64,000 nucleotides of DNA from Actinopolyspora alba. GTDB lineage: Bacteria; Actinomycetota; Actinomycetes; Mycobacteriales; Pseudonocardiaceae. The translations under genes were made by a program, and so were the position numbers. Positions 1 to 64,000 of this stretch are shown piece by piece. The notes under the pieces were generated by a model. It saw nothing but the letters and a program-made list of their open reading frames with translations, had not been told where the DNA came from and did not search any database. Each line of letters begins with the position of its first letter. Position 1 is the first letter of the stretch. The stretch covers positions 62,001 through 126,000 of the forward strand of contig NZ_FOMZ01000012.1 of the NCBI RefSeq assembly GCF_900112765.1, written 5' to 3'.

Positions 1-313
1 TCCGTTGCTCGATTGGGGGCGACGTCGCGCGAACCGGACGCCGCGAAGACTAACCTGCTGTCGGAGCCGAGGCACACAGGCTCACCGAGGACACGCCCTG
101 ACGCGAAAGCACCGCACCCGCGCGTGGAGCCGAGCTGCCACCGATGAACGGGACGACTTCGCCGCGAAACCCCGAAAGCCACTAAACCCTGGAACGGGCC
201 ATTCTCGAGTTACTCGACCGGAGCTTCCGGCCGGCACCCCCGTGCTTCGCGGAGCGACTCCGACACACTCGGTAATGTACCGGTACGCCGGAACGGCGTG
301 GAGATCGACCCGA
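1..313. other. No gene recognised
   Basis: I see no reading frame with family motifs or a convincing ribosome binding site here. The open frames on both strands are Arg/Pro/Ser-rich, as expected of chance frames in GC-rich DNA. It lies downstream of the small minus-strand gene that ends at 314 and may hold its terminator, but I found no clear hairpin. Confidence 0.4.
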
Positions 314-634
314 TCAGTGTTCGTCCTCCAGGGTGCGGGCCGCGCGGCGCGCGCACTCCCCCAGGTCCTCGGCCGCGGCCGCCGCCTGGTCAAGCGCGAG
401 GTGAACGGTGCGTTGCTCGGGCACACCGGGATTCTCGTGGCGTTTGGCCAACCCGTCCAACAGAGTCGCGAGACGTTCCCCGATCAGCGTGACCGCACGC
501 AGCAGCTCGTGACTGAGTTCCAGGCCCGACGATGTGTCGTGCCCGGTGTGGAGCTCGTGTACGGCCTGGTTGAGCCTGTCCGTGTCATGGGCTATAACGC
601 TCCACGACGGCGTGCTGGTCGTTCGTTTCGGCAA
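314..634 (-). CDS. Small helical hypothetical protein
   Basis: A 106-residue protein that I do not recognise. The body is a run of predicted amphipathic helices rich in Leu, Ala, Glu and His, with an acidic end (TLEDEH) and one Cys (DLGECARRA). There is no signal peptide or membrane segment, so it is probably cytosolic. I chose the TTG at 634 because GGAGAG sits about 4 nt upstream; a GTG at 682 would add an unlikely Arg/Ser/Pro-rich leader. It stands alone, with the stress-protein gene downstream on the other strand. The composition looks coding, but no function can be given. Confidence 0.5.
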   Translation of the reverse strand: MPKRTTSTPSWSVIAHDTDRLNQAVHELHTGHDTSSGLELSHELLRAVTLIGERLATLLDGLAKRHENPGVPEQRTVHLALDQAAAAAEDLGECARRAARTLEDEH

Positions 635-1055
635 CGTGCTCTCCAAACAACCGTGCGACGGTGAACGATTCCGATCGGCCACACGATCAGTTCCGCGACC
701 GCGGACGATCCCCGGCGAGCCGGTTCGCGTCGAACTTGGTCGCGAGTCGGCGTCGCGGCACGGCAGCGCTGCCGTCGTATCACCGCGACCGGCCCACGCG
801 GCGTATCCTCGCTCCGCTCCATCGAGGCATCGCGACTCCGGAGGTCGTGGCTTTCCGCCGGTGACATGAACGTACCCGCGAACGATTCAGATCACACTTT
901 CGTATCGAATTCGGTTGCCGAACCACACCGGAAAGGAGCTCAACCGAGCGGATAGGGCGGATGAGTGGGACAGTCGGGGAACGCGAGAGCACACACCGCC
1001 GCGGCACACGCCACGACGAAGTCGCGATATCAAACGCCGGGATGGACGATGCGTG
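635..1055. other. Intergenic region before the stress-protein gene
   Basis: About 420 bases between a minus-strand gene and a plus-strand gene, so it should carry divergent promoters. I looked for sigma-70-like and GTTT/GGGTA-type elements and found none that I would defend. The open frames in it are Arg/Ser-rich and do not look coding. Confidence 0.4.
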
Positions 1056-1499
1056 ATGAGCCAGGAAAACCGGATCGTGGTCGGCATCGACGGCTCGGCC
1101 TCCTCATTGGCCGCACTGGACTGGGCCCTCAGCCAGGCCGAACTCACCGGCGCCACCGTGGAAGCCGTTACTGCCTGGGAATACCCGGCGTTCTACAGCT
1201 GGGAGGGTGGTGCGGTGCCACCCAGGGAGTTCGAGAACGCGGCCAGCGTCACCGTGGAGGACGCCGTGGACAACGCGGTGGACCGCCGGGCTGATCCGCC
1301 CCGGGTGCGTACCCACGTCGCACAGGGGGATTCCGCGCAAGTGCTCCTCGACACCGCGGCGGGCGCCGAGCTGCTGGTGGTCGGAAGTCGCGGGCACGGC
1401 GGCTTCGTCGGAGCGCTGCTCGGCTCGGTGAGCCACAAGTGCACCCATCACGCTGAGTGCCCGGTGGTCATCGTGCACGCTTCGTCCGAGCGGCGATAG
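1056..1499 (+). CDS. Universal stress protein, UspA family
   Basis: A single-domain Usp protein of 147 residues. The beta1 strand IVVGIDGSASS carries the usual Asp. The C-terminal ATP-binding loop is seen as VVGSRGHGGFVGALLGSVS, matching the G-2x-G-9x-G-S/T pattern of ATP-binding members, and the ending CPVVIVH is typical. Such proteins bind ATP in the cytosol and support survival in stasis, hypoxia or oxidative stress; the specific role here is not known. The ATG at 1056 removes a 47-residue Arg-rich leader that is not part of the family. The gene sits next to an SPW membrane protein and an orphan cytochrome b. Confidence 0.9.
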   Translation: MSQENRIVVGIDGSASSLAALDWALSQAELTGATVEAVTAWEYPAFYSWEGGAVPPREFENAASVTVEDAVDNAVDRRADPPRVRTHVAQGDSAQVLLDTAAGAELLVVGSRGHGGFVGALLGSVSHKCTHHAECPVVIVHASSERR

Positions 1500-1629
1500 C
1501 TCTCCGCACGCCCTTCACCGGCCAAGCCCTGGCCCCTTCGGCCACGTGGTCGACCCGATACGACCGCCACCGCGTGTCGAGCACGCCGAGTCCGGCACGT
1601 CGGGTCGACCACGTTCGTCGACCACCTCG

Positions 1630-2058
1630 TCAGCGCCGACGGCGCATCATCACCAACGTGCTCAGCCCCACACCGAGCAGCACGATCAGGCCGCCCGTGA
1701 TCACATTGCTCAGCAGCATGCCCAGGCCGACTCCGCCTCCCAGAATGACGAACGGAGCGATGACGGCCCAAGCTCCCAGCAACGGGACCACCCAGGCCAC
1801 GGTGTGGGTCCTGCTGTAAGCGGAGGCGAACCCGAGTGCCAGCACGGCCACTGTCAGTCCCACGACCAGATTGCCGAGCGCCACGTCGAAGCTGGTGGCG
1901 CTGAACTGGACAACCCATGGTGAGATCGCCAGGTAGACTCCCGCCAGCAGGGTGGCCCCCTCCAGGAGCTGTCCCTGCGGGGTTTCGCTCGCCTCCTCGT
2001 AGCGTGCCCGCATCTCGACGAGATCGGGATGCCTCTCGATCGAACCGGCTTGTGTCAT
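1630..2058 (-). CDS. SPW-repeat membrane protein
   Basis: A 142-residue integral membrane protein. A short charged N-terminus (about 35 residues) is followed by four predicted hydrophobic segments. The first holds the signature YLAISPWVVQFS that defines the SPW family, and a weaker second copy may lie near VAWVVPLLGAWAVIAPF. It ends in a basic MMRRRR tail, expected on the cytoplasmic face. The function of SPW proteins is unknown; in actinobacteria they often sit among stress genes, as here beside a Usp protein. The ATG at 2058 has GAGGTGATCGAG directly upstream. It is convergent with the Usp gene. Confidence 0.85.
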   Translation of the reverse strand: MTQAGSIERHPDLVEMRARYEEASETPQGQLLEGATLLAGVYLAISPWVVQFSATSFDVALGNLVVGLTVAVLALGFASAYSRTHTVAWVVPLLGAWAVIAPFVILGGGVGLGMLLSNVITGGLIVLLGVGLSTLVMMRRRR

Positions 2059-2286
2059 CTCGATCACCTCTACCGTTCGCTGTGGCAACCGGCCCCCGCC
2101 GGCCACGTCGAACCCCTTGCGGCACCGCGCCGTTCATCCGGGAAACACGGACTGCCCTGCGCGACCCGTAAGGAGGGTCCGCACCAATACTGTGGACCCG
2201 AGTCGCGGAGATGTCCAGCGACAATGGTCCCTTGTATCGGGGAGGCACCGACGGGCGGAACCGGGTCCGAATCCACTCCCGAGGTA

Positions 2287-3954
2287 TCACTCCGTCACGT
2301 CGCGTGACCGCCCACTGGGCAGTTCCGGTTCCCGCGGTTGCGGGCGTTCCGGCTCCTCGGCCTCACGGCGTTCCGCCTCGCGCAACTGCTCGGTCTCCTC
2401 CGGAGGGTCGGGCCACAGCGGGCTGCCGGGAAGCGGACGTCCGGCAGCACCGAGCTTGTTCATCTTCTTGGGAATCGGCGCTCCCTGGTAGGAGAGCGGT
2501 TCGGGGTGGCCGTGTTCGTCGGTGGGCCCGAGTGGCTGGTGCAACTCGATGACCTCGCCGTGCGGCAGTCTCTTGACGATGCCCGTCTCGATACCGTGCT
2601 CGAGCACCTGCCGATCGGCTCGCTGCAGCCCGATGCAGATGCGATAAGCGATGTAGTAGGCGGCAGGCGGAGCGAGCAGCACACCGATACGCCCCATCCA
2701 GGTCGTGGCTTCCAACGCGATGTCGAACTTGAACGCGATGATGTCGTTGGCACCGCTGAGCAGCACGATCACGAAGAAAGTGATCGCCATGGCTCCGAGG
2801 CCGGTACGCACCGGAACATCCCTGGGCCGTTGCAGCAGGTTGTGATGTGCCTCGTCACCGGAGAGCTTCCGCTCCAGGAACGGGTAGGCCAGTGCCAGGG
2901 TGAACACCGCTGTCATACCACCGATCAGCGGGAAGAACGGTGCCGGGATGGTTGCCTGCCCCCAGAGATAGACCTCCCACGGTGGCCACAGTCGACCCAA
3001 GCCGTCGGTCCATATCATGTACCAGTCTGGTTGCGAGGCGGCCGAGACCATCGAGGCGACGTAGGGACCGAGGTTCCAGATCGGGTTGATCTGGAATATC
3101 CCACCCATTATGGCAGTGACGCCCACGACCACCGCGAAGAAACCGCCCGCCTTCACCGCGAAGATCGGCATGATCCGCACTCCGACGACATTGCTCTCGC
3201 TGCGGCGCACGCCGGGAAACTGAGTGTGCTTCTGATACCAGACAAGAGCCAGGTGAACGGCGATCAGCCCGAGAATGATACCGGGGAGCAGAAATATGTG
3301 GATCATGTAGAAACGCGGAATGATCTCGTCCCCGACGAACTCGCCGCCGAAGAGCAGCCAATGCAGCCAAGTGCCGATCACCGGGATCGAAAGCGTGATT
3401 CCGGAGGCGATGCGAACTCCGGTTCCGGAAAGCAGATCGTCCGGAAGCGAATACCCGGTGAAGCCCTCGAACATCCCGGTGATGAAAAGCAGGATTCCCA
3501 GGATCCAGTTGGTTTCACGCGGCCTGCGGAAGGCGCCGGTGAAAAAAATGCGGAACATGTGCGCCACGATCGCCACCAGGAACAGCAACGCGGCCCAGTG
3601 GTGGATCTGCCGTGCGAACATGCCGCCGCGCACCTCGAAGGAGATGTTGAGTGCCGACTCGTAGGCACGTGACATCTCGACACCGCGCAGATTGGTGAAA
3701 GCGCCCTGGTAAGTCACCTCGGCCATCGAGGGATCGAAGAAGAACGCCAGGTACGTACCGGTCAACAAGAGCAGAATGAACGTGTAGAGCGCTATCTCGC
3801 CCAACAGGAAGGACCAGTGCGTGGGGAACACCTTGTTCATCTGCCGCCGCATGCCGGATGCCAGCTGCAACCGTTGGTCGGCCTCGTTCGCCTGGGCCGC
3901 AGCGGCGCGATACGCCCTGCTGGACTGCTTCGTAGGCCGCGTCAATCTGCTCAT
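2287..3954 (-). CDS. qcrB: Orphan cytochrome b subunit of the bc1 (bcc) complex, QcrB-like
   Basis: A 555-residue cytochrome b of the actinobacterial QcrB type, which binds two b hemes and the quinol site in the membrane. Visible features are the [15 protein letters not shown] start of helix A, heme ligands His118/119 and His132 on helix B and His219 and His234 on helix D, the PRFYMIHIF and YQKHTQFPG stretches, and PDWY in place of PEWY at the Qo site. The last 100 or so residues form a charged, Pro/Glu-rich cytoplasmic tail. All heme ligands are present, so it is probably functional. No qcrC, qcrA or ctaE lies next to it, unlike the standard cluster, so this is likely a paralogue. Start ATG at 3954; its ribosome site is weak. 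Confidence 0.92.
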
Positions 3955-4192
3955 GACGACGATCACGCCTGCCTTTCGGACCCGTCCGGCGATCGACCTG
4001 ACACTCGCTCGCCAGCGTAAACAGCCCTGTTCCGCTACGCGAGCCAGGAGCGGCACGCCGCTCGTCCACACCGCACGGTCGCCGGTGCTCTTCGGCCCCA
4101 GCGACGCCGAAAGGGGCACGCACCGCCCCCGGCGGTGGTGCGGGAAACCTCGACGAGTTGCGGAGCGGGATCGTGCGGGTAGCGTCGGCGAC

Positions 4193-4849
4193 GTGACTCG
4201 CAAGTCGGCCCAGCTCGACGAACAACTGCACGAGTACCTGCTGCAACACGGACCACGCCCGGATACCCTGCAGCGGGAGTTGATCGAGGACACCCAGCGG
4301 TTGCTGCCCGACAGCGCGGACATGCAGATCTCACCGGAACAGGCTTCGCTGCTGACGCTGCTGGCCAAGGCGATTCGGGCGGAGTACGCGGTGGAGGTGG
4401 GGACGTTCACCGGTTATTCGGCACTGGCGATCGCGCGCGGCCTCAACAAGGACGGTCGGTTGTTGTGCTGTGACGTGAGTACCGAGTACACCGATGTGGC
4501 ACGCCATTTCTGGCACCGGGCAGGTGTATCCGAACGGATCGAACTACGGCTGGCCCCGGCGCTGGACACCCTGCGCGGGCTGGAGAACACGGCCGTGATC
4601 GACCTGAGTTTCATCGACGCCGACAAGACGGGCTACATCGCGTACTGGAACGAGATCGTGCCGCGTACCCGCTCCGGGGGCTTCATCGTGGTGGACAACG
4701 TGCTGGCCGGTGGGCGGGTGCTCCACGAGCGACAGGACGAGAGCGCCCACGCCATCCACGAGTTCAACCGGTACGCGCTGCGGGACCAACGCGTCGAGTT
4801 GACCATGCTGCCGATCAGCGACGGGATCACGTTGGCAAGGCGGCACTGA
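4193..4849 (+). CDS. SAM-dependent O-methyltransferase, catechol/caffeoyl-CoA type
   Basis: A class I methyltransferase of 218 residues, the usual length for the Methyltransf_3 family. Motif I is [19 protein letters not shown], followed by [10 protein letters not shown]. The metal-binding stretch is [19 protein letters not shown] and the next is [14 protein letters not shown]; in the family these carry the Asp and Asn residues that hold a divalent metal and orient a catechol-like hydroxyl. It probably methylates a small phenolic or acyl-CoA substrate in the cytosol; the substrate is unknown. I chose the GTG at 4193, since the open frame further upstream is Arg/Pro-rich and unlike the family. 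It is divergent from the orphan qcrB gene. Confidence 0.88.
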
Positions 4850-4940
4850 GCGTTCACCGCCCCGGCTCCTGTGCGGTCCGAACACTACGGACCGGCGCGG
4901 CGGCACTCGCGTTTCCCGACGAGAGGTCTCCGCCGTGGGG

Positions 4941-4965
4941 GTTTCGATCTCCGGTGAACCGGGTA
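4941..4965 (+). promoter_or_regulatory. SigB/SigF-like general stress promoter
   Basis: GTTT at 4941-4944 and GGGTA at 4961-4965 are separated by 16 nt. This matches the GTTT-N15-17-GGGTA consensus of mycobacterial SigF and the related Streptomyces SigB promoters. The GGGTA box ends 38 bp before the start of the DUF2267 gene, a sensible distance. Found by eye only. Confidence 0.55.
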
Positions 4966-5003
4966 CGAAACGCTGAACGGCCCCAGACGGTGGAAGGACG
5001 AGG

Positions 5004-5414
5004 ATGACACATCCGGAACCGGCAGGTCCGACCATGGCCAGCTTCCTGGAACAGGTCCGGCAGCAGGCTGAGTTGTCCGACGGCACCGCGGCCGACCGAC
5101 TGGCGCGTGCGTCGTTACGCGCGCTTTCCGAGCGACTTGCCGCGGGGCAGCTCTACGATCTCGCTCCGGCTCTGCCCCCGGAACTACGGGAAGAGCTGTA
5201 TCGGTTCGAGGGGCAGGCGGTCGCCTTCGACAGGGAGACCTTCCTCGACCGGATCAGCGGTGAAATCGACACGGTCGATCTCGACGTGGTGGAACGGCGG
5301 GTCGAGGCGGTGTTCGCGGTGCTGCTGTACTGGGTCCCCGAGGAGGAGATCGAGGACACCGTCGCACAGCTTCCTCCCGATCTCGCCGAGATGCTGCGCG
5401 CCGCGGGCGAGTAA
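5004..5414 (+). CDS. DUF2267 family protein
   Basis: An acidic 136-residue protein matching the DUF2267 pattern: two similar helical halves, each with an Arg-Leu-Ala/Val core (ALSERLAAGQLYDLAPALPPELRE and RVEAVFAVLLYWVPEEEIED), the second ending QLPPDLAEML. The repeated L-P-P-E/D-L is the family hallmark. No enzymatic residues stand out; members are cytosolic and of unknown function, often stress-induced. Ribosome site AAGGACGAGG lies just before the ATG. The upstream promoter looks SigB/SigF-dependent, which fits a role in a general stress response, although that is inference. Confidence 0.85.
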   Translation: MTHPEPAGPTMASFLEQVRQQAELSDGTAADRLARASLRALSERLAAGQLYDLAPALPPELREELYRFEGQAVAFDRETFLDRISGEIDTVDLDVVERRVEAVFAVLLYWVPEEEIEDTVAQLPPDLAEMLRAAGE

Positions 5415-5507
5415 CGCGTCCCGGGACCGACGGTGGTGGCTCGTCGAGCGTTGTGAGGTCGCCACGCGTGGCCGTCGCTCCGGCCCGGGTTGCCCACCAA
5501 CGTGGGG

Positions 5508-6302
5508 TCAGACGTTTCCGGTGGGTGCCACGGCCACATCGATCACATCACCGGCGGCGGCGAGCAGTTCGGGGTCGACCCCGTCGTCGACGACGAGCTT
5601 GTCGTAGTCCCCCAGCGGAGCCATGCGGTGCAGCGCCTTGCGCGGCATCTTGCTCGAATCCATCAGCAACACGCTGGTGGCCGCCGCGTCGAGCATGGCT
5701 CGTTTGACCTGCACCAGCTCGTGCTCCTGGTGAAAGGTCATCGTCGCGTTCATCGCCGAGGTGGACACGAAAGCCATGTCCACCGACAACGCTCCCACCG
5801 CCTCGATACAGGGCAACCCCAGGAAGGAGTCGTGGGTGGCCGAGTAGTTGCCACCGAGGCAGATCAGGTGCACGTCGGGCAACGACTTGAGCTCCTGGAT
5901 GACGGGGAGGTAGTTGGTGGCGACCGTGAGCGGCCCCACGCCCCCCAGCAGTCCGGCCAGCGTCAGCGCGGTGGTGGAGTCGTCGAGCAGGATGGAGGAA
6001 CCTGGTTCGACCAGCCGCAGCGCCGTCCTCGCGATCGCGTCCTTGAGTTCCCGGTTGGCCCCCATCCGGTACTCCGAACTGCCCTCGAAGACGGTGGAGG
6101 GTTGTGCGGAGACGCCACCGTGGAACTTGCGCAGCAGCCCACGCCTGGCCAGTTCGTCGAGATCACGGTGCACGGTCATCAGACTCACGCCCACGAGATC
6201 GGCGAGTTCGGCCGCGCTCGCGGAACCACGTTCCAGGACGTAGTCGACGATCTGCTGCTGACGCTGCTCCCGCGAACGCGCCCCTTTGGATGTCCTGCTC
6301 AT
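5508..6302 (-). CDS. DeoR/GlpR family transcriptional regulator
   Basis: A 264-residue DeoR regulator. The N-terminal helix-turn-helix spans about residues 13-65 (QQQIVDYVLERGSASAAELA, then VSLMTVHRDLDELARRGLLRK, with the typical HRDLDEL recognition helix). The C-terminal DeoRC sensor domain, related to ribose-phosphate isomerase, contains ILLDDSTTALTLAGLL and LGGNYSATHDSFLG. Family members usually respond to a phosphorylated sugar or polyol. No sugar-catabolism gene lies next to it, so the target is not evident; it is divergent from a ferredoxin gene. The start at 6302 has only a weak ribosome site. Confidence 0.9.
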   Translation of the reverse strand: MSRTSKGARSREQRQQQIVDYVLERGSASAAELADLVGVSLMTVHRDLDELARRGLLRKFHGGVSAQPSTVFEGSSEYRMGANRELKDAIARTALRLVEPGSSILLDDSTTALTLAGLLGGVGPLTVATNYLPVIQELKSLPDVHLICLGGNYSATHDSFLGLPCIEAVGALSVDMAFVSTSAMNATMTFHQEHELVQVKRAMLDAAATSVLLMDSSKMPRKALHRMAPLGDYDKLVVDDGVDPELLAAAGDVIDVAVAPTGNV

Positions 6303-6489
6303 TCCTCACGCTCACTCGAGGGCACCGCGAAGGCTGTTCGACCGCGGAGGTGCCCGGGATCCCGCCCCGGACAACGTATCAATCGCGACCACCGAGCCCG
6401 GTGGTCGATCTCCGATCGGCATCGAACACGCCACCACTGGGTACGTCTAGCGGGCGGAATCGCTTGCCCTCGGCCCGGGAGAGCTCCTC

Positions 6490-6813
6490 GTGACCTACGT
6501 AATCACTCAGCCGTGCGTGGACGTACTCGACAGGTCCTGCATCGACGAATGTCCGGTGGACTGCATCTACGAGGGAGAGCGGATGCTCTACATCCATCCC
6601 GACGAGTGCATCGACTGCGGGGCGTGCGAGCCGGTGTGCCCGGTTGAAGCCATCTACTACGAGGACGACGTGCCGGACGAATGGGCCGAATACACCACGT
6701 TCAACACCGAGTTCTTCGAGATGGCCGGACTCGGCTCCCCCGGCGGAGCCGCCAAGGTCGGCAGGGCGGGACGCGACGTGACACCCGTGGCGGAATTACC
6801 GCCGCGGGACTGA
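6490..6813 (+). CDS. fdxA: 7Fe ferredoxin FdxA
   Basis: A [3Fe-4S][4Fe-4S] ferredoxin of 107 residues, very close to the actinobacterial FdxA type. Cys9, Cys17 and Cys50 should hold the 3Fe cluster and Cys21, Cys40, Cys43 and Cys46 the 4Fe cluster; Cys25 is the extra Cys normal in this family. The YYEDDVP and LGSPGGAAKVG stretches are also typical. It carries electrons between cytosolic redox enzymes; partners are not shown by the context. GTG start. A GGGTAC box at 6439-6444 lies 45 bp upstream, but the matching -35 element is poor. It is divergent from a DeoR regulator. Confidence 0.95.
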   Translation: MTYVITQPCVDVLDRSCIDECPVDCIYEGERMLYIHPDECIDCGACEPVCPVEAIYYEDDVPDEWAEYTTFNTEFFEMAGLGSPGGAAKVGRAGRDVTPVAELPPRD

Positions 6814-6991
6814 TCCGTTCCCGGATAAAGCGGTGAAACTTTCGCGACTCACTGCGACCGCCTGATCGCCAAACGTGTCCGAGGGCGATACGGTCTTGCG
6901 GAGAAGGACGGTGCGTGCTTCCGGTGAGCCGACCAGTGACAGCGCCGTTGCCCCGCCACGAGACGCCGAGAGCACGGAAGGACTTTGGCCG

Positions 6992-9481
6992 GTGACCTCC
7001 CATCACCCGAACGGTCGCTCCCCGGAACGAATACTGCTGGTCAGTGCCGATATCGGTGAGGGGCACAACGCGACGGCCCGGGCCATCGAGGAGGCGGTGC
7101 GACGACTCTGGCCCGGATGCGAAACAGCACGTCTGGACACGTTGCGGATGATGGGTCCGGCAGTCGGACCACTGTTCCGATGGATCTACGTCCGCAACGT
7201 GGAGTCCACCCCGTGGTTGTACGACCTGTTCTACGACGCGCTGTGGCGGTGGCACTGGTTCGCCACCGCTTCTCGACGTTTCGTGGGAGCCTGGGTCGGA
7301 CCACCGCTTCGCCGTCGAATCCGACGGTGGGAACCGGATCTGGTGATCTCGACCTACCCGATGGCCACTGCCGGGCTGGATCGGCTGCGTCGCCGTGGCG
7401 AGCTGGAGAAGCCGGTTTCGGCCGTGGTTTCGGACTTCTGCCCGCACCCGTTCTGGGTGTACCCGGAGATCGACCTGCACTACGTGATGAGCGAAGCCAG
7501 CCTGCGAGCGCTCCACCGTGCGCAGCCGGACGCCACGGCGGCCGTGAGCGTACCTCCCGTTTCCGCGGCGTTCCGTCCCCGCGAAAGGGAGGAGGCCCGG
7601 CGGTCGCTGGGCATGCCGACCGAGGGGTTTCAGGTCCTGATCGCGTGCGGCTCGCTGTCGTTCGGTTCGGTGGAACGCGCCGTGGACGCGGCGCTGGCCG
7701 AATCCCGCGTCGACCGGGTGATCGTGGCGTGTGGCCGTAACGAGCAGCTGCGCGCGCGACTTGCGGAACGCGACACCACCGAGCGGAGCTTGTTGGCGCT
7801 GGGCTGGTGCGACGACATGCCGGGGTTGACGGCCGCGGCGGATGTGGTGATCTCCAACGCTGGAGGTGCCACCGCGTTGGAGACGATGGCCTGCGGCCGC
7901 ACGGTGATCATGTTCGAACCGATCGCCGGACACGGTCGAGCCAACGCGGAACTCATGGCACGAGCGGGTCTGGCGGAACTGTGCCCGACCTCCGAATCGC
8001 TGGCGGCGACGCTGCACGAACTCACCACCAGCCCCGAGCGACTACGACGGGACGAACAGCGTGCCCTGGAGCAGGCGACCGCGGGCGAGTTCACCGAGCA
8101 GGTGGCCGCGCTCGCCGAACTGCCCAGGCACCGCGGCGCGCGACGGTTGCGCTCCTCCGACCGGTTCTTCGTGCACGCGGCGGACGCGGTGGTACCCCAG
8201 CAGACCGGTGCCGTGCTGCGACTGCGGGAGGCGCCCGAGGAGAGAACCGCCGAACAGTGGGCCGGGCACCTCGCCGAGCTGATCGAACGACGTGCCCGTT
8301 CGCTGCCGATGCTGCGCAACACCCTGGTCCAACGAGGCGTTCGCGGCCCGCGGTGGCACACCGTTCGGCGTATCGAACCGTGGCAACATCTGGATCATCG
8401 CACCGCACCGGAACGCGACGAGGTGGTGCGGGAGTTCTTCACCGCAGCGGTACCGACGGATCGCCCTCCGTGGCAGCTGAGGGTGCTGCGCACGGACACC
8501 GAAACGTTGATCCTCGCGAAGTTGCACCACGCGCTGGGTGACGGCATCGCGGTTACGAACACCCTGGTGCGCTTGCTTCGTGACAGCGCCGACGAGCGGG
8601 AGCGGGATTCACCGCCCTCGCGCGACGAGCGAGAAGCCACGGCGTCCGCCGCGCTCCGTTCCCTCGTCACTTCACGGGGACGCACGGTGCTGACCGTGGC
8701 GCGGGGAATGTGGAAGCTGGCCACGGCGGGACCGGCGCCGCGGAGCCCGTTGGACGGGGACAGCACCTCCGGCCGGGTGTTCGACACCGCGGAGCTACCC
8801 ACCAGCGAAGTACGCGCGCAGGCACGCGCTCGCGGCATCCCCAGCAGTGTGCTGCTGATCGGTTTGACCGCCGAGGCGCTGCACCGCACGCTCGCCGAAC
8901 GAACCGGCACCGGTCCGGGACAGCACATGCGGGTGATGGTGCCGCGTACCACGCGTTCACCTCGGGACACACCGACGGTGGAGATGTTCGGGAACCACAC
9001 CGTCGCGGTGTCGGTGGACCTTCCCGTAGGCCCCATGGACACGGAGCAGCGTTTGCGTGAAGTGGCGGAGCGGCTGAACGCGGGACAGCACGACGGGCAA
9101 CCGGCGGCGGCGGGCATCGCCATGGCGGCGCTGGGGACGCTTCCCACTCCGCTGCATCGGCCGTTGGTTCGGACGATCTATCAGCGTCGATTCTTCAACG
9201 CGCTGGTCTCCGCCATGCCGGGCTCGCGTCGCCCGCCACGGGTCTGGGGGGCGTTGGTGGCAGAGGTGCTGCCGATCCTTCCGCTCGCTCCCGGGGTCGG
9301 AACGGCGATGGGGTTGATCAGCTGGGGCGATACGGTGGGTGTGGGAATCACCGCCGACGCTCGGCTGGAGTGGCTTCCCTCCCGGCTGTGCGAGCAGCTG
9401 CGCTCCTGCTTCCGGGAGTTGCGAGACCTGGCCGACTCCACTCCGCGGCCGGGGACCACCCGTGAGGAAGCGCAACGTTGA
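6992..9481 (+). CDS. Fused glycosyltransferase (MGDG-synthase-like) and WS/DGAT acyltransferase
   Basis: Two enzymes in one 829-residue chain. Residues about 10-395 form a GT28-type glycosyltransferase. The N-half has RILLVSADIGEGHNATARAI, the G-G/E-G-H-x-x-A loop of MGDG_synth domains; the C-half has DMPGLTAAADVVISNAGGAT, the nucleotide-sugar site. From about 405 (SSDRFFVHAADA) a wax ester synthase/diacylglycerol acyltransferase domain begins, with catalytic HHALGDG at 512-518 and a WSD C-terminal part (VGTAMGLISWGDTVGVGITA). The likely role is glycosylation of a lipid acceptor plus acyl-CoA-dependent esterification at the membrane; the substrates are unknown. GTG at 6992 has GGAAGGA 9 nt upstream; a GTG at 6875 is possible. 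The stop overlaps the next start (TTGA). Confidence 0.85.
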   Translation: MTSHHPNGRSPERILLVSADIGEGHNATARAIEEAVRRLWPGCETARLDTLRMMGPAVGPLFRWIYVRNVESTPWLYDLFYDALWRWHWFATASRRFVGAWVGPPLRRRIRRWEPDLVISTYPMATAGLDRLRRRGELEKPVSAVVSDFCPHPFWVYPEIDLHYVMSEASLRALHRAQPDATAAVSVPPVSAAFRPREREEARRSLGMPTEGFQVLIACGSLSFGSVERAVDAALAESRVDRVIVACGRNEQLRARLAERDTTERSLLALGWCDDMPGLTAAADVVISNAGGATALETMACGRTVIMFEPIAGHGRANAELMARAGLAELCPTSESLAATLHELTTSPERLRRDEQRALEQATAGEFTEQVAALAELPRHRGARRLRSSDRFFVHAADAVVPQQTGAVLRLREAPEERTAEQWAGHLAELIERRARSLPMLRNTLVQRGVRGPRWHTVRRIEPWQHLDHRTAPERDEVVREFFTAAVPTDRPPWQLRVLRTDTETLILAKLHHALGDGIAVTNTLVRLLRDSADERERDSPPSRDEREATASAALRSLVTSRGRTVLTVARGMWKLATAGPAPRSPLDGDSTSGRVFDTAELPTSEVRAQARARGIPSSVLLIGLTAEALHRTLAERTGTGPGQHMRVMVPRTTRSPRDTPTVEMFGNHTVAVSVDLPVGPMDTEQRLREVAERLNAGQHDGQPAAAGIAMAALGTLPTPLHRPLVRTIYQRRFFNALVSAMPGSRRPPRVWGALVAEVLPILPLAPGVGTAMGLISWGDTVGVGITADARLEWLPSRLCEQLRSCFRELRDLADSTPRPGTTREEAQR

Positions 9482-10401
9482 CCGCGACGGGGGCCTGGTT
9501 CACGATAGCGGTTCCGGCGGCGCTGGTCGGCGCCGCGAGTTTCGGCATGGCCAGCGCGGTACAGCAGCGGGCCACCAAACAGGTGCCAAGTATCCGGACT
9601 CTCAACCCACGCCTGTTGCTGGAGTTGGTACGCAAGCCGATATGGCTGGCCAGTGTCGGCACGGTCATCGTGGGCCTTTCCCTGCAGGTCGTGGCACTGG
9701 CCTACGGCCCGTTGATGCTGGTCCAGCCGCTGCTGGTGACCAGCGTGCTGTTCGCCGCCCTGCACGCGGCCTGGCTGGCGCACCGCAAGCTGGACCGGAT
9801 CGTCGTACTGGGAGCGCTCGGGTGCATGAGTGGCCTCGCCGCTTTCCTGCTACTGGCGCGTCCGGTGGGCGGTGACGAGACCATAGAGCCACAGGCGATC
9901 CCGCTGGCGGTGCTGCTCGGAGTGATCACGGTGGTGTGTCTGTTGGCCGCTTCGCGTTTCCCCGGCGAGATCCGGGTGATCGCGCTGGCGTTGGCGACCG
10001 GGGTGATCTACGGGGTGACCGCGGGGCTGATGAAGGTGGTGGCGAGTCAGTTCCGCGCGGGTGGCTTCGTCGAACCGTTCCAGCACTGGGTGCTCTACGC
10101 GGTGTGCCTCGTCGGCCCGTGTGGTTTCCTGTTGAGCCAGAACGCCTTTCAGCAGGGAAAGCTGATCTCCCCCGCTCTCGCGGTGATCACCACCGTGGAC
10201 CCGCTGGTGGGGGTGGCGATCGGAATCGGCTGGTTCGGCGAGGAGGTGGTCTCCACTCCGGCGGTGCTGGGGGGTCAGGCAGTGGCCGCCGTGGCGATCG
10301 TCGGCGGAATCGTGTTGCTCACGCATCGGGGTGAGTCGTTGCGGAGGGAGATCGAGAACAACGACTCACTCGGTGATGGTGGAACAGTGACCTGGGGGTA
10401 G
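9478..10401 (+). CDS. DMT-superfamily membrane protein (EamA/NIPA-like)
   Basis: A 307-residue membrane protein with about nine to ten hydrophobic segments in two similar halves, as in drug/metabolite or NIPA-type transporters. Recognisable parts are GAASFGMASAVQQRA in helix 1, SLQVVALAYGPLMLVQPL, and ISPALAVITTVDPLVGVAIG near the end of the second half. The start is TTG at 9478, sharing its bases with the stop of the fused glycosyltransferase-acyltransferase (TTGA), and GAGGAAG lies 7 nt upstream. The two are therefore almost certainly translated together, which suggests that it moves the lipid product or a substrate of that enzyme. That link is inference. Confidence 0.85.
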   Translation: MTATGAWFTIAVPAALVGAASFGMASAVQQRATKQVPSIRTLNPRLLLELVRKPIWLASVGTVIVGLSLQVVALAYGPLMLVQPLLVTSVLFAALHAAWLAHRKLDRIVVLGALGCMSGLAAFLLLARPVGGDETIEPQAIPLAVLLGVITVVCLLAASRFPGEIRVIALALATGVIYGVTAGLMKVVASQFRAGGFVEPFQHWVLYAVCLVGPCGFLLSQNAFQQGKLISPALAVITTVDPLVGVAIGIGWFGEEVVSTPAVLGGQAVAAVAIVGGIVLLTHRGESLRREIENNDSLGDGGTVTWG

Positions 10402-10489
10402 CCACTCCCCCGACCGAGGACGGTACCCGCGGGATCGGTTCTCCCTCACCCACGGGGATGGGGTTGCCGAAGGAAAGGCAGGTGAACGA

Positions 10490-11242
10490 ATGCGGTTCGG
10501 TCTCGACGGGCGAACGGTGCTGCTGACCGGTGGATCCTCCGGGATCGGCGCGGCCACCGCGAGGTCGCTGGCGCGGCGGGGGTGCGAACTGATCCTGGTC
10601 GGCCGCCACGAACGCGGGCTGCGGCACGTCGCGGAGATGACCGGAGCTCGGACCGTGACGGCCGATCTCACCCGGTCCGAAGAACTCCCCCGGGTCGCCG
10701 ACGTGGCGGCCGGGGCGGACGTTCTGATCAACAACGCCGGAATCGGCTGGGCCGGGGAGTTCACCACCATGCCGAGCGAGCACGTCCACCGATTGCTCGC
10801 CGTGAACCTGGCGGCGCCGCTGGAGCTGACCCGCCTGCTGCTGCCCGACATGCGGCAGCGTGGCGGTGGACACGTCGTTTTCGTCTCGTCGATCGCCGCC
10901 GTAGGAGTGCGCGACGAGGCCGTCTACTCGGCGACCAAGGCGGGACTGCGTGCCTTCGCAACCGGGTTGCGGCACGAGATCGGCGATACCGGCATCGGAG
11001 TCACGACCGTACTGCCCGGCGCGGTACGCACTCCGTTCTTCCGGCGACGCGGCAGGGCCTACGAACGCGGGTTTCCCCGACAGGTCTCGGCCGAGCTGGT
11101 GGCTTCCCGGATCGTGAGGGCGATCGAACAGGGCAGCCGGGAGAGCTTCGTACCCCGCTGGCTGGGCGCGGCGTCCCGGCTGCAGGGGGGTATGCCCGGC
11201 ACCTTCAACCGGCTCAACGGGCTGTTCGGTCGTGACCGCTGA
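10490..11242 (+). CDS. Short-chain dehydrogenase/reductase
   Basis: A classical SDR of 250 residues. Cofactor motif TGGSSGIGAATA at about 14-25, the NNAG stretch (LINNAGIGWAG), the catalytic Ser in VVFVSSIAAVG, and YSATK with the catalytic Tyr and Lys. The basic GRHER after beta2 suggests NADP(H). The C-terminus (RFxxR-like FFRRRGRAYERGF, then FNRLNGLFGRDR) is typical of SDRs acting on lipid or hydrophobic substrates. AAGGCAGGTG precedes the ATG. It lies 88 bp after the membrane protein gene on the same strand and may be part of the same lipid locus; its substrate is unknown. Confidence 0.9.
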   Translation: MRFGLDGRTVLLTGGSSGIGAATARSLARRGCELILVGRHERGLRHVAEMTGARTVTADLTRSEELPRVADVAAGADVLINNAGIGWAGEFTTMPSEHVHRLLAVNLAAPLELTRLLLPDMRQRGGGHVVFVSSIAAVGVRDEAVYSATKAGLRAFATGLRHEIGDTGIGVTTVLPGAVRTPFFRRRGRAYERGFPRQVSAELVASRIVRAIEQGSRESFVPRWLGAASRLQGGMPGTFNRLNGLFGRDR

Positions 11243-11288
11243 CCGATCGCGCGCCCCTGGCCCCCACAACAGCGAGAGTTCGCTCAGG

Positions 11289-11315
11289 CCCCGCGGCAAG
11301 AGTGCTGTTGCGGGG
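11289..11315. terminator. Bidirectional hairpin terminator
   Basis: CCCCGCGGCA at 11289-11298 pairs with TGTTGCGGGG at 11306-11315 (ten pairs, two of them G-U) around a 7-nt loop. It lies between the convergent SDR and VC0807-type genes. There is no clear T-tract, as is usual for actinobacterial terminators. Confidence 0.5.
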
Positions 11316-11332
11316 TTCGGAGCATGCCAAGG

Positions 11333-12040
11333 TCAACGCGCACCGCTACCGAGCGGGTTCCAAATCGGCCGTAGCACGTTGGACAACAGACCGGGAGCCC
11401 CGTTGCCGATCCGCAGTCGGATTCCGTGACCACGCAGCTCCCTGCGGAACCACAACAACGAGACGAGAGCGGCCGAAGCCACGAGTCCGTAGGACCCGAT
11501 GGTGCTCACCAGCAGGAACTGCCCCACCGTGTGCTCGGCGAGCATCCAGAGCGCGGCGACCCCGTTGGCGATGAACACGGCGGCCCACAGCAACGACACC
11601 CGGCGGAAGAATCGTCGCAGTACGGCGTGGCCCATCAGGGCGGGTGGAAAGACGCAGAAGTCGTCGGCCAACCGTGCGAGGAAGGTTCGTTCGAACGGCA
11701 GCGTGGCCAGCAGCGCGGCCGCTATCAGGAAGTTCTGCAGGCTCGGCTGCAGGAAATACAGGAAGGCGCTCTGCGAGAGCAGACCGACAACCGTCCGTAC
11801 CGCCAACAGTGCCGTGGTCAACAGCAGCACCGCGGGGATCCGCGCGCGCAACACCAGTCGGCACACCACAGCCGCCAGCGCCCATCCCAGCGCCGCCAGC
11901 AGCCCTCCCGTCAGATCGGTCAGCTGTAGCAGCAGGTAGAACAACCCCAAGGGCGCGAGGGTGGTCTCCAACAGCTTCTTGCCCGCGTGTGAAAGATGAG
12001 TCCGGAGCCCGTCCAGCTGGACGGTCGTCGGATTGTGCAT
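11333..12040 (-). CDS. VC0807-type integral membrane protein
   Basis: A 235-residue protein with about six predicted membrane segments, resembling the VC0807 / septation-protein-A-like family. Features are the opening helix LAPLGLFYLLLQLTDLTGG, a loop with RTVVGLLSQSAFLYFLQPSL (family-like F-x-Q-P), and FRRVSLLWAAVFIANGVAALW. A short soluble N-terminus and a basic C-terminus face the cytosol. Function unknown. The ATG at 12040 has GAGGTCAAC upstream. A TATAAT box lies about 115 bp upstream. It is on the same strand as the hopanoid operon but 178 bp after hpnH, so it may be transcribed separately. Confidence 0.8.
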   Translation of the reverse strand: MHNPTTVQLDGLRTHLSHAGKKLLETTLAPLGLFYLLLQLTDLTGGLLAALGWALAAVVCRLVLRARIPAVLLLTTALLAVRTVVGLLSQSAFLYFLQPSLQNFLIAAALLATLPFERTFLARLADDFCVFPPALMGHAVLRRFFRRVSLLWAAVFIANGVAALWMLAEHTVGQFLLVSTIGSYGLVASAALVSLLWFRRELRGHGIRLRIGNGAPGLLSNVLRPIWNPLGSGAR

Positions 12041-12154
12041 GTTGACCTCACGCGGCGCGTGCGGGATCGGGGCACCCCGCACCGACGCCGTGGACGGTTA
12101 CATCGCGCTGTTGAGAATGCGACGAGCCGCGCGATGGACTTCGTGTCGAGTTCC

Positions 12155-12160
12155 ATTATA
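12155..12160 (-). promoter_or_regulatory. Perfect TATAAT -10 element
   Basis: Read on the minus strand this is TATAAT in an AT-poor context, 115 bp before the VC0807-type gene and downstream of hpnH. No good -35 box sits 16-18 bp before it (closest GTGTAG), so it is a candidate promoter only. Confidence 0.35.
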
Positions 12161-12218
12161 GCCCGAGGTCACGGCACTACACCGCAGCCGGTGACCACGG
12201 ACACACCGTGCAGGCGGC

Positions 12219-13220
12219 TCAGCCGCGCATCGCCCGCAGCGACTCCCGTAGCGACCCCATCGTCGCCATCACCGCGGTGGGTTCGTAGCCGCAGTGTGCC
12301 ATGCAATTGGCGCAACGGGAATCTCTTCCCCTGCCGTAGGACTCCCAGTCGGTCTCCTCGATCAGCTCGCGGTAGGACTGTGCGTATCCGTCCGCCATGA
12401 GGTAGCAGGGGCGCTGCCAGCCGTACAACGAGTACGAGGGGATCGCCCAGGCCGTACAGGCGAAGTCGCGCTTGCCCTCGAGAAAGTCGAGGAACAGCGG
12501 TGAGTGGTTCAACCGCCACTTCTTGCGCCTCCCGTCGGCGAAAGCCTTCTTGAAAAGCTCCCTGGTCTCCTCGACCCCCAGGAAGTGATCCTGGTCGGGC
12601 GCCTTGTCGTAGGCATACGCGGGGGACAGCATCATCTGGTCGACGTTGAGTTCGTCGTTGAGGTAGTCCAGCACGTCGATGACCGTCTTGGGCGTGTCGG
12701 TGCTGAAGAAGGTGCTGTTGGTGGTCACGCGGAAACCGCGACGTTGAGCGTCCTTGATGTTGTCCACCGCCTGCGCGAACACTCCCTGCTTGCTCACGGA
12801 GGCGTCGTGACGCTCCTCCAATCCGTCGATGTGCACTGCCCACGAGAAGTAGGGGGAGGGCTCGATCTTGTCGATCTTGCGCGGCATGAGCAGCGCGTTG
12901 GTGCACAGGTAGACGAACTTCTTACGTTTGACGAGTTCGTGGACGAGCGTCTCGATCTCGGGATGCATCAGCGGTTCACCGCCCGCGATGGAGACAACCG
13001 GAGCTCCGCACTCCTCGACGGCGGACAATGCCTGTTCCACCGGCATCCGCTGTTTGAGCACGTTGGCCGGATGCTGGATCTTGCCACAGCCCGCGCACGC
13101 CAGGTTGCACGCGAACAACGGCTCCAGTTCGAGGGTCAACGCGAATTTCTTACGCCGCAGAATCTTTTGTTTGACCAGGTAGGCGCCAACCTTGGCGGCC
13201 TGGCGGATCGGGATACCCAT
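12219..13220 (-). CDS. hpnH: Hopanoid radical SAM enzyme HpnH (adenosylhopane synthase)
   Basis: A 333-residue radical SAM protein. The cluster motif is FACNLACAGCGK (C-x3-C-x2-C), followed by SIAGGEPLMHPEI, the GGE motif that binds SAM. A C-terminal Cys set (SRCANCMAHCGYEP) is typical of HpnH. In known pathways HpnH joins the 5-prime-deoxyadenosyl group to hopene, the first step of C35 hopanoid side-chain formation, at the membrane. The ATG at 13220 has AGAGGTG upstream. It is the last gene of the operon, 17 nt after hpnG, which encodes the enzyme for the next step. Confidence 0.93.
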   Translation of the reverse strand: MGIPIRQAAKVGAYLVKQKILRRKKFALTLELEPLFACNLACAGCGKIQHPANVLKQRMPVEQALSAVEECGAPVVSIAGGEPLMHPEIETLVHELVKRKKFVYLCTNALLMPRKIDKIEPSPYFSWAVHIDGLEERHDASVSKQGVFAQAVDNIKDAQRRGFRVTTNSTFFSTDTPKTVIDVLDYLNDELNVDQMMLSPAYAYDKAPDQDHFLGVEETRELFKKAFADGRRKKWRLNHSPLFLDFLEGKRDFACTAWAIPSYSLYGWQRPCYLMADGYAQSYRELIEETDWESYGRGRDSRCANCMAHCGYEPTAVMATMGSLRESLRAMRG

Positions 13221-13237
13221 TGCGGCACCTCTTTGCT

Positions 13238-13849
13238 TCAGCGAGAACGAACAGTATCCAGCGAACCGGCTCCCGCCACAGCCTCGGCCCAGCGAAGCAG
13301 CGGCAGGCCGGTAGCGCGTAACCGCCGCAGTGCCCCGGACAGCCGAGCCGGCGAGCCGGGACCCAGCAACGGTTGTCGGTGGGTGTCGAGTACGACACGC
13401 ACGATCACAACGGGACGGTCTGCTGCCGCTGTCGCCAACACCTCCGATTCCATGTCCGCGACCAGCGCACCGCCCCGTGCAAGGGCGGCGCGCTCCGCAC
13501 CGAGAACCAGTCGCTCGCTGGTCAGCACCGGACCGAGCCACACGCGCAGTCCGAGGCCGCGCAGCCGGTGGGCCAACAGCTCGGGGCGGTGGGAGCGCAG
13601 GCACGCGCCGTTCCCAGATCCGGCGACCTCGGTTCCCACCACCACGTCACCGCTGCGCAGTCCTGGGTCGAGTCCTCCTGCCAGACCGGCCACGGCCAAC
13701 GCACCGAATTCGCGCGCGGTGAGTTCGGCCGCTGACCGAGCACTGCGTCGCTTGCCGTACCCGGTTCGCCACACCCGGTTCCCGCCCGATCGGCGCAACG
13801 CGCGGGCCTCCACTCGCAACGGGGTGCATACGAGCAGGTCCGATGTCAT
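13238..13849 (-). CDS. hpnG: Adenosylhopane nucleosidase HpnG (phosphorylase family)
   Basis: A 203-residue protein of the nucleoside phosphorylase/MTAN fold, short like other HpnG proteins. Visible motifs are VCTPLRVEARAL at the N-terminus, VAGLAGGLDPGLRSGDVVV (the glycine-rich phosphate/ribose loop) and ADMESEVLATAA, where the Met-Glu-Ser-Glu motif should bind the ribose. HpnG removes adenine from adenosylhopane to give ribosylhopane. I prefer the ATG at 13849 because AGGTG lies 6 nt upstream; a GTG at 13858 is possible. It begins 9 nt after the shc stop codon, consistent with operon transcription. Confidence 0.88.
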   Translation of the reverse strand: MTSDLLVCTPLRVEARALRRSGGNRVWRTGYGKRRSARSAAELTAREFGALAVAGLAGGLDPGLRSGDVVVGTEVAGSGNGACLRSHRPELLAHRLRGLGLRVWLGPVLTSERLVLGAERAALARGGALVADMESEVLATAAADRPVVIVRVVLDTHRQPLLGPGSPARLSGALRRLRATGLPLLRWAEAVAGAGSLDTVRSR

Positions 13850-13858
13850 GGCGAGCAC

Positions 13859-15892
13859 CTATTCGGCGTGGACGGCTTGTCGGTATCGCCCGAGAGCGGT
13901 CACCGGGAAGATCTGTCGGTAGAGGTGGTAGTTGATGTAGAAGTCACCCGGGAACCCCGTTCCGGTGAACTGCGGTTCCGCCCAGCTACCGTCCGCCTGT
14001 TGCGTGTCCGCCAGAAAAGCGATGCCGCGCCGCACCGGTTCGGTGTCGTGACGTCCCAGAGCCAGCAGTGCCAGCAGGGCCCAGGCGGTTTGCGAAGCGG
14101 TCGAGTCCCCTACACCGATCCAGGCCGGATCGGTGTAGGAACGCAGGTCCTCGCCCCAACCACCGTCCGGGTTCTGCCGCTGCTCCAGCCAACGGGCCGC
14201 ACGGGTGAGTGCGCAGTGCCGTACCGGTATCCCTGCCTCGACCAGAGCGGGAACCACGGCCCCGGTACCGTAGATGTGGTTGGCTCCCCAGCGGCCGTAC
14301 CAGGAACCGTCGTTCTCCTGCTGTTCGAGCAGCCACCTTATGCCGTCGCGAACGACGCGGTCGTCGGTGTCCCCGAGCTGGGCCAAAGCCTCCACCACGT
14401 GCGCGGTGACATCAGCGGAGGGAGGGTCGATGACCGCCCCGAAGTCGCAGAAGGGCAGCTTGTTCACCAGCCAACGCGTGTTGTCGGCGTCGAAGGCCCC
14501 CCAGCCGCCACCGCGGGACTGCATACCGCGTAGCCAGCGTCTTCCCCGGTCGGCGGCCGCGGCGATGCGGTCCTGTTCGACATAGCCGGTACGGGTGAAA
14601 GCCAGCAGTACTTCCGCGGTGTCGTCGATGTCGGGGTAGCCGTCGTTCTCGAATTCGAAGGCCCACCCTCCCCCGCCTGGTAGCTCGGGACGTCGTACCG
14701 CCCAGTCCCCTCGAACGGTGATCTCCTCGGATCGGACGAACTCGACGGCGTCACGAATCGCCGGGTCGCTGTCCGGCACCCCGGCGTCGTGCAGCGCCTG
14801 GATGCTCAGCACGGTGTCCCAGACCGGCGACTGGCAGGCCTCCAGTCTGCGGAGGCTGCCGTGTTCCGACTCCTGCCTGACCAGGAAGCCCTCCAGCCCC
14901 CGAATACCCGCACGCATCACCGGGTGGTCGAGTTGATAGCCGAGCAGGTTCAGGGCGAGCAGGGAGTAAACCCAGGGCGGCTGGATACCTCCCCAGGAAC
15001 CGTCGGCTTCCTGCCTCGCCACGATCCATTCGGCCGCCCGCCGCATGGCCTGGTCGCGCAATGGCCGGAGCGGGTGCCGTTGATAGACGTGCAACGCCCG
15101 GTCGAGTCCGTTGAACACGGACTCCCAACGCGAGGTTCCGGCGTTCTCGCGCACCCGCCCCACCGGGCGTGTGCCGGTACGCAGCTCGGCGGTGTCGACT
15201 CCCAGTTCACGCCGGGGACGGAGGGTGCTGACTATGGTCAGCGGAACGATGGTCTGCCGCGCCCAGCAGCCCCAGTCGGCCAGGTTCAGCGGTACCCAGC
15301 TCGGCAGCATGACGATCTCCGGCGGCATGGCGGGTAGTTCGTCCCACGACCACTGGCCGAACATCGCCAGCCAGATACGGGTGAACACACGGGTGCGTTC
15401 GATGCCCCCGCGGCCTCGAATCCAACGCCGCGCGGCGACCATGTGCTCGTCGTCCACCTCGTCGCCCGCGAGTTTCAGGGCGATGTAGGCTTCCACGGTC
15501 GCGGACAGCTCTCCGGGACCACCGTGAAAGGCCGCCCAGGTACCGTCCGCGCGCTGCTGGGAGCGAATCCAACGTGCCGCGGCGGCGGTCTCCGCCGAGG
15601 TCCGTATCCCGAGGAACTGACGCAACATCAGATCCTCGGCGTCCATGGTCACGTTGGTCTGCAGCTCTCCCTTCCACCATCCCCGCTCGTGTTGCAGCCC
15701 CAGCAGGTGATCGCTGCCGGCTCGGAGTGCCTCCTCCCAGGAAACCCCCTGCCGCGGCGGCACCGAGGCCCGCTCGGAACCGACGTCCGCCGCGGACGGC
15801 TGCGGCGGGGGCGTCGTCTCGGTGACGGGGCCGTCGGCTCGGGGTTGGTCGGTTTGACGGATGTCGCCGTTCTGGCGCAGCGATCCGGTCAC
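13859..15892 (-). CDS. shc: Squalene-hopene cyclase
   Basis: A 677-residue triterpene cyclase that turns squalene into hopene/hopanol on the inner membrane face. The catalytic acid motif DIDDTAE (DxDD) lies at 421-425. Several QW repeats are visible, for example QEADGSWGG, QSRGGGWGAFD, QENDGSWYGRWG, QNPDGGWGED and QQADGSWAEP. The first 60 residues are a Pro/Ala/Glu-rich leader seen in many actinobacterial cyclases. The start is GTG at 15892 with GGAGGAA upstream; it overlaps the stop of the polyprenyl synthase as GTGA, so the two are translationally coupled. An upstream start at 15952 is unlikely. Confidence 0.96.
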   Translation of the reverse strand: MTGSLRQNGDIRQTDQPRADGPVTETTPPPQPSAADVGSERASVPPRQGVSWEEALRAGSDHLLGLQHERGWWKGELQTNVTMDAEDLMLRQFLGIRTSAETAAAARWIRSQQRADGTWAAFHGGPGELSATVEAYIALKLAGDEVDDEHMVAARRWIRGRGGIERTRVFTRIWLAMFGQWSWDELPAMPPEIVMLPSWVPLNLADWGCWARQTIVPLTIVSTLRPRRELGVDTAELRTGTRPVGRVRENAGTSRWESVFNGLDRALHVYQRHPLRPLRDQAMRRAAEWIVARQEADGSWGGIQPPWVYSLLALNLLGYQLDHPVMRAGIRGLEGFLVRQESEHGSLRRLEACQSPVWDTVLSIQALHDAGVPDSDPAIRDAVEFVRSEEITVRGDWAVRRPELPGGGGWAFEFENDGYPDIDDTAEVLLAFTRTGYVEQDRIAAAADRGRRWLRGMQSRGGGWGAFDADNTRWLVNKLPFCDFGAVIDPPSADVTAHVVEALAQLGDTDDRVVRDGIRWLLEQQENDGSWYGRWGANHIYGTGAVVPALVEAGIPVRHCALTRAARWLEQRQNPDGGWGEDLRSYTDPAWIGVGDSTASQTAWALLALLALGRHDTEPVRRGIAFLADTQQADGSWAEPQFTGTGFPGDFYINYHLYRQIFPVTALGRYRQAVHAE

Positions 15893-16899
15893 TGGTTCCT
15901 CCGGAGAACGAAATCGGCGAGTTCGGTCAGTCCTTCGGTCGCTCCCTGACACCCGGCGTCACGAAGCTGCCGGTGAGCGGCCGTCAATCTGCGTTCCGTC
16001 TCGGCCCTGGTCCATTCCTCCGAGCCCGCCGAACGCAGCAGTTCCGCTCCTCGGAGCACTTGGTCCTCGGTGGGTTCCTCCGGTTGGCGGTACAGCTCAC
16101 GCAGCCGCAGACCGGCGTCGGTGTCCGAATTGAGCGCGTGCACGACCGGCATCGACTTCTTGCGGGAACGCAGGTCGGAAAGCACCGGCTTTCCGGTCTC
16201 CTCCGGATCCCCCCAGATTCCGAGCAGATCGTCGACGAGCTGGAACGCCATTCCGAGTTCGAATCCGAAACCGCGCAGTCGTCGGACGGTGTGTTCGGAA
16301 GCTCCCGACAACAGGGCGCCGAGGGAGCAGGAGCACGCGATCAGCGCGGCGGTCTTGCCGGCCACCATGCGCAGGCACTCGTCGAATCCGACCTCGGTGC
16401 GCTGCTCGAAGTCCAGATCCGCCGCTTGTCCCGCGATGAGTTCGCGAACGGTGCCCGACAGTTCACGAGCCGCCCACAACGCCCGCTGCGAATCGGCTTC
16501 GAGCAACACGCCGTTGGCGAGTCCGAGCAGCGCGTCCCCCGCCAGCAGCGCGGCTGACCGCCCGAACACGGTCCAGGCGGTGGGACGGTGTCTGCGGGAG
16601 ATGTCACCGTCCATCAGATCGTCGTGCAGCAACGAGAAGTTGTGCACCAGTTCAACGGCCACCGCCCCGCTGCAGGCACTGTGTTCGTCGCCGTTGGCGG
16701 CCCGCGCCGACAACAGCACAAGTGCCGGGCGCAACGCCTTGCCCGGCCGGTCGTCCTCGGCACCCTCGGCATCGATCCAGCCGAAATGGTATTCGCAGAC
16801 CCTGCGGGTGTCCGGATCCAATCTGGCGACAGTGTGACGCAACCGCGAGTCGATGGATTCCCGGGCGCTGGACAGCGCGGAGGGCATTGTCACTGTCAT
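15889..16899 (-). CDS. Polyprenyl (farnesyl-type) diphosphate synthase
   Basis: A trans-isoprenyl diphosphate synthase of 336 residues. The first Asp-rich motif is LLHDDLMDGD (DDxxD) and the second is FQLVDDLLGIWGD (DDxxGxxxD); GKALRPALVLLSA and GQAADLDFE are also family stretches. In this operon it most likely supplies farnesyl diphosphate for squalene synthesis, though chain length cannot be read with confidence (GGPP is possible). GGAGGTGACGC precedes the ATG at 16899, only 3 nt after the hpnE stop. It overlaps shc by 4 nt. Confidence 0.93.
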   Translation of the reverse strand: MTVTMPSALSSARESIDSRLRHTVARLDPDTRRVCEYHFGWIDAEGAEDDRPGKALRPALVLLSARAANGDEHSACSGAVAVELVHNFSLLHDDLMDGDISRRHRPTAWTVFGRSAALLAGDALLGLANGVLLEADSQRALWAARELSGTVRELIAGQAADLDFEQRTEVGFDECLRMVAGKTAALIACSCSLGALLSGASEHTVRRLRGFGFELGMAFQLVDDLLGIWGDPEETGKPVLSDLRSRKKSMPVVHALNSDTDAGLRLRELYRQPEEPTEDQVLRGAELLRSAGSEEWTRAETERRLTAAHRQLRDAGCQGATEGLTELADFVLRRNQ

Positions 16900-16902
16900 G
16901 CG

Positions 16903-18258
16903 TCACCTCCACGCCACATCGCTGTGGCGATCGACGGTCCCGCTGACGACGCTGGCCGCGGTGTTTCCGCTCCGTACGGCCCCTTCTAGGGTGTCCGGCC
17001 AACCGGTGTCGGTCCACGCGCCCGCCAGCACGAGTCCCCGTTCGGCCGTGCGCGCGGCCGGACGCGACGACCTCGCGCCGGGGACGGGCCGAAACGTGGC
17101 CGCGGGCTCTCTCGTGACGAAGAAATCCAGCAACCGCGCTTCTCCAGCCGCGGGAAACAGCTTTCGCAGCTCCGGTAGGTACTGCTCACGCAGCCGTGCG
17201 GAGCGCGCCTTCACCTCCTCGTGGGCCGCGGACAACGAAATCGCCAGATACTGGCCGCGTGGCGCGTCGGCGGCTTCCGTCCGGTCGAACAACCACTGCA
17301 CCGGGGAGTCGAGGGAGGCGGCCATGGACAGGTCGGTGACCCTGCGGTCGAAATGGGCGTGCACGTTCACGATGGGCGCGCGCGACAACGCGGTGAAGTC
17401 GACCCCGACGGATGAGGTTCGATCCGCCAGCAGTTTGGCGGCGGCCGGGTGCGGAACGGCGAGGACAACCGCGGCCGCGGTCAGTTCGTACTCTTGCTCG
17501 GCGCTTACCCGCACGCGGTAGTCACCCGGTTCGCCGGATATCTCCAGCGCCTTGTGCCGGGGCAACGGCAGCACGCCTGCCTCGGACAGTTTCCGCAGGG
17601 CGGGATCACCGTGCACTTCGCTCAACGGGCGACGGATCACCCCGATGTCGCCGCCGGTGGTGGTGTCCAACATTCCGGTACGGAACACTTTGACCGCCTG
17701 GGCCAGCGATGCCTCGTCGGGCTGGGAATTCAACGCCGCGACGCAGAACAGTCCCCACAGCGTCGCCACGGAGCGGTCCGATTCGCCACGAGAGCGCAGC
17801 CAACTCCCGAAGTCGGTGCGGTCCAGGGCCGGATCGTCCGGGTCCAGTCCGCGCAGTGCCAGCGCCGTCCGCGCCGCGGTGAGCCGTTGCCGTGGGGACA
17901 GCGCACGATGTCCCCACAGGGCGGGCAACAGGTGTCCCGGCGGGGGCAGCTCGGCACGCCGCAATGTCCAGCCGGGACCGTGCGGGGTGATCACCGGGAC
18001 GCGGAATCTCGGTTGGATCCGCACCCTGTCGAGGGTGCCGAGACGTCGTAGCAGCGCGAGGTACTCGGTGTAGCAGCGCAGAAAGACGTGCTGTCCGGTG
18101 TCCACGGTGAGCTCGCCCCGGGAGAACGAGTAAGTGGCTCCGCCCAACCGGGAACGCGCCTCCAACAGGGTCACGTCGAAACCGGCGTCGCGACAGCCGA
18201 ACGCGGCGGAAACACCGGCCAGACCACCACCGATGACCACTACCCGCCCACGGGTCAT
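16903..18258 (-). CDS. hpnE: Hydroxysqualene dehydroxylase HpnE
   Basis: An FAD-dependent amine-oxidase/desaturase-like protein of 451 residues. The N-terminal dinucleotide motif is VVVIGGGLAGVSAAF, ending in LLEARSRLGG, with VDTGQHVFLRCY typical of the squalene-associated subfamily; the C-terminal FAD motif is LVLAGAWTDTGWPDTLEGAV. HpnE reduces hydroxysqualene to squalene, the third step of the HpnDCE route. It starts with ATG at 18258, overlapping the stop of the hpnCD fusion by 4 nt (ATGA), so their products are made together. Confidence 0.94.
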   Translation of the reverse strand: MTRGRVVVIGGGLAGVSAAFGCRDAGFDVTLLEARSRLGGATYSFSRGELTVDTGQHVFLRCYTEYLALLRRLGTLDRVRIQPRFRVPVITPHGPGWTLRRAELPPPGHLLPALWGHRALSPRQRLTAARTALALRGLDPDDPALDRTDFGSWLRSRGESDRSVATLWGLFCVAALNSQPDEASLAQAVKVFRTGMLDTTTGGDIGVIRRPLSEVHGDPALRKLSEAGVLPLPRHKALEISGEPGDYRVRVSAEQEYELTAAAVVLAVPHPAAAKLLADRTSSVGVDFTALSRAPIVNVHAHFDRRVTDLSMAASLDSPVQWLFDRTEAADAPRGQYLAISLSAAHEEVKARSARLREQYLPELRKLFPAAGEARLLDFFVTREPAATFRPVPGARSSRPAARTAERGLVLAGAWTDTGWPDTLEGAVRSGNTAASVVSGTVDRHSDVAWR

Positions 18259-20024
18259 GATTTCATCCCCGCCAGTGAACGAGCCGCTACGATCATTTTC
18301 TGCCTGCCCGGCAGTGTGACCCTGCCACGAGTCACCGCGGCGGGGTCATTCGCGATGTGCCGCAGCAGCTCGTGGTATATCCCCGCCATCGCCGCGCAAC
18401 AGGCGCGGCTGCGGTGATCGAGCAGGGGAAGCAGCCGCAAGCCCTCGGAGTACCACCCTTCGATTCGACGGGCCTGGAAACGCACGAGCTCGTTCAGGGC
18501 GTCGGGCGGATCGGTGAACATCCCCCGCGAGTCCAGTTCGAGTGAGACACCGAAACGACGCAGGTCCTCGGCCGGCAGGTAGACCCGACCGCCGCGACGA
18601 TCCTCCAGCAGGTCGCGCAGGATATTGGTCAGTTGCAACGCCACTCCGAGGGAGTCAGCACGCTGGGCGGCCGGTCCGGCGACCTCGTGGCCGAACACCC
18701 CCAGCGAGAGTCGACCCACCGACCCGGCGACACAACGGCAGTAGTGCGTGAGTTGTTCGAAGGTGTCGTAGCGAGTGCCGCGTACGTCGGCCTCGCACCC
18801 GTCGATGAGTTCGTGGAACACCTCCAGCGGCACGGGCAACCCGCGGGTGGTGTCGGCCAGTGCCACCAGTACGGGGTCCTTGGCGTCCGGCCCGACATCG
18901 TCGAGATCCTGTCGTGCCTGTTGCAGGCGTACCAGCTTCTGCTCGCTCGACAACGAACCGTCTCCGATGTCGTCCACCCTGCGGGCGAAGGAGTACACGG
19001 CGGAGAGCGCGCCACGTTTGACCGGAGGCAGCAGCCGTATTCCGTAGAAGAAGTTGCGCGCCTGGGTTCGGGTGATCCGTTCGCAGTACCGGTAGGCGCC
19101 GCGGACGCGGTCGTGTTCGAGCCCCGCCGATGACGACATCGAGAGGCGGACCCATTCGGAGAGGATCCTCCTCCGGTTGGGACGCACCTCCACTGCCAGT
19201 GGGTCGTACCCGGCCGGTTCGAAGGCCCGTGCCGTGGCCACCCCGCCTGCCACGTAGCCCGCGACCGCCAGCCGGGCCAGTCCGGACAGCCGTCCCACCA
19301 ACGGTTGGCCGGATCGCAGCAGTTCCAGCGCGCGATCCACTTCGAACCACACGGCCCCGCGCAGTTCGGCGGATGCTGTTGGGGCCGCGAGTTCCGATTC
19401 CGCACACCCGAAGTCCCGCAGGTCGGTGAGCGGCATGTAGATTCTGTCCTTGCGGAAGTCCTCGCCGATGTCCTGGCAGTGTTCCAGGATCTGCAAAGCG
19501 GAACAGATACGGTCGGAAAGTCGGATCAACTCCGGCTCGGCCCGGCCGAAGATGTAGAGGACCAGTTCCCCGATCGGGTTGGCGGCGTAGTAGCAGTAAT
19601 CGAGCAGTTCCTCGAAAGTGGAATAACGACGTACGTGCTGGTCCCGTCGATTCGCCTCGATCAACCGGGAGGGGACCGCGCGGGGAATACCGCAGGCACG
19701 CACGGTCGGTGCGAACGCGCGCAGCAACGGAAGTCGTGGTGTGCCGTCGTAGGCACGTCCCAGATCCGCCTCGAGCAGTTCCAGCAATCCCTCACGGGGG
19801 CCGCACGCCTCGTCACCGGCGTAGTCCACCAGTCGGGCGAAGCCGTACACGGCCATGAGGTGTTGTCGGATCCGGTACGGCAGTACTCGGGCGGCGACGG
19901 TGAAGTTCTCCGACTGGGCCCGCGCCAGCACCTCGCCCACCTCCGGCAGCTGGCCGGGTAGCACCATCTCGAACGATCGTGCCGACTGCCGAGCAGGGCG
20001 GGCACGGTCCGGTATCGCAGCCAT
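18255..20024 (-). CDS. hpnCD: HpnC-HpnD fusion: hydroxysqualene synthase plus presqualene diphosphate synthase
   Basis: Two squalene/phytoene-synthase domains in one 589-residue chain with no internal stop; usually two genes of about 290 residues each. The first half resembles HpnC: RLVDYAGDE, then HCQDIGEDFRKDRIYMP. The second half resembles HpnD: TRTQARNFFYGIRLLPPVKR, RRVDDIGDG, and TNILRDLLEDRRGGRVYLP. HpnD makes presqualene diphosphate from two farnesyl diphosphates and HpnC turns it into hydroxysqualene, so the fusion could pass the intermediate between sites. Both Asp-rich motifs are kept in each half. ATG at 20024 has AGGAGGTGGTC upstream. First gene of the hopanoid operon. Confidence 0.93.
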   Translation of the reverse strand: MAAIPDRARPARQSARSFEMVLPGQLPEVGEVLARAQSENFTVAARVLPYRIRQHLMAVYGFARLVDYAGDEACGPREGLLELLEADLGRAYDGTPRLPLLRAFAPTVRACGIPRAVPSRLIEANRRDQHVRRYSTFEELLDYCYYAANPIGELVLYIFGRAEPELIRLSDRICSALQILEHCQDIGEDFRKDRIYMPLTDLRDFGCAESELAAPTASAELRGAVWFEVDRALELLRSGQPLVGRLSGLARLAVAGYVAGGVATARAFEPAGYDPLAVEVRPNRRRILSEWVRLSMSSSAGLEHDRVRGAYRYCERITRTQARNFFYGIRLLPPVKRGALSAVYSFARRVDDIGDGSLSSEQKLVRLQQARQDLDDVGPDAKDPVLVALADTTRGLPVPLEVFHELIDGCEADVRGTRYDTFEQLTHYCRCVAGSVGRLSLGVFGHEVAGPAAQRADSLGVALQLTNILRDLLEDRRGGRVYLPAEDLRRFGVSLELDSRGMFTDPPDALNELVRFQARRIEGWYSEGLRLLPLLDHRSRACCAAMAGIYHELLRHIANDPAAVTRGRVTLPGRQKMIVAARSLAGMKS

Positions 20025-20131
20025 GACCACCTCCTACCCCGCACAGCTGATGAGGGCGTTCATTGTGGTCAGCGTAGATCGCTGAGCGACACAGCGCAGG
20101 CTTACTGACCTCGTCCGATTGAGTGACTTAG

Positions 20132-20159
20132 TGAATACTTGATGTCACTGACAGTGCAA
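20132..20159 (-). promoter_or_regulatory. Candidate hopanoid operon promoter with operator-like palindrome
   Basis: On the minus strand TTGCAC (20159-20154) and TATTCA (20137-20132) are spaced by 16 nt, about 108 bp before the hpnCD start. The spacer contains a perfect palindrome, TGTCA-C-TGACA at 20143-20153. CAGTGCA occurs twice just upstream, at 20152-20158 and 20164-20170, 12 bp apart. This arrangement suggests a regulated promoter; no regulator is identified. Confidence 0.5.
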
Positions 20160-20192
20160 CACCCAGTGCAGTAGCTCAACATCGGGTGGTGT

Positions 20193-21056
20193 TCAGTCCC
20201 TGACGGACCGCACTGTCAGTCGGCCGAATGCCGTGGCGGAAACCGCCACCACCACCGCGCCCACCGCGAAGAAGAATCCGAGCTGCGCCGCCACCCACAT
20301 CCCCGGTGAACCGAGCGGGGCACCGATCGGAGTCGCGACGCCTTCCGTACCCCACAACCTGCTCAGACTGGGACCGATGACCAGCCAGACGCCCCCCGCC
20401 ATCGCCAGCACACTGGCCACACTCGCCAGAAACCGATTCCGGGTGGGCACCAACGACAAACCGCCGAACAGGATGGCCAGCGCGGGCAGCACGCACAGCA
20501 ACAGCCGGTCGACGGTGAAACTCCACGGCTGCGTGCTACCGAAACCGTAACCGAAGTAGGGTCCGACGAACGGGATCAGGCCGGTCCACGCTCCCAACAG
20601 GACGAGCAGCACTCCGCTGAGCGCTCCCCGGCTGCGCCGCACGCTCGACACCGAGCCACGGGTGGTGTTCGGCGCTCCCGCGTAGTGCTCGGCCAGCCTT
20701 CCCTCGAACTCGGGGCGCAACTCTGCGTCCGCGGCGGCCGTGGGAGCGGATCGCACCTGGCGTTTGCTGGCCGTGATGCGCACCGCTCCCTGACGGGGGT
20801 CGGCGTCGTGCAGCGGAACGAAACGTTGTTTGCCACCCGCGCGCACCACTCCCCACGTGGGTGAGCCGCTTCGGGGTCCGAGATAGACCTGCTCCAGCTT
20901 GCCCAACCGTGAACCGTCACGATCCACCACGGTCCTACCCGACAGGTCCGGCCCCGGTTCCGCCCCGGTGTGTTCGGGACCGGTGTGTTCGGGACCGGTG
21001 TGTTCGGGACCGGTGTGTTCGGGACCGGGTTCGGGGTCGTGGTGTGGTGTGGACAC
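20193..21056 (-). CDS. Membrane protein with PRC-barrel-like domain and GPEHT repeats
   Basis: A 287-residue protein in three parts. The N-terminus has four tandem pentapeptides (GPEHT), encoded by exact 15-bp repeats. Next comes a small beta domain (VVDRDGSRLGKLEQVYLGP and TWGVVRAGGKQRFVPL) with the pattern of a PRC-barrel. After a charged linker there are about four membrane segments, from SGVLLVLLGAWTGLIPFVGPY to the C-terminus. Function unknown; PRC barrels bind RNA or protein partners. The GTG at 21056 follows GAGGTGG at good spacing; a GTG at 21065 is also open. It lies 33 bp downstream of the TM-helix channel-like gene and is probably cotranscribed with it. Confidence 0.75.
   Translation of the reverse strand: MSTPHHDPEPGPEHTGPEHTGPEHTGPEHTGAEPGPDLSGRTVVDRDGSRLGKLEQVYLGPRSGSPTWGVVRAGGKQRFVPLHDADPRQGAVRITASKRQVRSAPTAAADAELRPEFEGRLAEHYAGAPNTTRGSVSSVRRSRGALSGVLLVLLGAWTGLIPFVGPYFGYGFGSTQPWSFTVDRLLLCVLPALAILFGGLSLVPTRNRFLASVASVLAMAGGVWLVIGPSLSRLWGTEGVATPIGAPLGSPGMWVAAQLGFFFAVGAVVVAVSATAFGRLTVRSVRD
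20966..21025. repeat. Four perfect 15-bp tandem repeats
   Basis: CGGTGTGTTCGGGAC is repeated four times without mismatch inside the minus-strand membrane protein gene and encodes GPEHT repeats near its N-terminus. Being in-frame, changes in copy number would alter length without disrupting the gene. Confidence 0.95.
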
Positions 21057-21089
21057 CGTGACCACCTCGCATTCTCAGGTCGTCCGGTA

Positions 21090-21932
21090 TCAGGTCGCCC
21101 GGTAGGAGCCACCGCTGTCGTCGCCGCCCCGCTCGGTCTCGGCGGGTGCTCCACTCGGTTCCGGAGCGGTTCCCGCACCGCGCACCGTCCAGTTCTGGGA
21201 CTGTTCGGCGGTTTCCGCACCCTGCGGAGAGGCGGCCTGTTCGGCGCCGGGGAAGTTGCGACGGTAACTCGAATTGATCATCTCCGCGGCGGCCTCCCTG
21301 CCACCGAGACCGAAGGCCAGTGCCGAGCCCAGAGCTATCGCCCCGACCAGGGCAACATAAGTCACGGTGACGATCACCGGAGCGATACGAAGCTGCGTGA
21401 GAATCATGAACACACCGATCGCCATCACCAGCGCCGGAGCCGCGGTACGTGCCATGCGACCGGCCGGTGTGTCCCCCAGCGTGCGTCCGGCCAGCGTACC
21501 CACGGCCCCCGCGACGGCCGCGGCGACGAGGAAAATCGCCAGCGCGGCGATCACGCGCGGGAGATAACCGAGCACCACGTTCATGAAGCCGGTCAGCGCG
21601 GGGATACCGAGCGTTCCGATCGCCGAGGACAGCACGAAGAGCATGATCACGGCGAACACGACGGTACCTATCAACCTCGAGGGGCTGCCTCGGGGACTGA
21701 GGCGCTCCACATAGCGGGCTCCCTGGCCGGCGCGGGACATCCGGTCGTCCAGATGGAGACGCCGCAGCAGCCGCGTGACGAGTGCCCGAAGGATCCTCGC
21801 GACGATGTAACCGATCACCAGCACCAGAAGCGCGCCGATCAGCTGCGGCAGATAGCCGACCAGCTGTGTGAACCCGCTCTGCAGGCTGTCGAGGACGTTG
21901 AACCCGGTTCCTTGCGCTAGGACCATATCCAT
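21090..21932 (-). CDS. TM-helix repeat (mechanosensitive-channel-like) membrane protein
   Basis: A 280-residue membrane protein with about five hydrophobic segments. It shows the conserved TM-helix pattern of proteins annotated as MscS-related: LPQLIGALLVLVIGYIVARI, then ALVTRLLRRLHLDDR, and a second copy LGYLPRVIAALAIFLVAAAV. ALGSALAFGLGGREAA near the C-terminus is also typical. The beta domain of true MscS is absent. The last 60 residues are a polar, Glu/Ser/Gly-rich cytoplasmic tail. It may sense membrane tension, but channel activity is not established. ATG at 21932 has AGGAGGCG upstream. Divergent from transketolase. Confidence 0.82.
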   Translation of the reverse strand: MDMVLAQGTGFNVLDSLQSGFTQLVGYLPQLIGALLVLVIGYIVARILRALVTRLLRRLHLDDRMSRAGQGARYVERLSPRGSPSRLIGTVVFAVIMLFVLSSAIGTLGIPALTGFMNVVLGYLPRVIAALAIFLVAAAVAGAVGTLAGRTLGDTPAGRMARTAAPALVMAIGVFMILTQLRIAPVIVTVTYVALVGAIALGSALAFGLGGREAAAEMINSSYRRNFPGAEQAASPQGAETAEQSQNWTVRGAGTAPEPSGAPAETERGGDDSGGSYRAT

Positions 21933-22125
21933 GGCACGCCTCCTACTGCAGGCATCGTGTGGGGTCCGATTGCAAACCCGCACGGACCGGCGCGCAAATC
22001 CGGACGAACTCCTCCCCCGGATTTCCACGGCGGTTCGCCGGAAGTGTTCGCTCCGGTACGACTTCCAGCCCCTGGCCAGGGGTTTGTGGCTTCGAGCAGC
22101 CGGGAACCCGCCTGGAGTGGAACGG

Positions 22126-23961
22126 ATGAAATTCAGGCACGAACTGGCACAACAGCTGCGAGTGGACTCGATCAGAGCCGCCGATGCGGCGGGCTCGGGC
22201 CATCCCACCTCGTCGATGTCCGCGGCCGATCTGATGGCGGCATTGCTGGACGGTCACCTGAGACTGGATTTCGACCGGCCGAAAGACCCCCGGAACGATC
22301 ACCTGGTCTTCTCGAAGGGGCACGCCTCTCCGCTGTTGTACTCCTGCTTCAAGGCCGCCGGAGCGATCGACGACGCGGAGCTACTGACGTTCCGCGAATT
22401 CGGCAGCAGGCTGGAAGGCCACCCAACACCCGCCCTACCCTGGGTGGACGTGGCCACCGGTTCACTCGGGCAGGGACTGCCGGTAGGAGTGGGACTGGCG
22501 CTGACCGCCGCGAAACTGGACACGTTGGGCAGCCGGGTGTGGGTGCTGTGCGGTGACAGCGAAATGGCGGAAGGATCGATCTGGGAGGCGTTCGAACACG
22601 CCGCTCACTACCGACTGGACAACGTTGTCGCACTCGTGGACGTCAACCGTCTCGGCCAAACCGGCGAGACCATGCACGGCTGGGACCTGAAAGCCTACTC
22701 GGATCGTGCCCGCGCCATCGGTTGGCACACCGTGGAGGTGGACGACGGACACGATCCGGAGCGGATCGAGGCCGCGCTGAACGAGGCGGAAGCGACACGG
22801 GGACGGCCGACAGCCGTCGTGGCTCGCACCAGAAAGGGCAAGGGAGCCAGCGAGGTCGAGGACCTGCCGGGCAAACACGGCAAACCACTGCAGGACCCGA
22901 CCGCGGCCATCGAGGAACTCGGCGGAACGCGCGAGCTGCGCGTCAAGGTGAACCCGCCCGAGACGGTGGGCGACCCCCGCACCTTCACCACGGCCTACGA
23001 GCCACCCCCAGTTTTCGAGGTCGGAGACGCCGCGGCCACCCGCAAGGCTTACGGACAGGGGTTGCGAGCACTGGGATCCCGGCGTGGCGAGGTGGTCGCG
23101 CTGGACGGTGAGGTGTCCAACTCCACGCATTCGGAGCAGTTCCGCGAAGCGCATCCGCAGCGGTACTTCGAAATGTACATAGCCGAACAGCAGATGCTGG
23201 CCACAACGGTGGGGATGCAGGCACGGGGGTGGATACCGTTCGCCTCCACCTTCGCGGCGTTCCTGAGTCGTGCCTACGACTTCATCCGGATGGCCGCGGT
23301 CAGCCGTGCCGCGCTGAATCTGATGGGCTCACACGCCGGAGTCGCCATCGGCGAGGACGGACCCTCCCAGATGGCCCTGGAGGACCTGGCCGCCATGCGT
23401 GCGGTGCACGGCAGCACCGTGCTGTACCCCTGTGACGCGAATCAGACGATCGGTCTCCTCGAACCGATGGCCGACCGGGACGGCATCTGTTACCTGCGGG
23501 CGAGCCGTGGTGCCACTCCGGTGATCTACGGGCCCGACGAGGACTTCCCCATCGGCGGTTCCAAAACTGTGCGGCAGGGTGACCACGTGACCCTCGTGGC
23601 AGCGGGCGTGACCCTGCACGAGGCGCTGGATGCCGCGGAGCGGTTGGCAGCGGAGGGCATCCGGGCACGGGTGATCGACCTGTATTCGATCAAACCGATC
23701 GACATCGAAACCCTGCGCCTGGCGGCCGAGGAAACCGACGGGTTGGTGACGGTGGAGGACCACTGGCCCGAGGGTGGACTCGGCGACGCGGTGCTCGCCG
23801 CGCTCGCCGAGGCGGGAGCCAGTGTGCCCGTGACGAAGTTGGCGGTCACCGAGATGCCCGGTTCCGGTAAACCGGCCGAACTGCTCGCGCAGGCCGGAAT
23901 CGACTCGGCGGCCATCACCCGTGCCGCCCGGGAGCTGATGCCCGGCTCCGGCACTCGCTGA
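22126..23961 (+). CDS. tkt: Transketolase
   Basis: A full transketolase of 611 residues, the shorter type resembling animal TKT. The thiamine-diphosphate motif is LCGDSEMAEGSIWEA ending at VALVDVNRLGQ. GHPTSSMSAADLMAAL, SKGHASPLLY and SLGQGLPVGVG lie in the N-terminal domain. The middle domain has the catalytic Glu in EMYIAEQQMLATTVG and a substrate His in LMGSHAGVAIGEDGPSQM. It transfers two-carbon units between ketose and aldose phosphates in the cytosol. The ATG at 22126 follows GGAGTGGAACGG. It stands as a single gene before tex; a second transketolase may exist elsewhere in the genome, since many actinobacteria carry a longer type. Confidence 0.94.
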   Translation: MKFRHELAQQLRVDSIRAADAAGSGHPTSSMSAADLMAALLDGHLRLDFDRPKDPRNDHLVFSKGHASPLLYSCFKAAGAIDDAELLTFREFGSRLEGHPTPALPWVDVATGSLGQGLPVGVGLALTAAKLDTLGSRVWVLCGDSEMAEGSIWEAFEHAAHYRLDNVVALVDVNRLGQTGETMHGWDLKAYSDRARAIGWHTVEVDDGHDPERIEAALNEAEATRGRPTAVVARTRKGKGASEVEDLPGKHGKPLQDPTAAIEELGGTRELRVKVNPPETVGDPRTFTTAYEPPPVFEVGDAAATRKAYGQGLRALGSRRGEVVALDGEVSNSTHSEQFREAHPQRYFEMYIAEQQMLATTVGMQARGWIPFASTFAAFLSRAYDFIRMAAVSRAALNLMGSHAGVAIGEDGPSQMALEDLAAMRAVHGSTVLYPCDANQTIGLLEPMADRDGICYLRASRGATPVIYGPDEDFPIGGSKTVRQGDHVTLVAAGVTLHEALDAAERLAAEGIRARVIDLYSIKPIDIETLRLAAEETDGLVTVEDHWPEGGLGDAVLAALAEAGASVPVTKLAVTEMPGSGKPAELLAQAGIDSAAITRAARELMPGSGTR

Positions 23962-24105
23962 CACATCCCCGGTTCCGGTGTAGTACCGCCCTTCCGGGTG
24001 ATACGCCACGCCGGGAAAGCCCTGGCCGGTACCCGTCGGGTACGGATGGGCGAGAATGCTCATCACAACAAGGGATCAAGGCCGGTCGAAGGGCTGAACA
24101 GGATC

Positions 24106-26508
24106 GTGACGACGTCGATTCACCAAAGGATCGCCGACGAACTCGGCGTGGGCGCCGAGCAGGTCGAAGCCGCCGTGCGGCTACTGGACGACGGGGCGAC
24201 GGTGCCGTTCGTCGCCCGCTACCGCAAGGAGGCAACCGGAGCGCTCGACGACGAGCAGCTGCGTACGCTGGAGCAGCGGCTGCGCTATCTGCGCGAGATG
24301 GAGCAGCGGCGCAACACGATCCTCGAAGAGATCCACAAGCAGGAAAAGCTCGACGACGAGCTCCACGGCCGGATCATGGCCGCCGACTCCAAGGCCCGGC
24401 TGGAGGATCTGTACCTGCCGTTCAAACCCAAGCGCCGAACCAAGGCACAGATAGCCCGCGAAGCGGGGCTGGAACCACTCGCGACCGGGCTGCTGGACGA
24501 TCCGGAACAGGACCCCGAGACCTCGGCAGCCGCGTACGTGGACGCCGACAACGGTGTGCCCGACACCGCGGGCGCGCTGGCCGGGGCACGTTCCATCCTG
24601 GTGGAGCGTTTCGCGGAGGACGGCGACCTCATCGGGCAACTGCGCGAACTGGCCTGGCAACGGGGCCGGTTGTCCTCGAGCGCTCGCTCCGGTGCGGCCG
24701 AGAACGATTCGAAGTTCACCGACTACTTCGACTTCGCGGAGTCGTTGGGGACGCTGCCCTCGCACCGGGTGCTCGCGCTGTTCCGCGGTGAGAAGGAAGA
24801 AGTCCTCGAACTCACCCTCGATTTCGATCCCGACAGCTCTGACGGGCAGGGCTCAGCCGAGGGGCGGGCACCGAGTGACTACGAACGACGTATCGCCGCC
24901 AGGTTCGGCGTCGAGGATCGCGGCCGTGCCGCCGACGCGTGGTTGCGCGAAACCGTGCGCTGGGCGTGGCGTACCCGGATCATGGTTCACCTGGACATCG
25001 ACCTGCGCAACAGGCTGCGGCAGCGGGCCGAGGACGAGGCCGTGCGGGTGTTCGCGGGAAACCTTCGCGATCTGCTGCTGGCCGCCCCCGCCGGACCACG
25101 TGCCACGATCGGTCTCGATCCGGGCTACCGGACAGGAGTGAAGGTGGCCGTTGTGGACGCCACCGGCAAGCTCGCCGAAACCGCCACCATCTATCCGCAC
25201 GAGCCGCAGCGGCGTTGGGAGGAGGCGCTAGCCACCCTCCAGCGGTTGGTCGACCGACACGGGGCGCGCCTGCTCGCAGTCGGCAACGGAACGGCTTCCA
25301 GGGAGACCGACAAACTGGCGGCGCGACTGGCCGAGTCCCGCGATGGCCTGATCAGAGTCTCGGTCTCGGAGGCAGGCGCCTCGGTCTATTCCGCCTCGTC
25401 CTACGCGTCGCGGGAGCTCCCCGAAGTGGACGTGTCGCTGCGGGGGGCCGTCTCGATCGCCCGGCGGTTGCAGGACCCGCTCGCGGAACTCGTCAAGATC
25501 GATCCGAAGTCGATCGGAGTCGGGCAGTATCAGCACGATGTTTCCGAGTCGAAGCTCTCGCACTCGCTGGACGCGGTGGTCGAGGACTGCGTCAACGCCG
25601 TGGGCGTGGACGTGAACACCGCCTCGGCGCCGCTGTTGAGCCGCGTTTCGGGTATCAACGCCGGCCTGGCCGAGAACATCGTGGGCCACCGCGAGACGAA
25701 CGGGCGCTTCCTGTCCAGGCAGGCGCTCCGGGAGGTCTCCCGACTGGGACCGAAAGCGTTCGAGCAGTGCGCCGGATTCCTGCGGATCACCGACGGCGAG
25801 GACCCGTTGGACTCCTCCAGCGTCCACCCGGAGAGCTATCCGGTGGTGCACCGGATCGTCGAGTCGACCGACAGCTCGTTGGACGGAATCATCGGTAATC
25901 GCGGTCTGCTGCGCGAGCTGCGGGCCGCGGACTTCGCCGACGAGTCCTTCGGCCTTCCCACGGTGACTGACATCATCTCCGAACTGGAAAAACCCGGACG
26001 CGATCCACGTCCGGAGTTCCGCACCGCCAACTTCGCCGAGGACGTCCACTCGTTGAACGACCTGGCACCCGGCATGGTGCTGGAAGGGGTGGTCACCAAT
26101 GTCGCCGCGTTCGGTGCGTTCGTCGACGTCGGGGTGCATCAGGACGGGCTGGTACACGTCTCCGCGATGTCCAAGTCGTTCGTCAACGATCCGAGAGAGG
26201 TCGTCAAACCGGGCGAGGTCGTACGGGTCAAGGTTCGTGAGGTGGACGTGAACCGCAAACGCATCTCGCTGACACTTCGGCTGGACGACGAGGTCACTCC
26301 CACCGGAAGTGGTTCCGGGGCGGAGTCCGGTGACTCCGGCAAGCGGACTCGCGGTTCCGCGGCCAACGGCGGGGCCGGAGCGAAGCGCGGCAACGGTGCC
26401 AACCAACGCCAGGGCAAACAACAGGGCAAACAACAGCAGAGCAAGCGCGACGCGGGCAGCGGGGCCATGGCTGACGCCCTGCGACGCGCGGGCTACCGCG
26501 AGGACTAA
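24106..26508 (+). CDS. tex: Tex family RNA-binding transcription accessory protein
   Basis: A Tex protein of 800 residues, near the usual 770-800. In order: helical N-terminal domain (VPFVARYRKEATGALDDEQL), a YqgF-like RNase H fold (TIGLDPGYRTGVKVAVVD), helix-hairpin-helix motifs (NTASAPLLSRVSGINAGLAENIV, ALREVSRLGPKAFEQCAGFLR), and a C-terminal S1 domain (GMVLEGVVTNVAAFGAFVDV). After the S1 domain is an extra tail of about 75 Gly/Lys/Gln/Asn-rich residues that probably adds nucleic-acid contacts. Tex is a cytosolic nucleic-acid-binding protein affecting transcription and stress survival. GTG at 24106 follows AGGATC. A strong hairpin follows the gene. Confidence 0.93.
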   Translation: MTTSIHQRIADELGVGAEQVEAAVRLLDDGATVPFVARYRKEATGALDDEQLRTLEQRLRYLREMEQRRNTILEEIHKQEKLDDELHGRIMAADSKARLEDLYLPFKPKRRTKAQIAREAGLEPLATGLLDDPEQDPETSAAAYVDADNGVPDTAGALAGARSILVERFAEDGDLIGQLRELAWQRGRLSSSARSGAAENDSKFTDYFDFAESLGTLPSHRVLALFRGEKEEVLELTLDFDPDSSDGQGSAEGRAPSDYERRIAARFGVEDRGRAADAWLRETVRWAWRTRIMVHLDIDLRNRLRQRAEDEAVRVFAGNLRDLLLAAPAGPRATIGLDPGYRTGVKVAVVDATGKLAETATIYPHEPQRRWEEALATLQRLVDRHGARLLAVGNGTASRETDKLAARLAESRDGLIRVSVSEAGASVYSASSYASRELPEVDVSLRGAVSIARRLQDPLAELVKIDPKSIGVGQYQHDVSESKLSHSLDAVVEDCVNAVGVDVNTASAPLLSRVSGINAGLAENIVGHRETNGRFLSRQALREVSRLGPKAFEQCAGFLRITDGEDPLDSSSVHPESYPVVHRIVESTDSSLDGIIGNRGLLRELRAADFADESFGLPTVTDIISELEKPGRDPRPEFRTANFAEDVHSLNDLAPGMVLEGVVTNVAAFGAFVDVGVHQDGLVHVSAMSKSFVNDPREVVKPGEVVRVKVREVDVNRKRISLTLRLDDEVTPTGSGSGAESGDSGKRTRGSAANGGAGAKRGNGANQRQGKQQGKQQQSKRDAGSGAMADALRRAGYRED

Positions 26509-26865
26509 CCGGTACGGCTCGTGCGGCGGGTCGGAGGCGCAGCCGTCCCGCCGCACGAGTTCCGGGAAGTCTTAGGGCCCCGACGTAGCCGCTCCACCCG
26601 TGCCCGAGCGATCCGGAAACCACGGTACGGCCTTGAGCAGCGGACGACATGGCGGATCGGTGTACCGAAGTTTCGTTCGCCGCGCGGTGGGCACGAAGCA
26701 CTCACGTAGATAGCAGCGGCACCGCGGACAGCATCGTTACCGGGGAAGATGCGGCGAACTCGGAATGGGGCCGTTCGACGTTCGCTCCCGTGGAACATTG
26801 ACTTCGAGCGAACTCGAATTCGCAGGATTCCGGCGGATCGTCTTCGGCAGCACGGAAGGTCTCAC
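26509..26865. other. Intergenic region between tex and the ABC exporter gene
   Basis: About 360 bases. The first part holds the tex terminator hairpin. The remainder is less GC-rich around 26790-26830 (TTGACTTCGAGCGAACTCGAATTC), where a promoter for the ABC gene is likely; GAGCGAACTCGAATTC also contains short inverted repeats. No coding frame is convincing. Confidence 0.4.
26518..26559 (+). terminator. 13-bp hairpin after tex
   Basis: CTCGTGCGGCGGG (26518-26530) is perfectly complementary to CCCGCCGCACGAG (26547-26559) with a 16-nt loop, starting 9 nt after the tex stop. A very stable stem with no T-tract, as in many actinobacterial terminators. Confidence 0.65.
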
Positions 26866-28785
26866 ATGGACAACAGCGGAGTGAGTTGGGCGACGATGCG
26901 TTCACTCACCAGGGACAGCTCGGTAACCAGACAGCGCCTCCCACCGGGACTGGCGAAGCGCATCCTCGGCTACGCGCGTCCCTACACGCGGATCATCGTT
27001 CCGTTTCTGCTCGTAGTCGCGGCCACAGCCGTGCTGGGAGTGGTCACCCCGCTGCTGTTCAAAGCGATCATCGATCGCGGCATCGTGCCGGGAAGGCTGA
27101 ACGTGGTCGTCTGGCTGTCGGTGGGGGTTGCCGGGGTCGCACTGCTGGAAGCGGTGCTCACGCTGCTGCAACGCTGGTTCTCCTCCCGCCTCGGGGAAGG
27201 GCTCATCTACGACCTGCGCCGTGACGTGTTCGACCACGTGCAGCGGATGCCGCTGGCGTTCTTCGTGCGTGCACAGACCGGAGCACTCACCAGCAGGCTC
27301 AACAGCGACGTCATCGGGGCGCAACGCGCGTTGACCAGCACGCTGTCGGCGGTGGTGTCGAACGTACTGAGCCTGGTGCTGGTACTGGCGGCGATGTTCG
27401 CGCTGTCCTGGCAGATCACGCTGATCGCGCTGGTCCTGCTGCCGCTGTTCCTGTTACCGGTGCGGTGGATAGGCAAGCGTCTGCAACGCGTCACTCGGGA
27501 ACAGATGGCCGTGGACGCCGAGATGAGTTCCCTGATGACGGAACGGTTCGGGGTCGGCGGTGCGATGCTGACCAAGCTGTACGGCAGGGCCGACGAGGAA
27601 ACCGAGCACTTCGCCCGCAAAGCCGAACGGGTGCGAGACCTCGGAGTGCTCTCGGCCATGTACAGCAGGGTGTTCTTCGTCGGACTCACCCTGGTGGCCG
27701 CGCTGGCAACGGCGGTGACCTACGGGCTCGGCGGAACACTGGTGATCGGCGGTTCGCTGCAGCTGGGTACCCTGGTGGCGCTGACGACGCTGCTCACCCG
27801 ACTCTACGGTCCGCTGACATCACTGTCCAACGTGCACGTCGACGTGATGACCGCGCTGGTCAGTTTCCACCGGGTCTTCGAAGTGTTGGATCTGCCGCCG
27901 ATGATCCGCGAACGGGAGAACGCGATCGAGCTGCCACGCGATTCGGCGAGCCTCGAATTCGACTCGGTTTCGTTCCACTATCCCGGCCCCGATGAGGTCT
28001 CCCTGGCCTCGCTGGAATCGGTGGCCCGTACGGAGAGCAGTCCGGCACAGCAGGTGCTGCACGACGTCACGTTCCGGGCCGAACCGGGCGAGATGATCGC
28101 GCTGGTCGGGCATTCCGGGGCGGGCAAAACCACGATAGGACATCTGGCCGGAAGGTTGTACGAGGTGGACTCCGGCAGTGTTCGGATCGGCGGGCACGAC
28201 ATCCGGAACGTCACGCTGTCCTCGCTGTACTCGACCATCGGTATGGTCACGCAGGAAGCCCACCTGTTCCACGACACCATCCGGGCGAACCTGGCCTATG
28301 CCGCGCCCGGTGCCACCGACGCGGAGTTGCACCGGGTGCTGCGGACCGCGCAGCTCGAAGAGTTGCTGGACGAACTGCCCGAAGGGTTGGACACCGTCGT
28401 CGGCGACCGCGGCTACCGGCTCTCCGGCGGCGAGAAGCAGCGACTGGCCATCGCCAGGTTGCTGCTCAAACAACCGCCGATCGTCGTCCTCGACGAAGCG
28501 ACCGCCCACCTGGACTCCCACTCGGAGGCGGCCGTGCAGCAGGCGCTGCGTACGGCGCTGACGGGACGTACATCAGTGGTGATCGCCCACCGCCTGGCCA
28601 CCATCCGCCGCGCTGACCGCATTCTGGTGATAGCGGAGGGAAGAGTGGCCGAGCAGGGAACCCACGAACAGCTGCTGGAGCAGGGCGGCCACTACGCCGA
28701 GCTTTACCGGACCCAGTTCGACGATCAGGGGCACCGAGGTCGGGAAACACCCCGGGACACCGCCAAGCACCTCCGAGGGGCGTGA
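26866..28785 (+). CDS. ABC transporter, fused permease and ATPase (exporter type)
   Basis: A half-size exporter of 639 residues that would act as a dimer in the membrane. Residues about 30-330 form the six-helix ABC transmembrane domain; from about 360 comes the ATPase with Walker A GHSGAGKTT, Q-loop in GMVTQEAHLFHD, signature RLSGGEKQR, Walker B IVVLDEAT and switch His in VIAHRLAT. An insertion of about 15 residues (SLASLESVARTESSPA) separates the first ATPase strands. The substrate cannot be told; family members export drugs, lipids or peptides. ATG at 26866 follows GGAAGG. No regulator gene is adjacent. Confidence 0.92.
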   Translation: MDNSGVSWATMRSLTRDSSVTRQRLPPGLAKRILGYARPYTRIIVPFLLVVAATAVLGVVTPLLFKAIIDRGIVPGRLNVVVWLSVGVAGVALLEAVLTLLQRWFSSRLGEGLIYDLRRDVFDHVQRMPLAFFVRAQTGALTSRLNSDVIGAQRALTSTLSAVVSNVLSLVLVLAAMFALSWQITLIALVLLPLFLLPVRWIGKRLQRVTREQMAVDAEMSSLMTERFGVGGAMLTKLYGRADEETEHFARKAERVRDLGVLSAMYSRVFFVGLTLVAALATAVTYGLGGTLVIGGSLQLGTLVALTTLLTRLYGPLTSLSNVHVDVMTALVSFHRVFEVLDLPPMIRERENAIELPRDSASLEFDSVSFHYPGPDEVSLASLESVARTESSPAQQVLHDVTFRAEPGEMIALVGHSGAGKTTIGHLAGRLYEVDSGSVRIGGHDIRNVTLSSLYSTIGMVTQEAHLFHDTIRANLAYAAPGATDAELHRVLRTAQLEELLDELPEGLDTVVGDRGYRLSGGEKQRLAIARLLLKQPPIVVLDEATAHLDSHSEAAVQQALRTALTGRTSVVIAHRLATIRRADRILVIAEGRVAEQGTHEQLLEQGGHYAELYRTQFDDQGHRGRETPRDTAKHLRGA

Positions 28786-28848
28786 TTGACGAACGGAATG
28801 GCTCCCGCTCCCGGAACCGTGCTCGACAACCGGTCAGGCAGGAAAGCG

Positions 28849-29652
28849 TCACCTGGCTGTTCTGCCCGCCTGGGGCGCCACCCGTAGATCCGCCTCGATC
28901 TTGGCGGCCGTCTCCAGCAACGGCGGCAGCAGCTCGTTTCGGGCGTCCTCCGCGCTGGTCCTGCTCGCGTGGGAGGAGACGTTGACCGCGGCGACGACAC
29001 TGTCGGTGCGGTCCCGGATGGGTGCCGCCAGCGAACGCAGCCCGGCTTCGAGCTCCTGATCGACCACTGCCCATCCCTGTGCTCGGATGCGTTCCAGTTC
29101 CCGCCTGAGCGGCCCCACGCTGGTCAGGGTCTGCGGCGCCAACGGTTCGGGACGCACCCGGCGCAGGTACTCGGTGAGCTCCTGCTCGCCCAGATTCGCC
29201 AGCAACACCCGCCCCATCGAGGTGGCATAAGCGGGGAAGCGGGTGCCGATGTTGATCGCCACGGTCATGATCCGGGAGGTGGGGACGCGCCCCACGTAGA
29301 CGATGTCGTCCCCGTCCAGAACCGACACCGAGACCGACTCGTGGACCTGGGCGGCCAGCCGTTCGAGGTGCGGCTGCGCTATCTCCGGCAACGACAGGCT
29401 GGACAGGTAGGAGAATCCCAGCTCCAGCACGCGAGGGGTCAGTGCGAACAGCCGACCGTCGGTCCAGACGTAGCCCAACCGCACGAGCGTGTGCAGGAAT
29501 CTACGAGTCGCCGCACGTGAGAGCCCCGTGACACGGGCGACCTCACTCAGCGTCATCTCCGGCCTGGTCTCGTCGAAGGCGCGGATCACCATCAGCCCAC
29601 GTGTCAGGGACTGTACCGGCCCCACGACTCCGGAATCGGCCTCGGACTCCAT
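28849..29652 (-). CDS. pcaR: IclR family regulator of the pca operon (PcaR-like)
   Basis: A 267-residue IclR regulator. The winged helix spans about residues 12-75 (VQSLTRGLMVIRAFDETRPE, then LSEVARVTGLSRAATRRFLHTL), followed by the ligand-binding domain with HESVSVSVLDGDDIVYVGRV and the conserved PAYATSMGRVLLA and EELEAGLRSLAAPI-like stretches. PcaR/PcaU proteins bind beta-ketoadipate or protocatechuate and control pca genes. It is the last gene of the operon, 22 nt after pcaL, so it probably regulates its own transcription through the operator before pcaI. ATG at 29652. Convergent with the ABC exporter gene. Confidence 0.9.
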   Translation of the reverse strand: MESEADSGVVGPVQSLTRGLMVIRAFDETRPEMTLSEVARVTGLSRAATRRFLHTLVRLGYVWTDGRLFALTPRVLELGFSYLSSLSLPEIAQPHLERLAAQVHESVSVSVLDGDDIVYVGRVPTSRIMTVAINIGTRFPAYATSMGRVLLANLGEQELTEYLRRVRPEPLAPQTLTSVGPLRRELERIRAQGWAVVDQELEAGLRSLAAPIRDRTDSVVAAVNVSSHASRTSAEDARNELLPPLLETAAKIEADLRVAPQAGRTAR

Positions 29653-29674
29653 AGCCACCCCCGCCTCGGTTCTG

Positions 29675-30859
29675 TCAAGCACCGTTCTCGTCGGCTTCCG
29701 CGTCGAGAATCCGGTCCGCCAGCGCGAAAGCACTGTTGGCTTTGGGAACACCGGCGTAAACGGCCACGTGCATCAGTACTTCTCTGATGGTCGAAGGGTC
29801 GACGCCGTTGCGGCGTGCCGCTCGAACGTGCATCGCGAGTTCGTCGTGGCACCCGGTAGCGGCCAGAATCGCCAGGGTCACGCAGCTGCGGGTCGGACGA
29901 TCCATTCCCTCCGAGGCCCAGAGCTCTCCCCACGCGTAGCGGGTTATGAAGTCCTGGAACGGCTCGGTGAATTCGGTTTTTCGTTCGATCGCCCTGTCGA
30001 CGTGTTCGTCGCCGAGCACCTGCCTGCGCACCGCCATGCCGGTACCGGTGCCCTCAGGGGAAACGGTTTCGCCGGACCTGGTGGACATCCCCTCGCCTTC
30101 CGGTGTGAAGTGTTCGACGAGCAGGTGATTGACCCGCTCGGCCTGTTCGACATTGGCCAGATGCGCGGCGCGTTCCAGCAAGGACAACCGAGCGCCCGGG
30201 ATGCCGGCGACGATGCGTTCGGCGTGTTTCGGTGGTGTCGCCGGATCATCGTATCCCGCCACCACGAGTGTGGGGGCGGTGATCGCGCCGAGCCGATCCC
30301 GCAGGTTCATCTCCGCGATGGCCTCACAACAACCGGCGTACCCCTCGTCGTCACTCGCCGCTATCATTCCACCGTACTTGGTGACGACATCCGCTCTGGA
30401 GGCGAACTCCGCGGTGAACCACCGATCGAGGGTGGATTCGACCATCTCCCGAGTGCCGTTGGCACGCACGAACGCCGCCCGTTCGCGCCAGTTCTCGGGC
30501 GGTCCGAGCTCCGCCGAGGTGCACAGCAGAGCGAGTCCGCCGATTCGCTCCGGGGCGTTGACCGCCAACCACATGCCGGTCATGCCGCCGAGGGAAACAC
30601 CCGCGAAGTGCGCTTCGGCGATATCGAGGTGATCGAGCAGGTCGAGCACGTCCCGTCCGAGAGTCTCCAGATCGTACGGTCCGGAAGTGGCGGGAGTCTT
30701 GCCGTGTCCACGCTGGTCGTAACGCAGTACGCGGAAGTGTCCCGACAGCTCGGGCAATTGCTCGTCCCACATCGTCCGGTCGGTACCCAACGAGTTGGAC
30801 AGCACCAACACGGGAGCCTGGGGCGGACCGGTCAGCTCATAGTCCGGGATCACCGGCAC
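29675..30859 (-). CDS. pcaL: PcaL: fused beta-ketoadipate enol-lactonase and 4-carboxymuconolactone decarboxylase
   Basis: A bifunctional 394-residue enzyme known from actinomycetes. Residues 1-255 are an alpha/beta hydrolase (PcaD) with the nucleophile Ser89 in AGVSLGGM, an oxyanion region at LSNSLGTDRTMW, and Asp in VAGYDDPATPP. Residues about 280-390 are the decarboxylase (PcaC), seen as VLGDEHVDRAIERKTEF, DFITRYAWGELWAS, and HVAVYAGVPKANSAF. It converts 4-carboxymuconolactone to the enol-lactone and then to beta-ketoadipate. GTG at 30859 lies 4 nt after AAGGAG and overlaps pcaB by 23 nt; another in-frame GTG is 6 nt further in. Confidence 0.95.
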   Translation of the reverse strand: MPVIPDYELTGPPQAPVLVLSNSLGTDRTMWDEQLPELSGHFRVLRYDQRGHGKTPATSGPYDLETLGRDVLDLLDHLDIAEAHFAGVSLGGMTGMWLAVNAPERIGGLALLCTSAELGPPENWRERAAFVRANGTREMVESTLDRWFTAEFASRADVVTKYGGMIAASDDEGYAGCCEAIAEMNLRDRLGAITAPTLVVAGYDDPATPPKHAERIVAGIPGARLSLLERAAHLANVEQAERVNHLLVEHFTPEGEGMSTRSGETVSPEGTGTGMAVRRQVLGDEHVDRAIERKTEFTEPFQDFITRYAWGELWASEGMDRPTRSCVTLAILAATGCHDELAMHVRAARRNGVDPSTIREVLMHVAVYAGVPKANSAFALADRILDAEADENGA

Positions 30860-32228
30860 TCGTCTCCTTCCAGCGTGTGTGGGCGGCCAGGGCGCGGTCG
30901 ATGAATTCGTCCGCCGAACCGAGATAGTCGCCGGGCTCGGTCAACTCCAGCACATCTCGTTCGGACAACACCGCGCGTACGGTTTCGTCCGCCAACAGCT
31001 CGGCGCGCAGGGTACTCCCGTCACGACTTACCCGCCGGGAGAGTTCCCCGACAAGCTCACTCGCCCTGACAGGTCCGAGCTCCGCGGCAAGCGCGGTGGA
31101 GATCCGCTCGGCCAACAGGACTCCACCGGACAGCTCCAGATTGGAGCGCATCCTGTCCGCGTCGACCTTGAGTTCACCCAACATCTCGCCGGTGACCGCC
31201 GCCGCCGAGCCGGTCAACCGCAACAGCTCGTTGAACGGCTCCCACTCCGCCTGCCAGGCGCCCGCCGCGCGCTCGTGCTCCTGCGGCACGGCGCTCAACA
31301 AGGTCGCCACGAGACCCGGCGCCCGACGAGCTGCCGCGTTGACCCGGACGGCACGAACCGGATTGCGCTTGTGCGGCATCGCCGAGGACCCTCCGGAGCG
31401 GCCTTCGGTGAGCTCGCCGACCTCGGTCTGGGCAGCCAGTTCGACGTCCAACGCGATGTTGCCCAGAGCACCGGTAACGGTTCCCAACGAGGTCGCCAGG
31501 TCGACAATACGGGTCCGGTCGGTGTGCCACGGCAGAACAGGTTCGGCCAGCCCGAGTCGTTCGGCCAGTGCGGTGGTAACCCGCACACCGTCCGAGCCGA
31601 ACGTCGCCAGTGTGCCCACCGGGCCTCCGAACTGCACCGCCAACCTGTGCCGCCACAGCCCGGCAAGCCCCTCGGTCGCTTCGATCACCGCGACGAGCCA
31701 GCCGGCGGCCTTGCGTCCGAAAGTGGTCGGCAGGGCGTGCTGCAGCAGCGTACGGCCGGTGACCAGGGTGTGGCGATGTTCCTCGGCCAACCGAGCACAC
31801 TCGTCGGCGACCACGCGCAGCTCGCGCAACGACGCGCGAACGGCTTCCCGCGCCACCAGCATCGCGGCGGTGTCCACCACGTCCTGGCTGGTGGCACCGC
31901 GGTGCACGTACCCGGCTGCTTCCGCGCTCACCCCGGCGGTGAGGTCCTTGACCAACGGTATGACCGGAGTCGCCGAGTCCGCCGCACGCCTGGCTGTCGA
32001 GTCGACGTCGAAATCGTCGCCCCGGCGGCACCGATCGGCGATCTCCTCGGCCACCGCGGTGGGCATCAGGCCAACGTCCGCCTGGGCGAGGACCAACGCA
32101 CCCTCGAAGTCGAGCATGGCCCGCAACCAGGCGGCAGGCGCGGTGAGTTCGTCGAACCCCTCGGTGACGAACGTGGGAGTGAACAGTCCAGTGGCGGTCT
32201 CAGACCGCGAAGAAGATGGTCTCGTCAT
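30837..32228 (-). CDS. pcaB: 3-carboxy-cis,cis-muconate cycloisomerase PcaB
   Basis: A fumarase/aspartase-superfamily enzyme of 463 residues. The signature GGSSAMPHKRNPVRAVRV is clear, and TSQDVVDTAAML is the second conserved region. It cyclises 3-carboxymuconate, the product of PcaGH, to 4-carboxymuconolactone. The ATG at 32228 with AGGGTG just upstream overlaps pcaG by 29 nt; a start at 32309 would add an unlikely Arg/Ser-rich leader. It overlaps pcaL at its end, so pcaG-pcaB-pcaL are nested in a chain of overlaps that favours coordinated translation. Confidence 0.94.
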   Translation of the reverse strand: MTRPSSSRSETATGLFTPTFVTEGFDELTAPAAWLRAMLDFEGALVLAQADVGLMPTAVAEEIADRCRRGDDFDVDSTARRAADSATPVIPLVKDLTAGVSAEAAGYVHRGATSQDVVDTAAMLVAREAVRASLRELRVVADECARLAEEHRHTLVTGRTLLQHALPTTFGRKAAGWLVAVIEATEGLAGLWRHRLAVQFGGPVGTLATFGSDGVRVTTALAERLGLAEPVLPWHTDRTRIVDLATSLGTVTGALGNIALDVELAAQTEVGELTEGRSGGSSAMPHKRNPVRAVRVNAAARRAPGLVATLLSAVPQEHERAAGAWQAEWEPFNELLRLTGSAAAVTGEMLGELKVDADRMRSNLELSGGVLLAERISTALAAELGPVRASELVGELSRRVSRDGSTLRAELLADETVRAVLSERDVLELTEPGDYLGSADEFIDRALAAHTRWKETSAGDPGL

Positions 32229-32796
32229 CACCCTGCAACCGGATATCGAAGCGGAAGCCGTCCACCGTCGCCGTCGCGACCAGGGTATCCCTTCGGGCGG
32301 GATCGACACCGGACAACACGGGATCGGCGGCGTTGGCCGCGGGTTCGTCCGGGAAGTAGATCCGGGTCACGACCCGGTCCAGCAACCCGCGAGCCAGTAC
32401 CGTGACGTTGATGTGCGGGGCCTCCGTCTCCCCCGCCGGGGTGGGCAACGCGGCAGGCTTGACGGTGCGGAACCAGAACTCCCCGTCCGGCCCGGTGGCA
32501 CACCGGCCGAAACCGGGGAAGTCCGTGCTCTGTTCCCGGGGGTCGTCCGGATGCGCGAACCCGCCCCGCTCGTCCGCCTGCCAGATCTCGATCAACCCGT
32601 CGGGAATCGGCTCACCCGCACCGTCCGACAACCGGCCACGCAGCATCACGGCGTCGGGGGCTTCCGGCGGGAGGAGTTCGGGCCCGTCCGGCCACGGCAG
32701 GCCTCCCGGCAGCGCGAAGAACGGTCCTACCGTCTGCGACGGCGTGGTGGCCGGCTGGGAAACGTGAGTCACCTCAACGGATCGCTCAGTCGTCAT
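32200..32796 (-). CDS. pcaG: Protocatechuate 3,4-dioxygenase alpha subunit
   Basis: The 198-residue non-catalytic partner of PcaH in the intradiol dioxygenase. TPSQTVGPFFALPG is the typical N-terminus, with GLIEIWQADERGGF and HINVTVLARGLLDR further on. The alpha subunit contributes substrate-binding residues at the interface with beta. The ATG at 32796 lies inside the pcaH coding end (11-nt overlap) and uses GAGGAGG within the pcaH acidic-tail codons as its ribosome site. The product is cytosolic. Confidence 0.95.
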   Translation of the reverse strand: MTTERSVEVTHVSQPATTPSQTVGPFFALPGGLPWPDGPELLPPEAPDAVMLRGRLSDGAGEPIPDGLIEIWQADERGGFAHPDDPREQSTDFPGFGRCATGPDGEFWFRTVKPAALPTPAGETEAPHINVTVLARGLLDRVVTRIYFPDEPAANAADPVLSGVDPARRDTLVATATVDGFRFDIRLQGDDETIFFAV

Positions 32797-33541
32797 CGTC
32801 GTCCTCGTCCTCCTCGAAGGGGGTGGCTTGACTGCCACGCAGCACGATGTCGAAGTGGTACGACAGCGCCCACTCCGGAAGCGTGCTGTCCAAGTCGAAC
32901 TCACAGATCATCCGCTCGCGTGCTTTCGGGTCACGCACCGACTGGAAGATCGGATCCTGGTAGAACAACGGATCACCCGGGAAGTACATCTGGGTGACCA
33001 GGCGCTGGGTGAAGGCCCGCCCGAACAGCGAGAAATGTATGTGGGCGGGACGCCAGGCGTTGTCGTGGTTGCGCCACGGATAGGCACCCGGCTTGATGGT
33101 GACGAATCGGTAGTTCCCGTTCTCGTCGGTCATGCACCGGCCCGTGCCGGAGAAGTTGGGGTCCAGCGGAGCCGGATGGCGATCACCCGCGTGGCGGTAG
33201 CGGCCGGAGGCGTTTGCCTGCCAGATCTCGACGAGAGTGTGTGGCACCGGTTTGCCGTCCGAGTCCATGACCCTGCCGCTGACCACGATTCGCTCGCCCA
33301 GCGGTTCGCCCTCGTGCTGCACGGTCAGGTCGTGGTCGGTCTCACCGACTCGCTCGTGCCCGAGTACCGGACCGGTGATCTCGGTGAGGTTCTGCGGCAG
33401 CAACTGCAGTGGGCGAAGCGGGCTGCGCAGCGACGTCGAAAAGTACTCCGGGGTGTCCAGCGCGGGGTGGCTGGCATCGTCGCGCTCGTACTTGGGCAGG
33501 ATCAATCGATCCGACGGTTTGCCGATCGAGTCGGTGGACAT
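32786..33541 (-). CDS. pcaH: Protocatechuate 3,4-dioxygenase beta subunit
   Basis: The iron-bearing subunit, 251 residues. Iron ligands expected in the family are visible as Tyr in RYRHAGDRH and in KPGAYPW, and the two His of RPAHIHFSLFG. It opens the ring of protocatechuate between its hydroxyls to give 3-carboxy-cis,cis-muconate. An unusual feature is the C-terminal acidic run EEDEDDDDD, whose codons double as the ribosome site and start of pcaG. AGGAG precedes the ATG at 33541. It begins 23 nt after pcaF. Confidence 0.96.
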   Translation of the reverse strand: MSTDSIGKPSDRLILPKYERDDASHPALDTPEYFSTSLRSPLRPLQLLPQNLTEITGPVLGHERVGETDHDLTVQHEGEPLGERIVVSGRVMDSDGKPVPHTLVEIWQANASGRYRHAGDRHPAPLDPNFSGTGRCMTDENGNYRFVTIKPGAYPWRNHDNAWRPAHIHFSLFGRAFTQRLVTQMYFPGDPLFYQDPIFQSVRDPKARERMICEFDLDSTLPEWALSYHFDIVLRGSQATPFEEDEDDDDD

Positions 33542-33564
33542 GCTCGCTCCTGATGATTACCGGT

Positions 33565-34746
33565 TCATGCGTGCAGGACGACCGCGAGGCCTTGACCGAC
33601 GCCGATGCAGATGGCGGCCAGCCCCCAGCCACCTCCCGCCCGACGCAGCTGATGCGCGAGACTGGTCAGGATCCGCGCCCCGGAAGCGCCCAGCGGGTGC
33701 CCGAGAGCGATCGCACCGCCACGTTGATTGACTATCTCCGGGTCCAGTTCCGGCCACTCGGCCAGGCAGGCAAGCGACTGGGAGGCGAACGCCTCGTTGA
33801 GCTCGACAGCTGTGAGATCGCCCCAACCGATCCCCGCCCGTCGCAGCGCGGTACGCACGGCACGCACGGGACCGATCCCGAATACGTCGGGGTCCACCGC
33901 CGCCACCCCGCGGCTGACGACCCGTGCCAGCGGTTCGGCACCGACCTCGTCAGCGGCGGCACGGCTTCCGAGCAGTACAGCGGCGGATCCGTCGTTGAGC
34001 GGGGACGAGTTGCCCGCCGTAACAGTGCCGTCGGCCCGGAAGGCGGGTTTGAGCTTGCCGAGCGCTTCCTCCGAGGTGTCGGCACGCACACCCTCGTCCC
34101 TGGTGAGGTCCGTACCCGGCACCGGCACGACCTCGTCCTCGAAAAGCCCCTGCTCCCAGGCGGCCGCCGCCCGCTGGTGGCTGCGTACGGCGAAGGCGTC
34201 CTGCTCGGCGCGACCGATACCGTACTTGTCGGCCAACAGCTCGGCACTCTCCCCGAGTGAAATGGTCCATTCGGAAGGCATCTCGGGATTGACCATCCGC
34301 CAGCCGAGTGTGGTGGAGTGCAGCGTCTCGTGTCCCCGTGGATAGGCGCGCCCCGGCTTCGGCAGTACCCAGGGGGCGCGACTCATGGACTCGACGCCGC
34401 CTGCCAGCACCAGATCCCCGTCACCGGTCTGCACGATTCGACTGGCCTCGATCACCGCTTCCAGGCCGGAGCCGCAAAGCCGGTTGACCGTCGCCCCCGC
34501 GACGCTCGTCGGGAGCCCGGCCAGCAGGGTCGCCATGCGGGCCACGTTGCGGTTGTCCTCGCCCGCGCCGTTGGCGTCACCGAACAGCACGTCGTGTATC
34601 CGTGCCGGGTCCAGTCCGGGAACCCTGTCGAGCAGAGCCCTGATCGTGTGGGCTGCCAGATCGTCGGGACGCACCTCGGCCAGTCCCTTGCCGTAACGCC
34701 CCACGGGGGTGCGAACCGCTTCGAGTACGTACACCTCGTCGCTCAA
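33565..34746 (-). CDS. pcaF: Beta-ketoadipyl-CoA thiolase PcaF
   Basis: A thiolase of 393 residues. The nucleophilic Cys is in VNRLCGSGLEAV, the NEAFA motif in AVELNEAFASQSL, the His in GGAIALGHPLGASG and the second Cys in AICIGVGQG. It splits beta-ketoadipyl-CoA into succinyl-CoA and acetyl-CoA, the last step of the pathway. The start is TTG at 34746, sharing bases with the pcaJ stop (TTGA); GGAG lies upstream. An ATG further upstream at 34854 would run through unrelated sequence. Confidence 0.94.
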   Translation of the reverse strand: MSDEVYVLEAVRTPVGRYGKGLAEVRPDDLAAHTIRALLDRVPGLDPARIHDVLFGDANGAGEDNRNVARMATLLAGLPTSVAGATVNRLCGSGLEAVIEASRIVQTGDGDLVLAGGVESMSRAPWVLPKPGRAYPRGHETLHSTTLGWRMVNPEMPSEWTISLGESAELLADKYGIGRAEQDAFAVRSHQRAAAAWEQGLFEDEVVPVPGTDLTRDEGVRADTSEEALGKLKPAFRADGTVTAGNSSPLNDGSAAVLLGSRAAADEVGAEPLARVVSRGVAAVDPDVFGIGPVRAVRTALRRAGIGWGDLTAVELNEAFASQSLACLAEWPELDPEIVNQRGGAIALGHPLGASGARILTSLAHQLRRAGGGWGLAAICIGVGQGLAVVLHA

Positions 34747-35543
34747 GAGGACTCTCCATTCCCGACAGTAGCTTTGAGTTCCCGCAGGATCCGCAGTTCC
34801 CGATCGGTGGGGGGCTGCTGAACGCCGAGTTCCTCGGCGACGCGAAGCGGCCAACCGGTCGCCGCGCGGACCTGTTCCACCTCGACCCCGGGAGCCAGTC
34901 CGGTCAGTGTCAGTTCGTTCGTTCCCTCGTCGGGTCGCAGCACACCGAGGTCCGTGATGACCTTGACGGGACCGCGTCCCGGCAGTCCCAACCGCGCTCG
35001 GGCCGCGCCGTCCCTTCCGTACCCCACGGAGGTGATGAAATCCACGTCGGGAACGAAGGCGCGCGGGCTGTGCCGCATCACGATGAGCACTTCGCCGCAG
35101 GAGGTGGCTATCTCCGGCGCCCCACCGGCACCCGGCAACCGAACCTTGGGATCTTCGTAGTCGTCACCGATCACGGTGGTGTTGATGTTGCCGTACCGGT
35201 CGACCTGAGCACCGCCCAGGAATCCGACGTCCACCCTTCCCGGCTGCAACCAGTAGTTGAAGATCTCGGGAACACCGACCACCGAATCGGCCGTCTCGGC
35301 GAGCACTCCGTCTCCGATGGACAGCGGCAGCCGCCGCGGTTTGGTACCCAACGTCCCGGACTCGTAGATCAGAACCAGCTCGGGCGCGTGTGTGCGGCGC
35401 GCGAGGTTGGCAGCCGTGCTCGGCAATCCGATCCCCACGAAACACACCGACTCGTCGTGCAACGACCGTGAAGCGGCCACGGTCATCATCTCGTCCGAGG
35501 TGAATTCCGAGGTTGTCGGTGTCTCTGACAGCTCCCCGGTCAT
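34743..35543 (-). CDS. pcaJ: Beta-ketoadipate CoA-transferase subunit B
   Basis: A class I CoA-transferase beta subunit of 266 residues. CFVGIGLPSTAANLARR and the active-site Glu in LIYESGTLG are visible, then FLGGAQVDRYGNINTTVIG. With PcaI it moves CoA from succinyl-CoA to beta-ketoadipate. GAGGAGCGCCCG precedes the ATG at 35543, which overlaps the pcaI stop by 4 nt (ATGA). It overlaps pcaF in the same way. Confidence 0.93.
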   Translation of the reverse strand: MTGELSETPTTSEFTSDEMMTVAASRSLHDESVCFVGIGLPSTAANLARRTHAPELVLIYESGTLGTKPRRLPLSIGDGVLAETADSVVGVPEIFNYWLQPGRVDVGFLGGAQVDRYGNINTTVIGDDYEDPKVRLPGAGGAPEIATSCGEVLIVMRHSPRAFVPDVDFITSVGYGRDGAARARLGLPGRGPVKVITDLGVLRPDEGTNELTLTGLAPGVEVEQVRAATGWPLRVAEELGVQQPPTDRELRILRELKATVGNGESS

Positions 35544-36361
35544 CGGGCGCTCCTCTCCGGCTCGTGGATCTCGCTGTCCAACCACTCGCGGAACCGATCG
35601 CGGTCCCTGCTGATCGCGTCCCAGTCCTGGTAGTAGGCGTTGTCCCGTTCGGAGTAGCCCTGGGCGTAGGAGGGGTGTGCACCACCGGGGACCTCGGCCA
35701 CGGCGGTGACCGCCCAGCTCGGCAGCACCACGGCACCGGGCTGTTCCGGCAATTCGTCGACCATCTCCTCCACGGTCACCAGCGAACGTGCCGAGGCCAA
35801 CACGGTTTCCTTCTGCACTCCCGTTATGCCCCAGAACTGCACGTTGCCCGCACGATCGGCACGCTGCGCGTGGATGATGCCGACATCGGGGTTGAGCGCG
35901 GCCACAGCCGCCAGTTCCTCACCGGTGAACGGGCAGCGCACCGTGCTGATCGTGTCGGTGTGCTCCGGCAGGTCGGTCCCCGCGTACCCCCGCAGCACGG
36001 CGAACGGCAGACCGGAGGCGCCGGCGACATAGCGGTTGGCCATCCCGGCGTGACTGTGCTCCTCGATCTCCAACGGCACGGGCCAGGAGTGCTGGATCGC
36101 GTCCCGGAAGCGGTGCAGTGAACCGACGCCGGGGTTTCCACCCCAGGAGAACACGAGCTTACGTGCGCAGCCGGCGCCGATCAGCTGATCGTAGACGACA
36201 TCGGGCGTCATCCTGCACAGCGTGAGATCACGTCGGCCCGCACGAATGATCTCGTGCCCCGCCGCCATCGGGATGAGATGCGTAAAACCTTCCAACGCGA
36301 CGGTGTCACCGTCGTTGACCAGCTCGGCCACGGCCGTGTCGAGCTGCAGTATGCGTGCCAC
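35540..36361 (-). CDS. pcaI: Beta-ketoadipate CoA-transferase subunit A
   Basis: The 273-residue alpha subunit. The CoA-binding stretch VALEGFTHLIPMAAGHEIIRAG, then KLVFSWGGNPGVGS and HAQRADRAGNVQFWG, are typical of this family. It is the first gene of the pca operon, starting with GTG at 36361. The promoter and a probable PcaR operator lie about 60-120 bp upstream. Downstream order pcaJ-F-H-G-B-L-R covers the route from protocatechuate to succinyl-CoA and acetyl-CoA. Confidence 0.93.
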   Translation of the reverse strand: MARILQLDTAVAELVNDGDTVALEGFTHLIPMAAGHEIIRAGRRDLTLCRMTPDVVYDQLIGAGCARKLVFSWGGNPGVGSLHRFRDAIQHSWPVPLEIEEHSHAGMANRYVAGASGLPFAVLRGYAGTDLPEHTDTISTVRCPFTGEELAAVAALNPDVGIIHAQRADRAGNVQFWGITGVQKETVLASARSLVTVEEMVDELPEQPGAVVLPSWAVTAVAEVPGGAHPSYAQGYSERDNAYYQDWDAISRDRDRFREWLDSEIHEPERSAR

Positions 36362-36419
36362 TGGTCACCCCGTTCAGCGGTTTCGCTTGGTGTCCGAACT
36401 CACAACGACACCCACGGAT

Positions 36420-36481
36420 TGTTCGCAAAGAGAACGTTCGTGCTTCCTGCGAACATAATTGAGCGACAGCGCGCGGGTCAA
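36420..36481 (-). promoter_or_regulatory. pca operon promoter with IclR-type operator
   Basis: On the minus strand TTGACC (36481-36476) and TTATGT (36458-36453) are spaced by 17 nt, a good housekeeping promoter. Overlapping and just below the -10 box, TGTTCGCA and TGCGAACA (36420-36427 and 36448-36455) form a perfect 8-bp inverted repeat with a 20-bp gap, and the palindrome GAACGTTC (36432-36439) lies within. This layout fits binding by the pcaR product. Confidence 0.65.
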
Positions 36482-36538
36482 TATCGCGCCGAAAACGAAA
36501 CCCCGGGAGGACAGCGTGACCACGCACGCCCGGACACG

Positions 36539-36574
36539 AAAAAACTCCCGGTGGTCAGCGGACCACCGGGAGTT
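36539..36574 (-). terminator. Rho-independent terminator of cysC
   Basis: On the minus strand a perfect 14-bp stem (AACTCCCGGTGGTC pairing with GACCACCGGGAGTT) with a 4-nt loop is followed by a run of six T. It ends 20 nt after the cysC stop and isolates cysC from the pca promoter. Confidence 0.85.
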
Positions 36575-36594
36575 CGCTCAGCGCCCCGGACGGA

Positions 36595-37167
36595 TCAGTG
36601 CTCGCCCACTGTCTCCAAACCGGGAAGCGGCAGTCCCACCCTGCGCGACAACATCCCGAGCACGGCGTCCCGAGCAGCGGTGATGTCGGTGGTACTGGTG
36701 TCCAACCACAGATCAGGATCCACCGGATCCTGATACGCCGCGTCGTAACCGGTCAGGCCGGACAGCTCACCAGCGGCGGCTCGTCCGTAGAGGCCCTTCG
36801 GGTCACGCCGCATGCACTCGGTGACCGGAGTGGCGACGTGTACTTCGAAATAGGGACATCCCAGGCTGTCGTGCTGGGCACGCACATCGTCCCTCGCGGT
36901 GCTGTAAGGGGCGATAACCGGGACCAGCACTGTGACACCGTGCGTGGCCAGCAATTGAGCCACGAATCCGGTCCGGCGCACGTGCGTGTTCCGGTCTGCC
37001 TGAGTGAACCCCAGATCGGCCGATAGGTTGGTCCGTAACTGATCCCCGTCGAGAACCTGAACCCTTCCACCGCGCCGCCTCAAGTACTCGGCCACCGCCT
37101 GCGCGATGGTCGACTTGCCGGCGCCGGGCAGCCCGGTCAACCAGAGCGTGGCTCCCAAGGATCCCAT
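36595..37167 (-). CDS. cysC: Adenylyl-sulfate (APS) kinase
   Basis: A stand-alone APS kinase of 190 residues. Walker A is TGLPGAGKST near residue 15; RTNLSADLGFTQADRNTHVRR and APYSTARDDVR are typical substrate regions, and YFEVHVATPVTECMRRDPKGLY is the family lid. It phosphorylates APS to PAPS in the cytosol. No ATP sulfurylase gene is adjacent. Its neighbour, divergent 89 bp away, is a PAPS-type sulfotransferase, so the PAPS is probably made for sulfation rather than only for cysteine synthesis. GGAGA precedes the ATG at 37167. Confidence 0.93.
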   Translation of the reverse strand: MGSLGATLWLTGLPGAGKSTIAQAVAEYLRRRGGRVQVLDGDQLRTNLSADLGFTQADRNTHVRRTGFVAQLLATHGVTVLVPVIAPYSTARDDVRAQHDSLGCPYFEVHVATPVTECMRRDPKGLYGRAAAGELSGLTGYDAAYQDPVDPDLWLDTSTTDITAARDAVLGMLSRRVGLPLPGLETVGEH

Positions 37168-37256
37168 AGCGCATCTCCCTACTGGCCTAGGTCGGGGCCT
37201 TACCGAATATGCCGGTGGGTGTTCCACAATTCCGGAATCGCATGAAAGATGATCAC

Positions 37257-38477
37257 ATGAGCGACACCGACGCCAACCGAGTCTACGTACACATCGGTTC
37301 CCCCAAGACCGGAACCACCTACCTGCAGGAGATCCTCTGGAACAACAGGGAAGCCCTGCGGGAAGCGGGCGTTCACTATCCGGGCACTCGCCCCGACGCG
37401 CACTTTCACGCTGCCATGGATCTGCAGAACACGCAGTTCCAGGCGGACTGGTTCGACGACAACGTCCCGAACGCCTGGGAAAACCTGGTCAAGCAGGCTG
37501 CCGACGGGCCCGCGACCGCAGTCATTTCGCACGAGCTGTTCTGCACGGCCACCCCGGAACAGATCGAACGCGCGATGGCCGATCTTTCCTTCGCCGAGGT
37601 TCACCTGGTCTGCACGGTGCGGGACCTGCAGCGTCAGCTACCCGCCGTGTGGCAGGAGGACGTCAAAAACCGGCACACGATATCGTTCGAGGAGTTCGTG
37701 GCCGGAGTACGGCGTACGGTCGCCGAACCGGACATGCTCAGCGAGCTGTTCTGGCACCGGCAGGACGTCCCCGAGATCCTGGCCAAATGGGGTCGGTCGA
37801 TCCCCCCCGAACGGGTCCACGTGGTTACGGTGCCTCCCGCCGGCAGTTCCACCGACCTCGTATGGCACCGCTTCGCCGAGCTCCTGGGACTGCGCCCCGA
37901 GGAGTACGACACCCGGGTACAGCAGCGGAACCGCTCACTGGGCGTGGCCGAGACGGAACTCATCCGTCGACTGAACCAACGGCTCAACGGCAACATCGAC
38001 TGGCCCACGCACGACCGACGTGTGAAGCGGAACCTGGCGGAAGAGATCCTGGGAAGCCGCAAGGCCCGCAATCCGCTCGAAGTACCCGAACAACACCGGG
38101 AATGGCTGCGACAACAATCGGAGCGGATCACCGAGGCACTGGCGGAAAGGGGTTACGAGGTAATCGGCGACCTCGATGAACTCCGTCCCGCCGTCACCGA
38201 CGGCCCCGAGGTGGTCCCGGATCACCCCGATACGGCCGAACTGGCCGAAGTGGCGATCGAGGCGCTGGCGGAGGTAATCGGAAGCGAGACGGCGCGACAA
38301 CGAGCGCGGCCGGAACCGAAAGCTCCCCCGGCACCGGAAGCACCAAAAGCTCCGGGATTGCGGGAGAGCCTGGTGCTGTCCAGCGACCGGCACCCGACGC
38401 TGCGGATCGCCCTGGGAGCGTACCGCCGGATCAAGCGGATCTCGCTTCGGGCGGCGGCCCACCGCGGCAAGCGGTGA
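37257..38477 (+). CDS. PAPS-dependent sulfotransferase with a long C-terminal tail
   Basis: A 406-residue sulfotransferase-family protein. The 5-prime-phosphosulfate loop is VYVHIGSPKTGTTYLQ (about 10-25), with an N-terminal catalytic-type segment, VCTVRDLQRQLPAVWQE (the R/S PAPS contact region) and KWGRSIPPERVHVVTVPP. The core ends near residue 310; the last 95 residues are Pro/Ala/Glu-rich, then basic (RIALGAYRRIKRISLRAAAHRGKR), which may contact membranes or nucleotides. The acceptor is unknown. Start ATG at 37257; an ATG at 37242 is also in frame. Divergent from cysC. Confidence 0.85.
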   Translation: MSDTDANRVYVHIGSPKTGTTYLQEILWNNREALREAGVHYPGTRPDAHFHAAMDLQNTQFQADWFDDNVPNAWENLVKQAADGPATAVISHELFCTATPEQIERAMADLSFAEVHLVCTVRDLQRQLPAVWQEDVKNRHTISFEEFVAGVRRTVAEPDMLSELFWHRQDVPEILAKWGRSIPPERVHVVTVPPAGSSTDLVWHRFAELLGLRPEEYDTRVQQRNRSLGVAETELIRRLNQRLNGNIDWPTHDRRVKRNLAEEILGSRKARNPLEVPEQHREWLRQQSERITEALAERGYEVIGDLDELRPAVTDGPEVVPDHPDTAELAEVAIEALAEVIGSETARQRARPEPKAPPAPEAPKAPGLRESLVLSSDRHPTLRIALGAYRRIKRISLRAAAHRGKR

Positions 38478-38529
38478 TCCCGCTTAAGCACCGCGACGAG
38501 TTCAGCGCACGGACAGCCCGAAAACCGGT

Positions 38530-39153
38530 TCAGTGACGCTGACGCAACCAGTCGGCTGCCTCCCGCAGTGCTTCCGCCGTGATGTCGTGTCCGCCGGTAT
38601 GGCGGTGCGTGGTCACCTCGGCCCCGCGGTCACGCAGCGTTCCGACGAGTCGGTTCACCGAGGCCATCGGCGCCATTGGGTCGCGTTCGCCGTTGGACAT
38701 CCACACCCGGGTTCCGGTCAGGGAGTGGCGCGGTGTGTCGACGAGCGGCGACATCGCGGCGAACAGCACGGCTTCGGTGAGCACGTCCGGGCGCAGCAGC
38801 GTCAGCGCCGCGGCGATGTTGGCGCCGTTGGAGAATCCGACGGCGACCAAACGGCGATCGGCTATGCCGTAGTGGTCGCGAGCCCGTTCGACGAACTCGG
38901 CCAGTTCCCCGGCCCTGCGGAGGACGTCCTGTTCGTCGAACACTCCCTCCTCGTACCGGTGGAACCACCGCGCCACCCCGTTCTCCGAAACACTGCCGGC
39001 GGGGGACAGCAGCGCCGCTTCGGGATCGATCCGGTATCCGAGCGGTGCCACGTCACGCGGCGTGCCACCTGTCCCGTGCAGCATCAGCAGTGCCGGTGAA
39101 CGCGGGTCACCTTCGGTGAACTCGTGGCGGAGCGGCAGTTCGGAAGTGCTCAT
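38530..39153 (-). CDS. Alpha/beta hydrolase (MhqD-like phospholipase/carboxylesterase)
   Basis: A 207-residue serine hydrolase. Oxyanion loop LMLHGTGGTPRD, nucleophile in VGFSNGANIA, Asp in NGERDPMAPM and His in HTGGHDIT form the expected triad. It resembles MhqD-type hydrolases that in Bacillus are coregulated with a ring-cleaving dioxygenase of the MhqO type. Its ATG at 39153 overlaps the stop of that dioxygenase gene here (ATGA). A role in degrading ring-cleavage products of hydroquinones is inferred from context. Confidence 0.88.
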   Translation of the reverse strand: MSTSELPLRHEFTEGDPRSPALLMLHGTGGTPRDVAPLGYRIDPEAALLSPAGSVSENGVARWFHRYEEGVFDEQDVLRRAGELAEFVERARDHYGIADRRLVAVGFSNGANIAAALTLLRPDVLTEAVLFAAMSPLVDTPRHSLTGTRVWMSNGERDPMAPMASVNRLVGTLRDRGAEVTTHRHTGGHDITAEALREAADWLRQRH

Positions 39154-40118
39154 GAGACCGGCCTTTCCGGGTTGTTCTCACTGGGCAGGTCCAGTCGGGG
39201 CAGTGCTGCCTCGATCTGTTCCCTGCTGGGTTCCAGCCATGGCGGGAGCTTGAGTGCCCGTCCCAGTTCGAGCAGGGGTTCGTCGGCGGTGAAGCCGGGT
39301 TCGTCGGTTGCGATCTCCAGCAGTGTTCCGCCCGGCTCGCGGAAGTACACCGATCGGAAGTACTGCCGGTCCAACACTGACGTGACCGAGACACCGCTCT
39401 CGACCAGTTCCGAACGCCAGGCCGCCTGCGTCGACTCGTCGGGCGCTCGCCAGGCCACGTGGTGCACGGTACCGGCGGCGACCAGACCTCGCTCGGCACC
39501 GGGACGCACCAGCACGTCGACGTAGGTCCCGGGGCCGCCGTCACCCGCCGCGAAGCGGAAACGATTGTCCTGCTGCTCGGACAACGAGAGCCCCATTCCG
39601 GTCAGCATCCCGGCGGTTGCGTCCACGTCGTCGACGGAGAGCGAGACCGAGTGCAACCCGCGAATCCCGTGTTCGGGCGGAACGATGCCGTTGTCCCAGG
39701 GGGCGCGGGGATCCGGCTGCCGGTGCGCGACCAGCGACAGGGCGAGCCCGTCCGGATCCCGAAAGGTCAACGTTTCCTCGTCGTCGCGGGACCGCACCGG
39801 ACCGACCTCGACCCCGGCGTCGGTGAGGTGGCGCTGCCACCAGCCCATGGATCGTTCCGGCACGGAGAAGGCGGTGGCGGTGGCCTGACCGTTGCCGTGC
39901 TTACCGGGTGGAGCTCCGTGGAACGGGAAGAACGTCATCAACGTGCCGGGCCGGCCGGACTCGTCACCGTAGTAGAGGTGGTAGGTGCCCGGATCGTCGA
40001 AGTTGACGGTGGTCTTGACCATCCGAAGCCCCAGAGTACGCAGGTAGAAGTCCGCGTTGCGCTGCGGATTCCCCGCGATGGCGGTCACGTGGTGCAGTCC
40101 ACTGGTGGCGATACCCAT
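39150..40118 (-). CDS. Ring-cleaving dioxygenase, MhqO-like (VOC superfamily)
   Basis: A 322-residue protein of two vicinal-oxygen-chelate halves. GLHHVTAIAGNPQRNADFYLRTLGLR begins the first, and GLHSVSLSVDDVDATAGMLTG and TVHHVAWRAPDESTQAAW mark the second; His and Glu residues (GLHHV, HHVAW, GTLLEIATDEPGF) are placed as metal ligands. Close relatives (MhqO/LinE-like) cleave hydroquinones. GGAGGG precedes the ATG at 40118. It lies 119 bp after wrbA on the same strand and overlaps the hydrolase gene. Confidence 0.88.
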   Translation of the reverse strand: MGIATSGLHHVTAIAGNPQRNADFYLRTLGLRMVKTTVNFDDPGTYHLYYGDESGRPGTLMTFFPFHGAPPGKHGNGQATATAFSVPERSMGWWQRHLTDAGVEVGPVRSRDDEETLTFRDPDGLALSLVAHRQPDPRAPWDNGIVPPEHGIRGLHSVSLSVDDVDATAGMLTGMGLSLSEQQDNRFRFAAGDGGPGTYVDVLVRPGAERGLVAAGTVHHVAWRAPDESTQAAWRSELVESGVSVTSVLDRQYFRSVYFREPGGTLLEIATDEPGFTADEPLLELGRALKLPPWLEPSREQIEAALPRLDLPSENNPERPVS

Positions 40119-40237
40119 TTCAGCCCTCCGAACGAGGAAGCGATTGGTGCTCGGCGCGGAAACCCGCCGGGGCACGGGGGCGGAGCCGGATTCCAACACC
40201 GATCCCGCGGCTCCCGGCGGGCCTCACGAACGGGGAC

Positions 40238-40852
40238 TCAGGCCGAGCCGTCCCGCAGGGCTCGGGCGACGTTGACGACTCGACGAGCCTGCACTGACGC
40301 CGCTTGCCTGGTCTCGCCGTCGACCTTGAACTGTCCCTGGCCGTCGACGTGGCTGGTTCCGTAGGGATTGCCGTCGACGAACTTCGAGCCATCGGTGTAA
40401 CCGGGGCCGACCAGGATCCCGCCGAAGTGGTGCACGCTGTTGTACAACGCGAGCAGCGTGGACTCCTGACCACCGTGCTTGGTCGAGGTCGAGGTGAATC
40501 CGCTGTAGACCTTGTCCGCGAGCAACCCCTGTTGCCACTGCGGTCCCAGCGAGTCGATGAACTGCTTGAGCTGGGCCGCCACGTTGCCGTAACGCGTGGG
40601 GCTACCGAAGATCACGGCATCGGCCCAGACCAGGTCGTCGGGGGTCACCTCGGCGACAGCCCTGGTGGCTTCGAGATTCGCGCGCCACGCGGGATTGGCG
40701 TCCACGGCCTCGTCCGGAGCGAGTTCGGCGACCCGCCGCAACCGGACCTCGGCACCGGCGGCTTCGGCTTCGGAGACCAACGCGTTGGCTATTTCGGCGA
40801 CGACGCCGGTGGCCGAGTAGTAAACGACCGCGAGCTTGACCGGACCGCTCAT
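40238..40852 (-). CDS. wrbA: NAD(P)H:quinone oxidoreductase, WrbA family
   Basis: A flavodoxin-fold quinone reductase of 204 residues, the WrbA length. The FMN phosphate loop is VVYYSATGVVAEIA, followed by IFGSPTRYGNVAAQLKQF, TSTSTKHGGQESTLL and PYGTSHVDGQG, all characteristic. It reduces quinones by two electrons and so prevents redox cycling, in the cytosol. AAGGAG precedes the ATG at 40852. A promoter and a palindrome sit between it and the divergent marR gene, suggesting repression by that protein. Confidence 0.94.
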   Translation of the reverse strand: MSGPVKLAVVYYSATGVVAEIANALVSEAEAAGAEVRLRRVAELAPDEAVDANPAWRANLEATRAVAEVTPDDLVWADAVIFGSPTRYGNVAAQLKQFIDSLGPQWQQGLLADKVYSGFTSTSTKHGGQESTLLALYNSVHHFGGILVGPGYTDGSKFVDGNPYGTSHVDGQGQFKVDGETRQAASVQARRVVNVARALRDGSA

Positions 40853-40917
40853 CAGTACGACTCCTTCGAATGTCGGGCGCCGCCCCTGTGGTCGACGCCT
40901 TCCTATGCACAAGAAGA

Positions 40918-40949
40918 ATACTACCACGAAGCATCTTCTTCGCAAGAAG
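40918..40949 (-). promoter_or_regulatory. wrbA promoter overlapped by a MarR-type operator
   Basis: On the minus strand TTGCGA (40945-40940) and TAGTAT (40923-40918) have a 16-nt spacer. The palindrome CTTCTT-CGC-AAGAAG at 40935-40949 covers the -35 box, so a bound regulator would block transcription. The region is strikingly AT-rich for this DNA and sits between wrbA and the divergent marR gene. Confidence 0.6.
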
Positions 40950-41022
40950 TTTCCGAGAAAAGGTTAACCTGGTGGCCGTTAGACTACGGAGACGAAACAG
41001 CCACACGAAGAAAGGCAGCCAG

Positions 41023-41517
41023 GTGGGAACCGAGGACATCACCGCCGTCGACCCCGGCACGGCGAGTCAGGAGGCGGAAGACGACGAGATCGTCACCTGG
41101 TGGGGACTCGTGATCGAGGGGTATCACGTGACGCAGGAACGACTCATGTCCGAAATCAACGAGCGGTTCGGACTCACCCCGGGCGCTTTCGACATCCTCG
41201 TCAGGTTGGTGCGCTCTCCGGAATGCCGTATGCCGATGACCAAGCTGGCGAGGGAAGCGGCACTGAGCAGCGGAGGGTTCACCAAGGTGGCGGACCGGCT
41301 CGTGGCCGCGGATCTGATCCGCAGGGAGCCCTGCGACACCGACCGTCGCGTCACCTACGTGACACTGACCGACCACGGTCGGGTGACAGCCGAAACGGCG
41401 AAGAGTGCCTGTGCGGAGATCCTGCGTCGCACGGTCCTGGGGCCCCTGGGCCCCGAGACGTCCGAGCAACTGGCCATGGCCATGCGCACGCTGCGTACTG
41501 CTAACGCGGATGACTGA
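41023..41517 (+). CDS. MarR family transcriptional regulator
   Basis: A 164-residue MarR protein with the winged helix in the middle: FGLTPGAFDILVRLVRSPEC, then PMTKLAREAALSSGGFTKVADRL as recognition helix and a wing with RREPCDTDRRVTYVTLTDHGR. The four Cys include one in the wing start (REPCDTDRR), a possible electrophile sensor; this is inference. GTG at 41023 follows AAAGG. Divergent from wrbA and presumably its repressor, comparable to MhqR. The first 20 residues are acidic and disordered. Confidence 0.88.
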   Translation: MGTEDITAVDPGTASQEAEDDEIVTWWGLVIEGYHVTQERLMSEINERFGLTPGAFDILVRLVRSPECRMPMTKLAREAALSSGGFTKVADRLVAADLIRREPCDTDRRVTYVTLTDHGRVTAETAKSACAEILRRTVLGPLGPETSEQLAMAMRTLRTANADD

Positions 41518-41695
41518 CACGGGAACTTGATCACCGCCCGGGGCTCCACCGAATCGCCGCCCGGCGCGGCGAGTTCCCGTGTACGAACGGCGACGCGGTC
41601 GTCGTCCCCGCTGATTCCCGGGTTGCCGACCTCGAACGCGGCGGTGGGGTTCGCGGGCGGCCCCCGCCTGCGCTGGGTGGTCGGCCCCGTTCACA

Positions 41696-43063
41696 TCAGA
41701 GCAGCCGTACCGCGTAGGGAGCGATCCCGGCGTACCTCACCTCGGTCACCCGCACCCGAGCTCCCGAGTAAGGAGCCTCGACCATTCGTCCGTCTCCCAG
41801 GTACAGCGCCACGTGGTGCACACCGCCGCCGTCGTTCCAGAACAGCATGTCCCCGCGTTGCTTGCGGGCGAGCGGCACTCGCTCGCCCGCACGGTACTGA
41901 TAGCCGCTGTAGTGCGGCAGCCGTATGCCAATGCCCGCGAAGGCGTAGACCATGAGTCCGGAGCAGTCGAATCCGATCTTGCGGTAGTCCCCGTGCGCGT
42001 CGGCGACGCCGCCGTCGCGTATGCCTCGCGTAGCACCGTCGGCATCACCACCACCCCACGCATAGGTGACCCCTCGTTGGGAGAGCGCTCTCGAGACCAC
42101 GGTTTCCACAGCGGATGAGGCGGCACTACCGGTTTCGGCCCGATCCGGGGATCGAGAATCCCCGGCGGGAACGGGGGGTCGAGGCTCGTCGCGGTCGGCC
42201 TCCAGCCAGCGGCGATGCCTGTCCCGCTGAGCCAGCAGCGTCTCCACCTCGGCACGCGCCGCCGTGAGACGTCGCCGGGCGCTCTCGCGCTCGGCACGCA
42301 GCTGCGCGACCTCCTCCCGTCGGGATTCCCTGGCCGAAACCGCCTTCCGACGAGCCGTCTCGGCCTCGACGCGGGCCCGCTCGGCAGCCCGGCGCTTCCG
42401 CTCGGCCTCTAGAGCGGCCTCGCGCGCCGCGGCGTCCTGGTTCGCCTTGGTCACGCGGGCCGCACGAAGCTCGTCGAGAACGTCGAGCTGGGAGCGGGCC
42501 AGCACCCGCAGCAGGCTGGCACGATCCAGGGCGTCGCCAGCATCGTCGGCGCCCACGAACGCCGGGATCGAGCCGAGCACGCTTCCCTGCTTATAACTCC
42601 CCTCGATGAAATCGTCCATCCGGTCTCGGCTGCGAACCAGTCGCCTGTCCGCCGCCTCCGACGCTGCCGTCGCGGCTCGTGCCGCTCTCTCGGCCGCACG
42701 GCCTGCCCGCTCAGCCCGACGCAGGTCTATCCTGGCCTTGTTCACCCGCTCCAGGCTGCGGCCGACCACAGCGGACAACCCGGCCAACTCGGATTCGACA
42801 TCGTCGAGACGCCGCGCCAAGACGCGAACCCGATCCGCGGCGTGACGCACCTCGGCGCGTTCCTCCCTGATCCGCTGTGGATCGGGATTCGGCGGTTGAG
42901 CGGGCGCCGAGAACGCGGCGCCAGGAATCGCCGTGGTCAGCACGACGACGAATAACAGCACGAGAGCACGAGGGAATCCCGCGACGACCCCGCACCGCGG
43001 CCGACGGCTCTGTCGGGCGGTACCGGCTCCCGCGGGACGGTAACCACAGCGGGAACGCGGCAT
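41696..43063 (-). CDS. Secreted NlpC/P60 peptidoglycan hydrolase
   Basis: A 455-residue cell-wall hydrolase of the RipA/RipC type. A basic N-terminus and hydrophobic core (ALVLLFVVVLTTAIPGAAFSA) form a signal peptide. Residues about 60-310 are an Ala/Arg/Glu-rich coiled coil. The NlpC/P60 domain starts near VVSRALSQRGVTYAWGG, with the catalytic Cys in FDCSGLMVYAF and His in GGVHHVALYLG. It should cut the D-Glu to mDAP bond outside the membrane during division or growth. GGAGGTGACGG precedes the ATG at 43063. Not linked by function to its neighbours. Confidence 0.92.
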   Translation of the reverse strand: MPRSRCGYRPAGAGTARQSRRPRCGVVAGFPRALVLLFVVVLTTAIPGAAFSAPAQPPNPDPQRIREERAEVRHAADRVRVLARRLDDVESELAGLSAVVGRSLERVNKARIDLRRAERAGRAAERAARAATAASEAADRRLVRSRDRMDDFIEGSYKQGSVLGSIPAFVGADDAGDALDRASLLRVLARSQLDVLDELRAARVTKANQDAAAREAALEAERKRRAAERARVEAETARRKAVSARESRREEVAQLRAERESARRRLTAARAEVETLLAQRDRHRRWLEADRDEPRPPVPAGDSRSPDRAETGSAASSAVETVVSRALSQRGVTYAWGGGDADGATRGIRDGGVADAHGDYRKIGFDCSGLMVYAFAGIGIRLPHYSGYQYRAGERVPLARKQRGDMLFWNDGGGVHHVALYLGDGRMVEAPYSGARVRVTEVRYAGIAPYAVRLL

Positions 43064-43350
43064 GACCGTCACCTCCCGAAAAGCCGAGGACATCCGTTGG
43101 GCCGATGCGGCTCACCGCACCGGGCGGCATTTCGATCACGGAATGTGCCATGACGGCTCGTGTCGGGGACGGGACGAGCCACGCCGACACGCCCACTTTC
43201 ACTCAAACGTGGGACATCGTTGCCAAGCCCCACCACAACTGAAGTCCCGGGAGGATCGGGAGTTCCCCTGGACGGGAACCGGCGTGAGGTTCCGCCGGGA
43301 CTCCCCGGGCCGCGCCGAACGGAATCTCCGAGGGAAGTCCCCCGAGCGGC

Positions 43351-44184
43351 TCACCAGGTGCTGGGATCCCCCCAGGTACGCAGCGGACTGGAGTTCGGCA
43401 CCGTGGGCACGGAGAGCAACCGGGGAAGAACTTCGTCGAGGTTACCGCGCAACACGGCGGCGGCCTGGTCGTCGTAGGGAGTGGGCTCGGCGTTGCAGAC
43501 GATCAGATCGGCACCGGCCCGTGCCGCCAATTCGGCGAAGCCGGCGGCGGGATGCACCGTCAGCGAGGTACCCGCGGTCAAGAACAACTCGCAGTCCATC
43601 GCGGCTCGTTGCCCGGAACGAACCACTTCGGGATCCAGCGCCTGACCGAAGGAGACGGTCGCCGACTTGAGGATGCCCCCACAACGCTCGCACGAGGGAT
43701 CGGGATCACCCTCCGCCACGCGCCGCAACGCGGCACGCATGGTCCCGGTCTCAGCGCACTCCAGGCACACGGTACCGAACATGGAACCGTGCAACTCCAG
43801 CACGAGCTCCGGATCGAGCCCGGCGCGCTGGTGCAGCTCGTCTATGTTCTGCGTCAGCAGCGCACGGAGTCTTCCGGAGTTCGCCAGCTCGGTGAAAGCC
43901 CGATGAGCGGGGCCGGGTTCGGCCTCCCACGCGGGGTGCTGCGCCCGACTGCGCCAAGCCGCACGGCGCACCTCGGGGTCGGCCAGGTAGCTGTCGATAT
44001 CACTGAGGCGCTGTGCCCGCGGATCACGTGTCCAGACACCGTTCGGCCCCCGGAAGTCGGGAATACCCGCCCCGGTCGAGATGCCCGCGCCGGTCAACAC
44101 CGTGATCCTGCGGGCGGCCGCGACCAGTTCACAGGCCCGTCGCCAACCCGCCGCGTCTTCCTCGTCGCACTCGCCCACGCCCAC
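43351..44184 (-). CDS. Sir2 family NAD-dependent protein deacylase
   Basis: A sirtuin of about 277 residues. The NAD loop is LTGAGISTGAGIPDFRG, then TQNIDELHQRAG and the catalytic His in LELHGSMF. Four zinc ligands are two CxxC pairs (VCLECAET and SCERCGG). It removes acyl groups from lysines in the cytosol and links to NAD level. The start is uncertain: GTG codons at 44187, 44184 and 44178 are all possible and none has a strong ribosome site. Divergent from the nitrate assimilation operon. Confidence 0.9.
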   Translation of the reverse strand: MGVGECDEEDAAGWRRACELVAAARRITVLTGAGISTGAGIPDFRGPNGVWTRDPRAQRLSDIDSYLADPEVRRAAWRSRAQHPAWEAEPGPAHRAFTELANSGRLRALLTQNIDELHQRAGLDPELVLELHGSMFGTVCLECAETGTMRAALRRVAEGDPDPSCERCGGILKSATVSFGQALDPEVVRSGQRAAMDCELFLTAGTSLTVHPAAGFAELAARAGADLIVCNAEPTPYDDQAAAVLRGNLDEVLPRLLSVPTVPNSSPLRTWGDPSTW

Positions 44185-44360
44185 CACGGTCGCACGCCGG
44201 TTCCGGGTGACGCCCGGGAGGTGAATCGAGCTGTACCGCGACGAGGATCGAACGCACACGGTCGCGATCACCCCGTGAAATTCGAGTAACTCTCCTTTTC
44301 CGAAGCGCAACACGAGACACTGGGCCGCGAAACACGATCACCCTAGAGTTTCCAACGAAT

Positions 44361-44376
44361 CCGTCGGCTGCGACGG
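44361..44376. other. Short hairpin in the nasA leader
   Basis: CCGTCG-GCTG-CGACGG forms a 6-bp stem with a 4-nt loop about 55 nt before the nasA start. It could be a leader structure, but no antitermination element is recognised. Confidence 0.3.
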
Positions 44377-44431
44377 AAGAGTCGAATCGCGGCGCCGACG
44401 GCGCCCGTGTGCGGACCTCGGGAGGCGGCGA

Positions 44432-46525
44432 ATGGCGCGAGACCAAGTTGCTACCCACTGCCCCTACTGCGCGTTGCAGTGCGGTACGGAGCTGAGCGAC
44501 CGCGAGGGCGCGGTATCGGTTTCACCGTCGTCGTTTCCGGTCAACCGCGGTGGGCTGTGCCGCAAGGGGTGGACGGCCCCCGAGGTCCTGGGAAGCGCCG
44601 ACCGCCTGTACGAGCCGCAGCTGCGTACCGAGCGGGGTGAGCTCGCTCCGGTGGGCTGGGAGGAGGCGCTGGACCGGATCGCGACCAACCTCGAGGAGAT
44701 CATCGCCGAGTCCGGTCCGGACGCTGTGGGGATTTTCGGCGGCGGAGGTTTGACCAACGAAAAGGCCTACTCACTGGGAAAGTTCGCCCGGCTGGCGCTG
44801 GGAAGCAGCCGTATCGACTACAACGGGCGATTCTGCATGGCCGCCGCGGCGACCGCTGGTAACGCGGCCTTCGGGGTGGATCGCGGTTTGCCGTTCCCCG
44901 TCACGGACCTCGGCGACGCCGAGGTGATCCTGCTCGCGGGCGGCAACCCGGCCGAGACGATGCCGCCACTGATGCAGCACCTCGAAGGGGCCCGGCTGGT
45001 GGTCGTCGATCCACGCCGCAGCGCCACGGCGGAACGGGCCGAACTTCATCTACGGCCGCGCCCCGGCACCGACCTGGCGCTCGCGCTGGGACTGCTGCAC
45101 ATCGCGGTGACCGAGGGGTGGCACGACTCGGAGTACACGGCACGACGCACCACCGGATTCGAGCGGACCTGGGCCCGAGCGGTGACCTGGTGGCCGGAAC
45201 GGGTCGAACGGATTACGGGAGTGCCCGTCTCGGCACAGCGGCGAGCGGTGCGGATGCTGGCTCGAGCACGGAGTTCCTACGTGCTCACCGGCAGGGGCGC
45301 CGAACAGCACGGTGACGGCGCCGACACCGTGTCCGGGTTCATCAACCTCGCCCTCGTGCTGGGTCTCCCCGGCACGAGGGGCAACGGGTACGGCTGTCTG
45401 ACCGGGCAGGGAAACGGGCAGGGCGGTCGGGAGCACGGGCAGAAGGCCGACCAGCTGCCCGGCTACCGTTCCATCACCGACCCGGCCGCACGCGCACATG
45501 TCGCCGAGGTGTGGGGAGTCGCCGAGAAAACCCTGCCGGGTCCCGGCCTGCCTGCCACTCGGTTGCTGGAGTCGGCGGGAACCCCGGAAGGTATCCGGGC
45601 GCTGCTCGTGTTCGGCGCCAATCCGGTGCTGTCGGCGCCCCACGCCGGGCTGGCACGGGCGCAGTTGTCGAGACTGGACCTGCTGGTGGTCGCCGACTTC
45701 CTCCCCTCCGAGACCACGCGGATGGCCGATGTGGTGCTGCCGGTCACGCAGTGGGCCGAGGAAGAGGGCACCATGACCAACCTGGAGGGAAGGGTGCTGC
45801 GCCGACGGGCGTTGCTGCCACCTCCGGGAAGTGCCAGATCCGATTTGGACGTACTGCGGGGACTGGCGACTCGCCTCGGGCAACCGGAGAGCCGGTTCCC
45901 GACACGACCGAGCACGGTCTTCGACGAACTGGCACGCGCCTCGGCCGGTGGTCCCGCGGACTACTCGGGGATCGACTACGAGCGTCTCGACTCCGGGCAG
46001 GCACTGCACTGGCCGTGCCCGACAGCGCCGGACGAGCAGGCCTCGACCCCGCATCCGGGAACTCCTCGCCTGTTCCTGGAATCGTTCGCCCACCCGGACG
46101 GCAGAGCCAGCTTCGCGACGGTCGATTGGCACGGCCCCGCTGAGGACACGAATCACGAGTACCCGCTGGTGGCCACTACCGGCAGGATCTCGGGGCACTA
46201 CCAGACGGGTGAGCAGACCCGGCGCGTCGACGAACTCGCCACGGCCGAACCGGAATCGTTCGTACGACTGCACCCGGACACCGCGGCACGCAGGGGCGTG
46301 CACGACGGACAGCTGGCACGGGTGAGTTCCGCCCGTGGTGCGACGCTCGCGCGGGCGCGGCTCGACGGCTCGATCCGGCCGGACACGCTCTTCCTGCCGA
46401 TCCACTACGCCGGTGCCGGCTGCGCGAACCTGCTCACCAACCCCGTGCTCGACCCCCGCAGTGGGATTCCCGAGTTCAAGGTCGCGGCCGTCTCGATCTC
46501 GAGTGCCGAGGAGCCGAGCGCATGA
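44432..46525 (+). CDS. nasA: Assimilatory nitrate reductase catalytic subunit NasA
   Basis: A 697-residue molybdopterin enzyme. Cys10, Cys13, Cys17 and Cys43 bind a [4Fe-4S] cluster (HCPYCALQCG ... LCRKG); Cys135 in NGRFCMAAA is the probable Mo ligand. The bis-MGD binding regions (GRGAEQHGDG, LTGQGNGQGGREHG, FGANPVLSAPH) are present. No extra C-terminal ferredoxin-like Cys set is seen, so electrons must come from a partner, most likely the next gene product. It reduces nitrate to nitrite in the cytosol. GGGAGG lies upstream of the ATG. Overlaps the next gene by 4 nt (ATGA). Confidence 0.93.
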   Translation: MARDQVATHCPYCALQCGTELSDREGAVSVSPSSFPVNRGGLCRKGWTAPEVLGSADRLYEPQLRTERGELAPVGWEEALDRIATNLEEIIAESGPDAVGIFGGGGLTNEKAYSLGKFARLALGSSRIDYNGRFCMAAAATAGNAAFGVDRGLPFPVTDLGDAEVILLAGGNPAETMPPLMQHLEGARLVVVDPRRSATAERAELHLRPRPGTDLALALGLLHIAVTEGWHDSEYTARRTTGFERTWARAVTWWPERVERITGVPVSAQRRAVRMLARARSSYVLTGRGAEQHGDGADTVSGFINLALVLGLPGTRGNGYGCLTGQGNGQGGREHGQKADQLPGYRSITDPAARAHVAEVWGVAEKTLPGPGLPATRLLESAGTPEGIRALLVFGANPVLSAPHAGLARAQLSRLDLLVVADFLPSETTRMADVVLPVTQWAEEEGTMTNLEGRVLRRRALLPPPGSARSDLDVLRGLATRLGQPESRFPTRPSTVFDELARASAGGPADYSGIDYERLDSGQALHWPCPTAPDEQASTPHPGTPRLFLESFAHPDGRASFATVDWHGPAEDTNHEYPLVATTGRISGHYQTGEQTRRVDELATAEPESFVRLHPDTAARRGVHDGQLARVSSARGATLARARLDGSIRPDTLFLPIHYAGAGCANLLTNPVLDPRSGIPEFKVAAVSISSAEEPSA

Positions 46526-47979
46526 CACGACTCGTGATCATCGGGCACTGTCCCGCCGCACACCGGCTGGTCGAACGATTGACGGAACAGGGCTACCCGG
46601 GAAGCATCACCGTGCTCGACGCCGCCGAGCAGAACCCCCACAATCCCGCCCTGCTGCCCACCGTCCTGACCAACGGGCTCGCCCCGGAGCTCGCGGCACT
46701 ACCGGAACACCCCTCCCCCGTGCGGGTTCACCGGAACACTCGGATCGCGAGCATCGACCGGACCCGGAGACGGGTACGTACCGAGCGCGGTGACGCTTAC
46801 GGCTACGACGTTCTGGTGCTGGCCACCGGAACTCGCACCGTTGTGCCGGACCTGCCGGGAGTCTCGGACAACGGCTCACCGGCGGAGGGGACCTGGCCGC
46901 TGCGCCACCCGAACGAGTGCGGTCGTATGCGCGGTCAGCTGGCGGCCGACGCCTCGGTCACCGTGCTCGGCGGCGGTCTGGACGGGGTTGAGACGGCACA
47001 CGCGCTGGCCACGGCCGGATACGAGGTCTCGCTGCTGCACCGTGGTGCGCGGCTGATGCCGCGACTGCTGGATCGGGCCGCGGCAGACATCGTCGCCGGG
47101 ACACTGCTCGACAACGGAGTGACCGTCCTGTCGGACGAGACCGCGACCGAGCTGCTGCCGGGCAAACTGGTGCTGTCGTCGGGCGCCGCGGTTTCCACCG
47201 ACGCGCTGGTACTGCGCGCGGGAACGCTGCCGGACACGGCACTGGCAGGCGATACCGGACTTCGACTCTCCCGGGGTGTCGCGGTCGACGGTGAGCTGCG
47301 AAGCAGTGACCCACGTATTCACGCGCTGGGAGGGTGTGCCGCGCCCCCGACTGGATTCGACGATTCGCTGAGCGGCTGGTGGGAACAGGCCGAGACGCTG
47401 GCGGCAACCCTGCTGTGGGGTAGCGGCGGGGCTTCGGGAAGGCCCCGCGAATCCGGCGGGATCGTGCGTGCTCGGGGGGCAGGGCTCGAACTCGCCTCGA
47501 TCGGGTCTCCGGAAGTGCTCACCGGAGAGAGCCACGAGGTCGAACACGTCACGTTCAACGATCCGAAACGACGGCGTTACGCGCGGCTGGCACTGCGCGA
47601 GGACCGACTGGTGGCGGCCACGCTGCTCGGTCTGCCGGAAGCGATCGCCACGCTCAGTCAGCTGCACGACACCGGCATGCCGGTTCCCTCCGACCGGCTG
47701 GCGACGCTGCTCGATCTGCCCACCGGATTCGGAACAGCGGGCGGTGTACCGGCCGATCCGGTGCTGTGCCACTGCAACAACGTATCCCGATCGACGCTGA
47801 CAGCGGCCTACCACGACGGAGCGCGGGATGTGGCCGCTCTCGCCGTGGCCACGCGTGCCACCACAGGATGCGGAAGCTGCACCGGCGCCGTCCGCGAACT
47901 GTGCGGCTCACTGGCCGCGTCGACCACCGAACGCGTCCCGAGCGGAATCGACTCCCCGGAACAGGAGGGTGCGGCGTGA
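46522..47979 (+). CDS. NAD(P)H/FAD and [2Fe-2S] subunit of nitrate reductase, with eroded FAD site
   Basis: A 485-residue relative of the N-terminal half of NirB: pyridine-nucleotide-disulphide-oxidoreductase domain followed by a BFD-type [2Fe-2S] domain (VLCHCNNV and TTGCGSCTGAV). It probably passes electrons to NasA. The NAD motif VTVLGGGLDGVETAHA is intact. The FAD motif, usually GxGxxG, reads VIIGHCPAAHRL, and the second FAD contact, usually G[ED]C in VWAIGEC, reads IHALGGC. FAD binding may therefore be weak or altered, an oddity worth testing. ATG shared with the nasA stop; the end overlaps nirB as GTGA. Confidence 0.85.
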   Translation: MTRLVIIGHCPAAHRLVERLTEQGYPGSITVLDAAEQNPHNPALLPTVLTNGLAPELAALPEHPSPVRVHRNTRIASIDRTRRRVRTERGDAYGYDVLVLATGTRTVVPDLPGVSDNGSPAEGTWPLRHPNECGRMRGQLAADASVTVLGGGLDGVETAHALATAGYEVSLLHRGARLMPRLLDRAAADIVAGTLLDNGVTVLSDETATELLPGKLVLSSGAAVSTDALVLRAGTLPDTALAGDTGLRLSRGVAVDGELRSSDPRIHALGGCAAPPTGFDDSLSGWWEQAETLAATLLWGSGGASGRPRESGGIVRARGAGLELASIGSPEVLTGESHEVEHVTFNDPKRRRYARLALREDRLVAATLLGLPEAIATLSQLHDTGMPVPSDRLATLLDLPTGFGTAGGVPADPVLCHCNNVSRSTLTAAYHDGARDVAALAVATRATTGCGSCTGAVRELCGSLAASTTERVPSGIDSPEQEGAA

Positions 47980-50519
47980 ACAAGACACTCGTCATCATCG
48001 GACACGGCATGGTCGGAAACCGGCTGGTCGAGGAGATCCGCGAACGTGACCCGGCGGAGAACTGGCGAATCGTGGTGCTCGGTGAGGAACCGCACGCCGC
48101 CTACGACCGGGTGGGCCTGTCCTCTTACATGACCGAGTCCACCGCCGAGGAGCTGAGCCTGCTCACCTCCGGGACTCAGGGGGATCCACGGGTGGAGCTG
48201 CGCACCGGAGTGGGCGCCACCGACATCGACCGCGTCACCCGAACGATCTCCACCACGAACGGTGAGACGCTGCACTACGACGCGCTGGTGCTGGCGACCG
48301 GATCGCGCCCGTTCGTACCACCGGTTCCGGGTTCCGAGCTCGAGGGCTGCCACGTGTACCGCACGCTGGAGGATCTCGACGGCATCCGCTCGGCGGCTGT
48401 CCCCGGCACCGACGGCGTGGTGGTCGGAGGCGGGCTGCTGGGGCTGGAGGCCGCCGACGCCCTCCGGGCTCTCGGGATGCGTGCCCATGTGGTCGAGGTG
48501 GCGCCACGACTCATGCCGGTGCAGGTCGACGAGGGCGGTGGAGCCGTGCTGGCACGCCTAGTCGGCGACCTGGGACTCGAAGTACACACCGGGGTGGCCA
48601 CCTCCGGTGCCCACGCCGGAGAGCACGGTGGACTCGGCTCGGTGACGTTGACCGACGGCACCGAGATCGAGACGGGGCTGCTGGTGTTCTCGGCCGGAAT
48701 CCGACCTCGCGACGAGCTCGCCGAATCGGCGGCACTGCCGCTCGGGGAGCGCGGTGGTTTTCTGGTCGACGGCAACTGCCGAACCGAGGATCCGCGTGTC
48801 TGGGCGATCGGCGAGTGCGCGGCGGTACGGGGACAGTGCCACGGCTTGGTCGCTCCCGGTTACCGGATGGCCGCGGCGGTGGCCGACCAACTCACCGAAC
48901 GCGGCGAGGCCGAGTTCCCGGGCGCCGACGGCGCGACCAAGCTGAAGCTCGTCGGGGTCGATGTGGCCAGCTTCGGTGACGCGCACGGTGCTTCCGAGGG
49001 GGCACTGGAAGTCGTCTACGCCAACAACGCCGAAGGCACCTACGCCAAGCTCGTGCTGGACGACGACGCGAGCACGCTGCTCGGCGGTGTGCTGGTCGGC
49101 GACGCGAGTGCCTACGACACGCTGCGGCCGCTGACGGGAACCGCACTGCCCGGCCCGCCCGAACAGCTGCTGTTACCCGCGGCGCAGGCAGGTGGTCCGA
49201 GCACCGGGGTGCTTCCGGACGAGGCGACGGTGTGCTCCTGCCACAACGTGCGCAAGACGGACATCACCGAGGTCATAGCCTCGGGAGCGGCCGAGGACGT
49301 GGCCGGTGTCAAGTCGTGCACCAAGGCGGGCACCGGTTGCGGCTCCTGTGTTCCGATGCTGAAGAACCTGTTGGACGAAGCGGGAGTGGCGACTTCGGAC
49401 GCGCTGTGCGAACACTTCTCGCAGTCCAGGTCGGAACTGTTCGAGATCGTTAGAGCGACCGGCATCACGACGTTCTCCCGTTTGATAGCCGAGTACGGCG
49501 CCGGTCGGGGGTGTGACATCTGCAAGCCGGCGGTGGCCTCCATTCTCGCGAGCTCGGTGAATTCGCACATCCTCGACGACGAGCAGGCGGGACTGCAGGA
49601 CACCAACGACCGATTCCTCGCCAACATGCAGCGCAACGGCACGTATTCCGTGGTGCCCCGCGTACCGGGGGGCGAGATCACACCGGACAAGCTCATCACG
49701 CTGGGGCAGGTGGCCACCGAGTTCGGCCTCTACACCAAGATCACCGGTGGTCAGCGGATCGACATGTTCGGGGCGCGGGTGGAGCACCTTCCCGAGATAT
49801 GGCGCAGGCTGGTGGACGCCGGATTCGAATCGGGCCATGCCTACGGCAAGGCCCTGCGAACCGTCAAATCCTGTGTGGGCACCGACTGGTGCCGTTACGG
49901 CGTGCAGGACTCGGTGACCATGGCGATCCGGTTGGAGACGCGCTACCGGGGGCTACGAGCTCCCCACAAGATCAAGGCCGGGGTGTCCGGTTGTGCGCGG
50001 GAGTGCGCCGAGGCCAGGTCGAAGGACTTCGGGGTCATCGCCACGGAACGCGGCTGGAACCTCTACGTGGGCGGTAACGGTGGTTTCAGTCCGAGGCACG
50101 CCGAGCTGCTGGCCTCGGACCTGACCAACGAGGAACTGATCCGGCTGATCGACCGGTTCCTGATGTTCTACATCCGCACGGCCGAACGTCTGCAGCGGAC
50201 GGCGGGCTGGATCGAGTCGTTCGACAACGGGCTGGAACACGTACGCGAGGTGGTGGTCGAGGACAGCCTGGGCATCGCCGCCGAGCTCGAGGCGGCCATG
50301 GCCCGCCACACCGAGAACTACACCGACGAGTGGCGGGCGGTGCTCGACGACTCCGAGAAGCTCTCGCGGTTCGTGTCCTTCGTCAACGCACCGGACTCGC
50401 CCGACCCCACTATCAGTTTCACCGAGGAACGCGGCCAGATCCGCCCCGAACCGATCGATCTTCCGATGCCGGTCGCCCAACCCGGACAGGACCAAGTCGC
50501 CGAGGAGGTTTCGGCATGA
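47976..50519 (+). CDS. nirB: NADH-dependent nitrite reductase large subunit
   Basis: An 847-residue NirB. N-terminal FAD/NAD domains (LVIIGHGMVGNRL; GVVVGGGLLGLEAADAL; VWAIGECA), a BFD-type [2Fe-2S] domain (VCSCHNV, GTGCGSC), and a sulfite/nitrite reductase domain binding siroheme and [4Fe-4S] through SCVGTDWCRYG and GCARECAEA. It reduces nitrite to ammonium in the cytosol. All cofactor motifs are intact, unlike those of the preceding gene product. GTG at 47976 follows AGGAGG and overlaps the previous stop. Confidence 0.95.
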   Translation: MNKTLVIIGHGMVGNRLVEEIRERDPAENWRIVVLGEEPHAAYDRVGLSSYMTESTAEELSLLTSGTQGDPRVELRTGVGATDIDRVTRTISTTNGETLHYDALVLATGSRPFVPPVPGSELEGCHVYRTLEDLDGIRSAAVPGTDGVVVGGGLLGLEAADALRALGMRAHVVEVAPRLMPVQVDEGGGAVLARLVGDLGLEVHTGVATSGAHAGEHGGLGSVTLTDGTEIETGLLVFSAGIRPRDELAESAALPLGERGGFLVDGNCRTEDPRVWAIGECAAVRGQCHGLVAPGYRMAAAVADQLTERGEAEFPGADGATKLKLVGVDVASFGDAHGASEGALEVVYANNAEGTYAKLVLDDDASTLLGGVLVGDASAYDTLRPLTGTALPGPPEQLLLPAAQAGGPSTGVLPDEATVCSCHNVRKTDITEVIASGAAEDVAGVKSCTKAGTGCGSCVPMLKNLLDEAGVATSDALCEHFSQSRSELFEIVRATGITTFSRLIAEYGAGRGCDICKPAVASILASSVNSHILDDEQAGLQDTNDRFLANMQRNGTYSVVPRVPGGEITPDKLITLGQVATEFGLYTKITGGQRIDMFGARVEHLPEIWRRLVDAGFESGHAYGKALRTVKSCVGTDWCRYGVQDSVTMAIRLETRYRGLRAPHKIKAGVSGCARECAEARSKDFGVIATERGWNLYVGGNGGFSPRHAELLASDLTNEELIRLIDRFLMFYIRTAERLQRTAGWIESFDNGLEHVREVVVEDSLGIAAELEAAMARHTENYTDEWRAVLDDSEKLSRFVSFVNAPDSPDPTISFTEERGQIRPEPIDLPMPVAQPGQDQVAEEVSA

Positions 50520-50839
50520 GGTGGCATGCTGTCTGTCGAGAACCCGACGTTCCCACCGATTTCGGAGTGGCGGCACTCGTGCGGGGACACACCGTGGCGC
50601 TGTTCCGCACCGGGGACGACGAACTTTTCGCACTGGGCAACGTGGATCCCTTCAGCGGTGCCGGTGTGATCAGCCGCGGCATCGTCGGGGACCGCCGGGG
50701 GGAACCGACCGTGTCCTCCCCGATGCACAAACAGGTCTTCTCGCTGCGCAGTGGGAAGTGTCTCGACGATCCGGAAACCAGGCTGCCGACCTATCCCGTG
50801 CGTTGTCGCGCCGGTGTCGTCGAGGTGGGAACCAGTTGA
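50516..50839 (+). CDS. nirD: Nitrite reductase small subunit
   Basis: A 107-residue NirD, a Rieske-fold protein without the cluster Cys and His. GVAALVRGHTVALFRTGDDELFALGN and HKQVFSLRSGKCLDDP are typical. It forms the active enzyme with NirB. Its ATG overlaps the nirB stop by 4 nt (ATGA) and its own stop overlaps the next start (TTGA). Confidence 0.93.
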   Translation: MRWHAVCREPDVPTDFGVAALVRGHTVALFRTGDDELFALGNVDPFSGAGVISRGIVGDRRGEPTVSSPMHKQVFSLRSGKCLDDPETRLPTYPVRCRAGVVEVGTS

Positions 50840-51594
50840 CCGGCCCGTGCGAGTCCCCGGAAGCCGGAAACGGCCCCTCGGAGAGCAGCGCCACCCTGTT
50901 GCTGGTGGCCCACGGCACCCGGGACCCGCGGGGTGGGCGGGTGATCCGACAGCTGGCCCACACCGCCGGGGGCCGGCTGGGCGTGCCGGTACGTACCGCC
51001 AATGTGGACGTGGTCGGTCCCACGGTGGCCGAAGCACTGCGGGGAGTCAGCGGGCGGGTCGTGGCCGTTCCCGCCTTTCTGGCCTCCGGTTATCACGTGC
51101 GCACCGATCTTCCCGGCCAGCTCGCCGACAGCGGGCACGACACCGAGGTGCGGGTGACCGAGCCGGTGGGCCCGGCACCGGAGTTGGCGCGGGTGATGCT
51201 GCACAGATTGCGGGAGGCCGGTTGGCGCCCCGGCGATCCGGTGGTGTTCGCCGCGGCGGGTTCCTCCGACGAACACGCGCTCGGCGATGTGGATCGTGCC
51301 GCGGGCCTGCTCGGAGAACTGATTCGGCCCGGCGGCGCACCACTACCGGCGACCTACATCACCTCGGCGCGACCACGCACCTCCGAGGTCTGCGCGCGCG
51401 GAGGCGGCGGGGAGTTCGTCGCTCCCTATCTGCTGGCTCCCGGACTGTTCCACCGCTGGCTGCGGGAGATGCCCTCGAAGGCGGTGGCCGAACCGCTGGG
51501 AAGCCACTCCGAGGTGGCAGGACTGATCGTCCGGCGTTACCTCGATGCGTGTCGTGGTGACCCGGCGCGCTCCGCGGTGGCGCCCACGGCGTGA
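50836..51594 (+). CDS. Sirohydrochlorin chelatase-like protein (CbiX/SirB)
   Basis: A 252-residue protein of the CbiX family in two related halves. The N-terminal motif LLLVAHGTRDPRGGR holds the metal-binding His; VVAVPAFLASGYHVRTDLP holds the second, and the C-half has VVFAAAGSSDEHAL and APYLLAPGLFHRWL. It should insert Fe into sirohydrochlorin to make siroheme for NirB; a cobalt role is less likely here. The start is TTG at 50836, sharing bases with the nirD stop, with GAGGTGGGA upstream. It is the last gene of the nitrate operon. Confidence 0.88.
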   Translation: MTGPCESPEAGNGPSESSATLLLVAHGTRDPRGGRVIRQLAHTAGGRLGVPVRTANVDVVGPTVAEALRGVSGRVVAVPAFLASGYHVRTDLPGQLADSGHDTEVRVTEPVGPAPELARVMLHRLREAGWRPGDPVVFAAAGSSDEHALGDVDRAAGLLGELIRPGGAPLPATYITSARPRTSEVCARGGGGEFVAPYLLAPGLFHRWLREMPSKAVAEPLGSHSEVAGLIVRRYLDACRGDPARSAVAPTA

Positions 51595-51969
51595 CGGAAG
51601 GTGCCGCCCAGTACCGCGGAGGCTCGGTACTCGGCGACACCGCGGCGGGAACCGCTCGGAGGACAGCTGTCAGCTCCGGTAGATCCCGAACTCCTTGAGG
51701 GAGTATCCGTAAGGTACGGGAGAACTCCAACGGCCCGAGTTGGGAGAACGGGGTTCCGGCGGGTTCCGGCGGGTTCCGGCATCTCGCTCGCGGACTTCAA
51801 GGTGGTACTGGGACTCGGAGTGGTCACCTTGGCCCCGGAGAACGGCAACTCCGCGAGGAGGATCGACGACGTGGGCGGCGTGAAGCTGGCCGGGCCGTTG
51901 ATCGACGCGGGGGCGCGGAACTCCCGAACCGCTCACGGTGTGCGAGCGCACGAGCGTTCCCGGAGCCGT
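51595..51969. other. Intergenic region between convergent genes
   Basis: About 375 bases between the chelatase-like and EamA genes, which face each other. It contains a 10-bp sequence repeated three times at 51751-51780. I see no convincing gene: the open frames lack family motifs and ribosome sites. Terminators are expected here, but no strong hairpin was found. Confidence 0.4.
51751..51780. repeat. Three tandem 10-bp repeats
   Basis: GGGTTCCGGC occurs three times in a row without change in a non-coding stretch. Confidence 0.9.
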
Positions 51970-52923
51970 TCACCTCCGCCCGCCCGACAGGGTCCCCTCC
52001 GCCGTCGCACCGACGGAGTCCACGGGGCGCAGTGGTGCGCCCCACTGCGCCAGGAACGCTCCGAGCAGCACCAGCACACCGCCGAACAACTGGACGGGCA
52101 GCAGCGTCTCGTGCAGCAACCACCAGGCGAGCACCGTGGCCACCACCGGTTCCAGATAAGCCACTCCACCAGCGATCGGCGCGGACAGCCCCCGCACCGC
52201 CACGATGCCGGTGAGATAGGCGAACACCGTGCTGACGAGCACGATCCAAACCACCGCGAACGCCGCGGGCAGCTCGTGCCCGGCCAGCTCGACCCTCGAG
52301 GCCAACACCGACCAGTCCATGCGCCACGGCCGGGCCAGCACGGTCATGACGAGAGCGCCGACGAGGAGCCCGCACGCCGCCAGCGCGCTGGGTCTGACCG
52401 AGGCGGTGCTCTCGGAGAGCAGGAAATACGCGGCCTGGCACGCCGCTGCCCCCAGCCCCAGCAGTAATCCGACGGGATGCAGCGCGACACCCGCCCAGAC
52501 GCGCACCACGAACGCCAATCCCGTCACTGCCAGCACCACACCGATCACCGCCATCGGAGTGACGGGACGCCGCAGCACGAAACGAGCCCACACCAACACC
52601 AGGACGGGACCGAGGAACTCGATCAGCAGTGCCACTCCCACCGGGATGGTGGCGATGGCTCCGAAGTAGCAGGCCTGCACACCGGCGACCGCGAACAGTC
52701 CGTAGCCCGCTACCGCCACGGGAGCGGAACGTACCGCGGAGCGATACCGGAACAACAGCGGCGACATCAAAAGCGCCGCTCCCGCGAGTCGCAACCACGT
52801 GACCTGAAGCGAACCGAGCCCCGCTACCAGCAACGGTTTGGCGAACGGCCCCGAACCGCCGAAGAACAACGCCGAAGCGACCGCGAAGGCGAGGCCGAGG
52901 CCACGCAACCGTCTCGCGTTCAT
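51970..52923 (-). CDS. EamA family transporter (DMT superfamily)
   Basis: A 317-residue membrane protein with ten predicted helices in two EamA halves. First half: FFGGSGPFAKPLLVAGLG, GLFAVAGVQACYFGAIATIPVGVALLIEF with the family P-V-G-V-A pattern; second half: GLGAAACQAAYFLLSESTAS and AGGVAYLEPVVATVLAWWLL. It may export amino acids or metabolites; the substrate is unknown. ATG at 52923. It is on the minus strand, 37 nt after the methyltransferase gene. Confidence 0.9.
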   Translation of the reverse strand: MNARRLRGLGLAFAVASALFFGGSGPFAKPLLVAGLGSLQVTWLRLAGAALLMSPLLFRYRSAVRSAPVAVAGYGLFAVAGVQACYFGAIATIPVGVALLIEFLGPVLVLVWARFVLRRPVTPMAVIGVVLAVTGLAFVVRVWAGVALHPVGLLLGLGAAACQAAYFLLSESTASVRPSALAACGLLVGALVMTVLARPWRMDWSVLASRVELAGHELPAAFAVVWIVLVSTVFAYLTGIVAVRGLSAPIAGGVAYLEPVVATVLAWWLLHETLLPVQLFGGVLVLLGAFLAQWGAPLRPVDSVGATAEGTLSGGRR

Positions 52924-52960
52924 CGCCGCGCTCGCGGTGCTGCCGCGCACTCGCCCCGCA

Positions 52961-53893
52961 TCAGCACCAGCCGACCGCAGCGTACCCGTTGGCGTGGGCC
53001 GCGGGGTGGCGCGGTGGACTCTCGTCGTTGGAGCGCCAGTCGGGCAGCAGGGCCAGTCCGGGGGCGGCGAGTCGGTATCCGGTCAGCAACCGACCGATCG
53101 CCTCCTGGTCACGAAGGGTGACCGGAGTGGGGGTGGCCTCGAGCAGTTCGCGCACGGCCTGTTGTTCGTCGGACGTGAACGCCGTCCCGGAGAGATGGGA
53201 CACGGCCACCGCGCTGCCCGTGCAGCAGGCATCACGGTAGGCGGCGAGCATGGCTCCGGGATCGTCTTGGTCGGGAATGGCGTGCAGCAACGCGACCGCG
53301 AGCACCGCCACCGGACGGTCGAAGTCGAGCAACCCGGCTACCCCGGGCGCGTTCAGCACGGTCGCGGTGTCACGCGCGTCCGCCCTGGTGATCGTGACGT
53401 TGGGCGAGTCACGCAGCAGTCGTTCGGCGTGCGCCACGGCAACCGGCTCGTGGTCCACGTAGGCCACTCGTGCCCACGGCGCCCGCTCGTGCGCTATCTC
53501 GTGGACATTGCCGGCCGTGGGAACGCCGGATCCCAGATCGAGGAACTGGTCGACCCCGGCGTCGAGCAGGTAGCGCACCACTCGCCGTAGGAAAGCCCGG
53601 TTCTCGACGGCGAAGGTCACCGAGGCGGGGGCGCGTTCGGCTGCCTCGTCGGCGACCCGCCGGTCGATCTCGAAATTGGCCGAGCCACCGAGAAAGTAGT
53701 CGTACATCCGTGCCAGGTTCGGCCTGGACAGATCGGGGTCGTCGCCGATGTCGCTCTCGGGGTGCTGCCCGTCGATGATGTCCTCCCAAGCGGCTCGTGC
53801 CGGTTCGGACAGAGATCCTATCGAGCTTCTCGAAGAGGTTGCCGAGACCGCTCGCTGCCTCCGGCCCGGGACTACCGGCACGTGAGGCGACAC
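52961..53893 (-). CDS. SAV2177-type SAM-dependent methyltransferase
   Basis: A 310-residue protein of the actinobacterial S-adenosyl methyltransferase family PF04672 (SAV2177-like). PNLARMYDYFLGGSANFEID is its hallmark, followed by a Rossmann motif FLDLGSGVPTAGNVH and VAYVDHEPVAVAHAERLL. Substrates of the family are unknown. The N-terminal 40 residues are polar and disordered. The GTG at 53893 has no clear ribosome site, but the gene overlaps the end of the preceding small gene by 22 nt, which supports coupling. Family members often sit near regulatory gene pairs in actinobacteria, but none is visible here. Confidence 0.88.
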   Translation of the reverse strand: MSPHVPVVPGRRQRAVSATSSRSSIGSLSEPARAAWEDIIDGQHPESDIGDDPDLSRPNLARMYDYFLGGSANFEIDRRVADEAAERAPASVTFAVENRAFLRRVVRYLLDAGVDQFLDLGSGVPTAGNVHEIAHERAPWARVAYVDHEPVAVAHAERLLRDSPNVTITRADARDTATVLNAPGVAGLLDFDRPVAVLAVALLHAIPDQDDPGAMLAAYRDACCTGSAVAVSHLSGTAFTSDEQQAVRELLEATPTPVTLRDQEAIGRLLTGYRLAAPGLALLPDWRSNDESPPRHPAAHANGYAAVGWC

Positions 53894-54255
53894 TCGCTGC
53901 TGTCGACCGCCTCGACGTGCAGCCGCAGCCGATCGGTCTCACGCGGCACGTCGGTGTAGAGCGAATGGCCGTGGCAGAGCACTTCCAGGTCTCGCTCGAG
54001 GTCACGGCTGAGCTGGTCCTCGTCCGCGAGTTCGGCCCAGGCGCGTTCACCGAGCAACCGTATTCGGCGCCGCTGAGCGTGCTCGCGGGTCATCTCGGCC
54101 AGCCACTCGGCGGCGTCGTCGGGGGTGTGCAGCACGCGATCCGGACTGCGTGACAACCGCTTCGTCCGATCGCTGCGCTCAGCGGAGGCATCGTCCGCTT
54201 CGACGTAGGCGTGCCAGTGTAGCCAGCCCTCGATCCAGTCACCGATTTTGTCCAA
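53872..54255 (-). CDS. Small acidic hypothetical protein coupled to the methyltransferase
   Basis: A 127-residue protein that I cannot place. It begins DKIGDWIEGWLHWHAYVEADD, with several Trp and His, then a helical middle (DDAAEWLAEMTREHAQRRRIRLLGERAWAEL) and a Leu/Glu-rich end. No membrane segment. TTG start at 54255 with GGAGAATCC upstream. It is followed directly by the SAV2177-type methyltransferase with a 22-nt overlap, so it may act with it. Confidence 0.7.
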   Translation of the reverse strand: MDKIGDWIEGWLHWHAYVEADDASAERSDRTKRLSRSPDRVLHTPDDAAEWLAEMTREHAQRRRIRLLGERAWAELADEDQLSRDLERDLEVLCHGHSLYTDVPRETDRLRLHVEAVDSSECRLTCR

Positions 54256-54483
54256 CGTGGATTCTCCTGGTGTCGCCCTACCGACGGGAACGCTCCCCTA
54301 CCGCGCCCCGTCGAATTCTCGCGAAATCGCCACGACGTGTGGTGCCAAACGCGGTTTTCGACACGATTTCGCGGTAGGAATCATCGGTGTCGGCGCCGTC
54401 AGGAGAACTCGGTCGCCCACCGCAGGCCATCCGGGCGAGGCCCGCGCGAACTCGTCGAAGACTCGCCGCTCGGACGTGAAACG

Positions 54484-54517
54484 GACCCGTGCCGAGCGCG
54501 ACGGCCCGACACGGGTC
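54484..54517 (-). terminator. Possible terminator after the dehydrogenase gene
   Basis: GACCCGTG (54484-54491) and CACGGGTC (54510-54517) can form an 8-bp stem with an 18-nt loop, shortly after the stop of the minus-strand dehydrogenase gene. Confidence 0.4.
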
Positions 54518-54532
54518 GCGGGCGAGCGTCAC

Positions 54533-55666
54533 TCAGGGGTGCAGCACGACCTTGGTGTAGCCCTCGACGCGCTGGTCGAACTTGGTGTAGGCGCCGGGAG
54601 CCTCCCAGAGCGACAGCTCGTGGGAAACCACGAAGCTGGGCTTCGCCCGCTCGGCGATGATCAGGTCCCGCAACTGACGGTTGTAACGTTTGACGTTGCA
54701 CTGCCCGGTCCCCATGACCTGACCCTTCTCGAACATGCGACCTATCTCGACCGAGAGCATGCCGTGCCTGGCGTTCTCGGTCGGGCCACCGGGATCGGAC
54801 GGAACGTAGAGTCCGGGGACACCGAGCCGCCCCGTCGGACGGACGCTCTCGATCAACGAGTTGAGCACCGTCGCGGGCTCCTCCCTGGAGGCATCGGCGA
54901 CCTGCGCCTGGTATCCGACGGCGTCCACTCCCTTGTCGGCTCCGGCTCCCTCGGTCTGGTCCTTGATCAGTTCGACCGGATCACCGCGGCTGAAGTCCAC
55001 CGGTATCGCACCGATCTCGGTGGCCTTGGTGAGCCGTTCGGGAACGCGGTCGACCACGAACACGCGGGAAGCACCGCGCAGCAGGGCCGAGTAGGCAGCC
55101 ATCAGCCCCACGGGTCCCGCACCGTAGACCGCCACGCTGTCCCCGGGACTGACCTGTGCCAGTTCGCAGCCGTGATAACCGGTCGGGAAGATGTCGGCCA
55201 ACAGCACGAAGTCGGTCTCGTGTTCCCCGTTGGCGGGCAGTTTCAGACAGTTGAAGTCGGCGAACGGAACGCGCAGGTACTCGGCCTGCCCGCCGGTGTA
55301 GGGTCCCATCGCCACGTAACCGTAGGCGCCGCCGGCGAAACCGGGGTTGACCGTGAGGCAGAACGCCGTGTTGCCCTCCATGCAGTTTCGGCAGAATCCG
55401 CAGGCGACGTTGAACGGCATGACCACGCGGTCACCACGCAGCAGTGAGGTGACCCCGCTGCCGATGTCCTCGATGATTCCCATGTTCTCGTGACCGAACA
55501 CGATGCCCGGTTCGGCCGCGGTGCGGCCCTCGTACATGTGCAGGTCCGAGCCGCAGATAGCGGTGGAGGTCACTCTGACGAGCACGTCGTTGGGGTGTTC
55601 GATGCGGGGATCAGCCACCTCGGAGATCTCCACCGAGAAGGGTTCCTGATAAACGACCGCCTTCAT
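54533..55666 (-). CDS. Zinc alcohol dehydrogenase, glutathione-independent formaldehyde dehydrogenase type
   Basis: A medium-chain dehydrogenase of 377 residues. Catalytic zinc region TAICGSDLHMYEG with Cys, and VFGHENMGIIEDIG with His and Glu; structural zinc Cys in ACGFCRNCMEGNTAFC; NAD loop VAVYGAGPVGLMAAYSALL. The VMPFNVACGFC stretch and length resemble the formaldehyde dismutase/dehydrogenase FdhA group, which oxidises aldehydes with tightly bound NAD. The substrate here is inferred. AAGGTGGG precedes the ATG at 55666. A SigB/SigF-like element lies about 170 bp upstream. Confidence 0.88.
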   Translation of the reverse strand: MKAVVYQEPFSVEISEVADPRIEHPNDVLVRVTSTAICGSDLHMYEGRTAAEPGIVFGHENMGIIEDIGSGVTSLLRGDRVVMPFNVACGFCRNCMEGNTAFCLTVNPGFAGGAYGYVAMGPYTGGQAEYLRVPFADFNCLKLPANGEHETDFVLLADIFPTGYHGCELAQVSPGDSVAVYGAGPVGLMAAYSALLRGASRVFVVDRVPERLTKATEIGAIPVDFSRGDPVELIKDQTEGAGADKGVDAVGYQAQVADASREEPATVLNSLIESVRPTGRLGVPGLYVPSDPGGPTENARHGMLSVEIGRMFEKGQVMGTGQCNVKRYNRQLRDLIIAERAKPSFVVSHELSLWEAPGAYTKFDQRVEGYTKVVLHP

Positions 55667-55835
55667 TTTCGACCCACCTTCCGTCATCGAGAGGTCGATG
55701 CCGTCACGGATCACCACGGCGTCGGACGAACGCGGCACGCTCGGGAGGGAACACTGTTGGCCGTCCCGTGGCCGTCCGGCCGGCGAAGATCCTTCGTACG
55801 ACACCGCATCCATGAGTATTCGCACGTCAGGTGTC

Positions 55836-55860
55836 TACCCACCAGTGTGCGCCGGTAACC
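55836..55860 (-). promoter_or_regulatory. SigB/SigF-like promoter element
   Basis: Read on the minus strand, GGTT (55860-55857) and GGGTA (55840-55836) are 16 nt apart, similar to the general stress sigma factor consensus. It is 170 bp before the dehydrogenase start, so a long leader would be needed. Confidence 0.4.
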
Positions 55861-55958
55861 TCGACCCGGCACTACGTGTACGTAACGTCAGAAGGACAGC
55901 TGCGGCACACCGCCACAAGAGCGAAAGCAGCCACGAAACGAATCGAAACAGTGACCAT

Positions 55959-56087
55959 ATGAATTCTCCCCACGGTATCGACCACTACGACGCGACGTTC
56001 GCCCGGGACCTGGAGTGGTCCCGCAGGTTGCGCGCCCAGCTCGCGGAACTGCCCAGCACCGAGGACGAGCAGGAGGACGACTCCTGA
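55959..56087 (+). CDS. Small acidic protein of 42 residues
   Basis: Sequence features: His/Asp-rich start (NSPHGIDHYDATFARDLEWS), a short helix with RRLRAQLAELP and an acidic end EDEQEDDS. Almost every codon ends in G or C, as in real genes of this window. No ribosome site is visible at the ATG, and I know no family. It lies 275 bp before aconitase on the same strand. A real but unknown microprotein or a chance frame are both possible. Confidence 0.4.
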   Translation: MNSPHGIDHYDATFARDLEWSRRLRAQLAELPSTEDEQEDDS

Positions 56088-56362
56088 GGCCGAACGACCT
56101 CGCGGCGGGCGGAACGCGCCGGGCATCTCGAAGGGACTCGCCGACCGCACCACTCGCCCGGGCAAAAAACCGCGAGATTACGCGCACGGCCATATTTCGG
56201 GCTCGATTTCGCCTGACCCTGCCTTGAGCACGAATACAGGACAAGCGTACTGTTTAAGCTGAAGCAAGGGTCCGCGCGCACGGAACACCGAAGTGCGCGA
56301 GACTTCCCCGGACCCGTGCCGTTCCCGAACTTGCGCACGCCCGTCACGAGATGGAGTGGAAC

Positions 56363-59170
<2,808 letters not shown>

Positions 59171-59188
59171 CAGGTCGCGGAGTTCCCT

Positions 59189-59230
59189 CTCGGCGCCGTG
59201 GTCCCGTTCGGACGGGACCACGGCGCCGAG
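59189..59230 (+). terminator. Perfect 19-bp hairpin after acnA
   Basis: CTCGGCGCCGTGGTCCCGT (59189-59207) is exactly complementary to the arm at 59212-59230, with loop TCGG. This very stable stem begins 18 nt after the acnA stop and is followed by CTCTTTCG. Confidence 0.85.
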
Positions 59231-59374
59231 CTCTTTCGAGAAGGATTAGGATCACACGGGGAGTTTCCGTCTTCGGAATCCCGACTCATTCCGACGGGTG
59301 AAAACGGTCACAGAATACGCCCGCGAGCATCACCGTCAGCGGGCTCGTGCGTCTCCCGTCATGGAGGTGTGATC

Positions 59375-59596
59375 ATGACAAGTGAACTCAAACATCACTG
59401 GCAACCCGCCGAGAAACAACGGCACGCCATCGCCGGCCCGCTCCCCGGGGGTAAGCAGCACGACGAGGGGGAAAGACTCGACACGTTGTGCGGAAAGCGG
59501 GTCGTGGCGGCGGCCTCGAACGAGCTCAACTGGCTGTGGCCCACCTGCGACGCGTGCATGGGCGTGGCCAAGGAGCGTGTCGGAGCGACGGCATGA
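59375..59596 (+). CDS. Small putative zinc-binding protein
   Basis: A 73-residue protein. It starts HHWQPAEKQRHAIAGPLPGG and has Cys in LDTLCGKRV and in PTCDACMGVA, the C-x2-C plus single C pattern of a small actinobacterial zinc-finger family whose function is unknown. GGAGGTG precedes the ATG at 59375. Its stop overlaps the start of the next small gene (ATGA), whose product has the same Cys layout. Confidence 0.75.
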   Translation: MTSELKHHWQPAEKQRHAIAGPLPGGKQHDEGERLDTLCGKRVVAAASNELNWLWPTCDACMGVAKERVGATA

Positions 59597-59889
59597 GCAG
59601 AACGATAGCCGTTCGGTACAGGGCGGGGCTCGTTGGTGAATCGCGGCGACAGGTCCATCTCTGCACCCTCGACGACGATGACGCGACGGGGCGCGGCGAG
59701 CTCCCGGAGCACTGGGCAACCCACTGTGGACTGCGCATCCCGGACACAGTGGCCGAGACGGCGGACCGACCGGCGGGCATGCCATGTCTGCCGTGTCTGA
59801 TGCTCACCGCGTCACCGCGGGAAGCCGCGACGAGTATCGTTCCCGGTCTGTCACACGGTTCCGACGCACCGGACCGACCGGCCGAGTGA
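59593..59889 (+). CDS. Small hypothetical protein with zinc-finger-like Cys pattern
   Basis: A 98-residue protein coupled to the previous gene by ATGA. VRYRAGLVGESRRQVHLCTL, THCGLRIPD and GMPCLPCLMLT give Cys and His residues spaced like the preceding product (C-G, then C-x2-C), so the two may be diverged duplicates. The last 25 residues are polar. No function known. Convergent with egtD. Confidence 0.6.
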   Translation: MSRTIAVRYRAGLVGESRRQVHLCTLDDDDATGRGELPEHWATHCGLRIPDTVAETADRPAGMPCLPCLMLTASPREAATSIVPGLSHGSDAPDRPAE

Positions 59890-59939
59890 AATCGTGCTCG
59901 ACCGCGGTACGAGGACTGGACCCCGCGAGAACGACTTCC

Positions 59940-60911
59940 TCAACGGACACGGGCCAACGAAACCGCGAAGTCCCCGGCCCGATCGGTCCACCACTCGACC
60001 GGTTCGAACCCCGATTCGGCCAGTTCGGAGTCGACACGTTCCCTCCGGAACTTCGCCGAGATCTCGGTCTCGATCACTTCACCGGCGGCCAGCTCGATCG
60101 TTGACTCCAGTTCGGCCAGCCGTACCCGCATGGTGCGGGGAGCGCGCAGTCCGATCTCGATCCGTTCCCGTTCCTCGTTCCAGTCGGCGAGGTGCTCGAA
60201 CTCGTTCACCGGGAAGTCCGCGTCGAGCTCACGATTGAGCACGCGCAACACGTTGCGGTTGAACTCGGCGGTGATCCCGGCGCTGTCGTCGTAGGCACGC
60301 CGCAACCGTGCGGGATCCTTGACGAGATCGGTGCCGAGCAACAGCCACTCCCCCTTCGACAACGCTTCCCGAACGGTGCGCAGGAATCGCACCCGCTGGC
60401 GGTGACGCATGTTGCCGATCGTCCCGCCGAGCAACGCCACCAACCGCGTCCCCTCCTCGGGCAGTGCGGCCAGTGCGGTGTCGAAGTCCCCCACGATCCC
60501 GTACAGCGCCGGTTCCGGGTAGTCCGACGCGATGGCTTCGAGCGCGCCACGCAGGGCGGAGGCCGACACGTCGAGCGGAACGAAGCGACGCAGTGTCTCG
60601 TTCTTGCGCATCGCGTCGAGCAGCAGTCTGGTCTTGTAGGAGGACCCGGAACCGAGCTCGACGAGCGTGTCCAAGCCCGTGCGCTCCACGATGTCCAGCG
60701 CGTGTGTCTCGAGAATCTCGTACTCGGCCCTGGTCTGGTAGTACTCGGGAAGTTCGGTGATGCGCTCGAAGAGCTCACTGCCGTGGGCGTCGTAGAACCA
60801 CTTGGGCGGCAAGCGTTTCGGCTCGGCGGTGAGTCCGTCCCTGGCGTCGGCACGTAGTTCACGCGCCACGTCGGCCTCGGAACGGTGATTGATCAGTTCG
60901 ACGGCGTGCAT
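59940..60911 (-). CDS. egtD: L-histidine N(alpha)-methyltransferase EgtD
   Basis: A 323-residue EgtD, which adds three methyl groups to histidine to form hercynine, the first step of ergothioneine synthesis. PPKWFYDAHGSELFERITELPEYYQTRAE, TLVELGSGSSYKTRLLLDAM (SAM motif), FVPLDVSA and ALLGGTIGNM are all family marks. Start ATG at 60911 follows AGGTAACC, only 4 nt after the egtC stop. It is the last gene of the visible operon; no egtE follows. Confidence 0.95.
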   Translation of the reverse strand: MHAVELINHRSEADVARELRADARDGLTAEPKRLPPKWFYDAHGSELFERITELPEYYQTRAEYEILETHALDIVERTGLDTLVELGSGSSYKTRLLLDAMRKNETLRRFVPLDVSASALRGALEAIASDYPEPALYGIVGDFDTALAALPEEGTRLVALLGGTIGNMRHRQRVRFLRTVREALSKGEWLLLGTDLVKDPARLRRAYDDSAGITAEFNRNVLRVLNRELDADFPVNEFEHLADWNEERERIEIGLRAPRTMRVRLAELESTIELAAGEVIETEISAKFRRERVDSELAESGFEPVEWWTDRAGDFAVSLARVR

Positions 60912-60915
60912 CCGG

Positions 60916-61740
60916 TTACCTGCTCTCGGAGGTCGGGCTGTCTCGTAGTTCGATGTCCGGCAACGGGGTCAGACTGGTCTCCTCGCGGTCGGCGACGACG
61001 AGGTGGCCGTCCGGCACGGCATGCCACGGCGAGTCCGCCGGGGCCGAACCATCGCGGTCTCCCCGTGCGGCGGCTGGTAGTTCGAAGGGTTCGGACGCGA
61101 TGACCACCGCGCTCTCGGTCCGGCACACCGACAGCGAGTGCGTCCAGCTGGTGGCGATCAACAGGTTCCCGTCGGACAACAGCATGTTCATCCGTGCGTC
61201 GGGAACGGCGCGGACCACTTCGACCAGCGTGTCGCGCACCGCGTCGGCGGGGGGTTGCCCATCGGAGAGCCGCTGCGACAACAGCGCCCAGACGGCAGCG
61301 GAGTCCACCGGTGCTTCCGATGCCAGCAACCTCACCGGGTCGAGCTTTTCGGCCAGTTCGGCCAGCGAGTCCGGCCAGCCGGGCACGGATCCGTTGTGGC
61401 TGAACAGCCAACGCCCCGATTGGAACGGGGCACAGGCCGTCCGCTCGGCCGAAGTCGATCTGGTGGCGGAACGAATCGCCCCGACGAGGGCGTCCGCCGA
61501 CACCTCGGGGGCCAGCGCGGCGAAGTTCTCGTCCGCCCACATCGGCCCAGCCGCGCGGTACCTGCTGGGCTCGACGCGCTCGGCGCCGTACCAGCCGACA
61601 CCGAAACCGTCCACGTTGATCGTTCCACCCCGGCGCATGTCGTTCGGCGCCCAGGTTTGTTCGAGCAGGCCGTGGGACGGACGCAGCAGCAGCTCGTCCA
61701 ACCGCACCGGCGTCCCCAGATAACCGACATGTCTGCACAT
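60916..61740 (-). CDS. egtC: Gamma-glutamyl-hercynylcysteine sulfoxide amidohydrolase EgtC
   Basis: An Ntn-type glutamine amidotransferase of 274 residues. Start at ATG 61740 places Cys2 (MCRHVGYLG) as the catalytic N-terminal nucleophile after Met removal, which decides the start over the GTG at 61746. INVDGFGVGWYG and WLFSHNGSVPGW are typical. It removes the glutamate from the sulfoxide made by EgtB. It begins 12 nt after egtB. Confidence 0.95.
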   Translation of the reverse strand: MCRHVGYLGTPVRLDELLLRPSHGLLEQTWAPNDMRRGGTINVDGFGVGWYGAERVEPSRYRAAGPMWADENFAALAPEVSADALVGAIRSATRSTSAERTACAPFQSGRWLFSHNGSVPGWPDSLAELAEKLDPVRLLASEAPVDSAAVWALLSQRLSDGQPPADAVRDTLVEVVRAVPDARMNMLLSDGNLLIATSWTHSLSVCRTESAVVIASEPFELPAAARGDRDGSAPADSPWHAVPDGHLVVADREETSLTPLPDIELRDSPTSESR

Positions 61741-61752
61741 GGCCACGTCCGC

Positions 61753-63099
61753 TCAGTCGAGTTCGTCCCGCGAGGGGGTGCGTGCACAGCGAAATCCGGC
61801 GAAGATCTGCCGACGAACCGGGAAGTCCCAGTTGCGGAAGGTGGCCCTGCAGGCCGCGGCGTCGGTGCCGAACGATCCGCCGCGCAGCACCTTCTGCGAC
61901 GTACCGAAGAAGACTTCCGAGTACTCGCGGTAGGGAAAGGCCTCGAACCCCGGGTAAGCGGCGAAATCGGAGGACGTCCACTCCCAGACGTCACCGATCA
62001 GCTGTCCGGCGCCGCACGGCGACCGCCCGGCGGCATAGGCACCGGCCGGAGCGGGACGCAGGTGCCGCTGGCCGAGGTTGGCCCGTTCGGGAGTGGGTTC
62101 GCGGTCGCCCCACGGATAGCGCATGGAGTTCCCCGTGGCGGGATCGAACCGCGCCGCCTTCTCCCATTCCGCTTCGGTGGGAAGACGTTTGCCCGCCCAG
62201 TTCGCGTAGGCCTGCGCCTCGTGAAAGCTGACGTGCACCACGGGTTCCTCTGGGGGAACCCGTTCTATCCTGCCGAACCTGCGGCGCCACCAGGTGTCAC
62301 CGCTGCGCCGCCAGAACAGCGGGGCGCTCAGTCGCGCGTGTTCGCGGTGTCGCCACCCCTCCTCGCTCCACCAGCGGGAGTGCTGGTAACCGCCGCTTTC
62401 GATGAAGCGGAAGAAGTCCGCGTTGGTGACCGGATGGGCGTCGATGTGGAAGTCGGGTACGTGCACGGGGTGAGCGGGGCGTTCGTTGTCCAGTGCCCAG
62501 GGCTCGCTGGATGTTCCCATCGTGAAGGTGCCCGCCGGGACGAACACTTCCGTCGACGGCAGCGGGGTTTCGGCCACCGGGGGTGGATCCGGAGCGTGCA
62601 GCACGGGATCGCCGCGTCGTAACTGGTGAGTGGCCAGCATGGTCTCGTCGTGCTGCTGCTCGTGCTGCACGATCATTCCGAACGCGAAGGCCCGCTCCAC
62701 CAGAGGCCTGTCGTCCAGACGCACCCGGTGCAGCACGTCCTGGGCCTTGTCGCGGACGGTGGCGATGTAGTCGCGTGACTCGTCGGGGCCGAGCAGTGGC
62801 AGTTCGGGGCGGTCACACCGCGAGTGCTGGAAGGCGTCGTAGAGATCGTCGATGTCCGGTCGCAGTGCGGAGCGTCCACCGACGTCCCGCACCAGCCAGA
62901 GCTCCTCCTGGCTGCCGACGTGGGCCAGGTCCCAGACCAGTGGCGACATCAGCGGGGAGTGCTGCGCGACGAGATCGTCGTCGTCGACCGCGTCGGTGAG
63001 GGCGATGCTGCGCTGCCTGGTTCGCTCCAGCTCAACGGCGACGCGGTTCTTGAGGTCGTCCGGGGTAAGTTCAGCCGATTCGGGGCCGATAGTGCTCAC
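61753..63099 (-). CDS. egtB: Hercynine oxygenase EgtB
   Basis: A nonheme-iron sulfoxide synthase of 448 residues. The N-terminal DinB-like domain carries iron ligands His60 (DLAHVG) and His146/His150 (QHEQQHDE). The C-terminal FGE-sulfatase domain has VFVPAGTFTMG, RLPTEAEWEKAAR and VLRGGSFGTD. It joins gamma-glutamylcysteine to hercynine with O2. GTG at 63099 follows AGGAGGACG and overlaps egtA by 29 nt. Confidence 0.95.
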   Translation of the reverse strand: MSTIGPESAELTPDDLKNRVAVELERTRQRSIALTDAVDDDDLVAQHSPLMSPLVWDLAHVGSQEELWLVRDVGGRSALRPDIDDLYDAFQHSRCDRPELPLLGPDESRDYIATVRDKAQDVLHRVRLDDRPLVERAFAFGMIVQHEQQHDETMLATHQLRRGDPVLHAPDPPPVAETPLPSTEVFVPAGTFTMGTSSEPWALDNERPAHPVHVPDFHIDAHPVTNADFFRFIESGGYQHSRWWSEEGWRHREHARLSAPLFWRRSGDTWWRRRFGRIERVPPEEPVVHVSFHEAQAYANWAGKRLPTEAEWEKAARFDPATGNSMRYPWGDREPTPERANLGQRHLRPAPAGAYAAGRSPCGAGQLIGDVWEWTSSDFAAYPGFEAFPYREYSEVFFGTSQKVLRGGSFGTDAAACRATFRNWDFPVRRQIFAGFRCARTPSRDELD

Positions 63100-64000
63100 G
63101 TCGTCCTCCTGTGGTGGATGGCTCGTTCGCCGCACGGGCTGTTTCGAGGCGCCGTCGTACGGTTTCGGCCACCCGCTCGGCCAGCCCGGCGGGACTGTCG
63201 GGAAGAGCTTCCAAACAACGACAGGCCAGGTCGAAAACGGCCTCGGCCGCCCGGGCGAGTTCGGGATCGGCGAGTCCGTGGCGCGCGGCGTCCACCCAGC
63301 TGTCAGCGACCGCGGCGGTCTCCTCGATCACCTTGTCCACGGCGGTTTCGCTGCGGAACAGGGCGATCAGAGCAGCGGCGGGCAGCATCCACTCGTCCCC
63401 CTCCTGCTCGTCGATGTAGCGCACCTCGAAGTAGCCGCGGGGACGTACGGGGGAGAACATGGTGGTCAGGTGATAGTCGAGGTCGTCACGCGTGGGGGCC
63501 TCTTCGAGTGAACCACCGATCCATTCGGCGAAGCTGATCCCGCTCGGAGCGGTCCAGTCGCCGTTGTCACGCCGCAGGCACACCACCGGAACGTCCAACA
63601 CGTGCCGTGCCCAGTCCGCGGCCGGATCGGCTGTGATCGGCGCGGGGCGCGTGCGGGGTGGATCGGTGTGCAGCAGGGACCGTGCCCGGGCCGAAGCCCA
63701 GCCGGTGTCGCCTCCCAGCACGGTGGACGAATTGGCGAACGTCGCGGTCAGGACCGGGCCGAGGGCGTGCAGCGCCGCCCAGCGCGTTCCGAGGCGGTCC
63801 CGCTCGCCGATGTCCAGGCACACCTGAATGCCGGCTGTGCTGCACATCATCCGCTTGCCACCACTTCCGATGCGGTCGAACGCGTGCTCCATGGCCGCGT
63901 AACGCGCCACCGGGAGCAGTCGACGCGGTGGGCGCCAGGGATCGATACCGCGAGCGCCGAGCACCAGGCCGGCGCGGTCGCACAGTTCGCGGACGTAGGC
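63071..64000 (-). CDS. egtA: Glutamate-cysteine ligase EgtA, partial at window edge
   Basis: The C-terminal 309 residues of a GCS2-type ligase; the frame stays open to 64000, so the N-terminus lies outside. RYAAMEHAFDRIGSGGKRMMCSTAGIQVCLDIG and ATFANSSTVLGGDTGWASARARSLLHTDP are typical of EgtA. It makes gamma-glutamylcysteine for EgtB. First visible gene of the egt operon; the 29-nt overlap with egtB suggests coupling. Its promoter is not in the window. Confidence 0.93.
   Translation of the reverse strand, partial: AYVRELCDRAGLVLGARGIDPWRPPRRLLPVARYAAMEHAFDRIGSGGKRMMCSTAGIQVCLDIGERDRLGTRWAALHALGPVLTATFANSSTVLGGDTGWASARARSLLHTDPPRTRPAPITADPAADWARHVLDVPVVCLRRDNGDWTAPSGISFAEWIGGSLEEAPTRDDLDYHLTTMFSPVRPRGYFEVRYIDEQEGDEWMLPAAALIALFRSETAVDKVIEETAAVADSWVDAARHGLADPELARAAEAVFDLACRCLEALPDSPAGLAERVAETVRRRLETARAANEPSTTGGRREHYRPRIG

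Follow-up and report, generated by a model that had tools for sequence, protein, structure and literature searches.

A single open reading frame in the 64,000-nucleotide stretch of Actinopolyspora alba DNA analysed here (the window) joins an MGDG-synthase-like glycosyltransferase (GT) to a wax ester/diacylglycerol acyltransferase (WS/DGAT), and it lies within a hopanoid gene cluster. This fusion of two known enzyme families is real, conserved and apparently undescribed. Because 64 of the 201 family genomes retain it, almost always beside hopanoid genes, it probably acts on hopanoids. We give about even chances to the reading that the protein is a bifunctional C35-hopanoid tailoring enzyme that would glycosylate and O-acylate bacteriohopanetetrol (BHT), its putative substrate. 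More tentative is the proposal that this one protein makes O-acylated glycosyl-hopanoids, bacterial counterparts of acyl steryl glucosides, and that its acyltransferase half comes from a clade devoted to hopanoid O-acylation, which is also found fused to a PAP2 phosphatase-like domain.

The frame is free of stop codons throughout and encodes 868 amino acids from the GTG at 6875 or 829 from the internal GTG at 6992. Either of these or another codon may be the true start, and homology to relatives begins near nucleotide 7022. A preliminary description of this DNA had read the frame as one unbroken protein carrying both enzymes, and the open frame and Pfam matches agree. It had also raised the doubt that a sequencing error might hide a stop codon at the junction. 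That doubt is removed because the same frame recurs in 64 separately assembled genomes: a one-frame architecture shared across the family at 38-97% identity rules out a frameshift or other sequencing artefact. The search of 201 family genomes equally excludes an oddity of the window alone.

Table 1. Features of the fusion gene and the adjoining hopanoid locus (window coordinates).
Feature	Position	Strand	Basis and remarks
GT-WS/DGAT fusion gene	6875..9481	+	open frame, Pfam; kept in 64/201 family genomes
MGDG-synthase/GT28 glycosyltransferase domain	7025..8065	+	PF06925 + PF04101; PRK13609; model match MGD1 4x1t
GEGHN motif, GT N-domain (region of the catalytic His in MGDG synthases)	7055..7069	+	invariant residues in 36 fusions
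WS/DGAT acyltransferase domain	8147..9433	+	PF03007 + PF06974; TIGR02946; model match 6chj
HHALGDG (HHxxxDG active-site motif)	8525..8545	+	residues 512-518 from 6992
DMT-superfamily transporter, candidate flippase	9478..10401	+	NF038012; start overlaps fusion stop by 4 nt (TTGA)
Short-chain dehydrogenase (SDR), between fusion and hpnH	10490..11242	+	PF00106; kept in family loci and other families
VC0807-family membrane protein, often at same place	11333..12082	-	NF041646
hpnH, adenosylhopane synthase	12219..13604	-	TIGR03470, 522 bits (cut-off 225); true start internal, ~residue 129
hpnG-like phosphorylase	13238..13858	-	TIGR03468, E 4.8e-22, below cut-off
shc, squalene-hopene cyclase	13859..15952	-	TIGR01507, 737 bits (cut-off 431)
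Polyprenyl diphosphate synthase	15889..16899	-	NF041169, E 3.4e-125, below cut-off
hpnE, hydroxysqualene dehydroxylase	16903..18258	-	TIGR03467, 385 bits (cut-off 283)
hpnC-hpnD fused, squalene formation	18255..20030	-	TIGR03464 + TIGR03465, both above cut-off

The glycosyltransferase half contains MGDG_synth (PF06925; residues 64-208 of 868, 59.7 bits against a gathering cut-off of 25) and Glyco_tran_28_C (PF04101; residues 254-397, 41.9 bits against 22), in accord with its earlier recognition as MGDG-synthase-like from the GEGHN motif. Among 36 aligned fusions, G22, G24 and H25 of this motif (numbered from 6992) are invariant, as are G291 and G292 of the C-domain and the downstream E297. The top NCBIfam match of this half is PRK13609 (diglucosyl-diacylglycerol synthase; E 1.7e-35), with a score below the cut-offs of both that model and PRK13608, and its top PDB sequence matches are MGD1 and UgtP/YpfP. 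An AGHG motif is common to all actinobacterial GTs examined and thus says little on the donor sugar.

The second half is a complete WS/DGAT, as had been claimed, with WS_DGAT_cat (PF03007) at residues 425-610 (44.9 bits; gathering cut-off 23.6), WS_DGAT_C (PF06974) at residues 706-849 (59.6 bits; cut-off 20.7) and the HHALGDG motif where it had been placed. H512, H513, D517 and G518 (numbered from 6992) are invariant in the alignment of fusions (A1). A fusion outside this alignment (L093, genome G109) carries DHALGDG instead, and shc lies 18 kb from it, compared with 2-9 kb elsewhere. The window fusion scores 164 bits (E 5.6e-48) against TIGR02946, the wax ester/TAG synthase subfamily, where the cut-off is 310, and other fusions score 166-169 bits, likewise under it. 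Since the scores for both PRK13609 and TIGR02946 fall below their cut-offs, the fusion is, at the level of sequence, a relative of both families and not a proven member of either. In a quick, midpoint-rooted tree, all hopanoid-linked acyltransferases form a group (support 92) distinct from the canonical WS/DGATs that these genomes also encode. The only other WS/DGAT of the window genome (L001; contig C29, 442480-443280) has THQAMIDG, with the first histidine of HHxxxDG replaced.

An AlphaFold2 model built from 36 fusion sequences (mean pLDDT 87.9, pTM 0.77) predicts full domains for both halves. Its N-terminal part superimposes on plant MGD1 (4x1t) with Z 29.7 and 2.9 Å over 302 residues at 26% identity, and its C-terminal part on a WS/DGAT from Marinobacter (6chj) with Z 36.2 and 3.0 Å over 344 residues at 20% identity. 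Between the two domains lie about 27 amino acids by Pfam and about 14 in the model. MGDG_synth and WS_DGAT_C are matched by all 36 aligned fusions, across which several further structural positions are invariant or nearly so. Both halves are under purifying selection, with dN/dS values for Actinopolyspora-type and Saccharopolyspora-type pairs of 0.15-0.23 in the GT half and 0.21-0.37 in the acyltransferase half. Judged by their motifs, both look catalytically competent.

Family models and gene positions identify the surroundings as a hopanoid cluster, with shc, hpnH and hpnC/D/E adjoining the fusion. The DMT and SDR genes follow directly downstream of the fusion, and all three face the hopanoid genes on the opposite strand. 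The joining of hpnC and hpnD in one open reading frame has already been noted for Actinopolyspora (PMC5462960). The VC0807-family protein, which has no Pfam match, is kept beside hpnH in many genera. At L062:13843-15633 and similar loci, hpnG is apparently joined to an IspH-like (4-hydroxy-3-methylbut-2-enyl diphosphate reductase) domain, as read from the sequence alone.

This neighborhood is conserved. Shc is present in 62 of the 64 family genomes with the fusion versus 25 of the 137 without it (Fisher p ~1e-28, a value that ignores the relatedness of the genomes), and more meaningful than this probability is the persistence of the association over 17 genera at 40-60% protein identity. The two fusion genomes that lack a full Shc (G138, 87% complete, which has a Shc fragment, and G087, 93%) are fragmented assemblies. 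When both genes are on one contig, shc is less than 15 kb from the fusion in 59 of 61 genomes, at distances of 2.4-8.8 kb. Throughout the 17 genera, the usual order is fusion-DMT-SDR facing hpnH-hpnG-shc-hpnE-hpnD-hpnC, and the stop codon of the fusion overlaps the start codon of the DMT gene by 4 nt in 28 of 37 loci. Together, the surveys of co-occurrence, distance and gene order rule out a chance neighborhood. However, Shc occurs in 25 genomes without the fusion, and clusters of the Streptomyces type contain none of these genes, so the fusion is not a core hopanoid step.

The preliminary description had advised mapping the taxa that carry the fusion. Within the family of the window genome (own genome included, and close to Actinopolyspora righensis at 97% protein identity), the full fusion occurs in 17 of 46 genera. 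No full-length fusion was found outside the family among 396 genomes of a phylum-wide sample searched with the window protein. A survey centred on squalene-hopene cyclase did reveal one such fusion outside the family (L132), where fusion-DMT-SDR again lies beside hopanoid genes, and this case rules out restriction to one family. A class-wide search of 297 genomes with the L132 protein returned no further fusions. The architecture is thus common within one family, one part of what the preliminary description had named as a refutation, but it does not appear to be already characterised: the literature searched, which took in a minority of subscription journals, yielded no description of the fusion and none of a hopanoid acyltransferase.

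Naturally split, eroded and re-fused versions can help to assign a role to each half. Only about 115 amino acids of the GT survive in genus g25 (L076:8695-10293; L077-L079), where the GxGH and C-domain motifs are gone, but the WS/DGAT is complete and has a PucR-type regulator on one side and SDR-hpnH on the other. This acyltransferase nests within those of the fusions, and therefore the GT was lost. In genus g27, GT and DMT genes lie far from shc, the GT nesting among fusion GTs in the tree, and a PAP2_3-WS/DGAT fusion is located about 5.5 kb from shc (L083:5621-7630). Two other families likewise encode a PAP2-WS/DGAT protein next to hopanoid genes (L125, L127). In Streptosporangiaceae and f90 genomes, the GT is a separate protein encoded with DMT beside hpnC-hpnE, and no acyltransferase accompanies it. 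In genera g5 and g42, the fusion has a divergent GT half and is adjoined by a second, stand-alone GT that is divergently transcribed (L062:10949-12067, L063, L064, L069-L071). The halves come and go, yet they mostly keep to the hopanoid locus, a pattern that is hard to explain unless hopanoids are the substrate.

We infer the following scheme, which covers the acceptor and the donor sugar, the order of the reactions, the product and how it is transported. HpnC/D/E and Shc would produce hopene, which HpnH and HpnG would convert to ribosylhopane, and reduction would then yield BHT. The N-terminal GT28 domain may then glycosylate the hopanoid side chain with a nucleotide sugar as donor, a reaction like that of MGDG synthases on diacylglycerol. 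With acyl-CoA and the HHxxxDG histidine, the C-terminal WS/DGAT would attach a fatty acid to this molecule by O-acylation, either at the sugar or at a free side-chain hydroxyl. The predicted product, an acylated glycosyl-hopanoid, would resemble acyl steryl glucosides, and the translationally coupled DMT transporter is a candidate flippase for moving it across the membrane. The SDR is a candidate for the reductase that acts on ribosylhopane. Many actinobacterial families retain it next to hpnH or the hpn cluster (window 10490-11242; L115-L119, L123, L130-L132, L138-L139, L151-L154), and it was not seen in four Streptomyces-like f5 loci checked (L133-L135, L148). According to a 2025 survey (PMC12583986), the enzyme that converts ribosylhopane to BHT is not established.

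The preliminary description had supposed that both activities serve one lipid. The stable fusion, intact active sites and conserved context support this idea, although the lipid that context indicates is a hopanoid, which had not been considered, the hopanoid genes lying just downstream of the region treated. The suggested acylated glycolipid was the right kind of answer.

Genome context shows an association with hopanoids rather than a substrate, and by homology a glycerolipid acceptor would be equally natural. The GT is nearest to diacylglycerol glycosyltransferases, its best-known relatives (MGD1, UgtP/YpfP and PRK13609) acting on diacylglycerol, and the acyltransferase is nearest to diacylglycerol/alcohol acyltransferases. 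Homology alone does not separate the two readings, as diacylglycerol is a substrate of both parent families. Two further points count against the hopanoid reading: the g27 pair of GT and DMT is remote from the hopanoid genes of that genus, and the g5 and g42 fusions combine a divergent GT half with a neighboring second GT. Acyl-glycosyl-diacylglycerols, moreover, occur in other bacteria. The main rival explanation is that the fusion makes such a lipid and adjoins hopanoid genes only through shared regulation of membrane modification. We consider this unlikely, since Shc accompanies nearly every fusion and lies next to it in 59 of 61 genomes, versions in which a half was lost or replaced also remain in the hopanoid locus, and shared regulation alone would not hold the adjacency over 17 genera. 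A slightly smaller likelihood attaches to the possibility that the halves serve different lipids, the WS/DGAT esterifying a hopanoid to give acyl-BHT and the GT glycosylating something else, with fusion serving co-expression or membrane recruitment. A WS/DGAT without GT beside hopanoid genes (g25, g27, f95 and f100), a GT without WS/DGAT in Streptosporangiaceae-type loci, the g27 GT and DMT pair far from shc, and the sugar-free acyl-BHTs described in PMC12583986 all fit such a division of labor. However, each half alone keeps with hopanoid genes in some lineages at least, which argues for the same lipid class, and the fusion has no long linker and retains both sites.

Control of storage lipid flow, the other function that had been suggested, would have the acyltransferase half make TAG or wax ester while the GT half sets the balance between membrane glycolipid and storage. 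Although WS/DGAT family membership would allow this, it is very improbable given that canonical WS/DGATs of the same genomes form a separate clade, that the TIGR02946 score is far under its cut-off, and that the gene belongs to the hopanoid locus and travels with shc and hpnH. There is equally little to expect from a carotenoid or other squalene-branch isoprenoid as acceptor, which would give an acylated isoprenoid glucoside. Relatives of hpnC/D/E do make C30 precursors, and carotenoids that are first glycosylated and then acylated are known (compare staphyloxanthin), but the neighbors here are hopanoid genes, with hpnH and shc above their family cut-offs.

If hopanoids are indeed the substrate, the locus offers conserved candidates for their acylation, glycosylation and transport, and possibly for ribosylhopane reduction, in culturable actinobacteria. 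Since hopanoids modulate membranes and also serve as geological biomarkers, it matters to both fields which bacteria decorate them and with which groups. Hopanoids that carry acyl groups or sugars have been described as molecules, whereas no hopanoid-acylating enzyme is named in the literature searched. Among such molecules are an N-acylglucosaminyl-BHT from Alicyclobacillus (cited in PMC8537080) and the fatty-acyl BHTs of Hypericibacter terrae, which make up 80% of its BHPs, with mono- and diacyl-BHT dominant in this species (PMC12583986). These lipids demonstrate that hopanoids with a sugar, a fatty acid or both exist, but they come from other phyla, the relevant portions of the two sources name no acylation gene, and the Alicyclobacillus lipid is N-acylated, not O-acylated.

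The fusion GT shares its Pfam domains, GxGH motif and fold with MGD1 and UgtP/YpfP, the GT28 enzymes of the MGDG synthase/UgtP type. It differs in carrying AGHGxAN where those enzymes have AGQE or PGQE, in being joined to an acyltransferase within a hopanoid locus, and in scoring far below the PRK13609 cut-off. The acyltransferase half likewise has both Pfam domains, the HHxxxDG motif and the fold of WS/DGATs such as those of Marinobacter (6chj) and Acinetobacter (AbWSD1, 7nxg), while it forms its own hopanoid-linked clade below the TIGR02946 cut-off and bears an N-terminal GT. HpnI is a known BHT glycosyltransferase that places a sugar (N-acetylglucosamine) on BHT within a hopanoid cluster, but it belongs to another protein family and has no acyltransferase. 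Its domain (TIGR03472) is absent from the fusion and gave no above-cut-off match in the 12 genomes tested, which counts in favor of the hopanoid reading. A parallel to the proposed product is found in eukaryotes and some host-associated bacteria, where a sterol-like lipid is glycosylated and then acylated to form acyl steryl glucosides. There, however, separate enzymes carry out the two steps, and the lipid is a sterol rather than a hopanoid.
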